DNA of 58,156 nucleotides, from positions 1-58,156 of the forward strand of contig CALRHC010000004.1 in the NCBI GenBank assembly GCA_943359335.1, in the 5' to 3' direction. The stretch's first letter is position 1. Every line of letters starts with the position of its first letter. This document shows, piece by piece, positions 1-58,156 of the stretch. The notes beneath the pieces were generated by a model that had not been told where the DNA came from, searched no databases, and was given only the letters and a program-made list of their open reading frames with translations. Origin of the DNA: Candidatus Yanofskyibacteriota bacterium. GTDB taxonomy: Bacteria > Patescibacteriota > Minisyncoccia > JACQLN01. Made by a program: the position numbers and the translations under genes.

Positions 1-1220
1 GAGAAGTTACCAGAGATGCCGAGGTCACTCATGGATGCACCTCCTGTTACACCGAGTGAATTTAAAACTGTGGCACCACCTACTGTTAAACCACCTTCTT
101 TTATTTGTGCGCGTTGGGCGGCGATAAAGCCTGTTGCATCTATGTCGCCTTTTAATGTTAGGCGGCCAATTATGGAAGAGTTACCAATAGCTTCAAAACC
201 ATTAGAGATTGTGGCTTTACCGTTTACGTAAAGATCCTTGGCGAGAGAGACGTAGTCTGCGAATACAGAAGGTGCAGAAACAAAAAGAGAAGAAAGAATT
301 TCTGCTCCACCGCCAAGAGTTATTTTATTGCTAGTTAGGGAACCATTTTTAGTTATAAGTTCTAAATTAAAATTTGACGATGTTAAACCATCAAGAAGAT
401 CTGCGGAAAGATTTGGAACAGTTGTTTTAGAATCAATTTCTAATGGCGGTACACCTTCTGGAGCATGACTTTTTAACTGCCCTTCGGTTTCTACACTGCC
501 TTTTATAGAAATATTTCCACCTTTGTCTAAAAGCAAAATTTCGTTAGCACCTGTGCCGGGGGCTTTGCCTTGCAAGGTCATAGCGTCCCCGACAAATTCT
601 TTTACAGCGCCGTACAAAGCATCGGCAAATTTAAAGTTGAAACCTCCCAATACAAACATTAATGTAAAAATGCTAATAAAAACTGCTTTTACTTGCTGAG
701 AAATTCCTTTTCCGTAATTTACTTTTTCCCCTTTATTTTTTACATCCCATTTTGCCCTTTCGTTTATTTGAGGGAATGAAAAACCGGACATAGCTACACC
801 ATCCAAAATTTCTTTTTTTTCTGAAACTTTTTTTAAAGGGGTTAAAGGGATTGAACGGGATAAATGCGATTCGGATTTTTTATTTTGATATGCTTCCTGT
901 AATTCATCTATCTCTCTTCGAACATCTGCAGCTAAACTATCGTTATGAATATTATTTAAATTTTTAAGTGCAAACTCATTAACTAAAACTGGTCTAAAAT
1001 TCTGCACTACAGGCTTAACAAAATTATTATTAAAATTTGATCCAATAACTACTTGATGCGTAGATAAATAACTTGCCAATGATTTTTTTGAAATATACCA
1101 ATTTCTTCCAAATTTTTTACCTTCCACTTTCCCCTTTCTAACAAGCAAGCTTAAATACTCCGATGTATACGGAGTATCTTTTGAAATCTTACTTATTAAA
1201 ATATATTCGCCTTTTTCCAT
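1..1220 (-). CDS. Partial (3' end off window) large protein: N-terminal excisionase/MerR-like HTH, one TM helix, then a glycine-rich repetitive surface-like region
   Basis: Not in the supplied ORF track because it runs off the edge. Reverse complement from ATG at 1220 reads MEKGEYILISKISKDTPYTSEYLSLLVRKGKVEGKKFGRNWYISKKSLASYL...KAVFISIFTLMFVLGGFNF...; frame still open at base 3 (SLGVTGGASMSDLGISGNF). Confidence 0.75.
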   Translation of the reverse strand, partial: MEKGEYILISKISKDTPYTSEYLSLLVRKGKVEGKKFGRNWYISKKSLASYLSTHQVVIGSNFNNNFVKPVVQNFRPVLVNEFALKNLNNIHNDSLAADVRREIDELQEAYQNKKSESHLSRSIPLTPLKKVSEKKEILDGVAMSGFSFPQINERAKWDVKNKGEKVNYGKGISQQVKAVFISIFTLMFVLGGFNFKFADALYGAVKEFVGDAMTLQGKAPGTGANEILLLDKGGNISIKGSVETEGQLKSHAPEGVPPLEIDSKTTVPNLSADLLDGLTSSNFNLELITKNGSLTSNKITLGGGAEILSSLFVSAPSVFADYVSLAKDLYVNGKATISNGFEAIGNSSIIGRLTLKGDIDATGFIAAQRAQIKEGGLTVGGATVLNSLGVTGGASMSDLGISGNF

Positions 1221-1259
1221 TTGGTAATCTTGCACAATTACGTCGAGTAAAAACAAAAA

Positions 1260-1292
1260 CCCTGCCCCCGCTTTCGCGGGAACAGGGTGCTT
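1260..1292 (-). terminator. Rho-independent terminator/attenuator-like hairpin upstream of the partial CDS
   Basis: Minus strand CCCTGTTCCCGCGAAAGCGGGGGCAGGG followed by TTTTTGTTTTT. Confidence 0.5.
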
Positions 1293-1303
1293 AGTTATAT
1301 ACA

Positions 1304-1327
1304 TATCCGATAGGGTTATCGGATATA
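1304..1327. repeat. Short palindrome (operator-like)
   Basis: ATATCCGATagggttATCGGATAT inverted repeat between the hairpin and the HTH genes. Confidence 0.5.
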
Positions 1328-1664
1328 TAAATTATAGCATTTTTACTACATAACAACAGGTTAAATGGGGATAACCAAAACCCTAATTTGAAGAGTGATT
1401 TTGGAATAAACAAAGCACAAGAAACAAACTACAAATAGCAAGACACTTTATAACCAATTTGAGACTTGGAAAAATTTTAAAGTTTAGACTTTTAACTATA
1501 ATTTTGGGCATTATTTTTTAATATTTTGTGTTTTGTTTGTAATTTGGAATTTGTGTTTTATAACCTATTACATGTGCACAACTTTGCCCTTGCTATATTT
1601 TTTTTATAAACATAAAATTAGAATACATTGATATAAAAAGTTTAGTAAACATTAATATACATAT

Positions 1665-1889
1665 ATGTCATTTGGACGAAAATATTTAAGTATTAAGCAA
1701 GCGGCAGCTGTTATAGGTGTTACGCCTTTAACACTTCGTAATTGGGATAGAGACGGCAAACTTAGCCCGTATCGTAACCCAATAAATAACTATCGCTATT
1801 ACAGGGTAGACCAAATAGAGGCCTTCTTGAGAGCCATGGAAGGCTCTAGAGATAAAGCAAACAGAAGAACTAGGTTTATGGATATCTAA
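1665..1889 (+). CDS. MerR/excisionase-type helix-turn-helix DNA-binding protein
   Basis: 74 aa; YLSIKQAAAVIGVTPLTLRNWDRDGKLSPYRNPINNYRYYRVDQIEAFL is a classic MerR-like HTH-wing. Confidence 0.8.
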   Translation: MSFGRKYLSIKQAAAVIGVTPLTLRNWDRDGKLSPYRNPINNYRYYRVDQIEAFLRAMEGSRDKANRRTRFMDI

Positions 1890-1920
1890 CTTAAAAATCC
1901 CCGTAATGGGGATTTTTAAG
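1890..1920 (+). terminator. Rho-independent terminator
   Basis: cttaaaaatcccc gtaat ggggatttttaag immediately after the stop codon. Confidence 0.7.
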
Positions 1921-2017
1921 TTTATGCTCTAAGAACTAAGCCCTAAATCCTAATTAAAAAAATTATTATAATTTGTTTTAGATTTAGTATTTAGAACTTA
2001 GAATTTTTATTACTATG

Positions 2018-2088
2018 TGGGCGATACAAGAATCGAACTTGTATCTCTGCAATGTGAATGCAATGTTTTACCACTAAACTAATCGCCC
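2018..2088 (-). tRNA. tRNA-Val(CAC)
   Basis: Reverse complement GGGCGATTAGTTTAGTGGTAAAACATTGCATTCACATTGCAGAGATACAAGTTCGATTCTTGTATCGCCCA folds as a cloverleaf; anticodon loop TTCACAT. Confidence 0.85.
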
Positions 2089-2103
2089 AATTAAAAATAA
2101 AAA

Positions 2104-2622
2104 CTAATTTTTTATTTTTAATTTATCTATAACTTTTCTGTGAGGATATTCTAAAATATCGTGAACAAACCTATCGAACATTCCGTAACGATATTTAAAT
2201 TCATCCGTACCTAAAATTACATATCGTAATTCTATACCAATTTCTTCTTCTACTAATTTTATAAAGCTAATAAACTTTTTAAAATCTATATCGTCCCCTA
2301 CCACCATAATATCTGCTCGTGCATTTGGTATATTTAAAAACACACCGGTTATTACACCCAACCTTATCTTCCCTATTTTGGTTAAACCTTTTTCAATTCT
2401 AGGAAAGGACGGTGGCGATATTTTTAAAACCAAATTCTTAAGTTCATCTAAATAACTCCACTCCTGATTGAGTTGATAATACCTTTCATGTACAAGAACC
2501 TTAGGTTTAATCTTTCTAACTTTTTTAGTTAAAACCCTTGGTTTATTTTTTTTTACTTTCTTATTCTTATTTTTCCCTGCAGTAAAATTTCTAATTATTT
2601 TTTTTGATTTTCCTGTTACCAT
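2104..2622 (-). CDS. Nucleotidyltransferase-like regulatory protein (C-terminal part of a wHTH-NTase pair)
   Basis: 172 aa; GVFLNIPNARADIMVVGDDIDFKKFISFIKLVEEEIGIELRYVILGTDEF is nucleotidyltransferase-like; overlaps upstream wHTH ORF in the +1 frame. Confidence 0.5.
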   Translation of the reverse strand: MVTGKSKKIIRNFTAGKNKNKKVKKNKPRVLTKKVRKIKPKVLVHERYYQLNQEWSYLDELKNLVLKISPPSFPRIEKGLTKIGKIRLGVITGVFLNIPNARADIMVVGDDIDFKKFISFIKLVEEEIGIELRYVILGTDEFKYRYGMFDRFVHDILEYPHRKVIDKLKIKN

Positions 2623-2818
2623 TGCCGTTTATTTTTTTAAGAATGCCGGATCTAATAAAAAAAATAATAATTTTCTCTAACTCTTTGTTTTTTATATTAA
2701 CCCTTTTAGCTATATCGCTGGTAGATAATATAAGTTGTGGGTGCTGCAAAAACAACTTCAAAACTTTGGCTTTTACACCAAATAACTGCTCCAACACATT
2801 GTTATTATTTAATCCCAT
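2591..2818 (-). CDS. Winged-HTH protein (N-terminal part of a wHTH-NTase pair)
   Basis: 75 aa; VLEQLFGVKAKVLKLFLQHPQLILSTSDIAKRVNIKNKELEKIIIFFIRSGIL; overlaps 2104..2622 by 32 nt. Confidence 0.5.
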   Translation of the reverse strand: MGLNNNNVLEQLFGVKAKVLKLFLQHPQLILSTSDIAKRVNIKNKELEKIIIFFIRSGILKKINGNGNRKIKKNN

Positions 2819-2902
2819 TTTAACCTTTGAATTTGCATACAGTATAGCAACATAGGTGGCATTGTAAAGTTAAGTAAATTACGCCTATAATACTTTATAC
2901 AT

Positions 2903-4792
2903 ATGAAAGACTCTCTCTTCCATCCAGAAGAACTAACCATACAAGATAAATCCCCTATTGGTTCTAGCTATGCCGAAACTTTTGTTTTTGTGCCTTCGAA
3001 TAAAAACGAGGCAACTTTGGGCAGTTTATTTATAGTAACAGAAGCTTCGTCTAATAAAACAAAAAAAGAAAATGCCGAACTTACGAGCGAAGTAGCCTCT
3101 GTAATTAAGAATGAATTTTACCAAAACACACTGGTGACCCCAATGTCTGCTCTAAAATTTTCTTTAAAAAGAGTTAATAGTCTTTTAAACAGCAAGAAAA
3201 ATTGGCTAACACCGTCATCGGCTTTAAAGCTCAAAATTTTAATAGCTTCCTTAAAAGAAAACAAACTCCACATAGCCAGAATGGGAGATTCTACGGCTTT
3301 TTTGTTAAGAGATAGTTCACTTCAAACAATAGCGATGCTTCCTAGTTCTCAAAACCAAAACCCTTTATCTTTCGAAAATATAATTAGTGGCGAACTTTTA
3401 CCCGACGATCATATTCTTTTGGCTACTAACCAAATTTATAAAATAGACGAAAAAGAAATTTTAAAAAACCTTCAAGAAAAAAAGATGGTGAGCCATTTAT
3501 CGAAAACCGATAATGGCATTAAAAGCCTTGCGCTTATATGCATCTATCCCGTTAAAAACAACTCACCTCAAAAGACCTTCGGGCGCCCTAGCGCGAGCGT
3601 TGTTTCTAACGTAATTAAGCCCTCTCTTGTATCTATACACAACGAGGCCAATATTCCTGATTACACCACACCAGCAAAAAATAGGAGTAAATTTTTTAAG
3701 ATTGGAATTATTGTTACCATTTTATTAATTGCTATTTCTGTAATAACTTTTACTTCTCTTAAAATAAGAAACGAAACATCCCAAAACAAAAAAGAATCTG
3801 AACAATTGTTACAAGAAGTTTCCGACATAAAAAATAAGATAAACGATTTAATAGCTACTAATAACGAAACCGAAGCTAACGAACTTTTGTTTTCGGCACA
3901 AGAAAAATTAAAACGCCTAGAAGAACTTGGTTACTTTAAAACAACCCGCTCTACACTTAGTGACGACTTAGAAAAAATATACAAAGAAATTAGCAAAGCC
4001 GAAACAATAAATAAAATAAATAAAATTTTTGATCTGGAAAATAATTCTGTTGGTTTTGAACCAGAAAAAATAACGCTGGGTAAAAATAAAATATTTGTTT
4101 TAGGTGGTAAAAACTTTTATAAATTTGATTTTAACAAGGCCGATGGCGTGTTCGATTCTGTAGAAGAAGGCAGTAAACTTGTGTCTTCCCTATTAAAACC
4201 AGGAAACCCTAATTCTCAAATATTAATAACCGAAGATAAAATAATAGAAGAACTTGGCGATTCCCAAGATAAAATTTATTGGGTACGCCCAGAAAATATT
4301 CCTGCCATAAAAGATGCCTCTTTTTATGCTAATGCTATTTACTTATTAAACGAGGATGGCTTTATTTATAAAATGCCGTTTACATTATCGTCTTCCACTC
4401 CAACGGTAAATGCTGGAGCCGAAAACCTAGTTTTTGACGAAGCCAAGGTATGGACCAAAAAAGAAGAAGGTAAATTAGAATCTTTTTCTATAGAAGGTTC
4501 CGTTTTTGGTTTAACAGATTCAAACACCTTAGCCGAACTTACTAATGGCGAAGTTAAAAACAAAAAGAATTTTTCCGAAAATATAAACCAAGTATTTACT
4601 TCCGTTTCTTATAAAAATATATATTTATTTAGCCCAGATAACGGACTTGTTATTATTCTAGATAAAAATTTAAATATTAAAAAAAGACTTAGCCATAATG
4701 AACTTATTGGAGCTAAGTCTTTTTTTGTTAATTCTCAAGAAAGAATAATCTATTTCCTTAAAAATAAAACTGTATTTTCCTTCGAAATATAA
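2903..4792 (+). CDS. PP2C-like N-terminal domain, TM helix, coiled coil and C-terminal propeller-like domain
   Basis: 629 aa; HIARMGDSTAFLLRD and DDHILLATNQIYK resemble PPM/PP2C motifs; TM FFKIGIIVTILLIAISVITF; repeated beta-rich C-terminal half. Confidence 0.55.
   Translation: MKDSLFHPEELTIQDKSPIGSSYAETFVFVPSNKNEATLGSLFIVTEASSNKTKKENAELTSEVASVIKNEFYQNTLVTPMSALKFSLKRVNSLLNSKKNWLTPSSALKLKILIASLKENKLHIARMGDSTAFLLRDSSLQTIAMLPSSQNQNPLSFENIISGELLPDDHILLATNQIYKIDEKEILKNLQEKKMVSHLSKTDNGIKSLALICIYPVKNNSPQKTFGRPSASVVSNVIKPSLVSIHNEANIPDYTTPAKNRSKFFKIGIIVTILLIAISVITFTSLKIRNETSQNKKESEQLLQEVSDIKNKINDLIATNNETEANELLFSAQEKLKRLEELGYFKTTRSTLSDDLEKIYKEISKAETINKINKIFDLENNSVGFEPEKITLGKNKIFVLGGKNFYKFDFNKADGVFDSVEEGSKLVSSLLKPGNPNSQILITEDKIIEELGDSQDKIYWVRPENIPAIKDASFYANAIYLLNEDGFIYKMPFTLSSSTPTVNAGAENLVFDEAKVWTKKEEGKLESFSIEGSVFGLTDSNTLAELTNGEVKNKKNFSENINQVFTSVSYKNIYLFSPDNGLVIILDKNLNIKKRLSHNELIGAKSFFVNSQERIIYFLKNKTVFSFEI
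3548..3613. repeat. Degenerate in-frame copy of the 66-bp palindrome seen at 23673 and 28164
   Basis: Ungapped 66/66 alignment by eye, about 45 identical positions with the 28164 copy; outer arms cccgtta(a/g)aaaca ... gtttctaacg conserved. Confidence 0.55.
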
Positions 4793-4898
4793 ATTACAAA
4801 ACACAATAAACAAATTACAAACAATATACAAAATATAATAAACAAATTTTATATCTTGCGTATTGTGCTTTGTTTGTAATTTAAGATTTGGTTATTGT

Positions 4899-5309
4899 TT
4901 ATTTTACTTCTGCCTTAGCACCAGCCTCTTCTAACTTCTTCTTCATTTCTTCGGCCTCGGCTTTAGCAACACCTGTCTTTATAACCTTAGGAGCGCCATC
5001 AACTAAGTCTTTGGCTTCCTTAAGACCAAGGCTTGTAAGTTCACGCACTACCTTAATGACTGCAATTTTTTGAGCACCAGCTTCTTTTAATTCAACATCG
5101 AAAGTTGATTTTTCTTCTGCTTGTGCGGCACCACCTTGAGCACCTGCACCCGACATCATAACTGGAGCTGCAGCGGAAACACCGAATTTAACTTCTAAAA
5201 CTTTAACTAATTCGGCTAATTCCATTACATTCATTTTTTCTACAGTTTCTACTAAGCTTTTAAACTTTGCAGGAACTTCTATATTGTTGTTGTTGTTTGT
5301 TTCTTCCAT
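4899..5309 (-). CDS. rplL: 50S ribosomal protein L7/L12
   Basis: 136 aa; [15 protein letters not shown]...[63 protein letters not shown]. Confidence 0.97.
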
Positions 5310-5324
5310 ATTTTTTATTTATTT

Positions 5325-5822
5325 TTATATGACCTTTTCTTTTTTACTAATTCCATCTAATACTCTCGCAAAACCACTTACCGGCGACATAAATAACTGT
5401 ACAACTTGTGCCAATAAAACTTCTCTGGATGGTAACTGTGCTAAAGCCACAACAGCATTCTTTAACATCTTTTCTCCCATAAGGAACCCACCCAATATTG
5501 CCAATTTCTTTGTCTGTACAGAAAACTTATGAACGATTTTTGCCATAACTGCATCCGATTCATTAGAGGAGTAAACTATTGCAACTGAATTTTTATGATC
5601 CGATAAATCCATTTCTTCTCTACCTGATTTCTTAAAAGCAAAACCTAAAAGAGATTTTTTAAGTGCCTTAAACTTTATACTTTCTTTTTTAAGTTCTTTT
5701 TTTAAACCTATAATTTCTCCCATATTTAAACCCGAGAAATCAACAAAAAGAATACTAGGATTATTTTTTAATATATCGGACAACTCTTCTACTAACTTTA
5801 TTTTTTGGTCTTTTGTTAACAT
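5325..5822 (-). CDS. rplJ: 50S ribosomal protein L10
   Basis: 165 aa directly upstream of rplL; L10-type N-terminus. Confidence 0.92.
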   Translation of the reverse strand: MLTKDQKIKLVEELSDILKNNPSILFVDFSGLNMGEIIGLKKELKKESIKFKALKKSLLGFAFKKSGREEMDLSDHKNSVAIVYSSNESDAVMAKIVHKFSVQTKKLAILGGFLMGEKMLKNAVVALAQLPSREVLLAQVVQLFMSPVSGFARVLDGISKKEKVI

Positions 5823-5930
5823 AAAATGTCTGTGGTATTTCCACAGACATTTTACACATCACATAGGATGTTGAGGTTTTCCTCGGTAGGACTTATATGA
5901 ACGCCTACTGTCTGTGGATCTCACTATTTA
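5823..5930 (-). promoter_or_regulatory. Ribosomal protein L10 leader
   Basis: Minus strand CAGACAGTAGGCGTTCATATAAGTCCTACCGAGGAAAACCTCAACATCCTATGTG then a perfect hairpin AATGTCTGTGGaaataCCACAGACATT directly 5' of rplJ; matches the L10 leader class. Confidence 0.7.
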
Positions 5931-6071
5931 ATTGTGATAATACACTAACATAAGGGGCTAAAGGGTGTAAAGGGTCAACTTGACCAGCTTTTAGCTTCCC
6001 TAGCTTATTTAGCTTTTAGGAATTCCTCCTTAACTAGCTAACGAAGCTGAAAACTAATGAAGCTGATCCAG

Positions 6072-9000
6072 CTATTCTCTAAACCCTGTTCCTGCTGGTA
6101 TCAATCGGCCTACTATAACATTCTCTTTCAATCCTCTTAAACCATCTTCTTTAGCTTCGATAGCGGCATTAATTAAACTACGAGCTGTTTCTTGGAACGA
6201 AGCGGCGGAAAGGAAGCTTTCAGTGGTTAACGATACCTTGGTTATACCTAATAACAACTGTTCATAGGTAGCTTTTTTGCCCTTTTTGTCCAACTTAGCG
6301 TTTTCCGACCAAACCTGCCATTTTTCGGAAACTTCACCTGGTAATAGTTTTGTATCCCCTGGATCAGAGATTCTTACACGCGATAACATCTGGCGAGCAA
6401 TAACTTCTAAATATTTTTCGTTAATTGAAGCGCCTTGTGTAACATAAATAGTTTCAACTTCTTTTACAATATAACGTTCTACTGCTTCTTGCCCAGCAAA
6501 AGCAAATAAATCTTGTAAGTTTAAATTACCTTCCGAAATTTGTGAGCCTTTAGCAATTAGATCTCCCTTCTCAACAAACACGCTTACATTTACAGGTAAA
6601 CTATATTCTTTAATATCGTCTTTACCAGATTTTGTTTCAACTCTAATTTTAATTATTTTTTGATTACCTTGAGAAATAACTTCTTCCACCTTGCCGTCGA
6701 ATTCAGAAATTATGGCTTGTCCTTTTGGTGGGCGTACTTCGAAAACTTCTTCTACACGAGGTAAACCTTGTGTAATGTCGGAAACTCCAGCCACACCTCC
6801 AATATGGAAAGTTCTCATTGTAAGCTGTGTACCTGGTTCACCAATAGCTTGAGCAGTAACAATACCAACAGCTTCACCCATTTTAACCAAAGAGTTAGAA
6901 CCTAAATCATAACCAAAACATCTGGCGCAGATTCCTTTTATACTCTTACATCTCATTACTGAACGTAACTTCATTTTCTTAATTTCAGAATCATCGATAG
7001 CTTTAGCTTGATCACGGTTAACAAGTTCACCTTTTTTAACCATTACTTTACCGTTAGTATCCTTAATATCTTCGGCTACAGCACGACCCAAAGCTCTCTC
7101 ACCCAAAGTCATCTTAATTTCATCACCATCTTCTTTATATTTAATTACGCCTTCGGTATCACCACAATCATCTTCACGAACAACAACATCTTGAGCTACG
7201 TCTACCAAACGTCGAGTTAAGTAACCAGCAGCGGCTGTTTTTAAAGCTGTGTCGGTTGTACCTTTTCTAGCACCGTGCGTAGAAATAAAGTATTCCAAAA
7301 CATTAAAACCTTCTTTAAAAGATGGAATAATAGGAAGTTCGATCGTGGCACCAGCAGGGTTAATAACGACACCTTTCATACCAGCCATCTGAGTTAACTG
7401 GCTAATATTACCGCGGGATCCAGAATCAAAAATCATAAATACTGGGTTAGCTTTATGCATTGTTGGTGGAACCAACTTTGCAATTTGTTCTTTGGTTTTG
7501 TGCCAAACAGAAATAGATTTTGATTTTCTTTCTTCCAAAGTTAAAAGACCATGCATATAGTGTTCACGAATCTTTTCTACTTCTTTCATGGCAAAAGCAA
7601 TAATTTTAGGTTTTTCTTCTGGAACTATAATATCGTTCATGCCCCAAGAAATTCCACTGCGTGTTGAATAATCAAAACCAAGATCTTTAATATCATCTAA
7701 CATCTTAACAACTTCTGGTTGAGGAAAATTCTGAATAACCTCGCTGGTTAGTTTAACCAACTTTTTACGGTTCATTGTTTCGTTAATATAAGGAACTTCT
7801 TTTGGTAAAATTTTATTAAACAAAATTCTACCAATAGAGGTTTCTATAAATTCCCCACCAGATTTTTCAAACCTAACTTTAATTTTTGCTCTTAGGTCTA
7901 CTTCATCAAAATCATAGGCTAAAATTGCTTCGTTAACCGAACCAAACATTTTACCCGCGCCTTTCAAACTCTTTTCTTCGTCTTTTTCTACCTCCGAAGT
8001 CATCCAGTAAATTCCAAGAACCATATCTTTTTGAGGATCCACAATGGCTTCGCCTGTAGAAGGTTTTAATAAATTTTTGGAAGATAACATTATTTCCTTA
8101 GCTTCTTTTTGAGCTATATCGGAAAGTGGCAAGTGTACGGCCATTTGGTCGCCGTCAAAGTCGGCGTTAAAAGCCTGACAAACCAAAGGATGAACTTGAA
8201 TAGCCGAACCTTCTATTAGTATTGGTTGAAAAGCCTGAATACCCAAGCGATGCAATGTTGGAGCACGGTTAAGCAAAATAACTTTATCGGCAATAGCTTC
8301 TTCTAAAGCTTCCCAAACAATATCCACTTCTTCTTCTATTAAACGCGAAGCGTTTCTAATATTAGAAGCAACTTCCTTTTGGTAAATAAGTTTATGAATA
8401 ACGAAAGGTTTAAAAATCTCTAAAGCCATTCTTTTTGGTAATCCAGCTTGATGCAATTTCAAACCAGGACCCACCACAATAACCGAACGTCCAGAATAAT
8501 CCACGCGCTTACCCAAAAGGTTTTGGCGGAATCGGCCTTGTTTGCCTTTCAACATATCGGCCAAAGATTTTAGAGCACGTTTACCACCACCAGCTGTTGT
8601 AGCCGTAGGTTCACTACCTCGATGCGCAGAATTATCGATTAAAGCATCAACCGCTTCCTGCAACATTCTTTTTTCGTTCCTAACAATAACTTCTGGAGAT
8701 TTAAGATCTATAAGTTTCTTTAAACGATTGTTTCTGTTAATAACACGTCGGTAAAGATCGTTAACATCGCTCGTTGCATATCTGCCTCCATCTAACGGAA
8801 CCATCGGACGTAAATCTGGTGGAATAACAGGCAGAACTGTAATAAACATCCATTCTGGTCGAAGTTTATTTCTAACCAAAGATTCAACCAATCTTAATCG
8901 GCGCAACATTTTTTTCTTGTCGCCAGTTTCTTCTATATTACCTAATTTTTTTACAACCTCATCTCTTAACGCTTCTAAATCCATCTGGGTAAAGATCCTT

Positions 9001-9668
9001 CTAACAGCTTCTGCGCCAATATCAGCTTTAAAAACTTCGCCATATTTTAACGAAAGATCATAATATTGAGCTTCCGAAATAACTTGGAATTTTTTAATTT
9101 TATTTAGTTCGTCTACAGCTGTATCACGCAAAGATTTAAGTTCGCGTTGGCCACCTTTTGTGGTTTGAAGTTTTAATTTAGTTTTATATTCTTTTTCTAT
9201 TTCAGACAAAACACTTAGTCGTGCTTCTTCGTCTACTTCTATTATTATATATGCCGCAAAGTAAATTACTTTTTCTAGTTCCTGAACACCAAGATTTAAT
9301 AAAAGCCCCATTTTAGATGGCAAGCCACGCAAAAACCAAATATGGCTAACCGGAGCTGCCAAAGTTATATGCCCCATTCTTTCACGTCTAACAATAGCGC
9401 GAGTTACTTCTACTCCGCACTTATCGCAAACAATCCCTTTATATCTTATACGACGATATTTACCACAATAACATTCCCAATCTTTGGTAGGTCCAAAAAT
9501 TGCCTCGGAAAACAAACCTTCTTTTTCTGGTTTTTGAGTTCGGTAATTTATGGTTTCTGGTTTTATTACTTCACCATAAGACCAGTCTAAAATATCGTCG
9601 GGCGAAGCCAAACGTATTCTTATAGCTTTAAAATCTTTTAAATTTGGGGGAATACTTGTTTTAGGCAT
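6072..9668 (-). CDS. rpoC: DNA-directed RNA polymerase subunit beta'
   Basis: 1198 aa; NADFDGDQMAVHLPLS, zinc-binding CYCGKYRRIRYKGIVCDKCG, AVGIVTAQAIGEPGTQLTMRTFHIGG. Confidence 0.99.
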   Translation of the reverse strand: MPKTSIPPNLKDFKAIRIRLASPDDILDWSYGEVIKPETINYRTQKPEKEGLFSEAIFGPTKDWECYCGKYRRIRYKGIVCDKCGVEVTRAIVRRERMGHITLAAPVSHIWFLRGLPSKMGLLLNLGVQELEKVIYFAAYIIIEVDEEARLSVLSEIEKEYKTKLKLQTTKGGQRELKSLRDTAVDELNKIKKFQVISEAQYYDLSLKYGEVFKADIGAEAVRRIFTQMDLEALRDEVVKKLGNIEETGDKKKMLRRLRLVESLVRNKLRPEWMFITVLPVIPPDLRPMVPLDGGRYATSDVNDLYRRVINRNNRLKKLIDLKSPEVIVRNEKRMLQEAVDALIDNSAHRGSEPTATTAGGGKRALKSLADMLKGKQGRFRQNLLGKRVDYSGRSVIVVGPGLKLHQAGLPKRMALEIFKPFVIHKLIYQKEVASNIRNASRLIEEEVDIVWEALEEAIADKVILLNRAPTLHRLGIQAFQPILIEGSAIQVHPLVCQAFNADFDGDQMAVHLPLSDIAQKEAKEIMLSSKNLLKPSTGEAIVDPQKDMVLGIYWMTSEVEKDEEKSLKGAGKMFGSVNEAILAYDFDEVDLRAKIKVRFEKSGGEFIETSIGRILFNKILPKEVPYINETMNRKKLVKLTSEVIQNFPQPEVVKMLDDIKDLGFDYSTRSGISWGMNDIIVPEEKPKIIAFAMKEVEKIREHYMHGLLTLEERKSKSISVWHKTKEQIAKLVPPTMHKANPVFMIFDSGSRGNISQLTQMAGMKGVVINPAGATIELPIIPSFKEGFNVLEYFISTHGARKGTTDTALKTAAAGYLTRRLVDVAQDVVVREDDCGDTEGVIKYKEDGDEIKMTLGERALGRAVAEDIKDTNGKVMVKKGELVNRDQAKAIDDSEIKKMKLRSVMRCKSIKGICARCFGYDLGSNSLVKMGEAVGIVTAQAIGEPGTQLTMRTFHIGGVAGVSDITQGLPRVEEVFEVRPPKGQAIISEFDGKVEEVISQGNQKIIKIRVETKSGKDDIKEYSLPVNVSVFVEKGDLIAKGSQISEGNLNLQDLFAFAGQEAVERYIVKEVETIYVTQGASINEKYLEVIARQMLSRVRISDPGDTKLLPGEVSEKWQVWSENAKLDKKGKKATYEQLLLGITKVSLTTESFLSAASFQETARSLINAAIEAKEDGLRGLKENVIVGRLIPAGTGFRE

Positions 9669-9688
9669 TTGTTAGCTTTTAGCTTTTA

Positions 9689-9722
9689 GCCCAGTAACGT
9701 ACATTCGTATGCGTTACTGGGC
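9689..9722. repeat. Dispersed palindrome copy 1 (rpoB-rpoC spacer)
   Basis: GCCCAGTAACGtacattcgtatgCGTTACTGGGC; near-identical copy at 48899-48931. Confidence 0.8.
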
Positions 9723-9736
9723 TAGTGAAGCTAATT

Positions 9737-13054
<3,318 letters not shown>

Positions 13055-13295
13055 AAATAATTTTTTGTCCGCTAGGACCTATTTATAAAACCAAAAAACA
13101 GACACAAAAACCCCTTCACCCATTGGGTTTATCAAGGTGTGTCTATTAACACTCTCTGCTTTTTGACGCGAGAGCTGAATATTTCATTTATATTTCTCCC
13201 CTACAGTTTTTATACTGCAGGTACTTTGATGCCTTGCGATTAATTCGCAAAACTCCCAAGATTCATTGTCAATTACAGTATAATCTGTAAGCTAC

Positions 13296-14423
13296 TCAGG
13301 AGTCAAGGACAGCCACACCATCACCCTCGTTTCTATGATAAGCCCTAGCCCTCATTGCCTGGATTATGCCTACTCCTACACACAAACTCACCAAATTAGA
13401 CCCTCCATTAGACACAAAGGACAAAGGAATGCCTGTAATCGGTAAAAAACCCAGATTTGCCCCTATGTTTACAATAAAATGAGTACACAAAACAACAGCC
13501 ATGCCGCTTATAAACAGCTTAGAAAAGTTATCTGAAGCTAAAATTGCCCCCTTATAAAGCCTAAAAAAGATAATAAACCAGCCAATAAGCAAGATGCTTA
13601 TCCCTATTAAACCCAATTCCTCTCCGATAGCTGCAAATATAAAGTCGGTCTCGTATTCTGGTAAAAAGCCAAGCCTTGTTTCAGTTCCTCTGCCTATACC
13701 CTTACCAAACAATCCTCCCGAACCTATAGCTATCATCGCTTGCCTACTTTGATACGATCCACCCAAAGGGTCTCTGTCCGGATAAACAAAACTCGTTATT
13801 CTGTTTTTTTGATAATCTGCTAAACCATAATTCCACATCAAAACCGCCGCAGTTAAAACCAAAAAAACTATAGCTAAAACTTGCCGTGTTTTAATTCCAG
13901 CAAGGAGTATCATTCCAAACCATAAGACCATAAGAACAACTGCGGAACCCAAATCTGGATGCAAAAGAACAAGCGCCGACGGAAAACCGGCATACAAAGA
14001 AGAAATTAATATGTTCTTCCACTTATGAAGCTCTATAAACCGTGAAGAAAAATATTTTGCTAAAACCGCAACCAATATTATTTTTATTAACTCCACCGGC
14101 TCAAAATTAAAAGCTCCAAACCTAAACCAGCTGGTTACACCCCTTACTTTTGCTCCAACCGCAAAAAGAATAAAAAGCAAAACTAAACCAAAAACATAAA
14201 TAGCTATAGAAAAAAAAGAACTTTCTTTTATTATTCTCCAATCAAAAAAACTTAGAGCTAAAATAAGCAAAAAACCAACCGAACCAAAAACTAACTGTCG
14301 CCAAAAAATTTGCCTACTTTCGGCGCTACCATAAAAAATTAAAAGCCCCATTACAAAAACAAGCGCAATGGCACCCATTAAAACCCAGTCCAGACGTTTA
14401 AGATGAGAAAAGAGACGCGACAT
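13296..14423 (-). CDS. rodA: FtsW/RodA/SpoVE family peptidoglycan glycosyltransferase (RodA-like)
   Basis: 375 aa polytopic; EPVELIKI, FLPEYETDFIFAAIGEELGLIG, GIPLSFVSNGGS. Confidence 0.88.
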   Translation of the reverse strand: MSRLFSHLKRLDWVLMGAIALVFVMGLLIFYGSAESRQIFWRQLVFGSVGFLLILALSFFDWRIIKESSFFSIAIYVFGLVLLFILFAVGAKVRGVTSWFRFGAFNFEPVELIKIILVAVLAKYFSSRFIELHKWKNILISSLYAGFPSALVLLHPDLGSAVVLMVLWFGMILLAGIKTRQVLAIVFLVLTAAVLMWNYGLADYQKNRITSFVYPDRDPLGGSYQSRQAMIAIGSGGLFGKGIGRGTETRLGFLPEYETDFIFAAIGEELGLIGISILLIGWFIIFFRLYKGAILASDNFSKLFISGMAVVLCTHFIVNIGANLGFLPITGIPLSFVSNGGSNLVSLCVGVGIIQAMRARAYHRNEGDGVAVLDS

Positions 14424-14481
14424 AAATTCTAAACCTAAACTCTAAATCTCTTCGAGCCTGAGGCTCTCAGAGCCGAACGGC

Positions 14482-15273
14482 CTAAAAAAGTTTAGAGTTT
14501 AGGATTTGAGGTTTAGAGCTTTCAACATCATACGCCGCTTCTCTGTATTTGCAAAAGTCACAATCTTCTCCTGTTTCTGGTATCGTTGAGGAGGCTAAAC
14601 ATTTATGTAAATCTAAAATAACATTTTCTATCCAACTATCGTTACCCTCGTAAGCTAAAACCGAAATATCAAATTCCAGTTTAGAATCAAAAGCTGCAGC
14701 ATCGGTATTGCCATTACAATAAACAAAATATGCAGTGTTAGAAACTTTAAAGTTGTTTTGCCTAAAAAGCCATTGGTAAATTTCTACTTGCCTCTTATAA
14801 CCTATTTGCCAATCTGCATCCAAATTAACATCACCATCTTTAGAGGTGGCTTTGTAATCTACAATAATAAATTCACCTTTTGTGTTTACCCAAACATCGT
14901 CCACCCCACCAGTTATAAATAAATTTGTTTTTGAATGTAAATATGTGATTCCTCCACTTAAAGCATCTCGCCAATCATCCATTAGTTTGTGATCTAGTGG
15001 AACAGCGTCTATATTGTAACTTTTCATTAAAGGATGAGCCGTGCCTTCTTTGCGATGTGCATCGAATTCTTTTTTTAAAAGCTTATCTACTGCACTATTT
15101 AAACTAAACGGGTAACCTGGCGGCTGGCCTACACCTAAACGTCTATCTAAATAAAAACAACGAGGACAATTTAAAAATAAATCTATTTTAGAACGACTTA
15201 AACGAAAAGGTGTTTTAGAATTAGGATCAAAAAGATTCCTAGCTCTTTTAGGGTTATAGTATTTAGACATCAC
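14482..15273 (-). CDS. PD-(D/E)XK nuclease family protein (RecB/Cas4-like, Cys-pair containing)
   Basis: 263 aa; FLNCPRCFYLDRR, GGVDDVWVNTKGEFIIVDYKAT, ETGEDCDFCKYREAAY. Confidence 0.75.
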   Translation of the reverse strand: MMSKYYNPKRARNLFDPNSKTPFRLSRSKIDLFLNCPRCFYLDRRLGVGQPPGYPFSLNSAVDKLLKKEFDAHRKEGTAHPLMKSYNIDAVPLDHKLMDDWRDALSGGITYLHSKTNLFITGGVDDVWVNTKGEFIIVDYKATSKDGDVNLDADWQIGYKRQVEIYQWLFRQNNFKVSNTAYFVYCNGNTDAAAFDSKLEFDISVLAYEGNDSWIENVILDLHKCLASSTIPETGEDCDFCKYREAAYDVESSKPQILNSKLF

Positions 15274-15326
15274 CTTATATTAGCACTTCGGTTAAACTTC
15301 TCAACTAAGTGTGTTTAAATATAGTA

Positions 15327-16325
15327 ATGAGATTTTTACTGTATATTGTAACGATTCTTTTATCTGTAACTTTTTTTGTTTATAAGCAAGAAATATCTGC
15401 ACCCACACAAAACGAACCTCTAGCCACACAACAAGAAGAACAAACTGGAACAACCACTCCAGAAACTTCAACTATCGCAACAACAACTAAACCAATTACA
15501 AAACCAAAACCTCAACCTGTTCTAGACCAAGCCTCTATCGATCTTATTCAACAAAAAATAGACGAAGCTAACCAAGCCATAAAAGAAATCGAGGTTAAAA
15601 ACACCCCTCCACCACCTAGGCTAAGCCAACAAGAACTTTACGATAAAGCATCTTCACGTGTGGTCAATTTCTTTTGCGAATATTCAAACGGCGTAGAAAC
15701 AGCTTCGGGCGTAATAATTAGCCCTAATGGATATATTTTAAGCAATGCTCACGTAGCTGAAGCTTTTGTTAACCAAAACTATGAATGTAAAATCCGCCAA
15801 GGCTCTCCTGCAAAAAACATTGGGTACGCCAAAATAGTTATGTTTCCCAGTGCATACACTAATAGCAATAAAAATAACTGGGAAGGGCATGCTAACGATG
15901 TTTCTATTTGGAAAATTACACGCTCCGCCAGTGGAGAACCCATAACAAGCGCCTTCCCATACTATTCTATAGATACAAATTACTTACCCAAAAAAGACCA
16001 ACCTCTTGCCACATTTAGTTACCCTGGGGAACTTTTGGGCTACGAAGTTTTATTAAAAAATCTAAATATGCTTTTTGGCGAAACAATAGTTAGTGAATTT
16101 AATGCCGACTTTATTGTTTCTGGAATGAGCTTGTCTTCACAATCTGGTTCTTCGGGTGGAATATTGGCCGATGTTTATACAAATAAATTTGCAGGCTTAA
16201 TTTTTGGAGTTACCACAACCATAAATATAAACGAGAGGAAACTTTTTTCCCTATCTCCTTACGCTATAGATAGAGTGGTTAGAAACGAAACAGGTTTAAG
16301 CTTGGCGGAATTCTTAAACCAGTGA
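15327..16325 (+). CDS. Membrane-anchored trypsin-like serine protease
   Basis: Start chosen at ATG 15327 (MRFLLYIVTILLSVTFFV); catalytic signatures LSNAHVAE, NDVSIWKI, SSQSGSSGGILAD. Confidence 0.75.
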   Translation: MRFLLYIVTILLSVTFFVYKQEISAPTQNEPLATQQEEQTGTTTPETSTIATTTKPITKPKPQPVLDQASIDLIQQKIDEANQAIKEIEVKNTPPPPRLSQQELYDKASSRVVNFFCEYSNGVETASGVIISPNGYILSNAHVAEAFVNQNYECKIRQGSPAKNIGYAKIVMFPSAYTNSNKNNWEGHANDVSIWKITRSASGEPITSAFPYYSIDTNYLPKKDQPLATFSYPGELLGYEVLLKNLNMLFGETIVSEFNADFIVSGMSLSSQSGSSGGILADVYTNKFAGLIFGVTTTININERKLFSLSPYAIDRVVRNETGLSLAEFLNQ

Positions 16326-16363
16326 TACAATTAAATTACTTATAATTAGACTCATAAATAACT

Positions 16364-19300
16364 ATGCCGAGCCATAAAGAAAGTGGTGGAATATCCATTG
16401 GCGAAATACTGGAGCAGGATTCGGAAATTACAAAAAAACTACAGGAAATAGAAGAATCCCCAGAAGCTAGACAAAATGCTTTGGAAGTAGCTAGAAAACA
16501 AGCTATAGAAAAAATAAATGCTTCTAAAATAGAAGAAGCAAGAGTTGCTGTTAACGAAATTATACTCTCAGACGATGAAGATGATAACAAACTAAAAAAT
16601 AGTTCTATTTTTAAAGAACTAGTTTCGAAAATAGGCGAATTGAGTCTTACAAGAAAAGCTATTTCTGAAGCTACAGATATAGATTTAGTTAACGCTCTTT
16701 CTGAAAAAGAAATAAGCTCAATAGATTCCTTAAACACTCTCTACGAAAAATTGGGTGAAGAGTATTCACAAAAATATGAGGAGGAGCAAAAAACAACCGA
16801 AACCGAACCCCCTGCTCAAACCCAAGAACCTATTAAAGACAGAAAACCTATTTTTGTTAAAGGCACAAGAAACGAAGAGTTGGCTCAAAAAATAGAATCA
16901 GAATCCAACGAAGCGTTAAAAGAAAAACAACAAGAACAAATCTCTTTGGCAGCAGAAAGATTAGCCGATCAAAAATCTAAACTACAAGATATACTGGCTA
17001 AACCAGATTTATCTCCAGATAAAAAAGGATTGATTGGAAGGGCCATAAAAGAATCCGAGCAACTATTTGAAAAAGCAAGCGAACTAAAAGAAAAAGGTGG
17101 GGTTGTAAATCAAAATGAAGTCGAAAGACTTTGGGCTAGAATCGAAAAAAACTTCGATATAATTTCGGCTGGAATAAACGAAATAACCATACCCCCAGAA
17201 GATTTGCCGGTGGTTCCAACCGAGTTAGAACCAGCAAAAAAAATGGATAATGATCTTGGAGAAAAAGAGCCTAAGATTATTTCTCCAGAAAAAGGTGAAA
17301 TTATAGAGGAAAGTATGAGAGTCTATTTGAATACACTTGCAACAGGTGGAAGTGAGAAAGAAGCGAAAAATGAATCTCAAAACAGGTTCCTTGAATTAAA
17401 TCCAGAAGGAACTCCGGAACGCTCTCAAGTATTCCGAGAACTAACAGGTAAATGGGAGGAAGACCATAAAGAAAGATTAGAAAAAATGTATCAAGAAGCC
17501 CTAGATACATTTGATAAAGTACTAGAAGAAACAAACTCTATTGGATCAGCCGATAATACCTCATACGAAAAACTACAAGAACTTCAAGCAAAGTTTAAAG
17601 ACCCTGATGAAAGGGATTCTATGGATTTACGCGCCATCACCCATCGAGTCGCTAAAGAAATTAAAGCAAGAAAAGAAAACTATAAGGCTACCGGAGAGAA
17701 AAAACCTCAAACTTCTTCAGCTGAATTAAACCCAGACGAAATAGATGCGCTTTCAGGTTTAGGTGAAGACGAAAAAAGTAAACACATAATAGAAGAAGAC
17801 GAAATGGCTATTTTTGGTTTAGACAAAGATGGTTTAGTCAAAGACAAAAAACCCGATTCCCCTGCTTCGGCTGAAAAAGGAAAAAGTGAACTTGACTCCT
17901 TCAAAGTTGAAACAATAGAAGACACTGAAGCAGAAAAAATCTTGAGCAAAGCAGAAATACACGGAGACGAATTTAGAGGAAAAACCTTAACTCCCGAAAT
18001 CTTAAAAAATGAAGGACTACTTCCTAGACACAAAATCACTATAGGAGATTCTGTAGTATGGTTTTCATCATCCGGTTACGAATTAGGTGGTGGCCGGATT
18101 GCAGTTGTTGCTTATGTAGAAAAAGATGAAAAAATAACAGCACGTTCATACTATCGTAGCAACTCACAAGGCGTCTGGCGTTACTTACCGGATTATGAAA
18201 TGGGTGAAGGTGGAATGATAGAATGGTACGGCAAAGGACACAGTGAAGAAAGTATCACTTTACCAATCGTAACGCAAAGAGCACTTTCCGAAATTACACA
18301 TGAGGGTATGCCTATTTTGCAATTAAAAGAAAATCCAGACTTTATTTTTGCAGGAACAGCCCAGAAAGTCGATAAAAAAGATGGCGCATACTATCGGGAA
18401 ATTGAAGCTACGCCAAAAAAAATGTCTGGAGACTTTTATACCGACAAAGGCAAAACTTCACCAGAACAAATTGAACTTGAAGAAGAACAATCGCCTGATT
18501 TTTCAAAACTGCTAGCAAGCTGGGAACAAAAAACAAACATCTATGGTCAATTCTCTGTCGAAGTATTTCCATCAAAAAATGGCAAACTTAAATTTATGTT
18601 CTGCAAAGATTCCGCCGACCGAGCCTGGATTGGCGGTATTGAAGACGACAGCGAAGTGCAGTCAACAGGTCTTAAACAAACATGGGTGGAAGGAGGAGAT
18701 TTAACTACGCCAGCTTATGAATACAGAACACAAACAGGAGGATATGGAAACGATAGTATGAGTGCTGGTTCTTATGTAGATATGTATGAGAACTATCTAA
18801 AAAAGATTCCTGTTATTCAAGAATATGTTAATACTGACAAAGAAAGAAGAACTGACTCCCTCGCTTCTCTCGAAAAAGAAAAGACTTCAGAAGACGCTAT
18901 TGCCAGAGCAAAAGCAGTACTTAAAGAAACTAAAGATTCTTTACCTAATGAACTATCCCCTAAAGATAAGGAAGACATAGAAAGAATATCGGGCAAAGTA
19001 CGTTCGGCACTTGGAGAAACTGAACCCGCCTCAACTCCAGAAACAGAAAACATTCCAGCCGAAACCTTAGAAGCACTTGGAAATGCTCAGACAATCGAAG
19101 ATGTAGAAAAATTAGATGAAGCCATCAAAGAAAAACTTGGTTTAAAATTTAATAATCTAGGTTTTTTTGTAGAAGAAAATAAGAATAAATTTTTTGCCAA
19201 TGTTTTAGGAAAGATAGCTAGTGGATCCAAACCCGAAGGAACTTTTGGCAGGTTTGTTGGTTCTATGGCCGAAAACTACAGACGCGACCAAGAAAAAGCA

Positions 19301-21163
19301 AAAGAAAAATTTGAAGCTGTAAAACAGGGCAATAAAAGTCATCTTTCCAACTTGGGTTATTTGGCAGGAAATATTTTGCGCTATGGCAGAACAATTTTAG
19401 ATTTTACAAGTTATACAGTCGCCTCGCCTTTTCGTTATGTAACCATGAGTGCAATGCTTGCTTCTCGTAGTGGTGAAGCAGCAAAAGAAGCTAGATTAAA
19501 AAACGAAAAAGTTATAGAAAAAAACAGAGTAAATTCTTTAGATATAGCAGAAACCGAAGCTTGGAAAATATATGAAGAAGCTCAAAAAAAATCGGTAAAA
19601 GATGAAGATCCCACCAAAGAAGAGTTAAGCAAAGCTTTTTTGGAACAATTACCTAAAGACATATTGAATCGTTTTGCCACAATGGATCCTAAAGAAAAAC
19701 CAACTTGGGCAAGGTTTTTAGTTGAAGGAATTACTAAAAGAAACATAGAATCCGATTTAGAAAAAATACAAGAAAAACTTGATAACGCCGCAACTGAAAC
19801 CGAAAAAGAACAAATAATAAAAAAATACGAAGATAAATTAAAAGATTATAACAGAATTATTAGCCAATATGGGGAAATAGATGCACTGGCTGCATCAGCT
19901 GGGTTTGCACATGAATTAGGTAAACAAGCTGCTATTGCTTTATCCATAGAAACTCTTGTAACTGTACCTTTAGAAAAAATATTCGATATAAAAATATGGG
20001 ATAGCATAGCAGAAATATTAGGTAAAAAATCGGAAATTGTTGAAAAATTAACTCCAGAACAAATAGAAAAAACAAACGAATTTTTTGACAATCTTGCAGG
20101 TGTTAATTCTCAAGATGGAATAGATAACGGAGAAGCTCTTAAGATAGCTAAATTATCCGAAACCTTAAAATCTTCCGGCCACGAAGCCGGAGCTGATTCT
20201 TTAAATTCTCATTTTAGTCAATTTTTAGAATCTTCTCCTGAAGCAAGCGCAGAAACTCCTGCTTTAGAAAACCCAGCAGAAGCACCGGCTACTGCCCCTA
20301 CTTCCGCTACTACAGAAACCATAAAACCTTTTCGTTTTGAAAACCCAATTGCAGGCGATCAAGATTCTATTTGGTTCTCTACCGAACAAAGTTTTAGAAT
20401 GAACCCAGATCGTTTTGGCTACGACGCCACCAAGGATGGCTCAATTAGCGAATGGGCTAAAAATAAAACTGCCGAAACATTAAAAGAATTAGCGGATAAA
20501 AAATTTAACGGCAAACTCCCCGACCTTGTTCACGATGGCGACAAAGTTGTTATAGAAATTGGTGCCGATGGTAAACCTCATGTAAATTTTGAAAATGCTT
20601 CGGGGATACCTGCTGGAAATTTACCAGAAAAACCAAGCGGTCTAGAAATTGGAAAATCTGGAAATATGTCTCCTGAGCAAGCATGGAAAAACGCCCCCGA
20701 AGATTCTCGCGATGCAATTGTTCGTCAATTTATAGTTAAAGAAATGGCGACTCCGGAATATCAAGCTGGAGATTTTCCAAAGCCAAACCCAGAAAGAATA
20801 GAAGTCTATGCAAAAATGTTTAGTGGCGAATGGAATAAAATAGATACTCCAGAAAAACTGGCTCAATCTTTGTTTGAATTTAATAACAGAGTTAAAGAAT
20901 ATACGGCTTTAATTTTGGAAGGTAAATTCGATAAAAATGTTGACCCTGTTTCTTTCCAGCAATTAAAAGAAAATATATTCCCTGTAGAAGGTAAAAGTGG
21001 AAAACTATATTTTACTCAATTTGTAGACGAAGGCAAATGGAAACTTTTTGAAGAAGATGCTCAAGGAACCACGCATCAATTAGATAGAAAGAAAGGATTC
21101 TTAGGTGGCAAAACTCAGGTGTTCGACACAATGCATGTTAGAAAATTTTTGAGAAGTAACTAA
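16364..21163 (+). CDS. Large Glu/Lys-rich coiled-coil protein of unknown function
   Basis: 1599 aa uninterrupted ORF, preceded by TATAAT-like box at 16336-16341; no confident family by eye. Confidence 0.8.
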   Translation: MPSHKESGGISIGEILEQDSEITKKLQEIEESPEARQNALEVARKQAIEKINASKIEEARVAVNEIILSDDEDDNKLKNSSIFKELVSKIGELSLTRKAISEATDIDLVNALSEKEISSIDSLNTLYEKLGEEYSQKYEEEQKTTETEPPAQTQEPIKDRKPIFVKGTRNEELAQKIESESNEALKEKQQEQISLAAERLADQKSKLQDILAKPDLSPDKKGLIGRAIKESEQLFEKASELKEKGGVVNQNEVERLWARIEKNFDIISAGINEITIPPEDLPVVPTELEPAKKMDNDLGEKEPKIISPEKGEIIEESMRVYLNTLATGGSEKEAKNESQNRFLELNPEGTPERSQVFRELTGKWEEDHKERLEKMYQEALDTFDKVLEETNSIGSADNTSYEKLQELQAKFKDPDERDSMDLRAITHRVAKEIKARKENYKATGEKKPQTSSAELNPDEIDALSGLGEDEKSKHIIEEDEMAIFGLDKDGLVKDKKPDSPASAEKGKSELDSFKVETIEDTEAEKILSKAEIHGDEFRGKTLTPEILKNEGLLPRHKITIGDSVVWFSSSGYELGGGRIAVVAYVEKDEKITARSYYRSNSQGVWRYLPDYEMGEGGMIEWYGKGHSEESITLPIVTQRALSEITHEGMPILQLKENPDFIFAGTAQKVDKKDGAYYREIEATPKKMSGDFYTDKGKTSPEQIELEEEQSPDFSKLLASWEQKTNIYGQFSVEVFPSKNGKLKFMFCKDSADRAWIGGIEDDSEVQSTGLKQTWVEGGDLTTPAYEYRTQTGGYGNDSMSAGSYVDMYENYLKKIPVIQEYVNTDKERRTDSLASLEKEKTSEDAIARAKAVLKETKDSLPNELSPKDKEDIERISGKVRSALGETEPASTPETENIPAETLEALGNAQTIEDVEKLDEAIKEKLGLKFNNLGFFVEENKNKFFANVLGKIASGSKPEGTFGRFVGSMAENYRRDQEKAKEKFEAVKQGNKSHLSNLGYLAGNILRYGRTILDFTSYTVASPFRYVTMSAMLASRSGEAAKEARLKNEKVIEKNRVNSLDIAETEAWKIYEEAQKKSVKDEDPTKEELSKAFLEQLPKDILNRFATMDPKEKPTWARFLVEGITKRNIESDLEKIQEKLDNAATETEKEQIIKKYEDKLKDYNRIISQYGEIDALAASAGFAHELGKQAAIALSIETLVTVPLEKIFDIKIWDSIAEILGKKSEIVEKLTPEQIEKTNEFFDNLAGVNSQDGIDNGEALKIAKLSETLKSSGHEAGADSLNSHFSQFLESSPEASAETPALENPAEAPATAPTSATTETIKPFRFENPIAGDQDSIWFSTEQSFRMNPDRFGYDATKDGSISEWAKNKTAETLKELADKKFNGKLPDLVHDGDKVVIEIGADGKPHVNFENASGIPAGNLPEKPSGLEIGKSGNMSPEQAWKNAPEDSRDAIVRQFIVKEMATPEYQAGDFPKPNPERIEVYAKMFSGEWNKIDTPEKLAQSLFEFNNRVKEYTALILEGKFDKNVDPVSFQQLKENIFPVEGKSGKLYFTQFVDEGKWKLFEEDAQGTTHQLDRKKGFLGGKTQVFDTMHVRKFLRSN

Positions 21164-21185
21164 ATTTTATTTAATAAATTGTATA

Positions 21186-21222
21186 AAATATCCCCCACGC
21201 GCGTTAGCACGTGGGGGATGTC
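21186..21222 (+). terminator. Rho-independent terminator
   Basis: ATCCCCCACGcgcgttagCACGTGGGGGAT hairpin between convergent genes. Confidence 0.6.
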
Positions 21223-21231
21223 GTTTTCATT

Positions 21232-21840
21232 TCACCTTGAACCTCCTCCTTGGGAGACAAACTCCCAATCGTCGCCGTTGGATTGCGACGAGGTTTTGTT
21301 GGAGGCGATCTTGCGATCGCCATGAGCATCTCTTGAACGCAGGGCGGCGTGGTCGCCGAATGTCCTCTTGAGGAGCTCCAGCTCCTCGCGGGTCATCCTG
21401 GAAAGATCAAGACTTTGCCGCGCCTCGCTCTCCAATTTTTTGACCTTACTAGCCACCTTCTGGAGACTGCCGATGTCGCTCTTCACAACACCAAGAGCGC
21501 TGTCCACCTTGGCGGCAACCGCCATGGTGTTTTCGATACCGTCCATCCGCGTCCAGTGATTATCGAGCCTGTTCTCGTGGACAGCGACGGTATCGGCAAC
21601 AGCCTTGAGGCTGTCGCCTTGTGCACTGGCATGTGCCAACAGCCAGTCGACGTCCTGCTTCAAATCTTCGGGCTGGGTGATGAAAAGAATCACCACACCG
21701 ACGACCGAGATCATGGAAAGGACCAGTGACCAGTTAACTCGAGAGAAGAAGGACGACCCCTCTTCGGTGGTCTGAGTCTCCTCATCTTCGTCTTCGCCTT
21801 CACGCTCGAGATCGATATCCTCTTCGCGGGTAGTAGCCAT
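21232..21840 (-). CDS. Acidic N-terminus, single TM, coiled-coil protein of unknown function
   Basis: Start revised from track (21942) to ATG 21840 (MATTREEDIDLE) with SD TAAGGAGG; promoter TTGACA-18-TACTAT at 21892-21921. Confidence 0.75.
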   Translation of the reverse strand: MATTREEDIDLEREGEDEDEETQTTEEGSSFFSRVNWSLVLSMISVVGVVILFITQPEDLKQDVDWLLAHASAQGDSLKAVADTVAVHENRLDNHWTRMDGIENTMAVAAKVDSALGVVKSDIGSLQKVASKVKKLESEARQSLDLSRMTREELELLKRTFGDHAALRSRDAHGDRKIASNKTSSQSNGDDWEFVSQGGGSR

Positions 21841-21891
21841 GACAAACCTCCTAAGGATTAAGGGAAATTCAGTTATTTTGGAACTGTCTGT

Positions 21892-21921
21892 ATAGTAGCA
21901 TACATACATGCCTATTGTCAA
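21892..21921 (-). promoter_or_regulatory. sigma70-type promoter
   Basis: Minus-strand TTGACA-N18-TACTAT. Confidence 0.65.
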
Positions 21922-22071
21922 TACCAAGGCTCTGCACCGCAAACACGCTCAATTTTAGAGGTAATCCCTCGTCGCAAAACTCACTCGGGATATTTTTGCT
22001 TTCTATTTATAAATTTAAAAAAGCAAAAATAAATCCCCGCTCTGGTATTGGCCAAAACGGGGTTTGTGAAA

Positions 22072-22548
22072 TTAGGGCTCTACCTTGTTTCTTTTACTCC
22101 AAACATATTCGATAAAGGACATGGGCTTCACAGGTTCTTTTGTGTTGTCAGTATCCAAAGAATCCGAAACTGTAACAGTGATCGAAGTATCCGCACGAGA
22201 AACTTCTGTATTTTCTTTTTTTGCAGAAACAACACCTACAGAAACACTAGCTTTAGGTTTTTCTTTTTTATTGGAAAAAATTATTTTACGAAGTGATTCG
22301 TTCTCCTTTGTAAGAGAAATATTCTCATCAATCGTCAAACGCCCTGCGTCTTGCCATACTTTTAACGCCTTATTTGTGCGTTCAAGTTCATTGCTTAAAA
22401 AATCAACTTTATCCTGCAAAGAATCCCGAGACGCCGCAGCTTCTAATGCCAGCTTTTCAGCTTCGTCAAAATCTTTCTTTAACCCACTATCGCTACATGA
22501 AAAAAATAAAAGCGAAAGAAAAAGTAATTGAGACACTCTTAATAGCAT
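22072..22548 (-). CDS. Putative lipoprotein with coiled coil
   Basis: 158 aa; signal plus lipobox-like LSLLFFSC; heptad-rich; SD AAGGAG upstream. Confidence 0.7.
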   Translation of the reverse strand: MLLRVSQLLFLSLLFFSCSDSGLKKDFDEAEKLALEAAASRDSLQDKVDFLSNELERTNKALKVWQDAGRLTIDENISLTKENESLRKIIFSNKKEKPKASVSVGVVSAKKENTEVSRADTSITVTVSDSLDTDNTKEPVKPMSFIEYVWSKRNKVEP

Positions 22549-22621
22549 GGAGTTTTTCTCCTTGTTTGAGTTAGAATGAACTGTCTATCTTTTAACATAA
22601 AAATAACTCTGCGTCAAATAT

Positions 22622-22650
22622 AAAACAGGCACGCGTTTGCGTGCCTGTTG
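22622..22650 (-). terminator. Rho-independent terminator
   Basis: AACAGGCACGCaaacGCGTGCCTGTTTTATATTT on minus strand. Confidence 0.65.
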
Positions 22651-22653
22651 CGG

Positions 22654-23043
22654 TTATTGTTTCCTTATCAACTTACGGAGTCTTTCGACTCTTTCAGACT
22701 CTGGAGATTTAATAGGAGCTGTTTCCTTTATAGGACTCGGACTTACAGATTCGATCCTTGCTGTTTCGTTTTTGCTATCCCCAGCCGTAAAACGGCCAAA
22801 GTAAAACGATACTGTGCCAATAGCAACAACAGTTACCAGCAAGATGACACAACCAAGAAAAAGAGTTCTCCTTTTTATTATCCTACCCTCAATAATAAGT
22901 TGGGTAGGATCAGTTTCTTCAACCTCTCTAAGGAGTCGATCCGTTTCCTGTCGTGCTGGATCTAATCCGAGCAAGTCCATCGACCGCCCAGTCTGAGACC
23001 CGCTTTTTGAGTTTCTTTCCATTTGGAGATGAGGAGACTTCAT
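22654..23043 (-). CDS. Small single-TM protein of unknown function
   Basis: 129 aa; TLFLGCVILLVTVVAIGTVSFYFGRF TM; immediately follows the 23044..23589 ORF; SD GGAG. Confidence 0.7.
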   Translation of the reverse strand: MKSPHLQMERNSKSGSQTGRSMDLLGLDPARQETDRLLREVEETDPTQLIIEGRIIKRRTLFLGCVILLVTVVAIGTVSFYFGRFTAGDSKNETARIESVSPSPIKETAPIKSPESERVERLRKLIRKQ

Positions 23044-23589
23044 TCATCTCCCCACCTCCGCCTCGGGTAAAGGGCGGCCGGATTTAGTCTCCGCACCCCC
23101 TTCTCCTTCCCCAGGCAAATCATCATCGCCAGGCTGAAGCTCAACCTCTTCCCCTTGCGCTTGCTGGACTGGACGCTCTTCTTGGTGCACCTGCAACTGC
23201 TTTGCGCCATCAACGCCCATGAGCTTCTCGTATTTTCCGGTGATACGCGCCTGAATACGCGCAGCCATGGAAACTTTGTTGAGCTTGGTCTGAGCAACCA
23301 AAATCTTGTTGATGGCAACCCTCTGGCTGACGATCTCCTCGCCAAAAGCAGCGAGAATCTCGATCAGCTCTTCTCTGTTGAGATTTATTGCTTCGAGGGC
23401 GCTCGCAAGTTCTTCCTGCGTAATACCCTCCATCGTCCCAAGCCTAGCCAACAGCTGACCAACAGCTTCGACTTGCTCGGGAACTTTGGAATGTGCGTGT
23501 TCCATCGGCGCCTTAGGAGGGGCCGGATGAGGTGGTGTCCCAGCCCCTGTCAATTTCGACGAGGTGGCACCGTTTCTTTCTGGGGGCAT
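23044..23589 (-). CDS. Helical hydrophilic protein of unknown function
   Basis: 181 aa; SD AGGAGAAG; promoter TTGACC-17-TAATAT at 23643-23671. Confidence 0.7.
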   Translation of the reverse strand: MPPERNGATSSKLTGAGTPPHPAPPKAPMEHAHSKVPEQVEAVGQLLARLGTMEGITQEELASALEAINLNREELIEILAAFGEEIVSQRVAINKILVAQTKLNKVSMAARIQARITGKYEKLMGVDGAKQLQVHQEERPVQQAQGEEVELQPGDDDLPGEGEGGAETKSGRPLPEAEVGR

Positions 23590-23642
23590 TTTTCTTCTCC
23601 TGTATAAGGGTTAACAATTTAGTTAAGGTACACGCGCCTGCA

Positions 23643-23671
23643 ATATTAAAACATAAACAAAAAAAGGTCAA
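23643..23671 (-). promoter_or_regulatory. sigma70-type promoter abutting palindrome R1
   Basis: Minus-strand TTGACC-N17-TAATAT; -35 box begins 1 bp outside the palindrome. Confidence 0.55.
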
Positions 23672-23672
23672 T

Positions 23673-23738
23673 CCCGTTAGAAACAGCCCGCCCTAAGGCC
23701 CTTTGGGCGCGCAAAGCGCGGGCGTGGTTTCTAACGGG
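23673..23738. repeat. 66-bp palindromic element copy R1
   Basis: cccgttagaaacagcccgccctaaggccctttgggcgcgcaaagcgcgggcgtggtttctaacggg. Confidence 0.9.
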
Positions 23739-23752
23739 ATCAAATCCAAACT

Positions 23753-23787
23753 AAAAAATGTTCAACACTCAATGTTGAACATTTTTT
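23753..23787 (-). terminator. rRNA terminator (bidirectional)
   Basis: AAAAAATGTTCAACactcaaTGTTGAACATTTTTT just downstream of 5S. Confidence 0.75.
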
Positions 23788-23810
23788 ATATCGCTCCGTT
23801 TCAAAAATAT

Positions 23811-23922
23811 GGGCACCGACCTACTCTTCCAGACCATCAAGGATCTAGTACCATCGGCGCTAATGCGTTTCACTTCTCTGTTCGGAATGGGAAGAGGTGG
23901 GACCACATCGCTCAAGGCACCC
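23811..23922 (-). rRNA. 5S ribosomal RNA
   Basis: Minus strand GGTGCC...GATGTGGTCCCACCTCTTCCCATTCCGAACAGAGAAGTGAAACGC...GGTCGGTGCCC, bounded by a processing stem. Confidence 0.93.
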
Positions 23923-24311
23923 AAATTTTTGAAACGGAACTTATAAACACTAAAAACTGAATAAGAATGTAAATGGCACCACAAATAGAACCTTAATCAC
24001 AAAAAAGTATTGCGATCTTAGTGCTTTCGTGAACATGCTCGATTAGTACTCCTCGACTCAACACCTTGCGGTGCTTACATCTAGAGCCTATCAACCTAGT
24101 AATCTTCTAGGGAGCTACGAGATCTAATCTTGAGGGAGGCTTCGTGCTTATATGCTTTCAGCACTTATCCCGTCCGAACGCCGCTACTCAGCACTGCCAC
24201 TGACGTGACAACTGATACACGGGAGGTTCGTTCCTTCCGGTCCTCTCGTACTAGGAAGAACTCCTCTCAAATCTCTACGCCTGCAGCAGATAAGGACCAA
24301 CCTGTCTCACG

Positions 24312-24997
24312 CATGTTAATCACCTATTACTAGGTGCATGGACTATACCACCCTCTCTATTTTAGAGAGGACCGACGTGTTAGCCCTCCAATTTTACTTG
24401 GAGAACTCCGTTCTTGGCTAAAACCAAGAACAAGTCTCTACGGGGTCAATGTACGTACTTTGCGTTTCTTAGAATAATTTAATTCTCTGTAAGAATCTAC
24501 TAATTTTAGTAATAGTCTAAAATCTTTTTCTGTTTCTATCTTTGATTTTAAATCAATTATTTTAAGCATTAATTCAACTTGTTTCTTTTTAAGAATTACA
24601 AATGGCTTAATGTAGATTAAAAATTCTTTTACATCATCAATGCGATTGATAACATACTCAAGAATTCCATCTTTTCTAATACGCAATTTACCACAACCAA
24701 TCAGAGAACAAACTTCTTCGAACTTAGTTTTTCCTTTAGCTGATTGAAAGAAAACTATATACAAAGCTATTTGATAACCAAAACGATAACTCGTATTTGG
24801 TTTAGCTCTAACATAGATACTTCCATCGCCATCTAAAAAACCAGCGATATAAGCTTTTTTGATTGGTGAAAGTAATTTAAACATACACGACTTCCCTCGG
24901 TATTATCCTAACACACGACAGGTTAAATGTGTATTAGGACTTCACCGATATGAGTCGATTTATGCATCTCAACATCGCTGTTGAGAGCCGCCTTCTG
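24312..24997 (-). other. Group I-type self-splicing intron in 23S rRNA (insertion equivalent to E. coli ~2593)
   Basis: Exon junction CCGT|CGTGAGACAGGTTGG interrupted; 5' exon ends in U and intron ends in G; GGTATAGTCC (P7 3' strand-like) near the 3' end; boundaries inferred from 23S conservation. Confidence 0.85.
24438..24884 (-). CDS. LAGLIDADG homing endonuclease, single-motif, I-CreI-like
   Basis: 148 aa; AYIAGFLDGDGSIYVRAKPNTSYRFGYQIALYIVFFQ parallels I-CreI LAGFVDGDGSIIAQIKPNQSYKFKHQLSLTFQV. Confidence 0.92.
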   Translation of the reverse strand: MFKLLSPIKKAYIAGFLDGDGSIYVRAKPNTSYRFGYQIALYIVFFQSAKGKTKFEEVCSLIGCGKLRIRKDGILEYVINRIDDVKEFLIYIKPFVILKKKQVELMLKIIDLKSKIETEKDFRLLLKLVDSYRELNYSKKRKVRTLTP

Positions 24998-27197
24998 ACG
25001 GTTTGAACCCAGCTCGCGTACCTTTTTAATGGGCGAACAGCCCAACCCTTGGAAGCTTCTCCACCTCCAGGATAAGGTGAGCCGACATCGAGGTGCCGAA
25101 CAGTGTCGTCGATATGGACTCTTGGACACTACCAGCCTGTTATCCCCGGGGTAACTTTTATCAGTTGATCTCTGCGTTGTTCTAATACAGCGCATCGGTT
25201 CACTAACTTCCACTTTCGTGCTTGCGCGGCTCTTTGGCCTTGCAATCAAGCTGGCTTGTGCGTTTACACTATCGCGCCGATTTCCATCCGGCGCTAGCCA
25301 ACCTTAATAAACTCCTCCGTTACTTTTTAGGAGGAAAGCGCCCCACTTAAACTGCCCACCAGGCACTGTCTTTCACTGGTTTAGAGTGAAGTTAGTTTTA
25401 GTAATCTCTAAGGATGGTATCTCACTGACGACTCCATGTAATCCAAAAACTACACTTCAAAGTCTCCCATCTATGCTGCGCAAAAAGATCGCTAAAACAA
25501 TACCAAGCTGCAGTAAAGCTCCCGGGGTCTTTCCGTCTTGCTGCAGGTACCCGGCATCTTTACCGGAATTGCCCGTTCATCGGGCTTTTCGTTGAGACAG
25601 TCCCCCAGTCATTACGCCTTTCGTGCGCGTGGGAACTTACCCCACAAGGTATTTCGCTACCTTAGGACAATTATAGTTATTGCCGTCGTTCATCGGTGCT
25701 TCGGGACTTTGCATATCAGGCGAACCCAATACACATCATCCGTTAACATCCCGACACTGGACAGGCGTCAGCCCCTATACATCCTCTTACGAGTTAGCAG
25801 GGACCTGTGTTTTAGATAAACAGTTGCCAGGGGGTCGTTTGCTGCGGCCTCGCTTGCGCGAGGCAGGCCTTTTTGCGAACTTACGGCCGTTGTTTTGCCG
25901 AGTTCCTTAACGAAAATTCACCCGTTCGCCTTCGTCTACTCGACGTGTCTACCTGTTTCGGTTTTAGTACGGACGTTTGCGACTTAATCTTAGAAGCTTT
26001 TCTAGAAAGGTGGCTTTGTGAAATTGACTCTCCCGAGGGAAAATCTTTTTTAGTATCTGCAGTTTGTCATTAAAGACAGGGCTCCGGTTTTACCAAGAAC
26101 CAACCTTTGATACTGAAGCGTTAAATTCAATAATACGCTCCACATACTCACCTCCGTCACTCCATCGAAATCGCAAACGGCAAATGAATATTAACATTTC
26201 ATCCATCCCCACGATCCGTACAACGAATCATGAGTTAGGACCGGCTAACCCTTGGTTGATTTACATTGCCAAGGAAACCTTAGACTTTCGGCGATCCGAT
26301 TTCTCATCGGATTTGCGATTACTCGGGCCAACATTCTCTCTTCCTAACGCTCCAGAGGCCCTCACGGGTCCTCCTTCACTGCGGTTAGGAATGCTCTTCT
26401 ACCACGCCTTCCAACCGAAGTTGGAAGACATTCGCACGTTCGGTATTAGGCTTAGCCCCGTTAAATCTTCGGCGCATTCTCCCGTAGTAGAGTGGTGAGT
26501 TGTTACACACTCTTTAAAGGATGGCTACCTCTAAGCCAACCTTCCACCTGTTTAAGGAAGAACACAACCTTTTCCACTTAGCCTAAATTTGGGGACCTTA
26601 CATGGCGATCAGGATTCTTCTCCTCTCGACTATGGAGCTTAGCCCCCACAGTCTAACTGCCTTGATAGTCACCGCGGTATTCGGAGTTTGTTTGGAACAG
26701 ATAACTTTCGTCACCCAATCCCATTCAGTGCTCTACCCCCGCGGCTAATTACAAAGCGCTAGTCCTAAAACTATTTCGAAGAGAACCAGCTATTACCAGG
26801 CTCGATAAGCTTTTCACTTCTACCCACAGTTCATCCCCCAGTGTTGCGCGACTGGTGAGTACGGACCTCCACTCTCCTTTCGGAGAGCTTCATCCTGACC
26901 ATGGGTAGCTCGCTCTGGCTTCGGGTCTTATGCACACCACCTTTGGAAAGTAGAATGTAGTCAGTAGAAAAAATTCTACCTTCCACATTCTGCTTTCCAT
27001 ACGCCCTATTAAGACTCGGTTTCCCTATGCTTGCGTCTAACTAAAGACTTAAGCAAGCGATGTACATAAAGTCGTTGGCTCATTCTCCAAGAGGCACACC
27101 ATCACCCACTCCAACATAAATGTTGCAGTAAGGGCTTTGATTCTTTGTAGGCAATTGATTTCAGGTACTATTTCACCGCCCTTCCGGGCTACTTTTA

Positions 27198-27228
<31 letters not shown>

Positions 27229-28133
27229 ATCTCAAAAGGTATTTAGCTTTGGGAGTTTAGTCCTCCCGGTTTCACCCGAAGTTGTCGTTCCTCGGGCTAC
27301 TCAGGAATGGATAAGAACTAAGAGTTAATTTTCGCTTACAGGACTATCACCTTCTATAGTTGCTCTTTCCAGAGACATTCAGCTAACTAAAACTTGTGTC
27401 CTTGCTTACGCATAATCCATCCTACAACCCCGACCGGTCAATATGGAAATACTGCCCAATCGGTTTGAGCTGCTCCCTGTTCGCTCGCCGCTACTAAGGG
27501 AATAAACTAAACAGTTAGAGCTTTAGCCTACTAACTCCCTAGACTACGTGTGCCTAGGAAGTTAGTTTGCTAAAGATAAGTTGTAAAGTCTGACATATCT
27601 TTTCCTCTGCTTACTGAAATGTTTTACTTCAGCAGGTTCCCTTCTTGAAGTTACCAACCTCCAAGACAATTTCGGTTTACGAAATTAGATTTCTCCATTC
27701 GGAAATCCCCGGATCAAAGCCTGCTACACGGCTCCCCGAGGCTTATCGCAGCTACGCCACGTCCTTCATCGGCCTTTTGAGTCAAGGCATCCACCAATTG
27801 CCCTTAAGTTCACGAAAGCACTAAGACCACAAAATGATCCGTGCTTTCCCTCTTCCTACAATAATCGCATTTTCAAGTGATTTTAAATTCTATTCCGAGC
27901 TTCTAGAAATTTACTGTCTAGTTTCTTAGGAATTTCCTAATAAACTAAAAGCTAATAACTAAAAGCTATTTGTATGATGCCGTTTACATCTTATTCAGTT
28001 TTTAATGTTCAAGTTTATGAAAAAGAAAAAATCCCGTGAAGCGGGATCGTTTACAAACCGACTAAAACAGGACACGATCTCATTCGCTTCTATGTTTTAA
28101 ATGGTATTTTTTTAACGTCATAAACGTAAAGCC

Positions 28134-28162
28134 ATTATATTCTTTATAATACCTAGCGTCAA
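28134..28162 (-). promoter_or_regulatory. sigma70-type promoter for 23S-5S, abutting palindrome R2
   Basis: Minus-strand TTGACG-N17-TATAAT. Confidence 0.7.
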
Positions 28163-28163
28163 C

Positions 28164-28229
28164 CCCGTTAGAAACAGCCCGCCACTAGGCCCCTTGGGCG
28201 CGCAAAGCGCGGGCGTGGTTTCTAACGGG
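28164..28229. repeat. 66-bp palindromic element copy R2
   Basis: cccgttagaaacagcccgccactaggccccttgggcgcgcaaagcgcgggcgtggtttctaacggg; same orientation as R1. Confidence 0.9.
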
Positions 28230-28303
28230 GTCAAGCTAAATTAGGTGATAATACAGTTCAAAAATAGGATTGACGAATCAAGGTTTTTAGAGTATTTTTG
28301 TAT

Positions 28304-28375
28304 AGCGGGGTGGAGCAATGGTAGCTTGCCAGGCTCATAACCTGGAGGTTCCCGGTTCGAGTCCGGGTCCCGCAA
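28304..28375 (+). tRNA. Initiator tRNA-fMet(CAT)
   Basis: AGCGGGGTGGAGCAATGGTAGCTTGCCAGGCTCATAACCTGG...GGTTCGAGTCCGGGTCCCGCAA; A1/A72 mismatch typical of initiators. Confidence 0.9.
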
Positions 28376-28385
28376 CTTATAAAAA

Positions 28386-28418
28386 AATGACATCCTTTTT
28401 TGGGTGTCATTTTTTTAT
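28386..28418 (+). terminator. Rho-independent terminator after tRNA-fMet
   Basis: aATGACATCCttttttGGGTGTCATTTTTTT. Confidence 0.75.
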
Positions 28419-28425
28419 TAAATTA

Positions 28426-28580
28426 CGGACTCGAACCAGAAAGGGGTCGGGAAAACAAGTGTTTTCCCGTGGCGGAAACCTGCCTGCCGGCAGGCAGGTG
28501 TTAAAACCGAGGGGTTTTAAAGAGCGATCCGCCGACTGGCGGAAAGCGACGTGAGATTCCGGGTCCCGCAACTTATAAAA
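28426..28580 (+). repeat. tRNA-fMet 3'-end duplication with inserted hairpin-rich segment
   Basis: 23-bp exact repeat TCCGGGTCCCGCAACTTATAAAA at 28362 and 28558; inverted T-arm copy CGGACTCGAACC at 28426; CCTGCCTGCCGGCAGGCAGG palindrome inside. Confidence 0.75.
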
Positions 28581-28581
28581 T

Positions 28582-28611
28582 AAAACATCGAAGAATATTC
28601 TTCGATGTTTT
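28582..28611. terminator. Perfect palindromic bidirectional terminator
   Basis: AAAACATCGAAGAATATTCTTCGATGTTTT followed by T-rich tracts both ways. Confidence 0.75.
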
Positions 28612-28619
28612 ATTTTTGG

Positions 28620-28691
28620 TGGGCGTTATAGGGATCGAACCTATGGCCTTTTCGATGTCAACGAAACGCTCTACCACTGAGCTAAACGCCC
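28620..28691 (-). tRNA. tRNA-Val(GAC)
   Basis: GGGCGTTTAGCTCAGTGGTAGAGCGTTTCGTTGACATCGAAAAGGCCATAGGTTCGATCCCTATAACGCCCA. Confidence 0.92.
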
Positions 28692-28698
28692 TAATACA

Positions 28699-28800
28699 GT
28701 CCGCCCTGTAGGAATTCGGTCACAACTCTCGCTCTGCTCGGTCGCGACCCCGCCTCGTCGTGCGCTTCGCGCACATACTCCGGCTTTCGAATCCTAACAA
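28699..28800 (-). repeat. tRNA-Lys 3'-end duplication with inserted GC-rich segment
   Basis: gtccgccctgtagga repeated at 28699 and 28855; inverted T-arm-like ggctttcgaatcctaac at 28784-28800. Confidence 0.65.
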
Positions 28801-28855
28801 AAGAAAATAAATTTTATTTTTCAGGTCAGTTATTTTAAATATCGTAACTGTATAG

Positions 28856-28928
28856 TCCGCCCTGTAGGATTCGAACCTACGACCGTTTGCTTAAGAGGCA
28901 ACTGCTCTACCAACTGAGCTAAGGGCGG
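28856..28928 (-). tRNA. tRNA-Lys(CTT)
   Basis: CCGCCCTTAGCTCAGTTGGTAGAGCAGTTGCCTCTTAAGCAAACGGTCGTAGGTTCGAATCCTACAGGGCGGA. Confidence 0.92.
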
Positions 28929-28950
28929 TTTTTTAAAAAAACTTTTTACT

Positions 28951-28974
28951 GCGGACTTGTCCGCCTCTGGCGGA
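28951..28974. repeat. GACTTGTCCGCC hairpin repeat (tRNA-Asp 3' boundary)
   Basis: gcggacttgtccgcctctggcgga; near-identical to a segment inside trmD. Confidence 0.7.
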
Positions 28975-29045
28975 CCCGACCGGATTCGAACCGGCGATCT
29001 CCTCCGTGACAGGGAGGCGCTTTAAACCAGCTAAGCTACGAGTCC
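28971..29045 (-). tRNA. tRNA-Asp(GTC)
   Basis: GGACTCGTAGCTTAGCTGGTTTAAAGCGCCTCCCTGTCACGGAGGAGATCGCCGGTTCGAATCCGGTCGGGTCCG. Confidence 0.92.
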
Positions 29046-29072
29046 ATTTTATTTTTTAATCTTTCACTACTG

Positions 29073-29144
29073 TGCCTCTGGATGGAATCGAACCATCTTC
29101 TGAGCGTTATGAGTGCTCCGTTCTAACCATTGAACTACAGAGGC
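29073..29144 (-). tRNA. tRNA-Met(CAT), elongator (or Ile2; not distinguishable by eye)
   Basis: GCCTCTGTAGTTCAATGGTTAGAACGGAGCACTCATAACGCTCAGAAGATGGTTCGATTCCATCCAGAGGCA. Confidence 0.85.
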
Positions 29145-29153
29145 CTTAAACTG

Positions 29154-29224
29154 AGCGGGATACCAGAATCGAACTGGCGCCTCCACCTTGGCAAGGTGAT
29201 GTACTACCACTATACGAATCCCGC
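29154..29224 (-). tRNA. tRNA-Gly(GCC)
   Basis: GCGGGATTCGTATAGTGGTAGTACATCACCTTGCCAAGGTGGAGGCGCCAGTTCGATTCTGGTATCCCGC. Confidence 0.92.
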
Positions 29225-29254
29225 CTTCGCTAAAGCTTCGGCGGGCAAGCCCGC
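29221..29254. repeat. GACTTGTCC/AGCTTTAGCGAAGGCGG hairpin repeat overlapping tRNA-Gly 5' end
   Basis: Reverse complement GCGGGCTTGCCCGCCGAAGCTTTAGCGAAGGCGG resembles dnaE segment 43160-43193. Confidence 0.65.
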
Positions 29255-29266
29255 TTAAACTTTATG

Positions 29267-29338
29267 TGCCGCGAGTCAGAATCGAACTGACGACGCCATC
29301 CTCTTCAGGGATGCGCTCTACCACTGAGCTATCGCGGC
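29267..29338 (-). tRNA. tRNA-Phe(GAA)
   Basis: GCCGCGATAGCTCAGTGGTAGAGCGCATCCCTGAAGAGGATGGCGTCGTCAGTTCGATTCTGACTCGCGGCA. Confidence 0.92.
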
Positions 29339-29351
29339 AAAACAAACACAG

Positions 29352-29423
29352 TGGGTGTGGGAGGGATCGAACCTCCGACCTTTTCATTATCAGTGAAATG
29401 CTCTACCACTGAGCTACACACCC
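29352..29423 (-). tRNA. tRNA-Ile(GAT)
   Basis: GGGTGTGTAGCTCAGTGGTAGAGCATTTCACTGATAATGAAAAGGTCGGAGGTTCGATCCCTCCCACACCC. Confidence 0.92.
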
Positions 29424-29644
29424 GAGATTGTATAACAAGAATAATAGTAAACAAAAACACCCTTATTATCAAGGATGTTTTTATTTTTCAGCACCATCTC
29501 TATACATTTTTTTGCAGCTTATTTTGGAGTTCCAGTTATAACCTTTCTGAAACCAGGTAGTCGTTCTTTTAAGTACTACGACCAACACTTTACGTTCCGA
29601 TATAAATATCGGAACTATCAACCTTTCTAAAGAAAATTCTCTAG

Positions 29645-31130
<1,486 letters not shown>

Positions 31131-31394
31131 AACTAAGATCGATTAACCCAATCAACTTAAAGATTAAATCTTTAAGTTATCGAATGAGTTTAAAAACCAA
31201 TCAAAAGAGTTTGTCCAAAATAAACTGCAAAAAAATAAATAGATTTGTGCTGACTCTATTCAATTATTAAGGTTCTTGGTGTATTTAAAAAACAAAATAC
31301 ACCTTCGGAAATTCCTTGGTCTTGAGTCAAGAAACTTTCGAAGATGTATCCGCTAAGTGTTTTTAATTTGTGCAGACCTGTATGTGTGTTCCCC

Positions 31395-31423
31395 ATTCTA
31401 TACGATAAGAAAAGCAGTGTCAA
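31395..31423 (-). promoter_or_regulatory. 16S rRNA promoter
   Basis: Minus-strand TTGACA-N17-TAGAAT. Confidence 0.65.
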
Positions 31424-31433
31424 ATAAGCATTA

Positions 31434-31462
31434 TTGACATATTTCATATGTAATTGTAATGT
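31434..31462 (+). promoter_or_regulatory. Promoter for 31502 ORF
   Basis: TTGACA-N17-TAATGT. Confidence 0.55.
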
Positions 31463-31501
31463 TTAGAATCAAATGTACCTTAACCTGCAAGGAGGCGCGG
31501 A

Positions 31502-31900
31502 ATGGCTATTAAATTTGAAATGGATTTTACGTTTCTGAAAGATGAAGCTGGAAAAATAAATGGCCTCTCTTTGGTAGCTCAGGGACATACGGAATCCGAG
31601 GTTTTCTGCAGAACTTTTCCGAAGGCTTTAGTTGAAGGTAGTGCTGAATTGCACTTTAAAGAAAGTGAAATAATATTCAAGCATCTTACCTGCCGATTCC
31701 CTGGTGAATATAGATGTGAAGTTGACCCAACAGAGATGCTTTCATTCAGAAAATTTCAAGACGAAATAGAAGCATCGGAAGGAAAAAGAAGAATGAAATT
31801 TATTCGTACAGCTACTCTTACTGCTGGATTCGCAATAAAAGAAGCAACACCCGAAGAAATTGCAAATGTTCTGTCTCCACCTACAGTCGAAAAAAAGTAA
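31502..31900 (+). CDS. Orphan protein of unknown function
   Basis: 132 aa; SD AAGGAGG; promoter upstream and terminator aggccgcccacaggcggcctttttt downstream. Confidence 0.7.
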   Translation: MAIKFEMDFTFLKDEAGKINGLSLVAQGHTESEVFCRTFPKALVEGSAELHFKESEIIFKHLTCRFPGEYRCEVDPTEMLSFRKFQDEIEASEGKRRMKFIRTATLTAGFAIKEATPEEIANVLSPPTVEKK

Positions 31901-31930
31901 ACTCAAAAGGCCGCCCACAGGCGGCCTTTT

Positions 31931-32641
31931 TTATTTTACTCGCTCCTTCCTCCACTCCTCTATTTTTTTATGATCCCCCGAAAGCAAAACTTTTGGCACT
32001 CGGTATTTTTTACCTTTATATTCTAAAACCTCCGGCCGAGTATAATGCGGATATTCTAGCTGACCTCCCTTTTCTTCCCCTTTCCCCCCTTTTTCCCTTT
32101 TTAATAACCCGCTCCAGTGAGATTCTTCGGCAAGTGAATTTAGCTTAATAACCCCAGGGATTAGACGGCTCACCGCCGACACTACTGCCATTGCAGGAAT
32201 TTCGCCGTCGGTTAAAACATAAGGGCCTACCGAAATTTCTTCCGCCGAGGCGGACAAGTCTGCTTTTAAAACTTTTACAACGCGTTCGTCTATCCCTTCG
32301 TATCTTCCAGCAATAAGGATTATTTGATCAAATTTTTTAGACCAGTCGTAAGCTATTTTTTGGTTAAATTGTTTACCCTTAGCCGAAAACAAAACTATCT
32401 TGGTTTTCTTGCTTTTAGCAATACCGTCTACGGCTTTAATAATAGGATCCGCCATAAGTACCATTCCAGCTCCTCCACCATAAGGTGTATCGTCCACCTT
32501 TTTATGTTTATCTTCTGTATAATCTCGTAAGTTGTGAGTCTTTATTTCTATAAGCTTATTTTTTTGTGCACGGCCCAAAATAGATTCATTAAAATATGAA
32601 TCGAATATCTTTGGAAATATAGTAATTATTTCAAACTTCAT
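31931..32641 (-). CDS. trmD: tRNA (guanine-N1)-methyltransferase
   Basis: 236 aa; MKFEIITIFPKIFDSYFNESILGRA, DDTPYGGGAGMVL, GRYEGIDERV, SVGPYVLTDGEIPAM. Confidence 0.95.
   Translation of the reverse strand: MKFEIITIFPKIFDSYFNESILGRAQKNKLIEIKTHNLRDYTEDKHKKVDDTPYGGGAGMVLMADPIIKAVDGIAKSKKTKIVLFSAKGKQFNQKIAYDWSKKFDQIILIAGRYEGIDERVVKVLKADLSASAEEISVGPYVLTDGEIPAMAVVSAVSRLIPGVIKLNSLAEESHWSGLLKREKGGKGEEKGGQLEYPHYTRPEVLEYKGKKYRVPKVLLSGDHKKIEEWRKERVK
32241..32263. repeat. GACTTGTCCGCC hairpin repeat inside trmD
   Basis: Sense strand gcagacttgtccgcctcggcgga encoding ADLSASAE. Confidence 0.7.
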
Positions 32642-32687
32642 TTTATTTTTAGGATTTAGGGTTTAGAACTTAGGGTTTTAATTTGAC

Positions 32688-33941
32688 TTAGGACTTTCTC
32701 ACTATATCTGCCCCTATCTCCCTCAACCTCTCTTCCAAGTTCTCATACCCTCTATCTATATGTTCAACTCCGGAAATTGTTGTTTTGCCACTGGCTACTA
32801 GCGCCGCAATAACCATAGTCATTCCAGAACGAATATCAAAACTAGTAACCTCCTTACCAAAAAGTGAAGTCGGACCAATAATTAATGCTCTGTGTGGATC
32901 CATTATTACAGCATTCGCACCCATCTTCATAAGTTCGCGCAAATAGCTCTGGCGAGCCTCGTACATCCATTCATGCACCAAACTAGCGCCTTCCGCCTGC
33001 GTAGCTAAAACCGCAAATGGGGGCAAATGATCGCATATTAATTTTGGGTATAAACCCGATTGTATTCTAAAAGCTTTGTAATGCGAAGCTGGTGGAGAAA
33101 TAACCAAAGAATCTCCTTCCTTTTTAAAATTAACATTCATTCTTTCTAGTTGCATTAAAACAGAATCTAAATACTCAAACTGAACCGGAGTTAATTTAAT
33201 AGAACTTTTTGTAGCTGCCGCTAAAACTGCGAAAGCGCTAATTTCTAGATCATCGGAAATCACAGAAACACTAGCCGACTCCATTGGGACATTCTTCCCT
33301 GAAATCTTTAAAGTTGTAGAACCAATTCCAGAAATTTTTATGCCTGCCGAAACCAAAAAATTACATAAATTTTGAACATGCGGTTCGGCAGCTGCTAACC
33401 TAATTTCCACTTCTTCCTCCATGCCTGCCGCTAAACATAAAATATTTTCTGTAGCTGTTACAGATGGTTCTTGTAAAACTAGTTCGCCACCTTTAAGTTT
33501 ATTAACTTTTAAATGTAAATTTTCTTTTTCGTTAACATCTACGCCTAATTCTTTAAAAGCATTTAAATGTGTATCTAGTGGCCGAGCACCTATAACATCG
33601 CCCCCTGGGTAAGGCAAAACAGCTTCACCAAAACGAGCCAGCATCGGCCCTGCAAATAAAATAGAAGCTCTTAATTTTCTAGCCGAATCCGGCAACGGTT
33701 TAGATTTTAAATTATCTGTTTTTATTAAAAGCTCGTTCTCGCCTAACCATTTATATTCCCCACCTAAATAAGCAATGATTTCTAACATCATTTCTACGTC
33801 ATTTATTTTAGGCACATTGGTTAGCTTAGTTTCTTTAACCAAAACTGACGCTGCAATCAAAGGCAAAGCGGCGTTTTTAGAGCCACTTATTTTCACACTG
33901 CCTTCTAGGGTTTTCCCGCCATTTATAACAAATTTGGACAT
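32688..33941 (-). CDS. murA: UDP-N-acetylglucosamine 1-carboxyvinyltransferase
   Basis: 417 aa; MSKFVINGGKTLEGSVKISGSKNAALPLIAASVL; GGDVIGARPLDTHL. Confidence 0.94.
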   Translation of the reverse strand: MSKFVINGGKTLEGSVKISGSKNAALPLIAASVLVKETKLTNVPKINDVEMMLEIIAYLGGEYKWLGENELLIKTDNLKSKPLPDSARKLRASILFAGPMLARFGEAVLPYPGGDVIGARPLDTHLNAFKELGVDVNEKENLHLKVNKLKGGELVLQEPSVTATENILCLAAGMEEEVEIRLAAAEPHVQNLCNFLVSAGIKISGIGSTTLKISGKNVPMESASVSVISDDLEISAFAVLAAATKSSIKLTPVQFEYLDSVLMQLERMNVNFKKEGDSLVISPPASHYKAFRIQSGLYPKLICDHLPPFAVLATQAEGASLVHEWMYEARQSYLRELMKMGANAVIMDPHRALIIGPTSLFGKEVTSFDIRSGMTMVIAALVASGKTTISGVEHIDRGYENLEERLREIGADIVRKS

Positions 33942-34030
33942 ACAATTTTTGTAACCTTAATATACCAGTTTTACTCTATAAAACACAAAACCCCCGATTT
34001 TCATCGAGGGCTCTGTTTCCAACTCAAAAA

Positions 34031-34351
34031 TTAGAGTTTTAGGTCGTCTACAACATCATCTACCGATTGAGATCGTTCTGGTCTTGGAGGTCTTGTGCTA
34101 CCAGCTGGCTCTTCGATCTTTAAATTTACTCTGGCATTGTTTTTTGCACCCACAACACGAAGTAATGTCCTTAAAGCGCGAGCAGTGGCACCTTGTTTTC
34201 CAATAACCACACCCATATCGGCGGGACTCACTTTCAAAGTAAGTAGAACTCCCATTTCATCGACGGTACGTGTGGTAGAAACTTCATCCGGCACATTTAC
34301 CAAAGATTTAACCACAAATTCTACGAAATCTTGATCTGCGAATTTAGCCAT
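34031..34351 (-). CDS. khpA: KH-domain RNA-binding protein (KhpA-like)
   Basis: 106 aa; MGVVIGKQGATARALRTLLRVVGAKNNARVNLKI; adjacent to rpsP. Confidence 0.85.
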   Translation of the reverse strand: MAKFADQDFVEFVVKSLVNVPDEVSTTRTVDEMGVLLTLKVSPADMGVVIGKQGATARALRTLLRVVGAKNNARVNLKIEEPAGSTRPPRPERSQSVDDVVDDLKL

Positions 34352-34428
34352 TGCTTGTTATTCTATATTTCTGATTCTGAAAATCTGCGACCTTTATTTT
34401 GTACAAATAAAAGATACCAAAATAATTA

Positions 34429-34803
34429 TTAAGCCGCAACCTCGGCTTCAGCTACCTCCTCTTTTGATTCTTCAACTGGTTCTGTGGCTGGAGTAGATTC
34501 AGCTTTAGCTTCTGGTTTTGCTTCGCTAGCTGAACCTTTTTTGGCTTTCCAAACTTTGGTTTTTTCGCCAGCAACAACACCTAAATCTACAAACATATTA
34601 TGCAATGTTCCAGAAGGTTGAGCACCTTTTTCTATCCAATATTTAACCCTTTCTGTTTGGATCTTTTTTTCTTTGCTGTGAGGATTATAGAAACCCAAAA
34701 GTTCCAAGGTTTTACCTTGTGGTTTCCACTGGCTTTCTTGCAAAACTATTCTGAAAGAAGCCTGATGTTTTTTACCAACTCTTTGTAAGCGTATTACTAA
34801 CAT
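34429..34803 (-). CDS. rpsP: 30S ribosomal protein S16
   Basis: 124 aa; MLVIRLQRVGKKHQASFRIVLQES...ELLGFYNPHSKEK; Ala/Glu-rich tail. Confidence 0.94.
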   Translation of the reverse strand: MLVIRLQRVGKKHQASFRIVLQESQWKPQGKTLELLGFYNPHSKEKKIQTERVKYWIEKGAQPSGTLHNMFVDLGVVAGEKTKVWKAKKGSASEAKPEAKAESTPATEPVEESKEEVAEAEVAA

Positions 34804-34870
34804 GTAGTTTATATTAAAAAATCACCCAACGGTGATAGTTTTAGGATAGTATCAGATTTTACCCAACTGG

Positions 34871-35143
34871 TCAACGACTGGTTTTCTCTAAACGCAAGAC
34901 TCTCTGCTCTAATAGCTTAAACTCATCCCGACCAACTTTTTCTTTAAGTTCGTGGCGTATTAAAGATAATTCTGCTTTAACTTCGAGCATGTCTTCTTTT
35001 AACCCTCCTACATCTTTTTTAAGCACAGATACATCCTCTTTAAGAGAATCTAAACCTTCCCCAAAAACACCAAAATCATGTCCTAGTTTTTCTAAAAGGA
35101 TTGTATTATAGTCTTTTTTTATTTTAGTTTTCTTAACCGCCAT
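34871..35143 (-). CDS. Small coiled-coil protein
   Basis: 90 aa heptad-rich (LKEDVSVLKKDVGGLKEDMLEVKAELSLIRHELKEKV). Confidence 0.55.
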   Translation of the reverse strand: MAVKKTKIKKDYNTILLEKLGHDFGVFGEGLDSLKEDVSVLKKDVGGLKEDMLEVKAELSLIRHELKEKVGRDEFKLLEQRVLRLEKTSR

Positions 35144-35180
35144 ATAAACATATTCTACTCCTTAACTTGGGCTGGTCAAA

Positions 35181-37367
35181 TTAAGCACTTTGCAATTTCA
35201 AAGAAAGCAAATGCGAAATGCCATCTTTCATGGAAATACCATATAAAGCATCGGCGCCGCGCATAGTTTCGCGGTTATGAGTAATAATTATAAACTGTGT
35301 ATCTTTAGATAATTCTTTAACCAAACGCACAAATTTTTGTGTATTGGTTTCGTCGAGTGCTGCATCAATTTCGTCTAAAACCATAACTGGCGGTTTGCGA
35401 ATACTGGCCAAGGCAAATAACAAAGCGATGGATGTTAATGTTCTTTCTCCGCCCGAAAGTGTGCCTAAATTTTTTACTTTTTTATTTGGCAAATCTAGTT
35501 TAATCTCCACGCCACTTACTTCCTCTTCATCTAAAATATCTTCCGAATCTTTTTGAGATTTGATATTTGATATTTGATATTTCATCGCGGCTTCCGCGAG
35601 ACTAGCCTTTCCCCCGCCAAAAATCAATCTAAAATATCCACCGAAAATATTACTCATTTCGGAAAGCGTAGTTTTATATTTTATACTTATTTCTTTTTCC
35701 AAATTTTTAACCAAATCTTCCAAAGAAGTTAAAGTTTTAGAAAGATCTTCCGATTCCTTACTTAAAAATTCAAAACGCTGGTTTGCGCCTTCATATTCTT
35801 GAATTATTTTCTCGTCTATTGAACCCACTTCTTCTAATTTTCTTTTTAATTTAAAGACTTTGTCTTCGAGTAAAGAAGAATCCGAAACAGACGAAGCCAA
35901 AACCACATTACTATTCTGTGGCTCCACGCTCAAAACTTCCGCCAATGTAACAACACCAACTACGCCCAAATCTTGGTTAAATTTATCTTTGTGCAATTTT
36001 AACTTTTCACTTTCTATTTCTGTTTCCCTTAAAGAACTTTCTAACCTGTAAAGTTCCGATTCCTTTTCCCTATAAATTCTTTCGGCAGCCAAAGAAACTT
36101 TGCGTTCGTCTATAAGCATTTTTTCTTTTTCGGAACGAAGCAAATTAGCTTTGTCCAACTTTTCTTTAATTTCACTTTGCGAAGTTAATAATTTTTCCAG
36201 ACCATGTTTAAGCAAGGGCAAAGTGTTGGAACTTACCGCAGGGTCAATACCTTTTTCTATGGCTTTTAATAAATCCTGAAGCGATAAAGCCACACCGGCC
36301 ATAACCCGCCTTAAAGAATCCACGTCCATACCTTTAAAATCTACACTCAAGTTTGTAACAAGTTCGCCTATTTTGCCTTTTAAATATTCCATACTTACTG
36401 GCAGACGCTGGCGTTCTCTTTCTTCTTCTAAATTTATTTTACCTTCGGTAGAAATAATTTCCCGCGCTATTTTATTTTCTTCGGCTTCAAAGTTTCTAAC
36501 TTCCGATATACTAGCCGCTAATTCGGCATTAAAATTTGTTTTTTTATCAAAAGAAAATAACTCTTCGCGAAATTTTTTAACTTCTTCGGTTAACGGCCTT
36601 AAACTTTGTTTAAACCGTCTTTCTTTTTCGGAAATTTTATTTTCCCAAGCCAAAATTTCTCTGTATCTATTACCAAATAAATCTACAGATGCGATTTTAA
36701 GCTCAGCTAAATACTCTGCCTTTTTTTCTAGTTTTTCTTTTTCTCTTTTTAAAACCCTAAGCTGAGGTTTTAATTCGGTTAAAATTGCGCCAACTTTTTC
36801 TAAATTTTCGCGTGTACGTTTTAATTTAGCTTCCGCTTGGTAACGCTTGTCTTGGTATTCTTTTACACCAGCTGCTTCTTCTATAAAACCTTTAAACTCT
36901 TTTGGGGCTAAATTTAAAAGCTTATCCGACATACCTTGCGAGATTACTCTAAACGAACTATCACCCACGCGAGATTTCGCCAAAAATTCTTCCATATCGG
37001 AAAGGCGAATTTTCCTACCGTTTAAAATATATGAATTTTCTCCACTTTTATCTACTTCCCGTTCTACCAAAGCTTCGCTTAGGCCTAAGTGGCTATTTAC
37101 CTCATCGCTCATATCAAAATGCATACCCACGTTGGCGCGCGCTAAAGAATTTCTGGTACCCGAACCATAGAAAATTAAATCCTCGCCTTTTTTACCACGC
37201 AAGTTTTTAAAGCTTTGCTCGGCCATAGCCCATCGGATAGCATCCACAACATTAGATTTACCCGAACCATTCGGCCCAGCCACCACAGTTATGCCTCTAG
37301 GAAAATCCAGCGTGGTGGACTTAGCGAATGATTTGAATCCACTAATTTTTAGCGATTTGAGATACAT
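35181..37367 (-). CDS. Short SMC-family ATPase
   Basis: 728 aa; Walker A GPNGSGKSNVVDAIRW, signature LSGGERTLTSIALLFA, Walker B PPVMVLDEIDAALDETN. Confidence 0.9.
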   Translation of the reverse strand: MYLKSLKISGFKSFAKSTTLDFPRGITVVAGPNGSGKSNVVDAIRWAMAEQSFKNLRGKKGEDLIFYGSGTRNSLARANVGMHFDMSDEVNSHLGLSEALVEREVDKSGENSYILNGRKIRLSDMEEFLAKSRVGDSSFRVISQGMSDKLLNLAPKEFKGFIEEAAGVKEYQDKRYQAEAKLKRTRENLEKVGAILTELKPQLRVLKREKEKLEKKAEYLAELKIASVDLFGNRYREILAWENKISEKERRFKQSLRPLTEEVKKFREELFSFDKKTNFNAELAASISEVRNFEAEENKIAREIISTEGKINLEEERERQRLPVSMEYLKGKIGELVTNLSVDFKGMDVDSLRRVMAGVALSLQDLLKAIEKGIDPAVSSNTLPLLKHGLEKLLTSQSEIKEKLDKANLLRSEKEKMLIDERKVSLAAERIYREKESELYRLESSLRETEIESEKLKLHKDKFNQDLGVVGVVTLAEVLSVEPQNSNVVLASSVSDSSLLEDKVFKLKRKLEEVGSIDEKIIQEYEGANQRFEFLSKESEDLSKTLTSLEDLVKNLEKEISIKYKTTLSEMSNIFGGYFRLIFGGGKASLAEAAMKYQISNIKSQKDSEDILDEEEVSGVEIKLDLPNKKVKNLGTLSGGERTLTSIALLFALASIRKPPVMVLDEIDAALDETNTQKFVRLVKELSKDTQFIIITHNRETMRGADALYGISMKDGISHLLSLKLQSA

Positions 37368-37424
37368 AATACAAATATTATTTTAACATAAAAAATACCG
37401 AGCACATTTCGTGCTCGGCTAAGC

Positions 37425-37625
37425 TCACTGCCTAGGTTTGGTTTCTCTAGGGTTTAAACCCCTCAAAACTTCGACGATTGTTTTCCAATTTGTTCTTAAA
37501 AATCTTTTTAATCCTCTGATACTATCTTCAGCACTCACTGTTTCACTAGAACCAGAAAGCCTTCTTTCGCAAATTTCCTTCAAAGATTCTTCACTAACTG
37601 GATTCACAATTCTTGCCACCACCAT
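37425..37625 (-). CDS. Small orphan protein
   Basis: 66 aa; SD AAAAAGGAGAAATG. Confidence 0.5.
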   Translation of the reverse strand: MVVARIVNPVSEESLKEICERRLSGSSETVSAEDSIRGLKRFLRTNWKTIVEVLRGLNPRETKPRQ

Positions 37626-37634
37626 TTCTCCTTT

Positions 37635-37859
37635 TTAGTCTAAGTGAACTGGAAACTTACATTCAGCTACTTCTTGAGGAGTTCTCCCTGGCCCAATTTC
37701 AATATAAGCGTTCGCGCTTTTTCTCTCAAGATCAGCAACCCTTTGTAGGTCTGATAACTGTTGGAGAGTTAATTTGAAATTTCTTAAACCTCCACCTATT
37801 ATTTTTAGGCTTGAATCGTAATACTTTGAAACATCAACTGGCTTTCCCTGCTTGACCAT
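37635..37859 (-). CDS. Small orphan protein
   Basis: 74 aa; in tandem with 37425..37625. Confidence 0.5.
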   Translation of the reverse strand: MVKQGKPVDVSKYYDSSLKIIGGGLRNFKLTLQQLSDLQRVADLERKSANAYIEIGPGRTPQEVAECKFPVHLD

Positions 37860-37885
37860 TTTTACTCTCTCTTTTTTTAAAAGGA

Positions 37886-38563
37886 CTATTTCTCAAGGGC
37901 AGCTTCTGCTGCTTTTTGTTCAGCTTCTTGTTTAGAAGGTCCTGAACCTTTTCCAGCAAGTTCTTCGTTTAAATATACGCCAACTTCAAAAATTTTGTCG
38001 TGATCTGGCCCAGTTTCTTTTAAAACTTTATAATTAGGCGTAATTCCAAATTTTTCTTGAGATTGCTCTTGAAACAAACTTTTAGAATCTTTATAAGATT
38101 TACTTTTTATTATTTTTTCTAAATCACAAATAATATTTTGTTTAACAAATTTAGAAACAGTTTCATAACCATGGTCTAAATATATAGCGCCAATTATTGC
38201 CTCCATGGTGTTCGCCAAAATAACTTGGCGCGCCCTACCCATATCCTTAGATTCGCCCTTTGAAAGCAAAAGAAAATCGTTAAATTCTAAATTTCCTGCT
38301 ACTTCGCTTAAATTAACATAGTTAACCAAAGCTGCGCGCCAGTTTGTTAGTTCGCCTTCGGAGTTTTTATAGTTTTTATAAAGATATTCGGTTACAACAA
38401 GTTCTAAAACTGCGTCACCCAAAAATTCTAGGCGTTCGTTGTTTTCTAAACCACTTTCTGGGTTTTCGTTTAACCAAGAGCGATGAATTAAGGCTTGCTT
38501 TAAAAGATTTTTATCCTTAAAAACAACCCCCAACTTTTCTTCTAGCTTTTTTAAGTCGTGCAT
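37886..38563 (-). CDS. rnc: Ribonuclease III
   Basis: 225 aa; ERLEFLGDAVLELVVTEYLY, dsRBD GKGSGPSKQEAEQKAAEAALEK. Confidence 0.96.
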   Translation of the reverse strand: MHDLKKLEEKLGVVFKDKNLLKQALIHRSWLNENPESGLENNERLEFLGDAVLELVVTEYLYKNYKNSEGELTNWRAALVNYVNLSEVAGNLEFNDFLLLSKGESKDMGRARQVILANTMEAIIGAIYLDHGYETVSKFVKQNIICDLEKIIKSKSYKDSKSLFQEQSQEKFGITPNYKVLKETGPDHDKIFEVGVYLNEELAGKGSGPSKQEAEQKAAEAALEK

Positions 38564-38630
38564 TTATTTACAAAAACCCTAAACTCTAATTCCTAAATCC
38601 TAAAAAATTTTAGAACTTAGGGTTTAGTAT

Positions 38631-39149
38631 TTAGGATTTGATATTTTCATCTGTCACATTATTTTCTGTATCACCAGAAACATTTTCTTCTGAAACCTTC
38701 TTTGCTTTGGATGTATCGTCCTTTAAAGGTTCACCAATTTCGCGATAAATTGTTCCTAAAACTCCATTAACAAATTTTCCAGAAGACTCACCTCCAAAAG
38801 ATTTAGCTAGTTCTATGGCTTCGTTTATTGCAACTTTTGGCGGAACTTCTTTATAATCGCCAAATAAAAGTTCATAAATACCAAGGCGTAAAACATTTCT
38901 ATCTACCATTGCAATTTGTTCGATTGGCCATTCAGGAGCGGCTTTCGCAATAATTTGATCTATCTTTGCTAAATAAGAAACAACGCCATTTACTAATTGG
39001 CGGATAAAAGAATCATCCTCTAATCCAGGACCAAATTCTTTAGAATTTTGAGCTATATAATTTTCTAAATTAGCAGTGTCTGCACCACGAAAATCCCACT
39101 CGTAAAGACTCTGCATAGCGATAGAACGAGATAAATGACGATTGGCCAT
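38631..39149 (-). CDS. nusB: Transcription antitermination factor NusB
   Basis: 172 aa; SRSIAMQSLYEWDFRG, INEAIELAKSFGGESSGKFVNGVLGTI. Confidence 0.93.
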   Translation of the reverse strand: MANRHLSRSIAMQSLYEWDFRGADTANLENYIAQNSKEFGPGLEDDSFIRQLVNGVVSYLAKIDQIIAKAAPEWPIEQIAMVDRNVLRLGIYELLFGDYKEVPPKVAINEAIELAKSFGGESSGKFVNGVLGTIYREIGEPLKDDTSKAKKVSEENVSGDTENNVTDENIKS

Positions 39150-39230
39150 TTTAGTTAATTTTCAATTTACAATCAAACTCCAATTTTATAATTTTCAAAC
39201 ATTGAGAATTGCAAAATTGAGAATTGATAA

Positions 39231-39446
39231 TTATTTTCTAGAAGATTTAGCTTTTCTCTTGGCAGCCTTAGCTACCATATCTATTACTTGCCTGCCCTTG
39301 TAAGATCCGCAACTAACGCAAACAACGTGCTGCAAAACCCTAGCTCCACATTTAGAGCAAGAAGATAGAGCTTTTTTCTTTAAAGCCAAATGACTGCGTC
39401 TTTTACCTTGTTTAGATTTAGTACGTCTGTGTCTTGGAACACCCAT
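39231..39446 (-). CDS. rpmF: 50S ribosomal protein L32
   Basis: Start revised to MGVPRHRRTKSKQGKRRSHLALK; CSKCG...CVSCGSYKGRQVI. Confidence 0.93.
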   Translation of the reverse strand: MGVPRHRRTKSKQGKRRSHLALKKKALSSCSKCGARVLQHVVCVSCGSYKGRQVIDMVAKAAKRKAKSSRK

Positions 39447-39585
39447 ATATTTTTCTATTAACTTTAACCCTAATACTCTATCAAAAATCAAAAATATTGG
39501 CAATATAGTAAACCGACTAGACTATAATACAAATATGTTTTATATTACAAAGTAAATCAGATCTTTAAAAATAAAAAACTGGGGG

Positions 39586-40254
39586 GTGTCTATGGCACGT
39601 CACACCGAAAGATTAGCAAGGCAAATGGTGAACCATCTTATTAAGCCTCATATAGATAGAGAAACTCCAAATAACCACGAAAGAACGCTGGGCAATAATT
39701 GGCTTTACTTAACATCTCTTTTAGCAGAATGTTTAGAAAAGAAACCAATAGAAATCACTACCGATACATATGAATGCATAGTTAAAGAATTATCTACATA
39801 TTCAACAACAGAAATTATCTTGTTAGCTTTTGTGGCTAATCGGCTAACAAAACACAAACGATACAACCACGATTTCACCACTAAAGAAAGATTTTATGCT
39901 TTTAAATGTGCGCTATTAAACTTAGCAATTATGCACTTCTACTGGGCAAATAGAATTTATTATGTAGAAGATGAAAAGCCGTGGTTACACAAAGACGAAA
40001 GACCCTTTTTGTTGATACGCCAAGACCCACAAAACAGAGGTAACTTACTTTTAAAGTTTTCGATAGAAGGTTCTTACAAAATAGACGAAGAAACTTCGAA
40101 AATTAGGCGCCACTATATGCCCCATAGTTTTATTAGCTTGCATTTGCCTAAAAACAATCTGCACCCAGAAATAGCAGAAATAATAAAGACATATGAATCT
40201 GGCAAAATAACAACAGAAAGACCTGCCCTACCCATCGAACTAGTTGTTTCCTAA
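39586..40254 (+). CDS. Orphan protein of unknown function
   Basis: 222 aa; GTG start in track, ATG at 39592 also possible; terminator aaccgcccgaaaaaatcgaggcggttttttatt follows. Confidence 0.7.
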   Translation: MSMARHTERLARQMVNHLIKPHIDRETPNNHERTLGNNWLYLTSLLAECLEKKPIEITTDTYECIVKELSTYSTTEIILLAFVANRLTKHKRYNHDFTTKERFYAFKCALLNLAIMHFYWANRIYYVEDEKPWLHKDERPFLLIRQDPQNRGNLLLKFSIEGSYKIDEETSKIRRHYMPHSFISLHLPKNNLHPEIAEIIKTYESGKITTERPALPIELVVS

Positions 40255-40296
40255 AAAACAAAACCGCCCGAAAAAATCGAGGCGGTTTTTTATTTT

Positions 40297-40566
40297 TTAA
40301 GTATCAAGAAAATCACCTCTCCATGCACTGTCAACCAACCAGAATAAATTAGAAACTTCATCTATAAAAAAAGTTATGGTTTTCCATCCACCTTTAAAAA
40401 CACTTAATACGACAACAGCACAAAATAAAATAACAGTTACAATAGACTTGATCAGACCAGCAAAGAAAATGTATATCCATTTTCTTTTTTCTTTGTAAGC
40501 CCTTCTCATCCAAAAAATAGATAGTGCCAACCAAACAACTAGAGTCGGAATCATAAAATGATCCAT
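40297..40566 (-). CDS. Small membrane protein of unknown function
   Basis: Start revised to ATG 40566 (MDHFMIPTLVVWLALSIFWM) with SD AAGGAGG; two hydrophobic segments. Confidence 0.65.
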   Translation of the reverse strand: MDHFMIPTLVVWLALSIFWMRRAYKEKRKWIYIFFAGLIKSIVTVILFCAVVVLSVFKGGWKTITFFIDEVSNLFWLVDSAWRGDFLDT

Positions 40567-40680
40567 TCTGACCTCCTTGCGGTTGTTGAGAGTTAACTTA
40601 AATAATGAACTTTCAATAAGATACAACAATAATTAAATTATATCAAGTTATATTGCTCAACTTGTTCTGCTATACTTTGA

Positions 40681-43600
40681 TTGGTTAATTTGAACTCGCT
40701 TATGAAATTTTCTCACTTACATACCCATTCTCATTATTCCCTGCTCGATGGCTTAGCCAAAATCGACGATCTTGTTAAACGCGCTGGCGAACTTGGTATG
40801 GATTCACTGGCCCTAACCGATCACGGTGCAATGTACGGCGCCATAGATTTTTACAAAACCGCAAAAAAAGCTGGCATAAAACCAATCGTGGGTTGCGAAC
40901 TTTATGTTTCACGCGAAAGCAGGCTTTTAAAACGTGCGGGCATAGACGACAAGCGCTATCACTTAACGGTGCTCGCCGAAAATATAGACGGCTATAAAAA
41001 TTTAATAAAACTTGTAACCAAAGCCTATTTGGAAGGTTTTTATTATAAACCGCGTGTAGATAAAGAACTTTTACGCGAACATTCTAAAGGCTTAATTGTT
41101 CTTTCAGGTTGTTTTCAAAGCGAGATTTCAACAGCAATAAGAAACAAAAAAGTTGATGATGCCGAAAAATTAATTTACGAATATCAAGAAATTTTTGGGC
41201 GCGAAAATTTTTATTTAGAAATTATGCCTCACGGCGCCGAAGATGAATTAAAATATATTTTAGAAACCTATAAACATCTTTCCCAAAAAACTGGTGCGCA
41301 ACTGGTAGCCACCAACGACGTCCATTATGTAAACCACGAAGATGCCGAAGCCCAAGATATTTTAATTTCGGTAGGCACAGGTACAAATACAAAAGACAAA
41401 GATCGTTTAAGTTTGCTTGAATATAATCTTTCTATGCGTTCGGCCGAAGAAATGTTAAACCTTTTGCCAGATTACCAACACGCCATAGAAAGAACTCACG
41501 AAATTGCACAAAGAACCAACCTAGAATTAGAACTTGGCAAATGGACATTCCCCGATTTTAAATTGCCCAGTGGTACTACAGCCGATAGTGAACTTCGCCG
41601 TTTGGCCGAAGCTGGTTTTGCACACAGAAATTTGGAACGCTCACCTTTATATTTAGACAGAATGAATTATGAGCTGGGGATAATTGAAGCCAAAGGCTAC
41701 GCTCCATATTTTTTAGTGGTAGCCGATCTTTTAAGGTTTGCTCACGAAAATGGAATCTTAACAAATATTAGAGGTTCGGTGGCAGGTTCGCTTTCAACCT
41801 ATTTAACAGGAATTACAAAAGTTAACCCCATAGATTATAAAATTCCTTTTGAAAGATTTTTAAACCCAGAACGCCCTTCTGCGCCCGATATCGATATGGA
41901 CTTTGCCGATAACCGAAGAGACGAAGTTATTGAATACGCTCGCAAAAAATATGGTGAAGATAAAGTAGCTCAAATTGGTACATTCGGAACAATGATGGCG
42001 CGTGCCGCTGTGCGCGATGTGGCTCGTGCACTTGGCCACCCTTATTCTGTTGGCGATGGTATAGCAAAGTTAATTCCCATGGGTTCACAGGGCTTCCCGA
42101 TGACAATCGACCAAGCCTTAAAAATTACACCAGAACTTTCTCAACTATACGAAACCGACACCACTATCGCCGAAGTAATAAACCAAGCTAAAAAAATGGA
42201 GGGTTGTGCCCGCCACATTTCTGTTCATGCTGCTGGTGTTGTTATTAGTCCTCGTCCACTTACAGAATTTGTGCCATTACAGTTAGACCCTAAAGGTGGC
42301 CGAATAATTACCCAATACGATATGCACGCCGTAGAAGATGCCGGGCTTTTAAAATTTGATTTTCTTGGAATAAGAAACTTATCTATTTTAGAAGACACAG
42401 TTAAATTAGCCAAAGAACACCGCAATATAGATTTAGACATAGAAAATATTCCGCTCGACGATAAAAAATCTTTCGAACTTTTGGCTAAAGGCGAAACCAT
42501 TGGCTTATTCCAATTAAACGGTGCAGGTATGACAAAATATTTAAAAGACCTGCGGCCAACAACCATTCACGACATTAACGCTATGGTGGCTTTGTACCGC
42601 CCTGGCCCATTGGAATCTATTCCTAGGTATATAGAAAGAAAACACAATCCACGTTTAATTGAATATTTCGATCCACGTATGAAAGATATTTTGGATCAAT
42701 CTTACGGAATTTTAACTTATCAAGATGATGTTTTAATGGTAGCCATAAAATTGGCAGGCTACAGTTGGTTGGAAGCCGATAAACTTAGAAAAGCTATGGG
42801 TAAAAAAATTCCAGCCGAAATGGAAGCCCAAAAAGCAAAATTTACCGAAGGCGCTGTAAAAAACGGTATGACCGATTTTAAAGCTTACGAACTTTGGAAA
42901 CTTATAGAACCTTTTGCCGCTTACGGTTTTAACAAAGCACATGCGGCGAGCTACGGCCGTGTTGCCTACCAAACCGCCTATGCCAAGGCCAATTTCCCCG
43001 CCGAATTTATGACAGCGGTTTTAACTGCAGAATCCGGCGATATAGAAAAAATCGCCGAAATTATAAACGAATGCACGCGTATGAATATTCCCGTTTTAGC
43101 ACCGAATGTTAACGAAAGTGTGGGCAAGTTTACTGTAATAAAAGGCTCTAAAGACAATAGCGACTTGTCCTCCATAGCTTTAGCGAAGGAGGATAAAATT
43201 CGTTTCGGTTTAGAATCAATTAAAAATGTGGGTGTAAATGTTGTTGCGGCCATTATCGAAGCCCGCGTCAAAGACGGAAGGTTTAAAACCTTATCCGATT
43301 TTATAGAAAGAATTATACATAAAGATTTAAATAAAAAATCTTTAGAAGCCTTAGCCAAAGCTGGTGCGTTAGATAGTTTGGGCGAACGAAACCAAATTTT
43401 AGAAAATATGGATTACCTTTTAACTTTTTCTAAAGAAATGAAGCAGGCTGGTTCTCTTAACCAATCCAGTATTTTTGATAACATTGCCGATTCTGCTCCT
43501 ATTTTAAAATTAAAGAACTCTATTCCTGCTACCGAATCCGTTAAACTGGCTTGGGAAAAAGAACTTTTAGGTTTGTATGTAAGTTCTCACCCATTAGAAC

Positions 43601-43911
43601 AACATAAAATTGTTTTAGAAAAAAAAGCAAAACCCATAAAAGATCTGCTAGCTTCTAGCTTAACTGTTACCGTGGGTGGGATAATAAATAAATATAGAAA
43701 AATAATAACTAAAACTGGAAAAGCTATGGCATTCGCACAACTCGCCGATTTTTCCGGCGAAATAGAAGTTGTGATTTTCCCCGATACTTATGCCAAAAAA
43801 CCCGAAATATGGGAAATGGATAAAATAATGTTAATAAAGGGTAATGTGCAAATACGCGACAATGCTCTTAAATTTATCTGCAAAGATGCTACCGAATTAA
43901 AAATAAAATAG
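40681..43911 (+). CDS. dnaE: DNA polymerase III subunit alpha
   Basis: 1076 aa; FSHLHTHSHYSLLDGLAKI, PDIDMDFADNRRDEVIEY, YQDDVLMVAIKLAGYSW; likely start MKFSHLHTH. Confidence 0.97.
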   Translation: MVNLNSLMKFSHLHTHSHYSLLDGLAKIDDLVKRAGELGMDSLALTDHGAMYGAIDFYKTAKKAGIKPIVGCELYVSRESRLLKRAGIDDKRYHLTVLAENIDGYKNLIKLVTKAYLEGFYYKPRVDKELLREHSKGLIVLSGCFQSEISTAIRNKKVDDAEKLIYEYQEIFGRENFYLEIMPHGAEDELKYILETYKHLSQKTGAQLVATNDVHYVNHEDAEAQDILISVGTGTNTKDKDRLSLLEYNLSMRSAEEMLNLLPDYQHAIERTHEIAQRTNLELELGKWTFPDFKLPSGTTADSELRRLAEAGFAHRNLERSPLYLDRMNYELGIIEAKGYAPYFLVVADLLRFAHENGILTNIRGSVAGSLSTYLTGITKVNPIDYKIPFERFLNPERPSAPDIDMDFADNRRDEVIEYARKKYGEDKVAQIGTFGTMMARAAVRDVARALGHPYSVGDGIAKLIPMGSQGFPMTIDQALKITPELSQLYETDTTIAEVINQAKKMEGCARHISVHAAGVVISPRPLTEFVPLQLDPKGGRIITQYDMHAVEDAGLLKFDFLGIRNLSILEDTVKLAKEHRNIDLDIENIPLDDKKSFELLAKGETIGLFQLNGAGMTKYLKDLRPTTIHDINAMVALYRPGPLESIPRYIERKHNPRLIEYFDPRMKDILDQSYGILTYQDDVLMVAIKLAGYSWLEADKLRKAMGKKIPAEMEAQKAKFTEGAVKNGMTDFKAYELWKLIEPFAAYGFNKAHAASYGRVAYQTAYAKANFPAEFMTAVLTAESGDIEKIAEIINECTRMNIPVLAPNVNESVGKFTVIKGSKDNSDLSSIALAKEDKIRFGLESIKNVGVNVVAAIIEARVKDGRFKTLSDFIERIIHKDLNKKSLEALAKAGALDSLGERNQILENMDYLLTFSKEMKQAGSLNQSSIFDNIADSAPILKLKNSIPATESVKLAWEKELLGLYVSSHPLEQHKIVLEKKAKPIKDLLASSLTVTVGGIINKYRKIITKTGKAMAFAQLADFSGEIEVVIFPDTYAKKPEIWEMDKIMLIKGNVQIRDNALKFICKDATELKIK
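43160..43193. repeat. GACTTGTCC/AGCTTTAGCGAAGGAGGA hairpin repeat inside dnaE
   Basis: gcgacttgtcctccatagctttagcgaaggagga encoding DLSSIALAKED. Confidence 0.65.
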
Positions 43912-43913
43912 GG

Positions 43914-45512
43914 GTGTTTAAACTTCTTAACATATTTAACAACAATAAAAAGACAATTATTTTTGGGCTTTTTTTTGTTTTAGTTTTTTTAATTTATGGC
44001 AAAACCATAGGTGGAGATTTTGTTTTTGATGATCGTTATGTAGCTAATAGTAACCAAACATTCCAACTAGAAAATTTTGGCGAAATAATAACTTCACCTT
44101 ATTGGAGCACAGAGTCTGGGTTATACCGGCCAATAACTCTAGTAAGCTATGCGGCAAACTATTCTATTTTTGGAACAAGACCCTGGAGTTTTCATTTAGT
44201 TAATTTACTTCTTTATGTTTGGAGTTGTTGTTTAATTTTTGTTTTTGTAAAAAAGCTAGCTAAAAAAGAATTGCTAGCCTTTTTAAGTGCGCTTATCTTT
44301 TTAGTTTTACCCATACATTCCGAGGCTATCGCTAATATTATTGGGCGCGCCGAAATATTAGCATTGTTTTTTTCTCTGCTTTTTTTACTGGAAATATTAA
44401 AAGAAAAACCAAAAGCTGTATTAGCTGGCTTATGGCTTTTATTAGCTTTGGGTAGCAAAGAAAATTCAGCCATAATTATTCCACTAGGGCTAATTCTTTT
44501 TTTGCAAAAGAATACAGGCTTAAAATATAAAGATTGGCTTTCGATTTCTTGGGGTGCATTTATTTATTTTGGTTCTAGACTCCAAGTGCTGGGCTGGAAT
44601 TATTTTTCTAACTTGGAAACCAGTATTGTAGAAAACCCTCTAAAGTTTGAATCATTTATTCCACGAACCGCTACCTCTTTTAAAATTCTAGCTATATATT
44701 TACAAAAAACTTTTTGGCCTTTTAACTTATGCTCCGATTATTCTTATAATCAAATCCCTATCCTAAAAAATTTCGCTAATATCTGGGCATTAGCTGGGCT
44801 AATAATTTTCACAATATTTATTGCATCTATTTTTATTTTCTGGCGTCGTGCACCAATAATTTCTTTTTCTGCCGCAATTTTTGTATTTGGTTTTTTAATA
44901 ACTAGCAACATACTTTTTACAACGGGCACTATCGCCGGTGAAAGATTAATATATTATCCATCACTAGGACTCGCCATTATTACAGCCTATGTTTTAACTT
45001 TACTAATAAAAAAATTACCTAGTTTATGGCCAAAAATAATAGTTGGCATTTTAACTACATTGTTAATAATCTTTTATGCTTGGCAAAGCCATGCAAGATC
45101 CTTAAATTGGTTAACAGAAAAAAATTTGTTTAGTTCGGCCGCTAAATGCGCGTCCAATAGTGTTCTTTCTCGTTCCAATTATGGAGCTATGCTTTACCAA
45201 GCTGGCGATCTTGAAAATGCCGAAAAAGAATTACTAGCTGCTGAAAAAATATATAACGGCTATCCTAAAGGCTTAAACAATTTGGGTTTAGTGTACTGGA
45301 AAAAAGGCGAAAAAGATAAAGCCCGAGAATATTTTTTAAAAGCGCTTGATTTCGCCTTCCCCTACACCGGCGCTTACGAAAACTTGGCAATGATGGCTTT
45401 GGAATCTGGTGATATTAAAGAAGCTAAAAAATGGTTAACTCTGTTTTATAGTGGAAATAAAATTGCTGCCGAAGATCATATTAAAAATTTAATAGCTCCA
45501 AAGGCTTATTGA
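43914..45512 (+). CDS. Polytopic membrane protein with C-terminal TPR repeats (TMTC/glycosyltransferase-like)
   Basis: 532 aa; GDFVFDDRYVANSNQ...YRPITLVSYAANYSIFGTRPWSFHLVNLLLY; TPR NYGAMLYQAGDLENAEKELLAAEKIYNGYPKGLNNLGLVYWKKGEKDKAREYFLKAL; GTG start. Confidence 0.8.
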   Translation: MFKLLNIFNNNKKTIIFGLFFVLVFLIYGKTIGGDFVFDDRYVANSNQTFQLENFGEIITSPYWSTESGLYRPITLVSYAANYSIFGTRPWSFHLVNLLLYVWSCCLIFVFVKKLAKKELLAFLSALIFLVLPIHSEAIANIIGRAEILALFFSLLFLLEILKEKPKAVLAGLWLLLALGSKENSAIIIPLGLILFLQKNTGLKYKDWLSISWGAFIYFGSRLQVLGWNYFSNLETSIVENPLKFESFIPRTATSFKILAIYLQKTFWPFNLCSDYSYNQIPILKNFANIWALAGLIIFTIFIASIFIFWRRAPIISFSAAIFVFGFLITSNILFTTGTIAGERLIYYPSLGLAIITAYVLTLLIKKLPSLWPKIIVGILTTLLIIFYAWQSHARSLNWLTEKNLFSSAAKCASNSVLSRSNYGAMLYQAGDLENAEKELLAAEKIYNGYPKGLNNLGLVYWKKGEKDKAREYFLKALDFAFPYTGAYENLAMMALESGDIKEAKKWLTLFYSGNKIAAEDHIKNLIAPKAY

Positions 45513-45560
45513 AGCTAAATTGCAAAAATGTTAATGTTTTAGAATAAATATTTAACTTAT

Positions 45561-46775
45561 ATGGACAAGCCAGATCACAAAAAACTCGGGCAAGAACTAG
45601 ATCTCTTTTGTTTTTCAGAACTTGTAGGCAGTGGCCTACCTTTATGGACGCCCAAAGGCACGGTAATTAGAAACCTGCTTGATACTTTTGTTTGGGAACT
45701 TCGCCAAAAACAAGGCTACCAGTTAGTAGATATTCCTCATATAACCAAAAAAGATTTATACATAAAAAGCGGCCATTGGGATAAATTTAAAGATGAACTT
45801 TTTCACATTAAAACTCGCGAAGACCACGAGTTTGCTTTAAAACCGATGAACTGCCCACATCATATTCAAATTTTTGATCGTAAGCCTCATAGCTGGCGTG
45901 AAATGCCTCAACGCTATGCTTCTACCACCAAAATGTATCGCGACGAACAAACCGGCGAACTAAATGGCCTTGCTCGTGTGCGCGCTATAACAATAGACGA
46001 CGCTCATGTTTTCTGCCGCCAAAATCAAATTAAAAAAGAATTTAGTAGTGTTTGGGATACTATAGATACTTTTTATAAGACCATCGGCTTTCAACTTACT
46101 GTTAGGCTTTCTTTCCATGACCCTAAACAAAAAGAAAAATATTTGGGTACGCCCGAAATGTGGAAGTTTGCCGAAGATCAATTACGAGAAATTGCAAAAG
46201 ATAAAGGTGTTACTGCCGAAGAAGCCTTGGGTGAAGCCGCTTTCTACGGGCCAAAAATAGATTTTACAGCCAAGGATTCTTTGGGCCGAGAATGGCAAGT
46301 GGCTACAATTCAATTAGATATTAATATGCCGGAAAGGTTTGATTTAAATTGTATTAACGAAAAAGGAGAAAAAGAAAGATTGGTTATGGTTCATAGCGCT
46401 ATATTGGGCTCTATAGAAAGATCGCTCGCTGTATTAATAGAGCATTTTAATGGTGCTTTCCCTTTGTGGCTTGCACCTGTTCAAGTTGCAGTCTTGCCTA
46501 TAAGCGACAAAGTTACTGACTACGCCAATAAAATTGCCGGCAAGCTAACCGAAGCCGGCATACGGTTTGAGGTTTACGAAAAAAATGAAACTATTGGCAA
46601 AAAAATCCGCGAAGCCGAAACTCAAAAGATTCCTTACTTGGTAATTGTTGGCGCTAAAGAAGAAGAAAATAAAACTGTAACTATTAGAAAAAGAGGTGGT
46701 GAAGATTTAGGCGCAATGAATGTTGAAGATTTTGTGTCTAAGTTAAAGAAAGAAATTGAATCCAAGTCTCTCTAA
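45561..46775 (+). CDS. thrS: Threonyl-tRNA synthetase, catalytic plus anticodon-binding domains only
   Basis: 404 aa; LKPMNCPHHIQIF, REMPQRYASTTKMYRDEQTGELNGLARVRAITIDDAHVFC, C-terminal anticodon domain. Confidence 0.93.
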   Translation: MDKPDHKKLGQELDLFCFSELVGSGLPLWTPKGTVIRNLLDTFVWELRQKQGYQLVDIPHITKKDLYIKSGHWDKFKDELFHIKTREDHEFALKPMNCPHHIQIFDRKPHSWREMPQRYASTTKMYRDEQTGELNGLARVRAITIDDAHVFCRQNQIKKEFSSVWDTIDTFYKTIGFQLTVRLSFHDPKQKEKYLGTPEMWKFAEDQLREIAKDKGVTAEEALGEAAFYGPKIDFTAKDSLGREWQVATIQLDINMPERFDLNCINEKGEKERLVMVHSAILGSIERSLAVLIEHFNGAFPLWLAPVQVAVLPISDKVTDYANKIAGKLTEAGIRFEVYEKNETIGKKIREAETQKIPYLVIVGAKEEENKTVTIRKRGGEDLGAMNVEDFVSKLKKEIESKSL

Positions 46776-46816
46776 ATAAAATACCGCCCCGATCTTGTAT
46801 CGGGGCGGATTGTTTT

Positions 46817-47278
46817 TCAGATAGGAACAACTATGGCCGCGCGAATCGCGCATGCCGGAATATCTGCGTTCCATTTGTCGCGAGCATCTTCTGCTTCTTC
46901 TTTATCGGTGTAAAGTTTAGGATAAACCAACTCTTGTGGATTATCCTCAAAAACCAAAATGAAAGTCTCTTCTGTCCAAGTTTCTTGTAAAATAGTCTCA
47001 GCAAGTCTGGAAATTTCGTCAGACAACACTTTATTCTTGCATTCAATAGCAATGCTTTTTAAGCTTTCAGAAATTTTCTGCCTTTCCTTATCTAGAATCT
47101 GCATTCCACCCATAATTTGCAAAATAAGCGTTGTGCATACCGATGAAACAGCTTGACCCAAACTTGCGGGATCTCCACTCCTAGCATCCGCTATCATTCT
47201 TTGAGCATGATATTTCAAATGCGTAAGAAGGATTTTATAAGCTGGTCTTTTCTCTGGTCTTTCCTGCTGATCAGTCAT
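46817..47278 (-). CDS. Orphan protein of unknown function
   Basis: 153 aa; SD AAAGGAG; promoter TTGACA-17-TACATT (47330-47358). Confidence 0.65.
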   Translation of the reverse strand: MTDQQERPEKRPAYKILLTHLKYHAQRMIADARSGDPASLGQAVSSVCTTLILQIMGGMQILDKERQKISESLKSIAIECKNKVLSDEISRLAETILQETWTEETFILVFEDNPQELVYPKLYTDKEEAEDARDKWNADIPACAIRAAIVVPI

Positions 47279-47345
47279 GCCTATTCTCTCCTTTGAAAGA
47301 ACTGTGTTTGGTTGAACTTCTTAAGTAGTAATGTATAATCAAGCT

Positions 47346-48257
47346 ATGAATTTGTCAAATACCAATTTACCCAAGGTTATTACAATTCTCGGTATTACCT
47401 CTTCTGGTAAAACAAGCCTTGCAATAGAACTCGCCAAAAAATTTAATGGCGAGGTAGTTTCGGCTGATTCTAGGCAAATATATAAAGAATTTAATATTGG
47501 CACAGCCAAGCCCGAGGGTGTTTGGGAAAATGAAAAGTTTGTATACAAAGGAATAACTCATTATTTGATTGATGAAGTTGACCCAACAGAAGATTTTACG
47601 CTTTCTCAATACCAAAAGTTAGCTACCGAAAAACTAAAAGAAATTGCTTCGCGCAACAAAGTTCCATTTTTAATTGGTGGTACTCCGCTATATTTAAAAG
47701 CTGTTTTAGAAAACTGGAACATACCCGAAGTTAAACCTAATTTACGCCTTCGCCAAGAACTAGAACAAAAAGATGTTTTAGAGCTTTTTAATATATTAAA
47801 AGAAAAAGACCCCGAAGCTGCTTTAATTACTGGTAACACTAATAAAAGAAGAATAATAAGAGCCTTAGAAGTTATAGCCGAAACCGGCGAAAAATTTTCT
47901 AACCAGCGGAAAATTGGTAAGCTAGTTTTTGATTCTTTAAAAATTGGTATAAAAATAGAAAAAGAAGAATTGGTTAAAAAAATAACCCAAAGAACTAAAG
48001 AAATGTTTAAAAAAGGTTTAGCCGAAGAAGTAAAACAATTAAGCGAAAAATATGGTTGGAATATTACCCCAATGCAAAGTATTGGCTACCAAGAATTTAA
48101 AGATGAAACTAATTTAGATAAAATAGAAAATTTAATAATACAAAACACACTCGCCTACACCAAACGGCAAACAACGTGGTTTAAAAAAGATAAAGATATA
48201 GTTTGGGTAACTTCGCCAAAAGAAACCGAAGAAAAAATAAAAAGTTTTTTGAAATAA
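47346..48257 (+). CDS. miaA: tRNA dimethylallyltransferase
   Basis: TILGITSSGKTSLAIELAKKFNGEVVSADSRQIYKEFNIGTAKP; ATG at 47346 preferred over the track start 47331 because TATAAT lies at 47334-47339. Confidence 0.9.
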   Translation: MNLSNTNLPKVITILGITSSGKTSLAIELAKKFNGEVVSADSRQIYKEFNIGTAKPEGVWENEKFVYKGITHYLIDEVDPTEDFTLSQYQKLATEKLKEIASRNKVPFLIGGTPLYLKAVLENWNIPEVKPNLRLRQELEQKDVLELFNILKEKDPEAALITGNTNKRRIIRALEVIAETGEKFSNQRKIGKLVFDSLKIGIKIEKEELVKKITQRTKEMFKKGLAEEVKQLSEKYGWNITPMQSIGYQEFKDETNLDKIENLIIQNTLAYTKRQTTWFKKDKDIVWVTSPKETEEKIKSFLK

Positions 48258-48312
48258 AAAAAGAGAGCACATTTCTGTGCTCTCAAGACTCTGGCTATTT
48301 GGAACTGACCGA

Positions 48313-48774
48313 CTAGCGATTCAGAATCGCCATAATCTCATCCAGTTTAGCTGTTTGTTCAGCAATACTGGCAACGTGCTTCTCGTGTTTTTCCTTCGCT
48401 TCGTGGAGTATAGTCTGAAGAGAAGAAAAGATGTCGAGAATTGGGAGACAGCCTAGCATGACAATAGAGTCATTCTCACTGGTGGGACAAATCTCTTTAT
48501 CCCTTGCTGTGAAAATATTACCCTTATCGTCTAGGTAAACACTCAATTCCCCATCAATAAGACCGATCCCCACAGCCCTTTTTGAAACAGTGCCACCTCT
48601 TTCGTTTTGGAACAACAACGGAGAGACCACGTACCTCACCAGTGGTCTCAGTGTGTTCATCAACGCTTTTAGAACTTCCCAGTACTTTTTTGCCAACTCC
48701 AGGTCCTCTGGGTGGCCAGTAACATTGAGACTGTGAAGCGTCTGGCCTTTGGGGGCGCTGTTGGACGTATCCAT
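48313..48774 (-). CDS. Orphan protein of unknown function
   Basis: 153 aa; SD AGAGGAG; promoter TTGACA-17-TATACT (48854-48882). Confidence 0.65.
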   Translation of the reverse strand: MDTSNSAPKGQTLHSLNVTGHPEDLELAKKYWEVLKALMNTLRPLVRYVVSPLLFQNERGGTVSKRAVGIGLIDGELSVYLDDKGNIFTARDKEICPTSENDSIVMLGCLPILDIFSSLQTILHEAKEKHEKHVASIAEQTAKLDEIMAILNR

Positions 48775-48853
48775 TGTCAGCTCCTCTTATGGTTTTGCCC
48801 TATAAAGGGCAGGTTTTTATGAGAAAGAACATAGCCGATTTGACTATGTTCTA

Positions 48854-48882
48854 AGTATAAACTATTTAACGCTTAATGTCAA
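48854..48882 (-). promoter_or_regulatory. sigma70-type promoter
   Basis: Minus-strand TTGACA-N17-TATACT. Confidence 0.7.
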
Positions 48883-48898
48883 TATAAACGCTATTTAA

Positions 48899-48931
48899 GC
48901 CCAGTAACGTACATTTGTATGCGTTACTGGG
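48899..48931. repeat. Dispersed palindrome copy 2 (contains the gatB stop codon)
   Basis: GCCCAGTAACGtacatttgtatgCGTTACTGGG; one mismatch to 9689-9722 over the aligned stretch. Confidence 0.8.
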
Positions 48932-50417
48932 TAAGCAATTCTTTTAATATTTCCTCTCCAACTTGTGGGTTAGCTTTGCCTTTAGTAGCTTTCATTAACT
49001 GGCCGACTAAAAATTTAATAGATTCTACTTTGCCTTTTTTATAATCCTCTACTGGTTTTGGATTTGCCGCAATAACCTCTTGAGCCGATTTTTTAATTTC
49101 TTCTATATCACTAACCTGCCCTAAGTTTTTGTCTAGTAAAATTTGGTGAGGATCTTCGCCTGTGTTAAACATTTCTGCCAAAATTGTTTGTGCCGCCGAA
49201 GAAGATATTTTGCCTTGGTGGATTAAAATAATAAGTTCGGCAAAATCTTCGGGATTAATAAGTAAACCAGAAACTTTTCCTTTAGATTCCGAAAGTAGTT
49301 TCTGTAATTCAGTAATTAAGTAATTAGATGAAAGTTTAATTAACTTTTGCTTTATGGAAGCATCTTCAATTTTTTCATCTATAAACCAACTTTCCAGTTC
49401 TGTAATAGTTTTTTCGAAGTAATCCCCTAGTTCTTTTTCTACAGTAAGAACTTGGCTATCTTTTTGTGTAATATTATATTCACCAACAAATCTTTCGCGG
49501 CGCGAAGCTGGTAGTTCGGGCAATTCTTGTTTTATAAATTCAATTTGAGCTTTGTCTAACCTAACTGGTGGTAAATCGGGTTCAGGGAAATAACGGTAAT
49601 CGTGCGATTCTTCTTTGCTTCGTTGTGAAAAAGTTTCCGATTTATTTTCATCCCAACCCCTTGTTTCCTGTGTAACTTTTTCGCCAGCATCTAAAACTTC
49701 TGCTTGGCGTTTTATTTCGTAATCAATGGCACGTTCGCAAGCACGAAAAGAATTTAAGTTTTTAATTTCAACTTTAGTGCCAAATTTATCGGCGCCTTCT
49801 GGCATTATAGAAATATTGGCTTCTATTCTTAGCTGGCCCTTTTCCATATCGGCTTCGGAAACATTTAAATAGCGGAGTAACAACTGAAATTCTTCGCCAA
49901 ATTCTTTGGCTTCTATACCAGTTTCAATACTGGGTTCGGTTACTAATTCCATTAAGGGAACACCGGCACGATTAAAATCAACATAACTTTTTAGAGTTTT
50001 GGATTTAGGGTTTAGAATTTGCGACTCATGTATGAGTCGTCCAGTATCTTCCTCTAAATGAATTCTCTTTATTTTAATTTCTTTGCCACTAGATAATTTT
50101 AAGATACCATCTTCGCAAAAAGGTTTTTCGAATTGAGAAATTTGGTAACCTTTGGGTATATCTGGGTAAAAATAGTTTTTACGTTCGAACCAAGAGTATT
50201 CATTTATTTTAGAACCCAAAGCCAAGCCGGTTTTTATAACCTTGTGAACAGCTTCGATATTTATAACAGGCAAAGTTCCTGGGTGCGCCATACACACAGG
50301 GCAAACATTTGTATTGGGACTCGTTTCGTTAGGGTTATTAGCCGAATCACAAAACATTTTAGTTTTGGTATTCAACTCCACATGTATTTCTAACCCAATA
50401 ACCGGCTTGTATTTCAT
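48924..50417 (-). CDS. gatB: Aspartyl/glutamyl-tRNA amidotransferase subunit B
   Basis: Start revised to MKYKPVIGLEIHVELNTKTKMFC; PNTNVCPVCMAHPGTLPV; VDFNRAGVPLMELVTEP. Confidence 0.96.
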   Translation of the reverse strand: MKYKPVIGLEIHVELNTKTKMFCDSANNPNETSPNTNVCPVCMAHPGTLPVINIEAVHKVIKTGLALGSKINEYSWFERKNYFYPDIPKGYQISQFEKPFCEDGILKLSSGKEIKIKRIHLEEDTGRLIHESQILNPKSKTLKSYVDFNRAGVPLMELVTEPSIETGIEAKEFGEEFQLLLRYLNVSEADMEKGQLRIEANISIMPEGADKFGTKVEIKNLNSFRACERAIDYEIKRQAEVLDAGEKVTQETRGWDENKSETFSQRSKEESHDYRYFPEPDLPPVRLDKAQIEFIKQELPELPASRRERFVGEYNITQKDSQVLTVEKELGDYFEKTITELESWFIDEKIEDASIKQKLIKLSSNYLITELQKLLSESKGKVSGLLINPEDFAELIILIHQGKISSSAAQTILAEMFNTGEDPHQILLDKNLGQVSDIEEIKKSAQEVIAANPKPVEDYKKGKVESIKFLVGQLMKATKGKANPQVGEEILKELLTQ

Positions 50418-50487
50418 TATCTGATAATAGCATTTTGTTTTCGTATTAAAAAAGCCCTCCAACGTTTTTGTCGGAGGGCCAAACCTT

Positions 50488-52104
50488 TTACTTCTTTTGC
50501 AGCAAATCTAGTTTCTTTTGCGTGGCCAATTCTGCAGCCATGCGAGTAAGTTCCGGATCTTCGCCTGTGTTCACAAACCTCATTGCACCACCAATTATGG
50601 GATGAACCCCGCACAACTGCCGATGCATCTCTTTAACAATCTTCCGATAACCCGGATGACCTTGAGGAGTTGTCCGCAATTCATGTATATGAAAAGATTC
50701 ACGAGCATTCACCATAAAACGATAACGCATAAGGTTTCCCAAAAGCGTTGCATACTGTGCTTCCTCTTCGTAACTATGCTGGTTCATTGTTCTAAAAAGA
50801 CTGCTGGATATTTGGAAACATCTCTGGAACGTATCGGTAAAACCAGCTTCCTGAACAAGTTCTGTTACTTCATAACCATACGAAGGAGTAAGTCTCTGCC
50901 ACTCCCACATATCTACCATTCTATGACGCTGCAAATCCCTAAATGTTCCGTAATCGCCGATAATTTCCCATTCGTAGTGGGCTCTCTCAAGCGCTCGCCC
51001 TGGTTTGTGCCTACGATTCAACCGTCCAGCTAAAAATTCTTGCAGCACTTCTTGTTTCCGTTCTTCCGACCAATTGTCGACGATCCTGTATATTTCGGAC
51101 ATAGACATATCGCACTCGGAAAAAAGAAATTCAGAAACAAGCTCCAGCTCGTCCTTTGGTTCATAACCTACCATCGTAACCTTGGGACCAACTATTGATT
51201 CATCGGGCTTAAAATTTATTTTATCTGCCTCGTTCCATAACCGTTTTGCGATAACAGAAATCTTTTCCCTATGCGCCATACGATAAGCAACCATAGCACC
51301 ACCACGTTCGGGTAAATCCGTACGTTCAAAAAATACTCCGGCTACTTTTCTAGCTTCTTTTAGAATTTGAAGGCCAACCCTACTACACTCTTCGAGTGGT
51401 TCGGATTCCAAATGAAGAATCAAGCTTTCTATAGCCTGTGCCGAAGCCACAATTCCAACTGTAGAAGTAGTAGCTACAGGCAACACAGCCCTAACCGCAT
51501 CGCAAGCTTGGGCCCGAGTAGCCCCTAACCATGCAATGCGTGCAACTTTTTCTTTTGGTTCTTCAACTTTCTTACGCACAAATTCTGTAACGCCATGAAC
51601 CATCGCAGAATACAAAGAAAAAATATCGTCCATAACATCTACATACGTACGCCTGATACTTGGACGGAGATTTTCAGGAACGTAGTAACGGTATCTATCC
51701 CCAACCTTTTGATCGAAGAAAATATAACGAGTAGATTGTTCCAAATATGAAGCCAACCTACCCCATTCCAATTTCTTGGTTAATAAATTGGAAGCATTTT
51801 CTACCACCAAAGAAATCGGCATCAGTTGTTGAACCGAATCATCTCCAAAAGCAGTTATAACCCTGCTTAAAAGCGCGTCGGCTTTTTCTTCTGATGCCGC
51901 GAATTCATCTAGGTAAATCTGCCTCAAATCGTCGGCCCTGCGAGAAAGACGTGCCATCGCCGCCGCCACTAAAAGTGGCGAGGCTTCGCTGGTAAAAGCA
52001 TAAACGGAACCAGATGGATCTGTGACAATTCTAGAAAGATACTCCTGACCAACAGGTGTGATTACTAAGCCTGCCTCGGTTTTTTCTACATATGGATTAG
52101 CCAT
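50488..52104 (-). CDS. Long ThyX-like FAD-dependent thymidylate synthase with apparent tandem ThyX-like halves
   Basis: Start revised to MANPYVEKTEAGL with SD AAAGGAG; C-terminal FRDLQRHRMVDMWEWQRLTPSYGYEV contains the RHR motif. Confidence 0.75.
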   Translation of the reverse strand: MANPYVEKTEAGLVITPVGQEYLSRIVTDPSGSVYAFTSEASPLLVAAAMARLSRRADDLRQIYLDEFAASEEKADALLSRVITAFGDDSVQQLMPISLVVENASNLLTKKLEWGRLASYLEQSTRYIFFDQKVGDRYRYYVPENLRPSIRRTYVDVMDDIFSLYSAMVHGVTEFVRKKVEEPKEKVARIAWLGATRAQACDAVRAVLPVATTSTVGIVASAQAIESLILHLESEPLEECSRVGLQILKEARKVAGVFFERTDLPERGGAMVAYRMAHREKISVIAKRLWNEADKINFKPDESIVGPKVTMVGYEPKDELELVSEFLFSECDMSMSEIYRIVDNWSEERKQEVLQEFLAGRLNRRHKPGRALERAHYEWEIIGDYGTFRDLQRHRMVDMWEWQRLTPSYGYEVTELVQEAGFTDTFQRCFQISSSLFRTMNQHSYEEEAQYATLLGNLMRYRFMVNARESFHIHELRTTPQGHPGYRKIVKEMHRQLCGVHPIIGGAMRFVNTGEDPELTRMAAELATQKKLDLLQKK

Positions 52105-52118
52105 CTCTGTTTTCTCCT

Positions 52119-52802
52119 TTATATGAGAGGTTGGATTTTTGCCCAAATTAAATCAGCAACTACTTCTTGTGAAAAAATATCTTTGCCATCGTCACAGACG
52201 ATGACTTCGAAATCATTTGGATAAACACGGGCTAATTCCATATAAGAAAGCCAGCTTAATTCTAAATACTCGCTGTCAACTTCGTGTATATCTTTTGCTT
52301 TTCCGCCAAGATAATCTCTTCTGGCTTTTTGTTCTATCAACCTAACTGCGATTTCGGGATTTACAGAAAGAATGAAATTTTTTGTTGGGCGTGGAATTCC
52401 TAAAAAATTGTGCTCAAAATCTAAATTCCATTCCCAAAACCTCAATCTTTCGTAGCTATCTCTAATCTTTGCTCCTTGATGTCCTAGATTAGCAGCAGTA
52501 TATCTATTAGATAAAATCACAGAACCAGATTCTAACCAATTACGAATTTCAACAGACGCACAAAACCTATCTACAGCATATAAAACAGCACCCTTCTTTG
52601 GACCAATTTCTTCTTTGGTACCCAAAAGTCCATTAAGATAAAGCTCTACTGGACCCGCAGATTTATGTCCGTATCTTGGAAAATCTACAACTTTAAAATC
52701 TATACCCTCCGCTAACAATCTCTGAGATAAAATCTGAACCTGCGTACCTTTACCCGAACCATCTATGCCATCAATCACAATCAACTTACCTTTCGAAGAC
52801 AT
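52119..52802 (-). CDS. tmk: Thymidylate kinase
   Basis: 227 aa; KLIVIDGIDGSGKGTQVQILSQRL; VILSNRYTAANLGHQGAK. Confidence 0.88.
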   Translation of the reverse strand: MSSKGKLIVIDGIDGSGKGTQVQILSQRLLAEGIDFKVVDFPRYGHKSAGPVELYLNGLLGTKEEIGPKKGAVLYAVDRFCASVEIRNWLESGSVILSNRYTAANLGHQGAKIRDSYERLRFWEWNLDFEHNFLGIPRPTKNFILSVNPEIAVRLIEQKARRDYLGGKAKDIHEVDSEYLELSWLSYMELARVYPNDFEVIVCDDGKDIFSQEVVADLIWAKIQPLI

Positions 52803-52871
52803 GAGGAACTCCTTTCTTTAGGGTTTTTAAGGAACAAAATTAACTGGAGGTTAACATGGCTTTATAAAATT

Positions 52872-52900
52872 AAAAAGAGGCGCACTGGTGGCGCCTCAAT
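52872..52900 (-). terminator. Rho-independent terminator after the dcd-like gene
   Basis: Minus strand GAGGCGCcaccagtGCGCCTCTTTTT. Confidence 0.7.
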
Positions 52901-52904
52901 GAAC

Positions 52905-54014
52905 TTATATAAACTGCTTTGCTAAACGAGGAACAGAAAACTCCATCGCATAACTAGAATCAGAAGAAGAATCGTAAGACATCTCGGGAATTTCCGCCAT
53001 ACATTCAAACCTTATTTTCGCTATTGGTTGTTCATCGCGCAAAACAAGGTCTTCCAGCGGACGGACTTCCAAAACTAAACTTCTGCCACAACCGTTACCA
53101 TTTAATCCCCAACCCCAACCTGGGTCAATGTATCCTGCAAAATGAGAACGAAATTCTCCACAACGTTCATCCATCGCTACCATTTCGCAAGCATAACTAG
53201 GTGGAACGCGAACCCGCTCTTTTGTTTTGAAAATATAGAAACAACCTTCTTTAAGTTGAATTTTTCCCTTATGTACTTTGAGTGGTCTAAAAAAATCTAG
53301 TGGCTGATAACCGCGAGTCTTATCCCAATCTAAAACATTGTTTACACCCAAACATTCCCAACCCACAATGTCTCCATCTAAATCTATAGTTAGGATAACG
53401 GAACCATCGCCATCTTTGATTCTTATTTCTGAATATTGAAAAGGCCTCTTGCCATCTCCATACCACATCAACTGGTTTTTCGAGAAAGATTCTACAAGTT
53501 GTTCTTCGTTAAAACGTGTATCCATATTAAAGAAACGCATTTGAGACAAAGTTGTACCCTTACTTATTTTAATTGGAAAATATTTTGGTGTAACTATCAA
53601 CCAAAGATCTCCGGAAAAGCCGGCTGGATAAATTGCATCGTACCTAGAAATTCTATCTGCCAAAACTCGCGCATGGACACCGTTACGTCCAGTGGAAGAT
53701 TTTGGATTTGCAAAAGCATACACATCTTCTGGCAAACGAAGAGATTCTTCAAGTTTTATAAGATACGCTACATTTTTTTCTAAAGGCAGATCCAAGTAGT
53801 GCCTTGAAACCTCTATTTGGCTTAAAACTTCTTCGACTGTTTCGTGGGGCCTTGGTAAAAAAATACCATCTACACGAAAAATTTCTTCGGAAATAGACAG
53901 ATCCATAGAAGCTGGACGCACATTATGTTGCGACGCACCCAATATTCTACGAGAACTTATCATTTCTTTTATTACCTGAACAGGCAAGGCTCCTTTTCCA
54001 CTTACCATAAACAA
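52905..54014 (-). CDS. Long-form dCTP deaminase-like protein (two dUTPase/DCD-fold halves)
   Basis: 369 aa; FANPKSSTGRNGVHARVLADRISRYDAIYPAGFSGDLWLIVTPK and second half FRSHFAGYIDPGWGWG. Confidence 0.75.
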   Translation of the reverse strand: MFMVSGKGALPVQVIKEMISSRRILGASQHNVRPASMDLSISEEIFRVDGIFLPRPHETVEEVLSQIEVSRHYLDLPLEKNVAYLIKLEESLRLPEDVYAFANPKSSTGRNGVHARVLADRISRYDAIYPAGFSGDLWLIVTPKYFPIKISKGTTLSQMRFFNMDTRFNEEQLVESFSKNQLMWYGDGKRPFQYSEIRIKDGDGSVILTIDLDGDIVGWECLGVNNVLDWDKTRGYQPLDFFRPLKVHKGKIQLKEGCFYIFKTKERVRVPPSYACEMVAMDERCGEFRSHFAGYIDPGWGWGLNGNGCGRSLVLEVRPLEDLVLRDEQPIAKIRFECMAEIPEMSYDSSSDSSYAMEFSVPRLAKQFI

Positions 54015-54100
54015 TCTCCTTTTTGATTTTTAGAAAGAACTAAAAACACGAACCAGATTGGTTCGTGTTTTAGGTTAGCAATTTATTTAATCTAATTCAA

Positions 54101-54526
54101 TTACTTGGAAACCTCAATACCCATACTTCTTGCAGTTCCTTCTATAATCTTCATGGCTTGCTCTACTGTATCAGCACTTAAGTCTGGCATTTTAATTTCG
54201 GCGATTTGGCGAACTTGTTCGCGTGTAACTTTGCCTATTTTTGCCTTTAAAGGATCCTTGGCACCTTTTTCTACTTTAGCTGCTTTTTTTAATAAATCGG
54301 AAGCTGGAGGTGTTTTATATTTCAAATCGAAAGTTCTATCTTCGTAGATAGTTATTTCAACAGGAATAACATTGTCGCCTTTATCAGCAGTAGCTGCGTT
54401 AAATTTGGAACAAAAATCCTGCAAGTTTAAACCATGAGGCCCTAATGCGGTACCTACTGGTGGAGCTGGATTTGCTTTACCAGCCTGCAACTGAAGTTTT
54501 ACAACTGTTTTTATTTTTTTTGCCAT
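54101..54526 (-). CDS. rplK: 50S ribosomal protein L11
   Basis: 141 aa; [34 protein letters not shown]. Confidence 0.98.
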
Positions 54527-54532
54527 ATTTTT

Positions 54533-55078
54533 CTATATCTTTTTTATCTGTAAAAAATCTAATTCAACTGGAGTCTCTCGTCCGAACATCGAAACCAATA
54601 CTTTGATTTTACCTTTCTCTTCGTCTACAGCAGAGACCTTACCATCAAAATCTTTAAATGGACCGTCCGTTATTTTTACCGCATCTCCTACCGCAACGTC
54701 AATCTTATACTTAGGTTCGTCTATACCCATTCTGCGTTGAATTTCGTGAATTTCTTCATCGGAAACCGGAATAGGTGTAGTGCCCGAACCCACAAAGCCT
54801 GTAACGCGCGGAGTGTTTCTGGCAACATACCAAGAATCGTCTGTTACGTTCATCTCTACCAAAACATAACCCGGATAAATTTTTTCCTCTATCACACGGC
54901 GCTTGCCGTTTCTTATTTTAATTTTTTTCTCGGTAGGTACGATTACATTAAAAATTCTATCTTGCATACCTAAAGATTCAATTCTTTGTTTTAAATTGCG
55001 AGCCACCGTATCTTCGTACCCAGAGTGAGTATGAAGCACATACCAGTTTCGCCCATATTTTGATGTTTGTTTTGCCAT
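54533..55078 (-). CDS. nusG: Transcription termination/antitermination protein NusG
   Basis: 181 aa; WYVLHTHSGYEDTVARNLKQRIESLGM; PGYVLVEMNVTDDSWYVARNTPRVTGFVG; KOW GDAVKITDGPFKDFDGKV. Confidence 0.98.
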   Translation of the reverse strand: MAKQTSKYGRNWYVLHTHSGYEDTVARNLKQRIESLGMQDRIFNVIVPTEKKIKIRNGKRRVIEEKIYPGYVLVEMNVTDDSWYVARNTPRVTGFVGSGTTPIPVSDEEIHEIQRRMGIDEPKYKIDVAVGDAVKITDGPFKDFDGKVSAVDEEKGKIKVLVSMFGRETPVELDFLQIKKI

Positions 55079-55111
55079 GTTTTTCTATGAATGAAATGAA
55101 TAGTTAAAAAC

Positions 55112-55173
55112 ATGTGTCCGCCGTAGCCTTGCTTGATTCTTTATCGTTACTTGATAAATACGGGCGAAGGCGG
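55112..55173. repeat. Interrupted GTCCGCCGTAGC...GCGAAGGCGG hairpin repeat in nusG-secE spacer
   Basis: gtgtccgccgtagcc ... gggcgaaggcgggcc flanked by aacatg/catgtt. Confidence 0.5.
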
Positions 55174-55192
55174 GCCATGTTCTTTAATTTAT

Positions 55193-55375
55193 TTAAAATA
55201 TAAATGTATTCAATAAAAACGAAAACAAATAATCTAATCCACCCAAAAAAACAGCGACTCCCAAAGATACTCCTATAACAAGCAAAGTATATCTGGTTGT
55301 TTGTTCACGAGTAGGCCAGTTAACCTTGCCTAACTCAACCCGTACGTCTTTCAAATATGATGTTAATTTACCCAT
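55193..55375 (-). CDS. secE: Preprotein translocase subunit SecE
   Basis: 60 aa; YLKDVRVELGKVNWPTREQTTRYTLLVIGVSLGVAVFLGGLDYLFSFLL. Confidence 0.95.
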   Translation of the reverse strand: MGKLTSYLKDVRVELGKVNWPTREQTTRYTLLVIGVSLGVAVFLGGLDYLFSFLLNTFIF

Positions 55376-55419
55376 TTTCTTTATTATTTAAGGTTTAAAA
55401 AAAGGCCCGCAGGCCATAC

Positions 55420-55458
55420 TTGACTTTAACTATACTCCTAGGGCATACTTTCTGTCAA
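55420..55458. promoter_or_regulatory. Overlapping divergent promoters (secE operon minus; 55490 ORF plus)
   Basis: Minus TTGACA-N18-TATAGT; plus TTGACT-N18-CATACT, interleaved. Confidence 0.6.
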
Positions 55459-55489
55459 TACCATGCAGTCCAATCCTTAAAAAAGGAGG

Positions 55490-55714
55490 GTGGTCATGCT
55501 TAACTGGCTCTTTAAACTTACACCAGGAAGAAACTATCTGCTACAGGAGATTGCTAGGCTTCGAGGAGAAAGACTTCACTTACAAGGAATGCTGCACCTA
55601 AAGGAGGTGTTCATTTGTAGACTTGCCGAAAAATACCCCGAAGTACAGAAAGAGCTCAATGAGCTCAAGCTTCCTCCTATTCGGAAAGAAGAATTCATAG
55701 ATTCTCCTGTATAA
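55490..55714 (+). CDS. Small orphan protein
   Basis: 74 aa; SD AAAAGGAGG; terminator cgccccgataaacatcggggcgtatttt follows. Confidence 0.6.
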   Translation: MVMLNWLFKLTPGRNYLLQEIARLRGERLHLQGMLHLKEVFICRLAEKYPEVQKELNELKLPPIRKEEFIDSPV

Positions 55715-55768
55715 GGCATACGCCCCGATAAACATCGGGGCGTATTTTAATTTTATTTTTGATATTTT

Positions 55769-57832
<2,064 letters not shown>

Positions 57833-57936
57833 CTAGCATCCCGCGAAAGCGAGGTGCTTTGTTTATAAGACCTAATTATCAATGATTAATTCTATCATTT
57901 TTAGTCGTAAAAATCAATCAAAAAACGCTCTCGTTT

Positions 57937-58156
57937 TTATCGTAAATCTGCCTTAAATTGGGATGCTGTTTCTTGATAAATTTTAGTTTGAATTGGATCT
58001 ACTTCTTCCGTGGTGAGTGTTCTTTCGTTAGAACGGTAAACAATGCGGTATGTATAGCTAATTTTATCTGTACCGAATTTATCGGCGTTTTCGTATTTAT
58101 CTAAAAGCTCAACCTCTTCAACCAGATCGCCTCCAATATCGCGACTTAAATCGAAA
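57937..58156 (-). CDS. pheT: Phenylalanyl-tRNA synthetase beta subunit, C-terminal (FDX-ACB) end, partial
   Basis: Reverse complement reads FDLSRDIGGDLVEEVELLDKYENADKFGTDKISYTYRIVYRSNERTLTTEEVDPIQTKIYQETASQFKADLR*; not in the track because 5' end is off-window. Confidence 0.85.
   Translation of the reverse strand, partial: FDLSRDIGGDLVEEVELLDKYENADKFGTDKISYTYRIVYRSNERTLTTEEVDPIQTKIYQETASQFKADLR

Follow-up and report, generated by a model that had tools for sequence, protein, structure and literature searches.

The trmD gene and its in-frame insert

The window, which here means the whole stretch of 58,156 nucleotides analyzed, corresponds to C4, one of the 17 contigs that make up a small (591,612 bp) Patescibacteria genome. 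The minus-strand open reading frame at 31931-32641 encodes TrmD: it scored 240.9 bits against the TIGR00088 profile (cut-off 195), its AF2 model had a mean pLDDT of 89.6 and the best PDB matches returned by Foldseek were all TrmD. The features of the gene are as follows.

31931..32641, minus strand: trmD, tRNA (guanine37-N1)-methyltransferase, 236 aa, insert-bearing (NCBIfam TIGR00088/NF000648, AF2 model, PDB matches)
32243..32260, minus strand: 18-bp in-frame insert as placed by protein alignment, D128-A133, DLSASA; missing in L010, L255, L022 and PDB TrmDs
32241..32258, minus strand: the insert parsed as a putative element, CTTG + TCCGCC-TC-GGCGGA (pattern match; boundaries ambiguous by 2 bp)
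32241..32254, minus strand: hairpin TCCGCC-TC-GGCGGA with a 2-nt loop (the family's commonest loop is 3 nt); RNA fold -9.3 kcal/mol

The 18-bp stretch, CTTG+TCCGCCTCGGCGGA (32241-32258, minus strand), encodes six extra residues, and as an element it would lie between GCAGA and AGAAATT. The segment of the protein that carries them (..GRYEGIDERVVKVLKADLSASAEEISVGPYVL..) is six residues longer than in PDB TrmDs and nearly all relatives. Where the window TrmD reads ..KADLSASAEEIS.., the PDB TrmDs and the relatives examined there read ..KA/EEIS.., confirming the claim of the initial annotation that typical TrmD is shorter at this point. The nearest TrmD in the collection, from L010, has an uninterrupted A-EEIS (..SLDAEEISVG..); it is about 72% identical to the window TrmD, and no close relative supplies an empty site at the DNA level. 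The peptide was found in no other TrmD examined at that site, so that none of these homologues has the peptide without the DNA repeat. TrmD was not found in the same-genus genomes G002-G004 by protein and HMM searches; one of them, G003, is rated 100% complete.

In the AF2 model the insert falls in the turn that links helix 120-128 to strand 132-137, just before the EEIS strand. The initial annotation had asked whether it lies on a surface loop; the TrmD fold that places it in this turn is confidently predicted.

A second copy at tRNA-Asp

The trmD repeat (32241-32263, minus strand, GCAGACTTGTCCGCCTCGGCGGA) was compared with a site 3.3 kb away and with related hairpins of the window.

28951..28974, plus strand: second copy, GCGGACTTGTCCGCCTCTGGCGGA; right arm 28969-28974 inside the tRNA-Asp 3' end; RNA fold -15.0 kcal/mol
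28968..29045, minus strand: tRNA-Asp(GTC), CCA encoded at 28968-28970 (ARAGORN, Rfam)
29220..29254, minus strand: related CTTG-tagged hairpin GCGGGCTTGCCCGCC..GGCGGG, overlapping the tRNA-Gly 5' end
43162..43193, plus strand: related CTTG-tagged hairpin GACTTGTCCTCC..AGCTTTAGC..GGAGGA
28528..28543, plus strand: intergenic hairpin TCCGCC-GACT-GGCGGA

A single substitution and a gap of one base separate the two copies, which are as near to identity as had been proposed, and they are the sole pair matching with at most 3 mismatches in the whole 591,612-bp genome. Fifteen Markov-shuffled genomes gave zero matches with at most 4 mismatches, indicating that a pair of such sites is more than a genome would hold by chance. 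The second copy had been described as lying next to tRNA-Asp; the site is correct, but the copy more exactly overlaps the 3' end of the gene. The CCA-bearing tRNA end (..GGGTCCGCCA, 28968-28974) supplies the right arm of the copy, which is therefore not independent of the tRNA.

The expected enrichment of the motif in its own genome did not hold, since GACTTGTCCGCC has only 2 exact copies genome-wide and is not abundant there; enrichment appears only across the phylum. TCCGCC..GGCGGA hairpins number 5 in this genome against 1 in the control, and a looser CTTG-YCC..GGR family has about 8 members, some adjoining tRNA ends. The idea that CTTG is a universal tag in the manner of GTAG was rejected, as CTTG is not enriched over other tetranucleotides among the hairpins of this genome; it is more likely the usual NTTG left flank. 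Many partial matches to the hairpin at the tRNA-Gly 5' end (29216-29254) occur in genomes G001-G004, which belong to the same family. Another palindrome, CCTGCCTGCCGGCAGGCAGG, is repeated with variants in the window's genome (window 28479-28498; L097:11007, L104:9392, L106:6709), and its family occurs nested in frame as LPAGQAG in the ATP synthase alpha and formyltransferase-like genes of G163.

Palindromes promote template switching during replication, and either the 24-bp copy that overlaps tRNA-Asp or the one in trmD could in this way have served as template for the other, with no mobile family involved. The two copies are each other's nearest matches in the genome, lie close together, and the right arm of one of them is tRNA sequence, all of which such local copying would explain. 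It does not account for the presence of the CTTG-led hairpin, in the window form, in 32 of the 286 genomes searched in the class (control 0), nor for similar TrmD inserts in unrelated lineages, where no tRNA neighbour is needed, and we regard it as unlikely, though the strongest of the alternatives.

A hairpin family in Patescibacteria

The distribution of the hairpin was determined in 380 Patescibacteria genomes. TCCGCCTNTGGCGGA, a TCCGCC-N3-GGCGGA hairpin, was present in 122 of them, with up to 41 matches in one genome; its reversed-sequence control matched in 1/380. With any 3-nt loop, TCCGCC-N3-GGCGGA reached 22-85 copies per genome in five rich genomes (control 0), and in G130 it was the commonest 6+3+6 hairpin (34 copies; the next had 8). 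Copies were counted by exact pattern, so that diverged copies are missed by these figures. Among 77 genomes of an outgroup phylum there was no overall excess of TCCGCCTNTGGCGGA over control (9 matches against 9), and 5 of the 9 lay in a single genome. That genome, G705 (control 0), may represent either an occurrence outside Patescibacteria or a binning error. Viral spread was also considered and rejected; the 30-bp form was present in one IMG/VR contig.

Rich genomes carry a defined 15-bp unit, often doubled to a 30-bp palindrome, both inside and outside genes. The loop was 3 nt long in 83/96 units and the spacer of doubled copies was 0 in 30/33. All 30 doubles scored had a purine-rich first loop and a pyrimidine-rich second loop, which makes the 30-bp form a nearly perfect palindrome. 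Units are flanked by NTT on the left and AAN on the right (NTT/AAN): T at -2 or A at +2 was found in 92% of ends within ORFs and 88% outside, which ties the flank preference to the DNA rather than to the protein.

Most copies lay within open frames of at least 90 aa (27/34 in G130 and 18/22 in G163). The phase TCC GCC NNN GGC GGA, read as SAxGG, was used by 25/27 in G130 (p~2e-10) and 15/18 in G163 (p~2e-5), with frames assigned from the longest open frame and not by a gene caller. These counts take both units of a double separately, so that the figure for doubles over all loci is cleaner: 22/25 in one phase (SAxGGSAxGG; p~2e-8). Among the loci that the CTTG pattern picked out in the taxonomic class, the frame bias was weak (9/17, p=0.08). 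Since the consensus arms are stop-free in all frames, it is probably selection on the peptide that produces the phase bias.

About 20 conserved genes had counterparts without the insert in G163, in G130 or in the genome of the window. The gap was often exactly the length of the insert, some alignments being looser. By sequence resemblance, without individual searches, the insert-bearing genes encode PEP synthase, polymerase I, LepA, ATP synthase alpha, transketolase, XerD, S19, L17, ClpB, TrmD and others, and some of the inserts occur nested together with another palindrome (SAKGG-SLPAGQAG-ASGGK).

A survey of about 100 TrmDs revealed that the protein is a repeated target. The window's own TrmD site is occupied by three different palindromes in three lineages (window, L027 and L250). 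In L027 a 15-bp insertion, TCCGCCTTTGGCGGA, stands between KL and KIENLS at this site, and L257, which is without it, provides the near-exact empty site KL/KIENLS; at the boundary used by the L027 insert, L250 carries another palindrome, 30 bp long. Elsewhere in the protein, G130 carries a 30-bp double between TRPEVY and KKMRVP, modelled in a loop joining two strands, and in L022 and L242 a double read in another phase precedes KIILFSAKG. The TrmD of L036 (L036:1998-2768) has two inserts, an in-frame palindromic element of 60 bp (PGLDPGSRVLDSRFRGND) and PLGRDRSPAKAGTP, and in L041, L252 and L257 an imperfect palindrome encodes ARPTEQSFGR or a similar peptide in frame between KHKK and VDxKPYGG.

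A length-variable TrmD loop could also have gained its palindrome by slippage and drift, with no mobile element at all. The same loop is longer by five residues, with no TCCGCC hairpin, in L021, L039, L248, L251 and L257, as this explanation would predict, but the match to the second copy is far above chance, the phylum-wide unit has a fixed length, fixed flanks and a fixed phase, and the L027 insertion is near-exact relative to L257. We therefore consider this origin improbable, more so than local copying.

No mobilising enzyme was found; the candidate considered was the Y1 transposase of RAYT/IS200 (PF01797). It is missing from the window's genome and from 9/20 of the richest genomes, including G130, G163 and G295. 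Its frequency in the rich genomes (11/20) compared with the whole collection (177/380) revealed no link to high copy number (p=0.49). Presence of the hairpin was weakly associated with PF01797 (odds ratio 2.6, p=3e-5). RAYT/IS200 was rejected as a resident mobiliser on its absence here and in 9 of the 20 richest genomes and on the lack of a link to copy number.

We conclude that the trmD insert is probably a diverged member of a family of short palindromic repeats of Patescibacteria that are non-autonomous and protein-coding. The trmD copy deviates from the family in its 2-nt loop, its 18 bp in place of 15 or 30, and its right flank AGAA instead of NAN; we infer that it belongs there despite this loop and its CTTG lead. 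The initial annotation had read the insert as a mobile hairpin tolerated in an essential enzyme. That an in-frame hairpin insertion is tolerated in TrmD is well supported, and presence and absence among orthologous sequences suggest that the elements move. The added peptide appears to be tolerated rather than useful.

The family's unit, the 15-bp hairpin TCCGCC-N3-GGCGGA, frequently occurs as a head-to-head double, the nearly perfect 30-bp palindrome, and may insert, or be copied, at NTT/AAN-like sites. It could behave as a coding-compatible selfish repeat: both lengths are divisible by three, the arms are free of stops and the favoured frame encodes a small flexible linker, SAxGG, so that insertions into surface loops of essential proteins would survive selection, those in other frames or in protein cores presumably being purged. 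In the window's genome, the 18-bp TrmD copy puts DLSASA into the turn preceding the EEIS strand. Whether the phylum as a whole harbours ultra-short mobile palindromes of this kind, adapted to genes, directed to a TT/AA-like target, mobilised by something other than RAYT and extending essential proteins (for example TrmD, ribosomal proteins, polymerase I and ATP synthase) with SAxGG-type linkers in their surface loops, is a broader proposal to which we give about an even chance.

The hairpin might alternatively act at the RNA level, as a signal for pausing, processing or stability that happens to lie in coding RNA and beside tRNAs. Such a role would fit the stable folds predicted, such as that at tRNA-Asp, and the hairpins adjoining tRNA ends in this and other genomes, but is very improbable given insertions scattered over unrelated genes and missing in orthologues, a strong phase bias indicating selection at the protein level, and no Rfam family matching at the hairpins.

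If the family is mobile, it amounts to a natural linker-insertion experiment in streamlined genomes that marks the insertion-tolerant loops of essential proteins, and to an extra source of protein length variation in a minimal-genome phylum. Annotation and phylogenetic alignments of core genes would be affected, and the spread of tiny palindromes would be open to strain comparison.

Comparison with known palindromic elements

Discussion of protein-coding palindromes has, to our knowledge, been confined almost entirely to Rickettsia, Wolbachia and a few bacteria rich in REPs, and a literature search of open-licence papers found no earlier report of them in Patescibacteria. The Rickettsia palindromic elements (RPE; Ogata et al. 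2000/2002) are found in frame in many conserved genes (PMC2229807, PMC10969869), are 105-146 bp long (PMC2229807) and in R. conorii carry a CGTC terminal tag (PMC3733652). Like RPEs, the Patescibacteria repeats are palindromes that lie in frame in many unrelated conserved genes and occur at RNA genes as well, and both are found in a lineage with small genomes that depends on a host; both are presumed selfish. They differ in phylum, in flanks (NTT/AAN in place of the CGTC tag) and in size, 15-30 bp against 105-146 bp with long terminal inverted repeats.

The REPs tagged with GTAG or CGTC, some of which are intragenic (PMC3733652), are likewise short palindromes (20-40 bp), often head-to-head dimers and in some cases within ORFs, and the CGTC class is without a dedicated transposase (PMC3733652). 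In contrast, the Patescibacteria repeat has neither GTAG nor CGTC in its flanks and has a 6-bp stem with a 3-nt loop. REPs are mostly extragenic, whereas most G130 copies lie within ORFs, and REPs are associated with RAYT, whereas high copy number in Patescibacteria showed no link to the Y1 transposase. The small intragenic MITEs of Neisseria (Correia/NEMIS, 107-bp species) resemble the repeat as inverted-repeat elements fused to reading frames (PMC2229807), but they are longer and are described with TA termini and target duplications (PMC2229807).

Because length and tags differ, and for REPs also the location and the RAYT link, we do not file the Patescibacteria repeat as a member of the RPEs or REPs. 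By analogy, the best explanation is that it would work as RPEs do, at a length of 15-30 bp and free of GTAG and CGTC tags.
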